Shown here piece by piece: positions 1-12,962 of a stretch of DNA of 12,962 nucleotides (within the stretch, counting starts at the first letter, position 1; the number at the start of each line of letters is the position of its first letter). The translations under genes were made by a program, and so were the position numbers. Location: positions 1 to 12,962 of the forward strand of contig CAIKKV010000193.1 in NCBI GenBank assembly GCA_903828035.1. The letters run 5' to 3'. The notes under the pieces are model-generated. The model worked only from the letters and a program-made list of their open reading frames with translations. It was not told where the DNA came from and did no database searches. The stretch comes from an uncultured bacterium. GTDB lineage: Bacteria; Verrucomicrobiota; Kiritimatiellia; CAIKKV01.

Positions 1-520
1 TTCTTTTCTATCACCGCCCGTTCGTATGCCCCGGCCTTGATCTGGTTCAGCAAAACATTGCGGGACCAGCCAAACCGGGCAGTGGCGCGGAGGTAGAAAA
101 GCCGAGCGGTTGGTTCGGCAAGTTTGTCCAAGATGAGTCGATGATGACCCCAGGGAATTTGTGCGACAAGCTGTCGCAGAAAGTCAAAGGCTGTCTGATT
201 GGCGGCCAATTGGGCCACAGCTTGTGGCCAAATCGAGCCATCGGAATAAGCCAGATACAACCTCTTCATATCCCGAAGGCTACGCGAAGAAAAACCGGTT
301 GCGCGAGGGAACTCAACCTGCAAATCGGACGCAAGCCGATCAATCACCGATTCACCCCAATTGGCCATTTTTTGTTTTCCACGATCCCCTGCCCGATGTC
401 CCAATAAAGCAGGATCAACTCGCTGTTGACCGCTCTAGCGGCCGTTATACGAGCTTGAAGGATCCGCTCCTTCAAGGCCGCTAGAAAAACAGGATAGTCG
501 GGAGATAGAGGAGTCGTCAT
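1..520 (-). pseudogene. YhcG/DUF1016-type PDDEXK nuclease family, N-terminal part, frameshifted and cut by the window edge
   Basis: Starts at ATG 520 (MTTPLSPDYP...) and reads 51 codons to the A6 run at 368-373, then continues in frame only to a TGA at 346-344. From position 368 the -1 frame is open to the left edge and reads as the continuation of the same protein: ANWGESVIDRLASDL, then FPRATGFSSRSLRDMKRLY, then IPWGHHRLILDKL and ARFGWSRNVLLNQIKAG. These are hallmark segments of the N-terminal DUF1016 (YhcG) domain, which in this family precedes a C-terminal PDDEXK nuclease-like domain that would lie outside the window. One extra A in the run would join both parts without loss. The frame is also open for 31 codons upstream of ATG 520 (613-521), but without a start codon. 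Family members are often found near restriction-modification or mobile genes; the cellular role is poorly defined. Lower G+C than its neighbours suggests separate origin. Whether the lesion is real or a homopolymer sequencing error cannot be decided here. Confidence 0.85.
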
Positions 521-533
521 GCCTGCCCTTGAA

Positions 534-545
534 ATCGAATTCGAT
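534..545. repeat. 12-base perfect palindrome ATCGAATTCGAT
   Basis: Lies 14-25 bases upstream of ATG 520 of the YhcG-type gene, in its presumed leader. The half-site ATCGAATT recurs once more about 40 bases further upstream on the minus strand. It could be an operator for a dimeric regulator or chance; nothing else supports function. Confidence 0.3.
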
Positions 546-598
546 CTGATAGCCTCGGTAAACTCGGCGAACGCCGTACCGTAATTCGATGCGGAAAG

Positions 599-610
599 TA
601 TTTTAAAATA
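599..610. repeat. 12-base perfect palindrome TATTTTAAAATA
   Basis: A fully symmetrical A/T palindrome overlapping the putative -10 element of the YhcG-type gene. Position over a promoter is what an operator would show, but simple A/T palindromes arise easily by chance. Confidence 0.3.
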
Positions 611-634
611 TACTCAATTTACCCTCTGAATCAA
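607..634 (-). promoter_or_regulatory. Possible sigma-70-type promoter for the YhcG-type gene
   Basis: On the minus strand TTGATT (629-634, four of six matches to the -35 consensus) is followed after 16 bases by TATATT (607-612, five of six matches to the -10 consensus). It would give a leader of roughly 80 bases before ATG 520. It is the only such pair I found in the intergenic stretch and the host's promoter consensus is unknown. Confidence 0.35.
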
Positions 635-714
635 GCAAAGAACGGCTTTCCCCGCCTGCATTTCTTACTCGTCTCAGAGGCAGTCCACTCGGGTTACCCG
701 CTCTGCGCATCCCC

Positions 715-1575
715 CTACACCACCGGCGGCTCGGGAATGGACTCCAGGGGCGGGATGGCGATCTTGCGCCAGGCGGCTTCCGACTCGGCGGGTCCATTCT
801 CTTTCTCAATCACCGACAACCACCGATTTCGGAACAACAGGCCGTGGCGGACGACCAGGGCGGTGTTGGGCAGGCCGGCCGTTCCGGCGGTCGTGGTGCT
901 TTCGTAGTGATACATCTCCACGGCCGGCTCGTACACGACGCGATGGCCGCGGCTGCGAATCCGGTAACAAAGATCGGTGTCCTCGAACTGGACCGGATTG
1001 AACGCCTCGTCGAATCCGCCGGACTCCCGGAACACGTCCGCCCGCACCATCCAGCAGGCGCTGATGGCCCACTGCACCTCGCAACGCCGGTTGAACCGGG
1101 GCTCGCCGTTCGCTTCGCCGCGGCCCATGAAAACGACGCGCCCCGCCGGAGTGACCGCCCCGCCCGCGCACTGGATGGCATAGGGCGGGAACGGATAAAC
1201 AAGCTTGGGGCATACGATGGCGGCGGTGGAGTCCTCCTCGAAAACCCGTCCCAGGCCTTGCAGCCAGTCCCGCGAACGGACGGCCACATCGTTATCCAGG
1301 AAGACCAACCGGTCCCCGCTCGCCGCCGCCGCGGCCACATTGCGGCCCGTGGAACAGCCGATGTTGTTGGCCTGCGGCAGGATCGTTATGCGGATGCCCG
1401 CCGACTCCGCCTCCCGCTGAAACGCCTTCAGCCACTCGAGCGTGCCGTCGGTCGACCCGTTCTCCAGCACGATCAGCTCCCAATTCCGCGCGGAGGACTG
1501 CAGCAAGGAAGGCAGGCACCGGCGCGTAACCGCCAGCTTGTTGTACGTCAGGGTAATGAGGGAAATCAGGCTCAC
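715..1575 (-). CDS. Family 2 glycosyltransferase
   Basis: Predicted 286-residue cytoplasmic or membrane-associated enzyme that transfers a sugar from a nucleotide-activated donor; acceptor unknown. The GT-A fold is recognisable: an N-terminal strand SLITLTYNK (residues 5-13), VLENGSTDGT (36-45), NNIGCSTGRN (70-79), the metal-binding DND in VFLDNDV (94-96), a GGFDEAF segment (186-192) and the FEDTDLCYR acidic motif (197-205). This layout resembles rhamnosyl- and other GT2 enzymes of surface glycans; there is no transmembrane segment and the length is normal. The start is taken as GTG 1575, which overlaps the E1 beta stop as GTGA; there is no good Shine-Dalgarno and no better in-frame start, so translation probably depends on coupling. 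As last gene of the operon it suggests that the acyl product is, or becomes part of, a glycolipid or glycosylated metabolite (inference). Confidence 0.9.
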   Translation of the reverse strand: MSLISLITLTYNKLAVTRRCLPSLLQSSARNWELIVLENGSTDGTLEWLKAFQREAESAGIRITILPQANNIGCSTGRNVAAAAASGDRLVFLDNDVAVRSRDWLQGLGRVFEEDSTAAIVCPKLVYPFPPYAIQCAGGAVTPAGRVVFMGRGEANGEPRFNRRCEVQWAISACWMVRADVFRESGGFDEAFNPVQFEDTDLCYRIRSRGHRVVYEPAVEMYHYESTTTAGTAGLPNTALVVRHGLLFRNRWLSVIEKENGPAESEAAWRKIAIPPLESIPEPPVV

Positions 1576-2549
1576 GACACCAGTTTTCGGGCGGCCTTCA
1601 CAATCCGGGCCGCGTCGGGAATGGCCGCCTTCTCCAGCACCGCGCTGGCGGAAAGGGGAATGTCGGGGGTGGTCAGCCGCGAGATCGGGGCGTCGAGATA
1701 ATCGTAGATATGCTCGAACACCTGGAAGCCGATCTCCGCCGACACGCCGCCCGTGCGGGTGCCCTCCTCGACGAGAAGGAGCCGGTGCGTTTTCTTCACC
1801 GACTTCACCACGCTTTCGATATCCAGCGGATTCAGCGACCGCAGGTCGAGCACCTCGGCGCTCACCCCCTGCTCCGCCAGCTCCGCGGCCGCCAGCTCCG
1901 CCTGGTGCGCCATCCAGGACCAGGCCACGAGGGTCACATCCGCGCCTTCCCGCACCAGGCGCGCCTGGCCGAAGGGCACCACGAAATCGGCGGAAACCGG
2001 CACGGGCCCCTTCTGGCCGTACAGCAGCTTGTGCTCCATGAAGACCACGGGATTGGGGTCGCGGATGGCGGCCTTCAGCATGCCCTTGGCATCGGCGGGC
2101 GTGGCCGGCGCCACCACCTTGAGCCCCGGCGCGTGCACGAACCAGGCCTCCAGGCACTGGGAGTGGGTGGGCCCGTAGCCCTTTCCGCCCCCGCCGGCCG
2201 TGCGCACCACCAGCGGGCAGCTCATCTGCTCGCCGAACACATAGCGCAGCTTGGCGGCCTGGTTGACCAGCTGGTCCACCGTCAGGGTCATGAAGTCCAT
2301 GAACATGATTTCCACCACCGGCCGGCAGCCCGTCATGGCAGCCCCGATGGCCGCCCCCACGAACCCGGGCTCCGAGATGGGCGTGTTGCGGATGCGGGCG
2401 GGGCCGAACTCGTCGACCAGCCCCCGCGTGACGCCGAAGGCGCCGCCGTAGAGCGCAATGTCCTCGCCCATCACGAACAGGGCGGGGTCGCGCTGCAGCT
2501 CCTCCCGCAGCGCCTCGCGCAGCGCCTCGCTGTAGCTCAGGACCTTCAT
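1572..2549 (-). CDS. 2-oxo-acid dehydrogenase E1 component, beta subunit
   Basis: 325 residues, the normal length for the beta subunit of heterotetrameric pyruvate/acetoin/branched-chain 2-oxo-acid dehydrogenase E1. It forms the TPP site together with the alpha subunit encoded just before it. Visible family features: VMGEDIALYGGAFGVTRGL (residues 27-44), ISEPGFVGAAIGAA (58-71) with Glu60 at the position of the conserved cofactor-activating glutamate, GKGYGPTHSQ with His129 (122-131), APGLKVVAPATPADAKG (140-156), and the C-terminal transketolase-like domain with VLDLRSLNPLD (233-243) and LLLVEEGTRTGG (257-268). ATG 2549 overlaps the alpha stop as ATGA and has GGGAG seven bases upstream. The sequence looks fully functional. 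Substrate (pyruvate, acetoin, branched-chain or other 2-oxo acid) cannot be told by eye. Confidence 0.94.
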   Translation of the reverse strand: MKVLSYSEALREALREELQRDPALFVMGEDIALYGGAFGVTRGLVDEFGPARIRNTPISEPGFVGAAIGAAMTGCRPVVEIMFMDFMTLTVDQLVNQAAKLRYVFGEQMSCPLVVRTAGGGGKGYGPTHSQCLEAWFVHAPGLKVVAPATPADAKGMLKAAIRDPNPVVFMEHKLLYGQKGPVPVSADFVVPFGQARLVREGADVTLVAWSWMAHQAELAAAELAEQGVSAEVLDLRSLNPLDIESVVKSVKKTHRLLLVEEGTRTGGVSAEIGFQVFEHIYDYLDAPISRLTTPDIPLSASAVLEKAAIPDAARIVKAARKLVS

Positions 2550-3493
2550 GCCCACACTCCCTGCTCGAGCGTGGCGGGATCGGGGTCCGGGCTGGCGCGC
2601 GCGAACTTCACGGCCGCGGCCACCCGCCGCTTCGCCTCGGCGCGCGCGGCGCGGTCGTCCTTCTCGGTCCAGCGGGCCAGCCGCTTCAGCTCGCCCTTGA
2701 CCCGCAGGAGCGGATCCTTCTCGCGCCAGGCCGCCTCCTCCTCCCGGGTCCGGTACCGGCGCGGGTCGCCGCGCGAGTGTCCCGAAAATCGGTACGTCTT
2801 GCACTCCAGCAGCGTCGCGCCCTCGCCCCGGCGCGCCCGCGCGCAGGCCTCCGCCACGGCGTCGCGCACGGCCATCACGTCGTTGCCGTCCACCACGCGG
2901 CCGGGCAGGGCGTAGGCCGCCGCGCGCACCGCGATGTCGGGCACGGGAACCGCCTCGGCCACCGGCGTGGACATGGCGTAGAGATTGTTCTCGCACAGGT
3001 AGACGACCGGCAGCTTCCACAGGCCGGCCAGGTTCAGCGACTCGTGGAACGTGCCCTGGTTGGAGGCGCCGTCGCCGAAAAAGCAGAGCGCCACCTGCCC
3101 GCTCTTGCGCAGCTGGCTCGAGAGCGCCGCCCCCGTGGCGATCGGGATGCCGCCGCCCGTGATGCCGTTCGAGCCGAGAAAGCCCAGCGACAGGTCGGCC
3201 ATCAGCTGGCTCCCCCCGCGGCCGCGGGAGTAGCCCGTCGCCTTGCCGAACAGCTCCGCCATGATGAGGTTCGGGTCGCCGCCGCGCGCGATCATGTGGC
3301 CGTGCCCCCGGTGCGTGCTGGTCACGTAATCGCCCTTCGCCAGCGCCGCGCAGGCGCCCACGGCCACCGCCTCCTGACCGGCGGCGGGATGCGTGGTGCC
3401 GCCGATCTTGCCTTCCGCAAAGAGCGTCTCCACCGTCTCCTCGAAGAGGCGGATCGTCAGCATCAGCCGGTAATAGCCCAGCAGGTTCTTCAT
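2546..3493 (-). CDS. 2-oxo-acid dehydrogenase E1 component, alpha subunit (TPP-dependent)
   Basis: 315 residues, typical for bacterial acetoin/pyruvate dehydrogenase-type alpha subunits. It catalyses, with the beta subunit, decarboxylation of a 2-oxo acid and reductive acylation of a lipoyl domain. The TPP-binding motif runs from GDG (140-142) to ENN (168-170). Also present are the conserved HRGHGH (61-66), GRGGSQLMAD (91-100), NGITGGGIPIATGAAL (109-124), and the C-terminal YRFSGHSRGDPRRYRT loop (234-249), equivalent to the regulated loop of E1 enzymes. The start is set at ATG 3493, with the family's usual N-terminus (MKNLLGYYRLML), an AGGGGGG ribosome site, and ATGA overlap with the gene before. 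The same frame is open further upstream, but that stretch has no family similarity and lies over the other gene. All key residues appear intact, so the E1 should be active. The partner is most likely the short lipoyl protein at 6516-7010. Confidence 0.94.
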   Translation of the reverse strand: MKNLLGYYRLMLTIRLFEETVETLFAEGKIGGTTHPAAGQEAVAVGACAALAKGDYVTSTHRGHGHMIARGGDPNLIMAELFGKATGYSRGRGGSQLMADLSLGFLGSNGITGGGIPIATGAALSSQLRKSGQVALCFFGDGASNQGTFHESLNLAGLWKLPVVYLCENNLYAMSTPVAEAVPVPDIAVRAAAYALPGRVVDGNDVMAVRDAVAEACARARRGEGATLLECKTYRFSGHSRGDPRRYRTREEEAAWREKDPLLRVKGELKRLARWTEKDDRAARAEAKRRVAAAVKFARASPDPDPATLEQGVWA

Positions 3494-3843
3494 GACCCGC
3501 CCCCCTGCACGGCCAGGCAGACCGACTGCCCGCCCGCGTCGAGGCTGTTCACCAGCATCCGCCTGACGGGCTCGCCGCCCAGCCCGCTTTGCGCGTAGCC
3601 CAGGGCCGCCATCAGCTGCAAGGCGCCGCCGGCGCCCATCGTCTCCCCGGTCAGCGACTTGATGCTGTCCACCGTGGCGCCCGGATGGCGGGCGCAAAAC
3701 GCCTTGATCACGCCGGCTTCCAGCGGGTCCAGCCCGGGCCCGCCATTGGCATGGGCCAGGATGAGATCCACCTGGGGGCCCTCCCAGCCCGACTCTTGCC
3801 AGGCCGCCGCCATGGCGTCCGCCACCCGCCGCCCGCCGGTCAT
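3490..3843 (-). CDS. Ketosynthase-like (chain-length-factor-like) protein, C-terminal part
   Basis: 117 residues that correspond to the C-terminal third of a FabF-type thiolase fold. VDLILAHANGG (25-35) matches the first catalytic histidine region (His31 retained, but AHANGG instead of AHGTGT). DSIKSLTGETMGAGGALQLM (59-78) matches the second: Lys62 is kept and Glu67 stands where the catalytic His is found (GE for GH). The protein ends with a short LVNSLDAGGQSVCLAV strand pair (97-112). It starts at ATG 3843, overlapping the stop of the N-terminal part as ATGA, with GTGAGGGG about six bases upstream as a plausible ribosome site. The two parts together (358 residues) are collinear with one ketosynthase, about 11 residues shorter in the loop where the break lies. 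It is either a true two-subunit protein or one gene split by a single-base frameshift. Confidence 0.78.
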   Translation of the reverse strand: MTGGRRVADAMAAAWQESGWEGPQVDLILAHANGGPGLDPLEAGVIKAFCARHPGATVDSIKSLTGETMGAGGALQLMAALGYAQSGLGGEPVRRMLVNSLDAGGQSVCLAVQGGGS

Positions 3844-4565
3844 CCCGCGCCCCTCACCTCGCCCAGGATCCGGGCGCCCCGCGCCAGCGCCTGCTCGCGC
3901 TCCTCCAACACCACGATGCCCGCGCCTTCCCCGGGAACGAACCCGCCCTGCCCGTCCGCATCCGCCAGCGAACCGGCGGCGTGCAGCCCCGACAGCAGCA
4001 AGGCGCTCAACGACTCGAAGCCGCCGGCCAGCGCCCGGGTCTGCCGGCCCTGGCGGATCAGGTCAAACCCCTCCACCAGCGCACAGGCCGAAGAAACCGT
4101 CCCGGCGGAGAAGTTCGCATGATAGCCGGCCAGGTTGTACTCCATGGCCAGCAGGCTGATCGTGGTGTTCGAGTAGGTGTGGGGAAACAGGACCGGCTTG
4201 ACCAGCCGGGGCCCCTTCTGGACAAAGTCGGCAAAGAAAAGGCTCATCGTGGCCAGGTTGCCATAGGCGGAGCCCAGAAGAAGCGCGTCCGAGGAGCAGC
4301 TCTTCGGATCCAGGTCGGCATCCTCCAGCGCCAGGCTCATGGCGGCAAAGGCCAGCTCGGAAGACCGGTCCAGATAGTTCTTCTGGCTCTCCAGATAGTC
4401 GGCCACGGTGAAGTTTTTAACCTCCCCGGCCCGGCGCCCGCCCGCTTCAAAGGCGGTCACCGGAGCGATGCCGGAGCGACGCTCCCGCAAGGCCCCGAAA
4501 AAGGCCTCCCGCCCGATCCCGATCGCGCTGACCGGGCCGATTCCCGTGATGACGACTCGCTTCAT
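3840..4565 (-). CDS. Ketosynthase-like (chain-length-factor-like) protein, N-terminal part
   Basis: 241 residues covering the N-terminal two thirds of a FabF-type fold: MKRVVITGIGPVSAIGIG (1-18), LGSAYGNLATM (97-107), the nucleophile-elbow region NFSAGTVSSACALVEG (151-166), and FVPGEGAGIVVLEE (209-222). An ungapped alignment with the ketosynthase encoded just upstream, anchored on the shared DLI (168-170), puts Thr156 at the position of its catalytic Cys153. The only nearby cysteine, Cys161, is five residues off. Together with Glu for the second His in the following gene, this is the pattern of a non-condensing partner subunit, as in KS-beta/chain-length factors, which pair with an active ketosynthase and shape chain length. 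Start ATG 4565 overlaps the ketosynthase stop as ATGA, with GAGGA upstream; the longer in-frame start at 4676 is inside the previous gene and dissimilar. It stops at a TGA shared with the next start. Confidence 0.8.
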   Translation of the reverse strand: MKRVVITGIGPVSAIGIGREAFFGALRERRSGIAPVTAFEAGGRRAGEVKNFTVADYLESQKNYLDRSSELAFAAMSLALEDADLDPKSCSSDALLLGSAYGNLATMSLFFADFVQKGPRLVKPVLFPHTYSNTTISLLAMEYNLAGYHANFSAGTVSSACALVEGFDLIRQGRQTRALAGGFESLSALLLSGLHAAGSLADADGQGGFVPGEGAGIVVLEEREQALARGARILGEVRGAG

Positions 4566-5746
4566 GGCTTCCTCAGGATGACGGCGGCGTTGCAGCCGCC
4601 GATGCCGGCCGAATTGGAGAGCACCACCCGCACCGGGGCCTTCCGGGAGGCGTTGAACACATAGTCCAGATCGCATTCGGGATCGGCGTCCCTGAAGTTC
4701 ATCGTCGGCGGGATGACGCCATCCCGCAGCGTCAGCACGGAGGCGATCGCCTCGATGCTGCCGGCCGCCCCCATCAGGTGGCCGGTGGCCCCCTTGATCG
4801 ACGTGACCGGCATGGCCGCGGCATGGGCGCCGAACACCGCCTTGACCGCCTGGGTTTCGGTGACGTCGTTCGGCTTGGTGCCGGTGCCGTGGGCGTTGAT
4901 GTGGTCGACCTCTTCCGGCTTCATGCCGGCATCGGCCAGCGCCATTTGCATGACGGCGGCCGAGCCCGCGCCTTCCTTGGCCGGCGCGGTCATGTGGAAG
5001 GCGTTGTTGTTCAGCCCGTAACCGGCCAGCTCCGCCAGGATGGGCGCCCCCCGCTTGACCGCATGCTCGTATTCCTCAAGGACCAGGGCGCCGGCGCCAT
5101 CGCTGAAAATGGTGCCGTCGCGATTCTTGTCGAAGGGGCGGACGGCGTCCTTGCTCATGGTGCGCAGCACGCTGAGCCCGCTCCAGGCGAAGCGGGACAG
5201 CGCGTCGTAGCCCCCCGTGACAATCACCTTGGCGCGGCCGGCCCGGATCAGATCGGCTCCGATTCCGAGGGCTGCGGTCCCGGATGCGCAGGAAAGGGAG
5301 AGCGCCTGGGCCGGCCCCGTGAAACGCCAGATCCGGGCCAGCAAGTCGACGCCCGATTGAAACGACAGGCCGCCAAACTCAGGGCCGGCGGCCGCGGGCT
5401 TCGCCAGGGACTCCTCGGACGAGGCCACCGCGCCAAAATTAGTGGAGAGCACCACGCCGGTCTCCGGATGGAAGCCGGGGGTGTCCAGTCCCGCCTGCCT
5501 CACCGCCTCGGCGGCCGCGGCAAGCATGAAGCGGACGGCCAGATCCGCCTGCTCCGCCTCCGGCCCCAGCCCGGCCGGAAGCTTGAAACCGGCAATCTCC
5601 CCGCCCCGGGTGAACATCATGTCCTTCACGTCAAACCGGGTGACCGGGCGGATGCCGGTCTCGCCCCGGCAAAGGGCCGCCCAGAACGTTTCCACATCCA
5701 GGCCGATCGGCGTCACGGCGCCCATGCCTGTAATGACGATTCTCAT
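4562..5746 (-). CDS. Beta-ketoacyl-ACP synthase (FabF-like, KS-alpha type)
   Basis: 394 residues, a full-length thiolase-fold condensing enzyme that would catalyse decarboxylative Claisen condensation of an acyl starter with malonyl-ACP. Catalytic residues are visible: Cys153 in LSLSCASGTAALG (149-161), His286 in NAHGTGT (284-290), Lys318 and His323 in SIKGATGHLMGAAGS (316-330). The start is ATG 5746 (MRIVITGMGAVTPIGLD, the usual family N-terminus) with AAGGAG nine bases upstream; ATG 5773 in the same frame has no comparable support. The C-terminal loop normally written NSFGFGG reads NSAGIGG (378-384), so both phenylalanines, including the FabF gate residue, are replaced by Ala380 and Ile382. 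It lies directly upstream of, and overlaps, the degenerate ketosynthase partner, which argues for a KS-alpha/KS-beta heterodimer rather than housekeeping FabF. Confidence 0.92.
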   Translation of the reverse strand: MRIVITGMGAVTPIGLDVETFWAALCRGETGIRPVTRFDVKDMMFTRGGEIAGFKLPAGLGPEAEQADLAVRFMLAAAAEAVRQAGLDTPGFHPETGVVLSTNFGAVASSEESLAKPAAAGPEFGGLSFQSGVDLLARIWRFTGPAQALSLSCASGTAALGIGADLIRAGRAKVIVTGGYDALSRFAWSGLSVLRTMSKDAVRPFDKNRDGTIFSDGAGALVLEEYEHAVKRGAPILAELAGYGLNNNAFHMTAPAKEGAGSAAVMQMALADAGMKPEEVDHINAHGTGTKPNDVTETQAVKAVFGAHAAAMPVTSIKGATGHLMGAAGSIEAIASVLTLRDGVIPPTMNFRDADPECDLDYVFNASRKAPVRVVLSNSAGIGGCNAAVILRKP

Positions 5747-5755
5747 TCCCCTCGT

Positions 5756-5761
5756 CTCCTT
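5756..5761 (-). promoter_or_regulatory. Ribosome binding site AAGGAG of the ketosynthase
   Basis: A full AAGGAG nine bases before ATG 5746. It decides that start over the upstream in-frame ATG 5773 and lies in the only real gap (29 bases) inside the operon. Confidence 0.8.
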
Positions 5762-5775
5762 CCGGAAAACCACCC

Positions 5776-6519
5776 CTACATGTTCAGCCCGCCGTCCACG
5801 GAAATGACCTGGCCGGTGATATACCCGGCCTCCTCCGACGCCAGGAACGCGACGATAGCGGCCACATCGGCCGGCGTGCCGAACCGCTTCTGCGGGATGC
5901 CCTCAAGCTGTTTCGCCCGCCTGGCCTCCGGCATGCCGGCGGTCATATCCGTCTCAATGAGCCCCGGCGCCACGGCGTTGACCGTGATGCCCGAGGCCGC
6001 CATTTCGCGCGCGGCGGTCTTGGTCAGGCCGATCAGGCCCGCCTTGGCGGCGGCGTAATTGGCCCGCATGAGATCGCCCATGAGCCCCGCGTCCGAGGAA
6101 ATGTTGATGATGCGCCCGGCCTTGCGCCGGGCCATCTCGCGGCCCATCACCTTGATGCCGTAGAAGGCGCCCTTCAGGACCGTGTCCACCACCTCGTTCC
6201 ACTCCTCGTCCTTCATGAACGTGATGTAGTTGTCGCGGACCAGCCCCGCGTTGTTGACCAGGATATCGATCCGCCCGAACCGCTGCAGCGCCGCCTCGGC
6301 CAGCCGCTTCACCTCGTCGAGCCGGCTGACATCGGCGCCCGCGACCAGGGCCTCGCCCCCCGCGGCGACAATCTCGGCCGCCACGGCCTCCGCCTCCGCC
6401 TGGCGGGTGCGGTAGTTGACCACCACGCGGGCGCCCTGCGCGGCCAGGGCCAGCGCAATGGCGCGGCCGATCCCGCGCGAGGAACCGGTGACAATCGCCG
6501 TTCGTTCCGCCAGTTTCAT
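5776..6519 (-). CDS. fabG: 3-oxoacyl-ACP reductase, FabG-type short-chain dehydrogenase
   Basis: 247 residues, the classical FabG length; NADPH-dependent reduction of beta-ketoacyl thioesters to beta-hydroxyacyl thioesters in the cytoplasm. Visible motifs: cofactor-binding TGSSRGIG (11-18), Asp in GADVS (61-65), NNAG (89-92), catalytic Ser142 in NISSDAG (139-145), and Tyr155/Lys159 in NYAAAKAG (154-161), with 13 residues between Ser and Tyr as usual. PGLIETDMT (185-193) and the C-terminal YITGQVISVDGGLNM (233-247) complete the fold. ATG 6519 overlaps the lipoyl-protein stop as ATGA. Similarity to housekeeping FabG is strong, but the position between a lipoyl carrier and a ketosynthase pair suggests it reduces the intermediates made by that pair. 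The symbol reflects family, not proven identity with the essential fatty-acid gene. Confidence 0.93.
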   Translation of the reverse strand: MKLAERTAIVTGSSRGIGRAIALALAAQGARVVVNYRTRQAEAEAVAAEIVAAGGEALVAGADVSRLDEVKRLAEAALQRFGRIDILVNNAGLVRDNYITFMKDEEWNEVVDTVLKGAFYGIKVMGREMARRKAGRIINISSDAGLMGDLMRANYAAAKAGLIGLTKTAAREMAASGITVNAVAPGLIETDMTAGMPEARRAKQLEGIPQKRFGTPADVAAIVAFLASEEAGYITGQVISVDGGLNM

Positions 6520-7010
6520 GAAATAAACCGCCTGACCATTTCTTCGGTGACCACCTCGGCCTGATTCTCGGCCTTGACCCTGACGAGGTCAATGCCTTTC
6601 TCTTTCGCCAGGCGCCGCGCCGCCGGAGTGGCGCGCAAGGCGCCCGGATCCGAAACCGGAAGAGGGGCGGCGGCCGGCGCGGCAGCCGCGGGCGCGGCGG
6701 GTTTTTTCTTTACGGCCCGGCCCTCAAGAAGCCGGGCGTTGGCGGCCGAGACATCCGGCAGGGTTTCGCCCGCGGCGCCAATGAACGCAATCACGTAGCC
6801 GGTGGGAAGGACACTTTTTTCAGGCGCCAGGATCTTGAGAATCAGGCCTGCGGCCGGGGATTCCATTTCAAAGGCCGCCTTGTCGGTGGTCAGCTCCACC
6901 AGCGCTTCGCCCTTGGCCACCCGGTCGCCTTCCTTCTTGATCCATCCGGTGAGGGTGACCTCATCCGCATTTTCAGTCAATTTTGGAACTTTGACTTTGT
7001 TGGCCATCAT
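6516..7010 (-). CDS. Short E2-like lipoyl carrier: lipoyl domain plus degenerate subunit-binding domain, no acyltransferase domain
   Basis: 164 residues against roughly 400 or more for a normal dihydrolipoyl acyltransferase. Residues 4-80 form a lipoyl domain (VKVPKLTENADEVTLTGW; the lipoylation site is Lys44 in ELTTDKAAFEMESP). Residues 102-122 are a mobile Ala/Pro-rich linker. Residues 127-163 match a peripheral subunit-binding domain (ATPAARRLAKEKGIDLVRVK ... TEEMVRRFI). The reading frame then stops, with no 2-oxo-acid acyltransferase domain and no trace of it in neighbouring frames, because FabG begins at the overlapping ATGA. In the binding domain the usual G-T-G-x-x-G-R loop is replaced by AENQAEVV. 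The DKA motif distinguishes it from biotin carriers (MKM). Start is ATG 7010 (or 7007, two ATGs in a row) with AGGAG upstream. It should accept acyl groups from the E1 encoded downstream; the onward acceptor is unknown. Confidence 0.9.
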   Translation of the reverse strand: MMANKVKVPKLTENADEVTLTGWIKKEGDRVAKGEALVELTTDKAAFEMESPAAGLILKILAPEKSVLPTGYVIAFIGAAGETLPDVSAANARLLEGRAVKKKPAAPAAAAPAAAPLPVSDPGALRATPAARRLAKEKGIDLVRVKAENQAEVVTEEMVRRFIS

Positions 7011-7018
7011 TGAACCAT

Positions 7019-7023
7019 CTCCT
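7019..7023 (-). promoter_or_regulatory. Ribosome binding site AGGAG of the lipoyl protein, overlapping the stop of the giant protein
   Basis: AGGAG eight bases before ATG 7010; its first two bases are part of the TAG stop (7024-7022) of the preceding gene. This geometry implies a common transcript and probably translational coupling. Confidence 0.75.
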
Positions 7024-10000
7024 ATTGGACAAAAGAGCCCCAGAAGGGCACGCGGATCGGCAAGCCCGCGTTCCCCGCCTTATCGCGCGGGCGCAGCACC
7101 CGCCACCCGTTTCCGGCAAAGCCGGGCGCGACCGCCTGACCGGCGGCCGATTCGCCTTCCACCAGGGGCGCGTCCATGCCGCTGGCATCGTAAGCCTCGA
7201 TCCGCACGACGTCCGCCGTCTTGGCGGGCGCAAAGGCGAAGAAGTTCTGCACCTCGAACTGCGGGGGCGTATCCGCGCGGGTCGCGCGGACAATCAAGGA
7301 CTTCACGCTCACGCCGGCCAGATTGGTCACGCCCTTGGCCCGGGCGGCCTCCGCCACGTCAAGGAATACGGAACTCCACTCGTTGCTGCGCCAGGCCAGG
7401 GGCTCCGCCAGCGGCGAGTACCGCGGAGACGCTTTACGCGCCGTGATCGGCACGATCAGCGTGTTCGTGGTCGAAAGATCGACGTTCAAGGTGATCGTGA
7501 CCGTGTCGTTGGAGGCGGGAACCGGGCGGCGGATGCGGAACGCCAGGTAGGGGAAGGCGCCCACGCTCCAGCCCTTGTCGAACTTGCCTGAAAGCATCGC
7601 ATCCTTCTCCGCCTTCACGAGAAGATACGGCGATTCGTTGGTGGCTCGAACCAGCTCCACCGAGGTGGCGTTCCCGCGATTCACAAAATCGGAATTGCGC
7701 TCGGACTCCGGCTCCCACGAGGTGCGCCAGCCGACAGTGGCGGCATGGCGAACGGAAAGCAGGGTCGGGGGCGTGTGGTCCCTGGCGTAATCGATGGCCA
7801 GCGGAATCATCAGATCGGGAGCGTCATTCCCGGCGCCGTCGCGCACGCCCGTCAGCGCCATGCTCACCCGCTGGCCATTGGTGGCGGCGGAAAGCTGATC
7901 CCGGAACAGCTGCGGCCAGACAAAAGACAGCGTGTCCCGGTCGGGCTGATGGACCAGCCGGACCCCCTTCCCGCCCCCGGCGATCTCGGTTTGTTCCCAT
8001 TTCAGCTTCAGCTTCTCCGGGTCCAGGGGCGCGGCGCCGCCCGTGTCAAAGGTCACGTTCAGCAGGGCCCCGGCCGGGCTGGTCAAATCGGCGCCGCCAA
8101 AGGCAAACGATCCCTTCATGGGGCTGCGATCCAGGAGGAACGGAATGTCGCTCACCTGGGACTCCCGCCCGCTCCGGCCGCGGGCCTTCAGGAACAGGTG
8201 GCACAGGCCGTCGGGCAGGCCGTCAAGCCGGGGCGCCACGGGCATCGCGTTGGCGGCCGGCTGCCAGGCCAGGGCGGCGGCCTGGGGGGCGGTCAGGTCG
8301 GAAAACGCCTCGGGGCCGGCGCGAACCGCCACCGCCACCGATTCCACGCCGCCGAAATCGAAGAACTCCGGCGTGAACGCCAGCTGATCGGGCCGCGAGA
8401 CGGCGGGGCCGAACACAAGGTCATCCAGGTCCCACCGGGTGTACAAGCCCGTCTGATCGATGGAGTGGAAGGAGCCCAGCTCGGGATTGGTCACCCGGGC
8501 CGCCGCCGTGCTGAACGGCTGATCGCTCAGCGCATCGCTGACCTGCCCGCACCAGGTATGCCAGGCCCCGTCGACAAGCAGGTTCGTCCCGCCGCGAACG
8601 GCTGAGGCCGACGCCAGCGTTTCGCTGATCCGCGCGAGGCGGCCCCCGCCCAGCGAGAGGGACACCCGCGTCATCTCCTCGGCCGTCCTGTACTTGAATT
8701 GGAAAACGGGATACTGGGCCAGGGAGATCGCGACGGGAAACTGGCTGCGCAGGCGGCGGCCCTGAATCGTATTACGGACGCGCAGAAAGCTCCCCTGCTC
8801 CGGATCGAACGACTCCAGCCGGGTGCCGGCGGGATTGACCGGCGCGGCCATCGTCTGGAGCGCGCGGGGCTCGCCGTTCTGCAGGAAGGGGGTGGCCCCG
8901 GTAATCCTGGTCAGCACGGGCCGGCCCGGGGCGGGATTGTCCTTCCAGTCCAGCGTGAATGTGTTCGTGACGGCGCCCGAACAGGCCACCGACAGCGAGC
9001 CTGTGGCAAAGGCGGCCTCACGGGGAACGCTGACCGTCCGCGTCCCGTCCTCCTCCCGGTCGGCTGCCAGGGAAACGCCCTGAATCGTGACCCCGGCCGA
9101 CTGGAAGCGGGGATCCGGATAGGCGGCCGCGCCGCGCAAGGCCACCGTTTCGGGTTTCCGGCCATGCCAGGAACAGGTGATGGCCGGCTGGGCCGGCAGC
9201 CGGATCCAGGCCAGGGGGGCGGCCGCGCCGACCCGGGGCTCCGTCTCCAGGACAACCCGGATCAGACCGCTGGTGCCGGGGGAAGCCGCCCAGGCCTGCA
9301 AGCCGGCCATGTTGGTGAAGGTCGCCAGCCGCCGGCCCGTATCCGATTCAAGCACGGAAAAGCGGGCGGGAACGGGCGCCTGCGCGGGAAGCGTGATCCG
9401 CGGCGGGGCATAGGTGATCTCGGTGAAGTCCCTCACCGCATACCGGTCGGCGGCCGAATTGCCGAAAAGTCCGGCCATCTCATAGGCGGGCTGAAGGACG
9501 CCGAACCCCTCCACCTTCACAAAGTAAGGCACGCCCGGGTTCTTCGCAGGCCACTCCCCGGGAATCCAGGCCGTGACCGGACTCCAGGCCGCCTTGCCGG
9601 CGGGATCCCATTGCCCGGCGGGCGCCGGCGGTACGCCGGTTGACCCGCTCTGGATCCACTCGCTCTTGGCCGGATCGGGCCCCGAAATCCGATGCACGAA
9701 CTGCTGCTCGGCCACGAAAAGGCCCGCGTCGCTCAGCCGCCCGATGGAATAATGGAAATTGAACTGCGCGCCGGGCGTGCGCAGCACGTCGAACCGCCAG
9801 CCGGCGATCTGCTCCAGGGGAACGGGCGGCAGCAGGCAGGCCGTCTCCATGCTTCCGCCGCCCATGACGTTGCGGGCGGCGAACCAGTTGCTCGCCTTCG
9901 GGTCCGCCGGCCACTCCAGGCGAAGCCGGCTGACCGGATCGCTCGCTTCCCAGAGCGACGGCATGCACAGGGCAAGGGGCTTGCCATCCTTGCGCAGCCC

Positions 10001-12853
10001 CGCATTCTCCCGCGGAGCCGGCGCGGCGGCGGTCGGCGAAAACGTCGCTTGGGGGGAAGCCGGCAGCACGGACGGGGGGCGGAACGCGATCTGCTCCGCC
10101 GCCACCTTGACGCGCGCCACCATGATGGAGTTCATGAACGTCCAGATGCCGGCCGTTCCGCCCTGCAGGGGCTGGTCATCCTGGACGGAAAGCACCTTCT
10201 CGTTGTCGAAATACAGCTCCAGCGTCTTCCCGATGCGCCGGAGCTTCAAGTAGTACCAGGCCCCGTGCACATCGCGGCCGTTCGCGATCAGGGGCTCGTA
10301 GCCGAACCGCTTGTTGCCCTCGCGCCGGCGGGGAACCAGATATTTGTCGGACCGGGCCAGGAGCTTGCCGTTCCGGTAAAGGGTGGTGAAGAGCTGCGAC
10401 TGGTCCGGATCCCACCCGGTGCAGGTGAGGGTGTAGCCGTGGCCGAGCGAGGCGTCGGGATTCATGACGGTCAGGTTCAGGTCGCCGCACCGCTCATACC
10501 ACCCGTGCCGCTGGCCCGCGTGCATCTCGATGCAGAAATCGCCCTTGAGCGCGAGCTTGGCCCACAGGGCGGCCAGGCCGTTGGTCCCCTCCCCGTTCAT
10601 GTGGGACCAGCGGGGGTCGCACTGGAAGCGGTTCACGATCTCCCACCGGCCGCCGTTGATCACCCAGTCGAACAGGGACTCGTTGAACAGGAAATCCTTG
10701 ACGTTATAGCGCTCCACGTAGGTGGACTTGAGCTGCTCGGTGGTGAAGCCGGCCACGCGGATGCGCCGCCCCTGCAAGGGCGTTGCCAGGCTGTGCTTGA
10801 AGAGGAGCCGGTCGCCGCTGGTGACCCAGATCCAGCGCCCCTCGGCCTGGACCTTGTACCAGGTGCAGGTGGCCGCGTCCGTGGCCAGGTTCGTGGCGGA
10901 GGCCGTCTCCACGGGCGGCCTCAGCGCCGCGGGATCGGAGCCCGGCCGGAGGGACAGGGCGCCGGCGCGGGCCTGGATAATCCATTCGCCATTGGTCGAA
11001 TCCCCTTCCCCCACCCCCAGGTGAATCTCGCTGGGCTGCACCAGCGGCATCCGCAAAGAAAGGCGGCCGAAGAAGTCGCCCGTATACCAGGTCAGGCCGT
11101 TGGTTTCCGCCAGCCACTGCCCTTCCGGCGACGCCCAGTGGCGCATGAAGGGATCGATCACATACCGGTTGTTCTTCTCGTAGCGATTCAGGAACAGCCC
11201 CTCCCGCCGGCCCTGGTAGAGCGGCAGGCCGATCCGGGCGGCGGTTCCGGGCCCCACGAACAGGCCGGAGGCGCCGGCGCCGCCCTCGGCCGGCGCATGC
11301 ACCAGGACGAGTTCCTCATTCCGGTACATCCGCCATTCGCCGGGCGTGGCCGCGTCGATCATCAGGCGGACGGGGCCGGCGGGGGCCAACTCCGGCTTCA
11401 GCGGCAGGCGGAGCTCCTCCAGAACCCGGACCCTGTTTCCCTCAACCGCTTCCAGCGTGAAGCGCTCGCCGGCGGCGTTGCGCTGGCGGACGAAGCGCGT
11501 GTAGGGCTTTTCGGCCGCCGTGTAGCCCGCCAGCAGGCCCACGGTGGACTCGGCGTTCGTCAGCTCAAACTCGGCGGAAAACACGTGCGGCGCATGCGCG
11601 GCGGCGCCCACCACGAGCCACTGGGGCCGGGCCGAAACAGGCGGGGCCAGGAACCGCTGCTCGACCGGCTTCGAAAACAGGCTGCCCCACCAGGTTTGGC
11701 GGGGGAAAAAGGCGCCCTCCTCCGCCAGCGTTTGCCGCCGCAGCTCCTGGAAATCGTGGAAGTCCAGATCGTGCGTCGACTCGGCCACGACGTCGTCGAA
11801 CCGGGCCTCCTCGCTCGTATCGGCGTACAGGCCCAGCTGTCCGCCCGGGGGCAGGTCGGCCGGCACGTCAAACAGCTTGGCCTGATCGAGGAAACATTCG
11901 ATCCGGTTGCCCGGAAGCTTGACCCGGAGCTTCAGCCACTGGCCGGGGCCGGTCTTGATCACGGTCGAGGCCAGCGTCACACGCACCGCGTGATTCGAGC
12001 CGGCGGAGGACCACAGGCTCAGCCACGCCTCGTCCGCCTCCCCTCCCATCGTCAGCGTGTAGCCATGGCAGGCCCCCGAGTTCTGGCAGGCGAACAGCAG
12101 GCCGCGCTCGCCGGGGCCGGTTCGCACGCCGGCTTCGTAGTTATACCGGTCGTAGAAGTCGTAGCCCACGGTGATGACCGCCCCGGTGCCTTTTCCGGCG
12201 AGGCTGTAGAAGTTGGGGCTGAAGTCCGACTGCAGGAGCCGCTTCGACTCCGGCTTGACCACTTTGTTTTCCAGCGCCGTCTCGAGGGCGGTGTGCAGAT
12301 ACCACTTCCCGGAGCCCGCGGTCCACTCGCCCAGCGGGTTCTCCTCCCCCTCCGGCCGCAGGAAGCTGTCCTCAAAGCGGAAATCCGCCACCTTCTGAAA
12401 CCGGCTCCGGGCCTCGGCGGGCTGCTCGCTCCGCGGCTGGAGGACGATGAACGGCGGCGTCAGGGCCGGGGGAAGCGACGCCACGAAGCGGTCGCCGGCA
12501 TAGAGGCTCCACTCTTCCTGCCGGATCTTGAGCACCAGCGGCAGGCTGGTCAGCGCCGAAGCCGGGAACGCGTCGGGCTTGAACTGGTGCCGCTCGGCCA
12601 AATCCGGAGGAAAGGAACCGGCCGCCGACAGCAGGCGAATCGCGAAATCCTTCTGGCTGACCGAAAGATCGACCAGGCGGTTGGTATCGGGCGTCGCCAC
12701 GCGGAGATGGAGGCTGGCGCCGGGCTCCCAGCGGGCGGAAACGGACAGGTTTCCCTCGGATTCGATCACGCCCGAACAGTTCGTCCAGTCCCCGCTCGCG
12801 AAAACAGTCAGCGCCAAGGCGCTGCCCGATAATACCAACAGTAAACGTCTCAT
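7022..12853 (-). CDS. Giant exported protein with repeated lectin-like beta-sandwich modules, function unknown
   Basis: 1943 residues. An N-terminal signal peptide (MRR, then the hydrophobic stretch LLLVLSGSALALTVFA, cleavage near residues 19-21) points to export. The rest looks like a chain of concanavalin/LamG- or jelly-roll-type modules: about 155-358, 410-545, 560-700 and 715-925, with further beta-rich blocks at about 975-1150, 1345-1485 and 1720-1880. Modules 1 and 4 are related: both open with DF-x-F-x-(D/E)-S (157-163 and 720-726), share HGYTLT (263-268 and 805-810) and end with a GG-x-x-G strand. The last two blocks resemble CBM11/CIA30-like sugar-binding folds. A Pro/Ala-rich spacer lies at 926-949. 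There is no catalytic motif that I recognise, no C-terminal sorting signal and no membrane anchor; it ends PFWGSFVQ. A cell-surface adhesin or glycan-binding role is a guess. ATG 12853 has GGCGGAG nine bases upstream. Confidence 0.85.
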   Translation of the reverse strand: MRRLLLVLSGSALALTVFASGDWTNCSGVIESEGNLSVSARWEPGASLHLRVATPDTNRLVDLSVSQKDFAIRLLSAAGSFPPDLAERHQFKPDAFPASALTSLPLVLKIRQEEWSLYAGDRFVASLPPALTPPFIVLQPRSEQPAEARSRFQKVADFRFEDSFLRPEGEENPLGEWTAGSGKWYLHTALETALENKVVKPESKRLLQSDFSPNFYSLAGKGTGAVITVGYDFYDRYNYEAGVRTGPGERGLLFACQNSGACHGYTLTMGGEADEAWLSLWSSAGSNHAVRVTLASTVIKTGPGQWLKLRVKLPGNRIECFLDQAKLFDVPADLPPGGQLGLYADTSEEARFDDVVAESTHDLDFHDFQELRRQTLAEEGAFFPRQTWWGSLFSKPVEQRFLAPPVSARPQWLVVGAAAHAPHVFSAEFELTNAESTVGLLAGYTAAEKPYTRFVRQRNAAGERFTLEAVEGNRVRVLEELRLPLKPELAPAGPVRLMIDAATPGEWRMYRNEELVLVHAPAEGGAGASGLFVGPGTAARIGLPLYQGRREGLFLNRYEKNNRYVIDPFMRHWASPEGQWLAETNGLTWYTGDFFGRLSLRMPLVQPSEIHLGVGEGDSTNGEWIIQARAGALSLRPGSDPAALRPPVETASATNLATDAATCTWYKVQAEGRWIWVTSGDRLLFKHSLATPLQGRRIRVAGFTTEQLKSTYVERYNVKDFLFNESLFDWVINGGRWEIVNRFQCDPRWSHMNGEGTNGLAALWAKLALKGDFCIEMHAGQRHGWYERCGDLNLTVMNPDASLGHGYTLTCTGWDPDQSQLFTTLYRNGKLLARSDKYLVPRRREGNKRFGYEPLIANGRDVHGAWYYLKLRRIGKTLELYFDNEKVLSVQDDQPLQGGTAGIWTFMNSIMVARVKVAAEQIAFRPPSVLPASPQATFSPTAAAPAPRENAGLRKDGKPLALCMPSLWEASDPVSRLRLEWPADPKASNWFAARNVMGGGSMETACLLPPVPLEQIAGWRFDVLRTPGAQFNFHYSIGRLSDAGLFVAEQQFVHRISGPDPAKSEWIQSGSTGVPPAPAGQWDPAGKAAWSPVTAWIPGEWPAKNPGVPYFVKVEGFGVLQPAYEMAGLFGNSAADRYAVRDFTEITYAPPRITLPAQAPVPARFSVLESDTGRRLATFTNMAGLQAWAASPGTSGLIRVVLETEPRVGAAAPLAWIRLPAQPAITCSWHGRKPETVALRGAAAYPDPRFQSAGVTIQGVSLAADREEDGTRTVSVPREAAFATGSLSVACSGAVTNTFTLDWKDNPAPGRPVLTRITGATPFLQNGEPRALQTMAAPVNPAGTRLESFDPEQGSFLRVRNTIQGRRLRSQFPVAISLAQYPVFQFKYRTAEEMTRVSLSLGGGRLARISETLASASAVRGGTNLLVDGAWHTWCGQVSDALSDQPFSTAAARVTNPELGSFHSIDQTGLYTRWDLDDLVFGPAVSRPDQLAFTPEFFDFGGVESVAVAVRAGPEAFSDLTAPQAAALAWQPAANAMPVAPRLDGLPDGLCHLFLKARGRSGRESQVSDIPFLLDRSPMKGSFAFGGADLTSPAGALLNVTFDTGGAAPLDPEKLKLKWEQTEIAGGGKGVRLVHQPDRDTLSFVWPQLFRDQLSAATNGQRVSMALTGVRDGAGNDAPDLMIPLAIDYARDHTPPTLLSVRHAATVGWRTSWEPESERNSDFVNRGNATSVELVRATNESPYLLVKAEKDAMLSGKFDKGWSVGAFPYLAFRIRRPVPASNDTVTITLNVDLSTTNTLIVPITARKASPRYSPLAEPLAWRSNEWSSVFLDVAEAARAKGVTNLAGVSVKSLIVRATRADTPPQFEVQNFFAFAPAKTADVVRIEAYDASGMDAPLVEGESAAGQAVAPGFAGNGWRVLRPRDKAGNAGLPIRVPFWGSFVQ

Positions 12854-12862
12854 GAAGCGTTA

Positions 12863-12869
12863 CTCCGCC
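12863..12869 (-). promoter_or_regulatory. Ribosome binding site GGCGGAG of the giant protein
   Basis: GGAG nine bases before ATG 12853, directly followed by a typical signal peptide, which supports this start. Confidence 0.6.
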
Positions 12870-12937
12870 ATCCGCCATTGAGCGTCAAAGAAACCGGCGC
12901 CCAGCGCTGTGTTTGAGCCATCGTCATCGAACCGGGA

Positions 12938-12943
12938 AGTATA
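12938..12943 (-). promoter_or_regulatory. Possible -10 element TATACT upstream of the giant protein
   Basis: TATACT matches the -10 consensus in five of six positions and lies about 85 bases before ATG 12853. A -35 element at normal spacing would fall on or beyond the window edge, so it cannot be judged. If real, it could drive the giant gene and the whole operon behind it. Confidence 0.25.
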
Positions 12944-12962
12944 CACGATAAAGTCCGGCAAA

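Follow-up and report, generated by a model that had tools for sequence, protein, structure and literature searches.

Gene content and layout of the operon

The locus raises the question of why a compact operon should join the E1 genes of a 2-oxo-acid dehydrogenase with a stand-alone lipoyl carrier and a pair of ketosynthases. The reading that we favour, with a probability of roughly one half, is a two-module pathway to an acylated surface glycan or glycolipid, in which this operon would be the acyl-making half and would be loaded by E1 and the lipoyl carrier. The gene set, its conservation, the motifs, the fusions and the grouping of E1alpha, described below, are read from the sequences themselves.

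The window analysed is an entire contig of 12,962 bases. The first-pass annotation had placed seven functions with overlapping ends on one strand, and profile matches confirmed all seven at their positions on the minus strand, in the order LIP, FabG, KSa, KSb, E1alpha, E1beta and GT2. Five of the six joins among these genes overlap by 4-7 bases, whereas FabG and KSa are separated by a 32-base gap. The features of the window are as follows.

12863..12962, minus strand: end of a gene for an esterase of the PHA-depolymerase-like family (tblastn match of 33 aa at 60.6%, E 1e-6)
7022..12853, minus strand: BIG, 1943 aa, upstream of LIP (PF06439, 28.8 bits)
6516..7010, minus strand: LIP, stand-alone lipoyl carrier, 164 aa (PF00364, 53.8 bits; PF02817, 31.3 bits, partial profile)
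5776..6519, minus strand: FabG-type SDR ketoreductase, 247 aa (PF13561, 217 bits; TIGR01830, 293.2 bits, cut-off 297.75)
4562..5743, minus strand: KSa ketosynthase (TIGR03150, 382.1 bits, cut-off 493.75; residue alignment)
3840..4565, minus strand: KSb, N-terminal part, with Thr in place of the active-site Cys (PF00109, 74.1 bits; alignments)
3490..3843, minus strand: KSb, C-terminal part, frame shifted (PF02801, 46.7 bits; alignments)
2546..3493, minus strand: E1alpha, 315 aa (PF00676, 279.4 bits; TIGR03182, 361.5 bits, cut-off 393.85; trees)
1572..2552, minus strand: E1beta, 326 aa (PF02779 and PF02780; NF006667, 393.9 bits, above the cut-off of 321)
715..1575, minus strand: GT2 glycosyltransferase, 286 aa (PF00535, 77.7 bits)

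E1alpha, FabG and KSa of the window score below the cut-offs of their best NCBIfam equivalog models. In line with the first-pass annotation, none of the window genes matched Pfam or NCBIfam profiles as an ACP, an E3, a dehydratase or a full E2; in relatives an ACP gene comes immediately after GT2, and a tblastn search of the window with related ACP and hydrolase sequences gave no convincing remnant of either. The start of BIG, judged by eye, resembles a signal peptide, and 9 of the 27 related loci carry a BIG relative. In one of these (L001) an esterase gene likewise lies upstream of BIG, its protein matching NF050058 with 60.6 bits (cut-off 150).

Conservation of the gene set

One genome scan yielded the 27 loci, from genomes titled Kiritimatiellae, Lentisphaerae, Planctomycetota, Armatimonadota, Zipacnadia and others. 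KSb is present in 24 of them, KSa in 23, E1alpha in 18, FabG in 17 (including the copy in L004, which sits in an ordinary set), E1beta in 16 and LIP in 14. E1alpha directly follows KSb in 18 of the 27 loci, and FabG comes after LIP in all 14 LIP-bearing loci. Because it recurs in several phyla, this gene order exceeds chance. The co-occurrence of E1, carrier and ketosynthase pair, for which the first-pass annotation had proposed a neighbourhood search, is thus found well beyond one genome, and these comparisons support an association of E1, a carrier with only lipoyl and PSBD-like parts, and a KS/KSb pair that is both conserved and dedicated.

The window E1alpha matches E1_dh, and its best NCBIfam model is TIGR03182. 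In trees of the fetched E1alpha loci, a subset of the E1 matches, the cassette E1alpha, unlinked copies included, cluster together and apart from most others sampled; of the unlinked copies, L042 and L053 had been tagged as cassette from their placement in an earlier tree. Support for the fork is modest (89/65 in one tree and 91/81 in the other, which omits the long-branched L028 as well as L034, from a 3.2-kb contig of G004 and previously inside the cassette group).

Some loci are without E1 or LIP; in L007, for example, GT2 stands immediately after KSb and E1 is missing. LIP was found in all 20 cassette genomes searched, in 14 within the locus and in six elsewhere, the match in G019 being partial and at a contig end. 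Near the displaced LIP there is FabG in G013 and G017 and BIG in G010, and the stretches around LIP in G004, G018 and G019 contained none of the queried cassette genes. Such gaps, and a LIP that sometimes stands alone, would suit a spare pyruvate dehydrogenase E1 lying by a glycan or PKS-like operon, i.e. unrelated functions in one transcription unit. However, conservation over several phyla, the presence of LIP in every cassette genome (once as a partial match), the grouping of cassette E1alpha even if unlinked, and the occurrence of domain fusions make this explanation improbable.

ACP, hydrolases and glycosyltransferases

In 9 of the 27 loci an ACP gene lies after GT2 and before a hydrolase-2-like gene, and in L017 GT2 and ACP are fused. 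An AcpS-like gene stands between LIP and FabG in L015, L017 and L025 (Pfam-checked in L017 only). Downstream of the ACP are alpha/beta-hydrolases similar to those in exosortase-A clusters, and fuller loci also have GT4s and a MurJ-like flippase. Where the genome carries the two modules apart, module B retains GT2, ACP and hydrolases in five cases, with E1beta alongside in L081, L083 and L084.

The hydrolase-2-like gene occurs in 20 of 20 cassette genomes, compared with 6 of 115 in a sample of the phylum, and five of those six have LIP, either alone or fused to FabG. A second hydrolase match lies within 3 kb of it in 18 of the 20 cassette genomes; none of the 20 has a hydrolase match that reaches the cut-off. 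With GT4s, a flippase, two hydrolases and an ACP in the set of the relatives, the operon probably yields an acyl group destined for a glycan or glycolipid and not a free chain.

The ketosynthase pair

The catalytic Cys, two His and Lys are intact in the window KSa and in 22 other cassette-type KSa. The gate Phe of FabF is lost in all 23 and is Ile in the window. The gate Ile is also present in L027, with no LIP or E1 in sight.

KSb had been described at first pass as a degenerate ketosynthase; the replacement of its active-site Cys by Thr bears this out, but its split into two ORFs (3840-4565 and 3490-3843, in shifted frames with a 4-base overlap) had been missed. The frame shift rules out KSb as a single ORF in the window, and the two pieces were searched separately. 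The closest relative (P0122, 91% identical) is a single ORF, and the other aligned relatives are also single proteins. The first His and the Lys are retained in KSb, and the second His is replaced by Glu. Only 2 of 120 KSb relatives have the catalytic Cys. L011 encodes a natural fusion containing two KS domains.

The lipoyl carrier and its fusions with FabG

The predicted structure of LIP (mean pLDDT 80) consists of a lipoyl domain at about residues 1-80, a helix at 88-101 with the motif PDVxxxN, a disordered linker at 101-122, and a PSBD-like three-helix tail. The first-pass description of LIP as a lipoyl/PSBD-only carrier therefore holds for the lipoyl domain and for a PSBD-like tail, but Pfam covers only positions 2-22 of the 36 in the PSBD profile. 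The E2 core domain is absent (Pfam). The lipoyl Lys is conserved in 119 of 120 aligned LIP relatives, the remaining one having a gap. The tail is without the GxGxxGR loop, which is retained by each of the three full E2s that could be read in the same phylum (two further loci were unreadable). The altered PSBD, together with the extra helix and its invariant Asn, rules out LIP as a trimmed E2.

Fusion of the lipoyl domain and FabG in a single protein was found in at least 120 relatives (120 of 120 among the matches listed). In the alignment of 120 such proteins, the lipoyl Lys, the SDR Ser and the catalytic Lys are kept in all and the Tyr in 119. Databases label them merely as 3-oxoacyl-ACP reductase. 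In G103 the fusion adjoins a KSa-KSb protein, and across the 20-kb stretch around it the ACP of L005 had no match at E 1e-8. In G098 the 20-kb stretch that was read around the fusion contained no KS.

One alternative reading of the operon is that the lipoyl arm itself is the chain-building carrier: KSa-KSb would extend and FabG would reduce the chain on dihydrolipoyl-LIP, and the finished acyl group would then pass to the ACP. Lipoic acid would in this case take the place of phosphopantetheine, with E1 charging the arm, the KS pair and ketoreductase acting on it, and the product ending on a surface glycan. The unbroken LIP-FabG order, the fusions with their lipoyl Lys and SDR Ser, the gene arrangement in G103, and the extra-helix Asn, which is invariant in 120 of 120 LIP and 120 of 120 fusions, all suit it. 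However, ketosynthases ordinarily take malonyl-ACP, the set of the relatives includes an ACP, with an AcpS-like gene in three loci, and a fusion may mirror co-expression or scaffolding. We regard a lipoyl-borne chain, and with it the replacement of phosphopantetheine, as a tentative idea, clearly behind E1-lipoyl loading of an ACP-based extension.

E2 and E3 outside the cassette

The first-pass annotation had named complete E2 and E3 genes right beside the window as one finding that would speak against it. In the cassettes of 20 related genomes neither the E2 catalytic gene (PF00198) nor E3 was found; 19 of the 20 have a PF00198 match somewhere, and 19 have an E3 above cut-off. E2 and E3 come closest in G020, where some 33 kb separate them from module B, and elsewhere they are on contigs other than those with KSb or module B.

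Since cassette genomes have an E3 and nearly always a full E2, LIP could be an adaptor resembling the E3-binding protein, which docks E1 on the E2/E3 core of the genome and so provides acetyl-CoA for an ordinary KS pathway. The first Arg of the PSBD-like tail, kept in 120 of 120 LIP relatives, would be consistent with such docking. LIP, however, has neither the E2 core domain nor the GxGxxGR loop of the readable E2s, the carrier is fused with FabG in a large family, and the cassette has no E2 or E3 of its own. We consider the adaptor doubtful, slightly more so than the lipoyl-borne chain.

Proposed pathway

We infer all of the chemical steps, as well as the substrate and the product, from this gene content. 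In the pathway that we favour, E1alpha/E1beta with thiamine diphosphate would remove CO2 from a 2-oxo acid, most likely pyruvate, and load the resulting acyl group onto the lipoyl arm of LIP. The acyl group would move from the arm to KSa, partnered by inactive KSb, which would replace the E2-mediated transfer to CoA. KSa would add C2 using malonyl on the cassette ACP, and FabG would reduce the 3-oxo group. No dehydratase or enoyl reductase was recognised in the set, and therefore a short 3-hydroxyacyl-ACP would be the expected product of extension. Module B, with its hydrolases, GT2/GT4s and MurJ-like flippase, may then place the acyl group onto a saccharide and export it, and an E3 in trans would reoxidise LIP. 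Direct passage of the acyl group from the lipoyl arm to the ACP or KS is compatible with the lipoyl-FabG fusions and with the changed gate of KSa.

The recurrence across phyla points to an undescribed loading route for carbon-chain synthesis toward a surface sugar product. If true, this would be a start of type II chain synthesis beside ATP-dependent ligases and CoA/ACP transacylases, and would link the decarboxylation of a keto acid directly to the making of a C-C bond. It also offers a testable role for the lipoyl-FabG fusion proteins, and suggests an acylation role for the hydrolase pair that NCBIfam ties to exosortase A with no known function. A literature search, judged by title and the start of the abstract, found no paper describing the gene set.

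Comparison with known systems

Lipoyl has a role in NapB/NapD loading. In naphthyridinomycin biosynthesis, NapB/NapD with the ACP NapC and the KASIII NapE (also DinU/S/T/Q of dnacin) resemble the operon in that a dedicated thiamine-type pair feeds an ACP beside a KS-type neighbour. However, NapB/NapD is of the transketolase type, with a C2 unit derived from a ketose phosphate (PMC7570522). The operon has instead 2-oxo-acid-type E1alpha/E1beta (E1_dh, TIGR03182), a separate lipoyl/PSBD-like carrier, a FabF-type KS pair and FabG; the transketolase-type pair and KASIII are lacking in the window, and the earlier remark that the Nap gene set differs was correct.

In cispentacin and coronafacic acid biosynthesis, AmcF-AmcG is likewise a KS with a degenerate partner. 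AmcG is described as KS-like without functional motifs, acting with AmcF and one ACP (AmcB) on a 2-oxo-acid-derived substrate in a single C2 extension (PMC10698177). The AmcF and AmcB profiles were matched below cut-off (window KSa 246.5 against 325 for AmcF; the ACP of L005 66.9 against 80 for AmcB). Cispentacin loading proceeds via the ligase AmcH, whereas E1 and LIP are proposed here.

Genes associated with XrtA comprise hydrolases 1 and 2, a GT4 and a ligase. A similar row of ACP, hydrolase-2-like, hydrolase-1-like and stp2-like GT4 genes occurs in L005, with matches below cut-off. Membership in an exosortase A cluster was ruled out: among the 20 genomes, TIGR03101 (hydrolase 2) exceeds its cut-off in none (20 match at E 1e-3), TIGR03098 (acyl-CoA ligase) likewise in none (17 have weaker matches at E 1e-30), and the exosortase PF09721, present in 14, is on a KSb contig only in G006 (80.8 bits, 1402-aa frame), about 50 kb off. 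One of these weaker ligase-like matches (G006:C33, 202 bits) is only some 3 kb away from a second hydrolase match, itself weak. A search of a plasmid collection for annotated XrtA neighbours with the hydrolase-2-like query gave no match, and a term search of the main text of Haft 2006 (PMC1569441) found no mention of hydrolase, acyl carrier, ligase or similar.

The operon shares E1alpha/E1beta and the lipoyl and PSBD domains with the pyruvate dehydrogenase complex, but LIP has no E2 catalytic domain, an altered PSBD and an extra helix, and the cassette is without E2 and E3. With type II KS-CLF polyketide synthases it shares an active KS with a degenerate partner and a ketoreductase, an ACP being present in relatives (9 of 27 loci); it differs from these synthases in the proposed E1-lipoyl loading, the replaced gate Phe of KSa and the glycan module.

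Gene order in the window and conservation of the gene set

The window is a complete contig of 12,962 bases. On the minus strand, it reads, in order, the tail of an esterase gene, BIG, the stand-alone lipoyl carrier LIP, FabG, the intact ketosynthase KSa, the degenerate ketosynthase KSb, E1alpha, E1beta and the glycosyltransferase GT2. The first two are:

12863-12962, minus strand, esterase gene, tail only
7022-12853, minus strand, BIG, 1943 aa, weak match to 3-keto-disaccharide hydrolase

The first-pass annotation described the seven genes from LIP to GT2 as having overlapping ends; this holds for five of the six joins (overlaps of 4-7 bases), but FabG and KSa are separated by a gap of 32 bases. 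KSb is present as two open reading frames, shifted in frame and overlapping by 4 bases at 3840-3843. Since KSb is an unbroken, single protein in its closest relative P0122 (91% identical) and in the other aligned relatives, the break is peculiar to the window contig and not a trait of the family; judged from the sequence, it would be either a sequencing error or a recent mutation. The break sits in a G-rich stretch. At the contig end after GT2, a partial DUF1016_N protein (3-404; 103.8 bits) matches the PADLOC candidate defence family PDC-S02 (134.7 bits).

A single KSb-profile scan of genome contigs gave 39 pattern hits in 27 loci, titled Kiritimatiellae, Lentisphaerae, Verrucomicrobia, Planctomycetota, Zipacnadia, Armatimonadota, Abditibacterium or unnamed bacteria. 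With fixed score limits in tblastn, the gene set proposed earlier was found to be conserved beyond the window's genome: KSb was counted in 24 of the 27 loci, KSa in 23, E1alpha in 18, E1beta in 16 and LIP in 14. FabG was found in 17 and ACP in 10 (16 and 9 without the ordinary set of L004), GT2 in 10, the hydrolase-2-like gene and BIG in 9 each, and the hydrolase-1-like gene and GT4a in 6 each. In L004, a KSb-E1alpha-E1beta cassette is followed after about 5 kb by this ordinary-looking FabG-ACP-FabF set (14484-16966). In L001, E1beta and GT2 are separated by a papain-like protease with a lectin-like domain and by two open reading frames that have no relatives in the other loci (13033-18390). 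The nine loci with a BIG relative upstream of LIP are titled PVC group, Lentisphaerae, Kiritimatiellia, Verrucomicrobia or uncultured.

In each of the 14 loci with LIP, FabG comes after it; in L015, L017 and L025, an AcpS-like gene (confirmed with Pfam for L017) separates the two. LIP lies inside the locus in 14 of the 20 cassette genomes, and the remaining six have a match elsewhere. In G004, G010, G013, G017 and G018, this match lies in a frame of 173-229 aa; in G019 it is partial, covering model positions 5-102, and its 387-aa frame sits at the end of a contig. Near these copies are FabG (G013, G017) or BIG (G010); none of the queried cassette genes was found near those of G004, G018 and G019. 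The search that gave these six matches also refound the copies of G014 and G020.

LIP and the ketosynthase pair

On sequence grounds, LIP is a separate family of its own. Among its 120 best relatives, the lipoyl Lys is present in 119 (the remaining one has an alignment gap), and the first conserved Arg of the PSBD-like tail is present in all. The Arg of the GxGxxGR motif is found in just two, and the Asp after it in seven; of five E2 loci from the phylum (L064-L068), the three with a readable frame, L064, L065 and L066, are full E2s and all keep GSGxxGRI at this position. A PDVxxxN helix, with its Asn in 120 of 120 relatives, follows the lipoyl domain of LIP and was not seen by eye in these three E2s. 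In the AlphaFold model (mean pLDDT 80), the lipoyl domain and the extra helix are joined by a disordered linker to a tail of three helices. A fold search of the PDB with LIP returned lipoyl and biotinyl domains; the attachment motif of LIP is DKA and not MKM, the motif of biotin domains.

The window KSa has an intact Cys, both His and Lys. At the FabF gate, F400 in the numbering of E. coli FabF, the alignment of 31 rows has Ile in 22 and Leu in one of the 23 cassette-type KSa, and Phe in six of the eight other rows, namely three ordinary FabF-like ketosynthases and three KSa-KSb fusions (L022, L023 and L024) from loci without LIP or E1. These fusions perhaps represent a sister pathway; the L022 entry is titled goat rumen. 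L027 has the gate Ile, though its locus shows neither LIP nor E1, and the eighth non-cassette row is a fragment. Among the 120 best KSb relatives (window KSb included), the catalytic Cys is retained in two, and the first and second His in 12 and nine, with 19 and 3 gaps, respectively.

E1 and its relation to pyruvate dehydrogenase

The best NCBIfam model for the window E1alpha is the pyruvate dehydrogenase type TIGR03182, with a score (361.5) below the cut-off (393.85); thus, pyruvate as the substrate would be a guess. In a tree of 34 E1alpha, the 21 cassette-type rows, including the unlinked copies L042 and L053, form one group with L124 of G115 (support 91/81), which adjoins E1beta and GT2. 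The E1alpha of two genomes with lipoyl-FabG fusions (L123 and L125) are sister to this group (90/81), and the other 10 rows fall outside. L028 and L034 were excluded from this tree; L034 lay inside the cassette group in an earlier one (fork 89/65). Elsewhere, the cassette genomes have further E1 genes, with a full E2 in 19 of 20 and an E3 over the cut-off in 19 of 20. E1 and LIP look dedicated to the ketosynthase pathway rather than to making acetyl-CoA. In G005, a fused E1 and a second lipoyl/PSBD protein lie side by side (L078:4722-7365), and their contig also carries the cassette E1alpha, some 22 kb away. This second lipoyl/PSBD protein has 169 aa, and its match to the PSBD profile runs to the end of the profile.

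The module with ACP, hydrolases and glycosyltransferases

GT2 is followed by ACP and then the hydrolase-2-like gene in L001, L005-L009, L013, L016 and L017, and in L017 GT2 and ACP are fused. In L005, these genes are followed by another alpha/beta-hydrolase, by three GT4s and by a MurJ-like protein. The NCBIfam names for the L005 proteins are all below their cut-offs: exosortase-A hydrolase 2 (150.6 bits; 202.75) and hydrolase 1 (103.5; 168.45) for the hydrolases, and PEP-CTERM/XrtA glycosyltransferase (119.8; 409.05) for the first GT4. The order is also kept in genomes where this module lies apart from KSb, with GT2 (L079, L080, L081, L083 and L084) or without it (L076, L082 and L085); L077 of G115 has the two hydrolases alone, and E1beta lies within the split-off module in L081, L083 and L084. 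In L081 (8403-9257; the profile-scanned copy) and L084 (9266-10138), a sugar-epimerase-like protein separates the hydrolase-1-like gene from the GT4s.

The hydrolase-2-like gene is present in every one of the 20 cassette genomes, with best E-values of at most 1.3e-25. In 18 of them, all except G004 and G006, another hydrolase match lies no more than 3 kb away. Eight genomes (G001, G005-G008, G012, G015 and G016) have the hydrolase-2-like gene on the contig that carries KSb; in several of the remaining 12, a contig end is reached first. Across an even sample of the phylum, six of 115 genomes have the gene at E 1e-20. Of these six, G005, G115 and G127 encode LIP as a stand-alone protein, G098 and G103 encode it fused to FabG, and in G134 neither form was found.

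The acyl chain and its carrier

These genes would be read best as a pathway in which E1 acylates LIP, the ketosynthase pair extends the acyl group and the product goes to a surface glycan. Because the set has FabG, and neither a dehydratase nor an enoyl reductase was recognised in it, the expected product would be a short 3-hydroxyacyl group. An esterase of PHA-depolymerase-like type is encoded in L001, where it precedes BIG on the upstream side (60.6 bits), and in L017, where it separates FabG from KSa (72 bits), both scores being below the cut-off of 150; such an enzyme would fit a 3-hydroxyacyl ester weakly.

The lipoyl domain and FabG are joined in one protein in G103 (471 aa) and G098 (447 aa), which most directly suggests a less probable alternative to the reading above, in which the lipoyl arm would hold the chain throughout extension and reduction. 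The fusion was found in these two of 96 sampled genomes of the phylum, eight others matching through FabG alone. The G103 fusion adjoins a KSa-KSb protein, and a 20-kb stretch around the G098 fusion showed no ketosynthase. A protein search with the G103 fusion scored 7,999 proteins, of which 212 pass E 1e-60; at least 120 relatives all have PF00364 and PF13561. The best 120 all keep the lipoyl Asp-Lys, the Asn of the extra helix, and both Ser and Lys of the SDR, and 119 keep the SDR Tyr; where given, the organism is Lentisphaerae, Lentisphaeria or Victivallales, and the product name is mostly 3-oxoacyl-ACP reductase.

Comparison with known systems

The exosortase PF09721, a part of exosortase A clusters, was found in 14 of the 20 cassette genomes, and on the KSb contig solely in G006, about 50 kb off. 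The ligase TIGR03098 was over the cut-off in none of the 20; weaker matches were found in 17, and one of these, in G006 (contig C33), has a weak match to a hydrolase some 3 kb away. The first-pass annotation cited NapB/NapD as a precedent; this loading is of the transketolase type (PMC7570522), in contrast to the E1 and LIP proposed here. AmcF-AmcG is loaded by the ligase AmcH (PMC10698177), whereas here E1 and LIP would do so.
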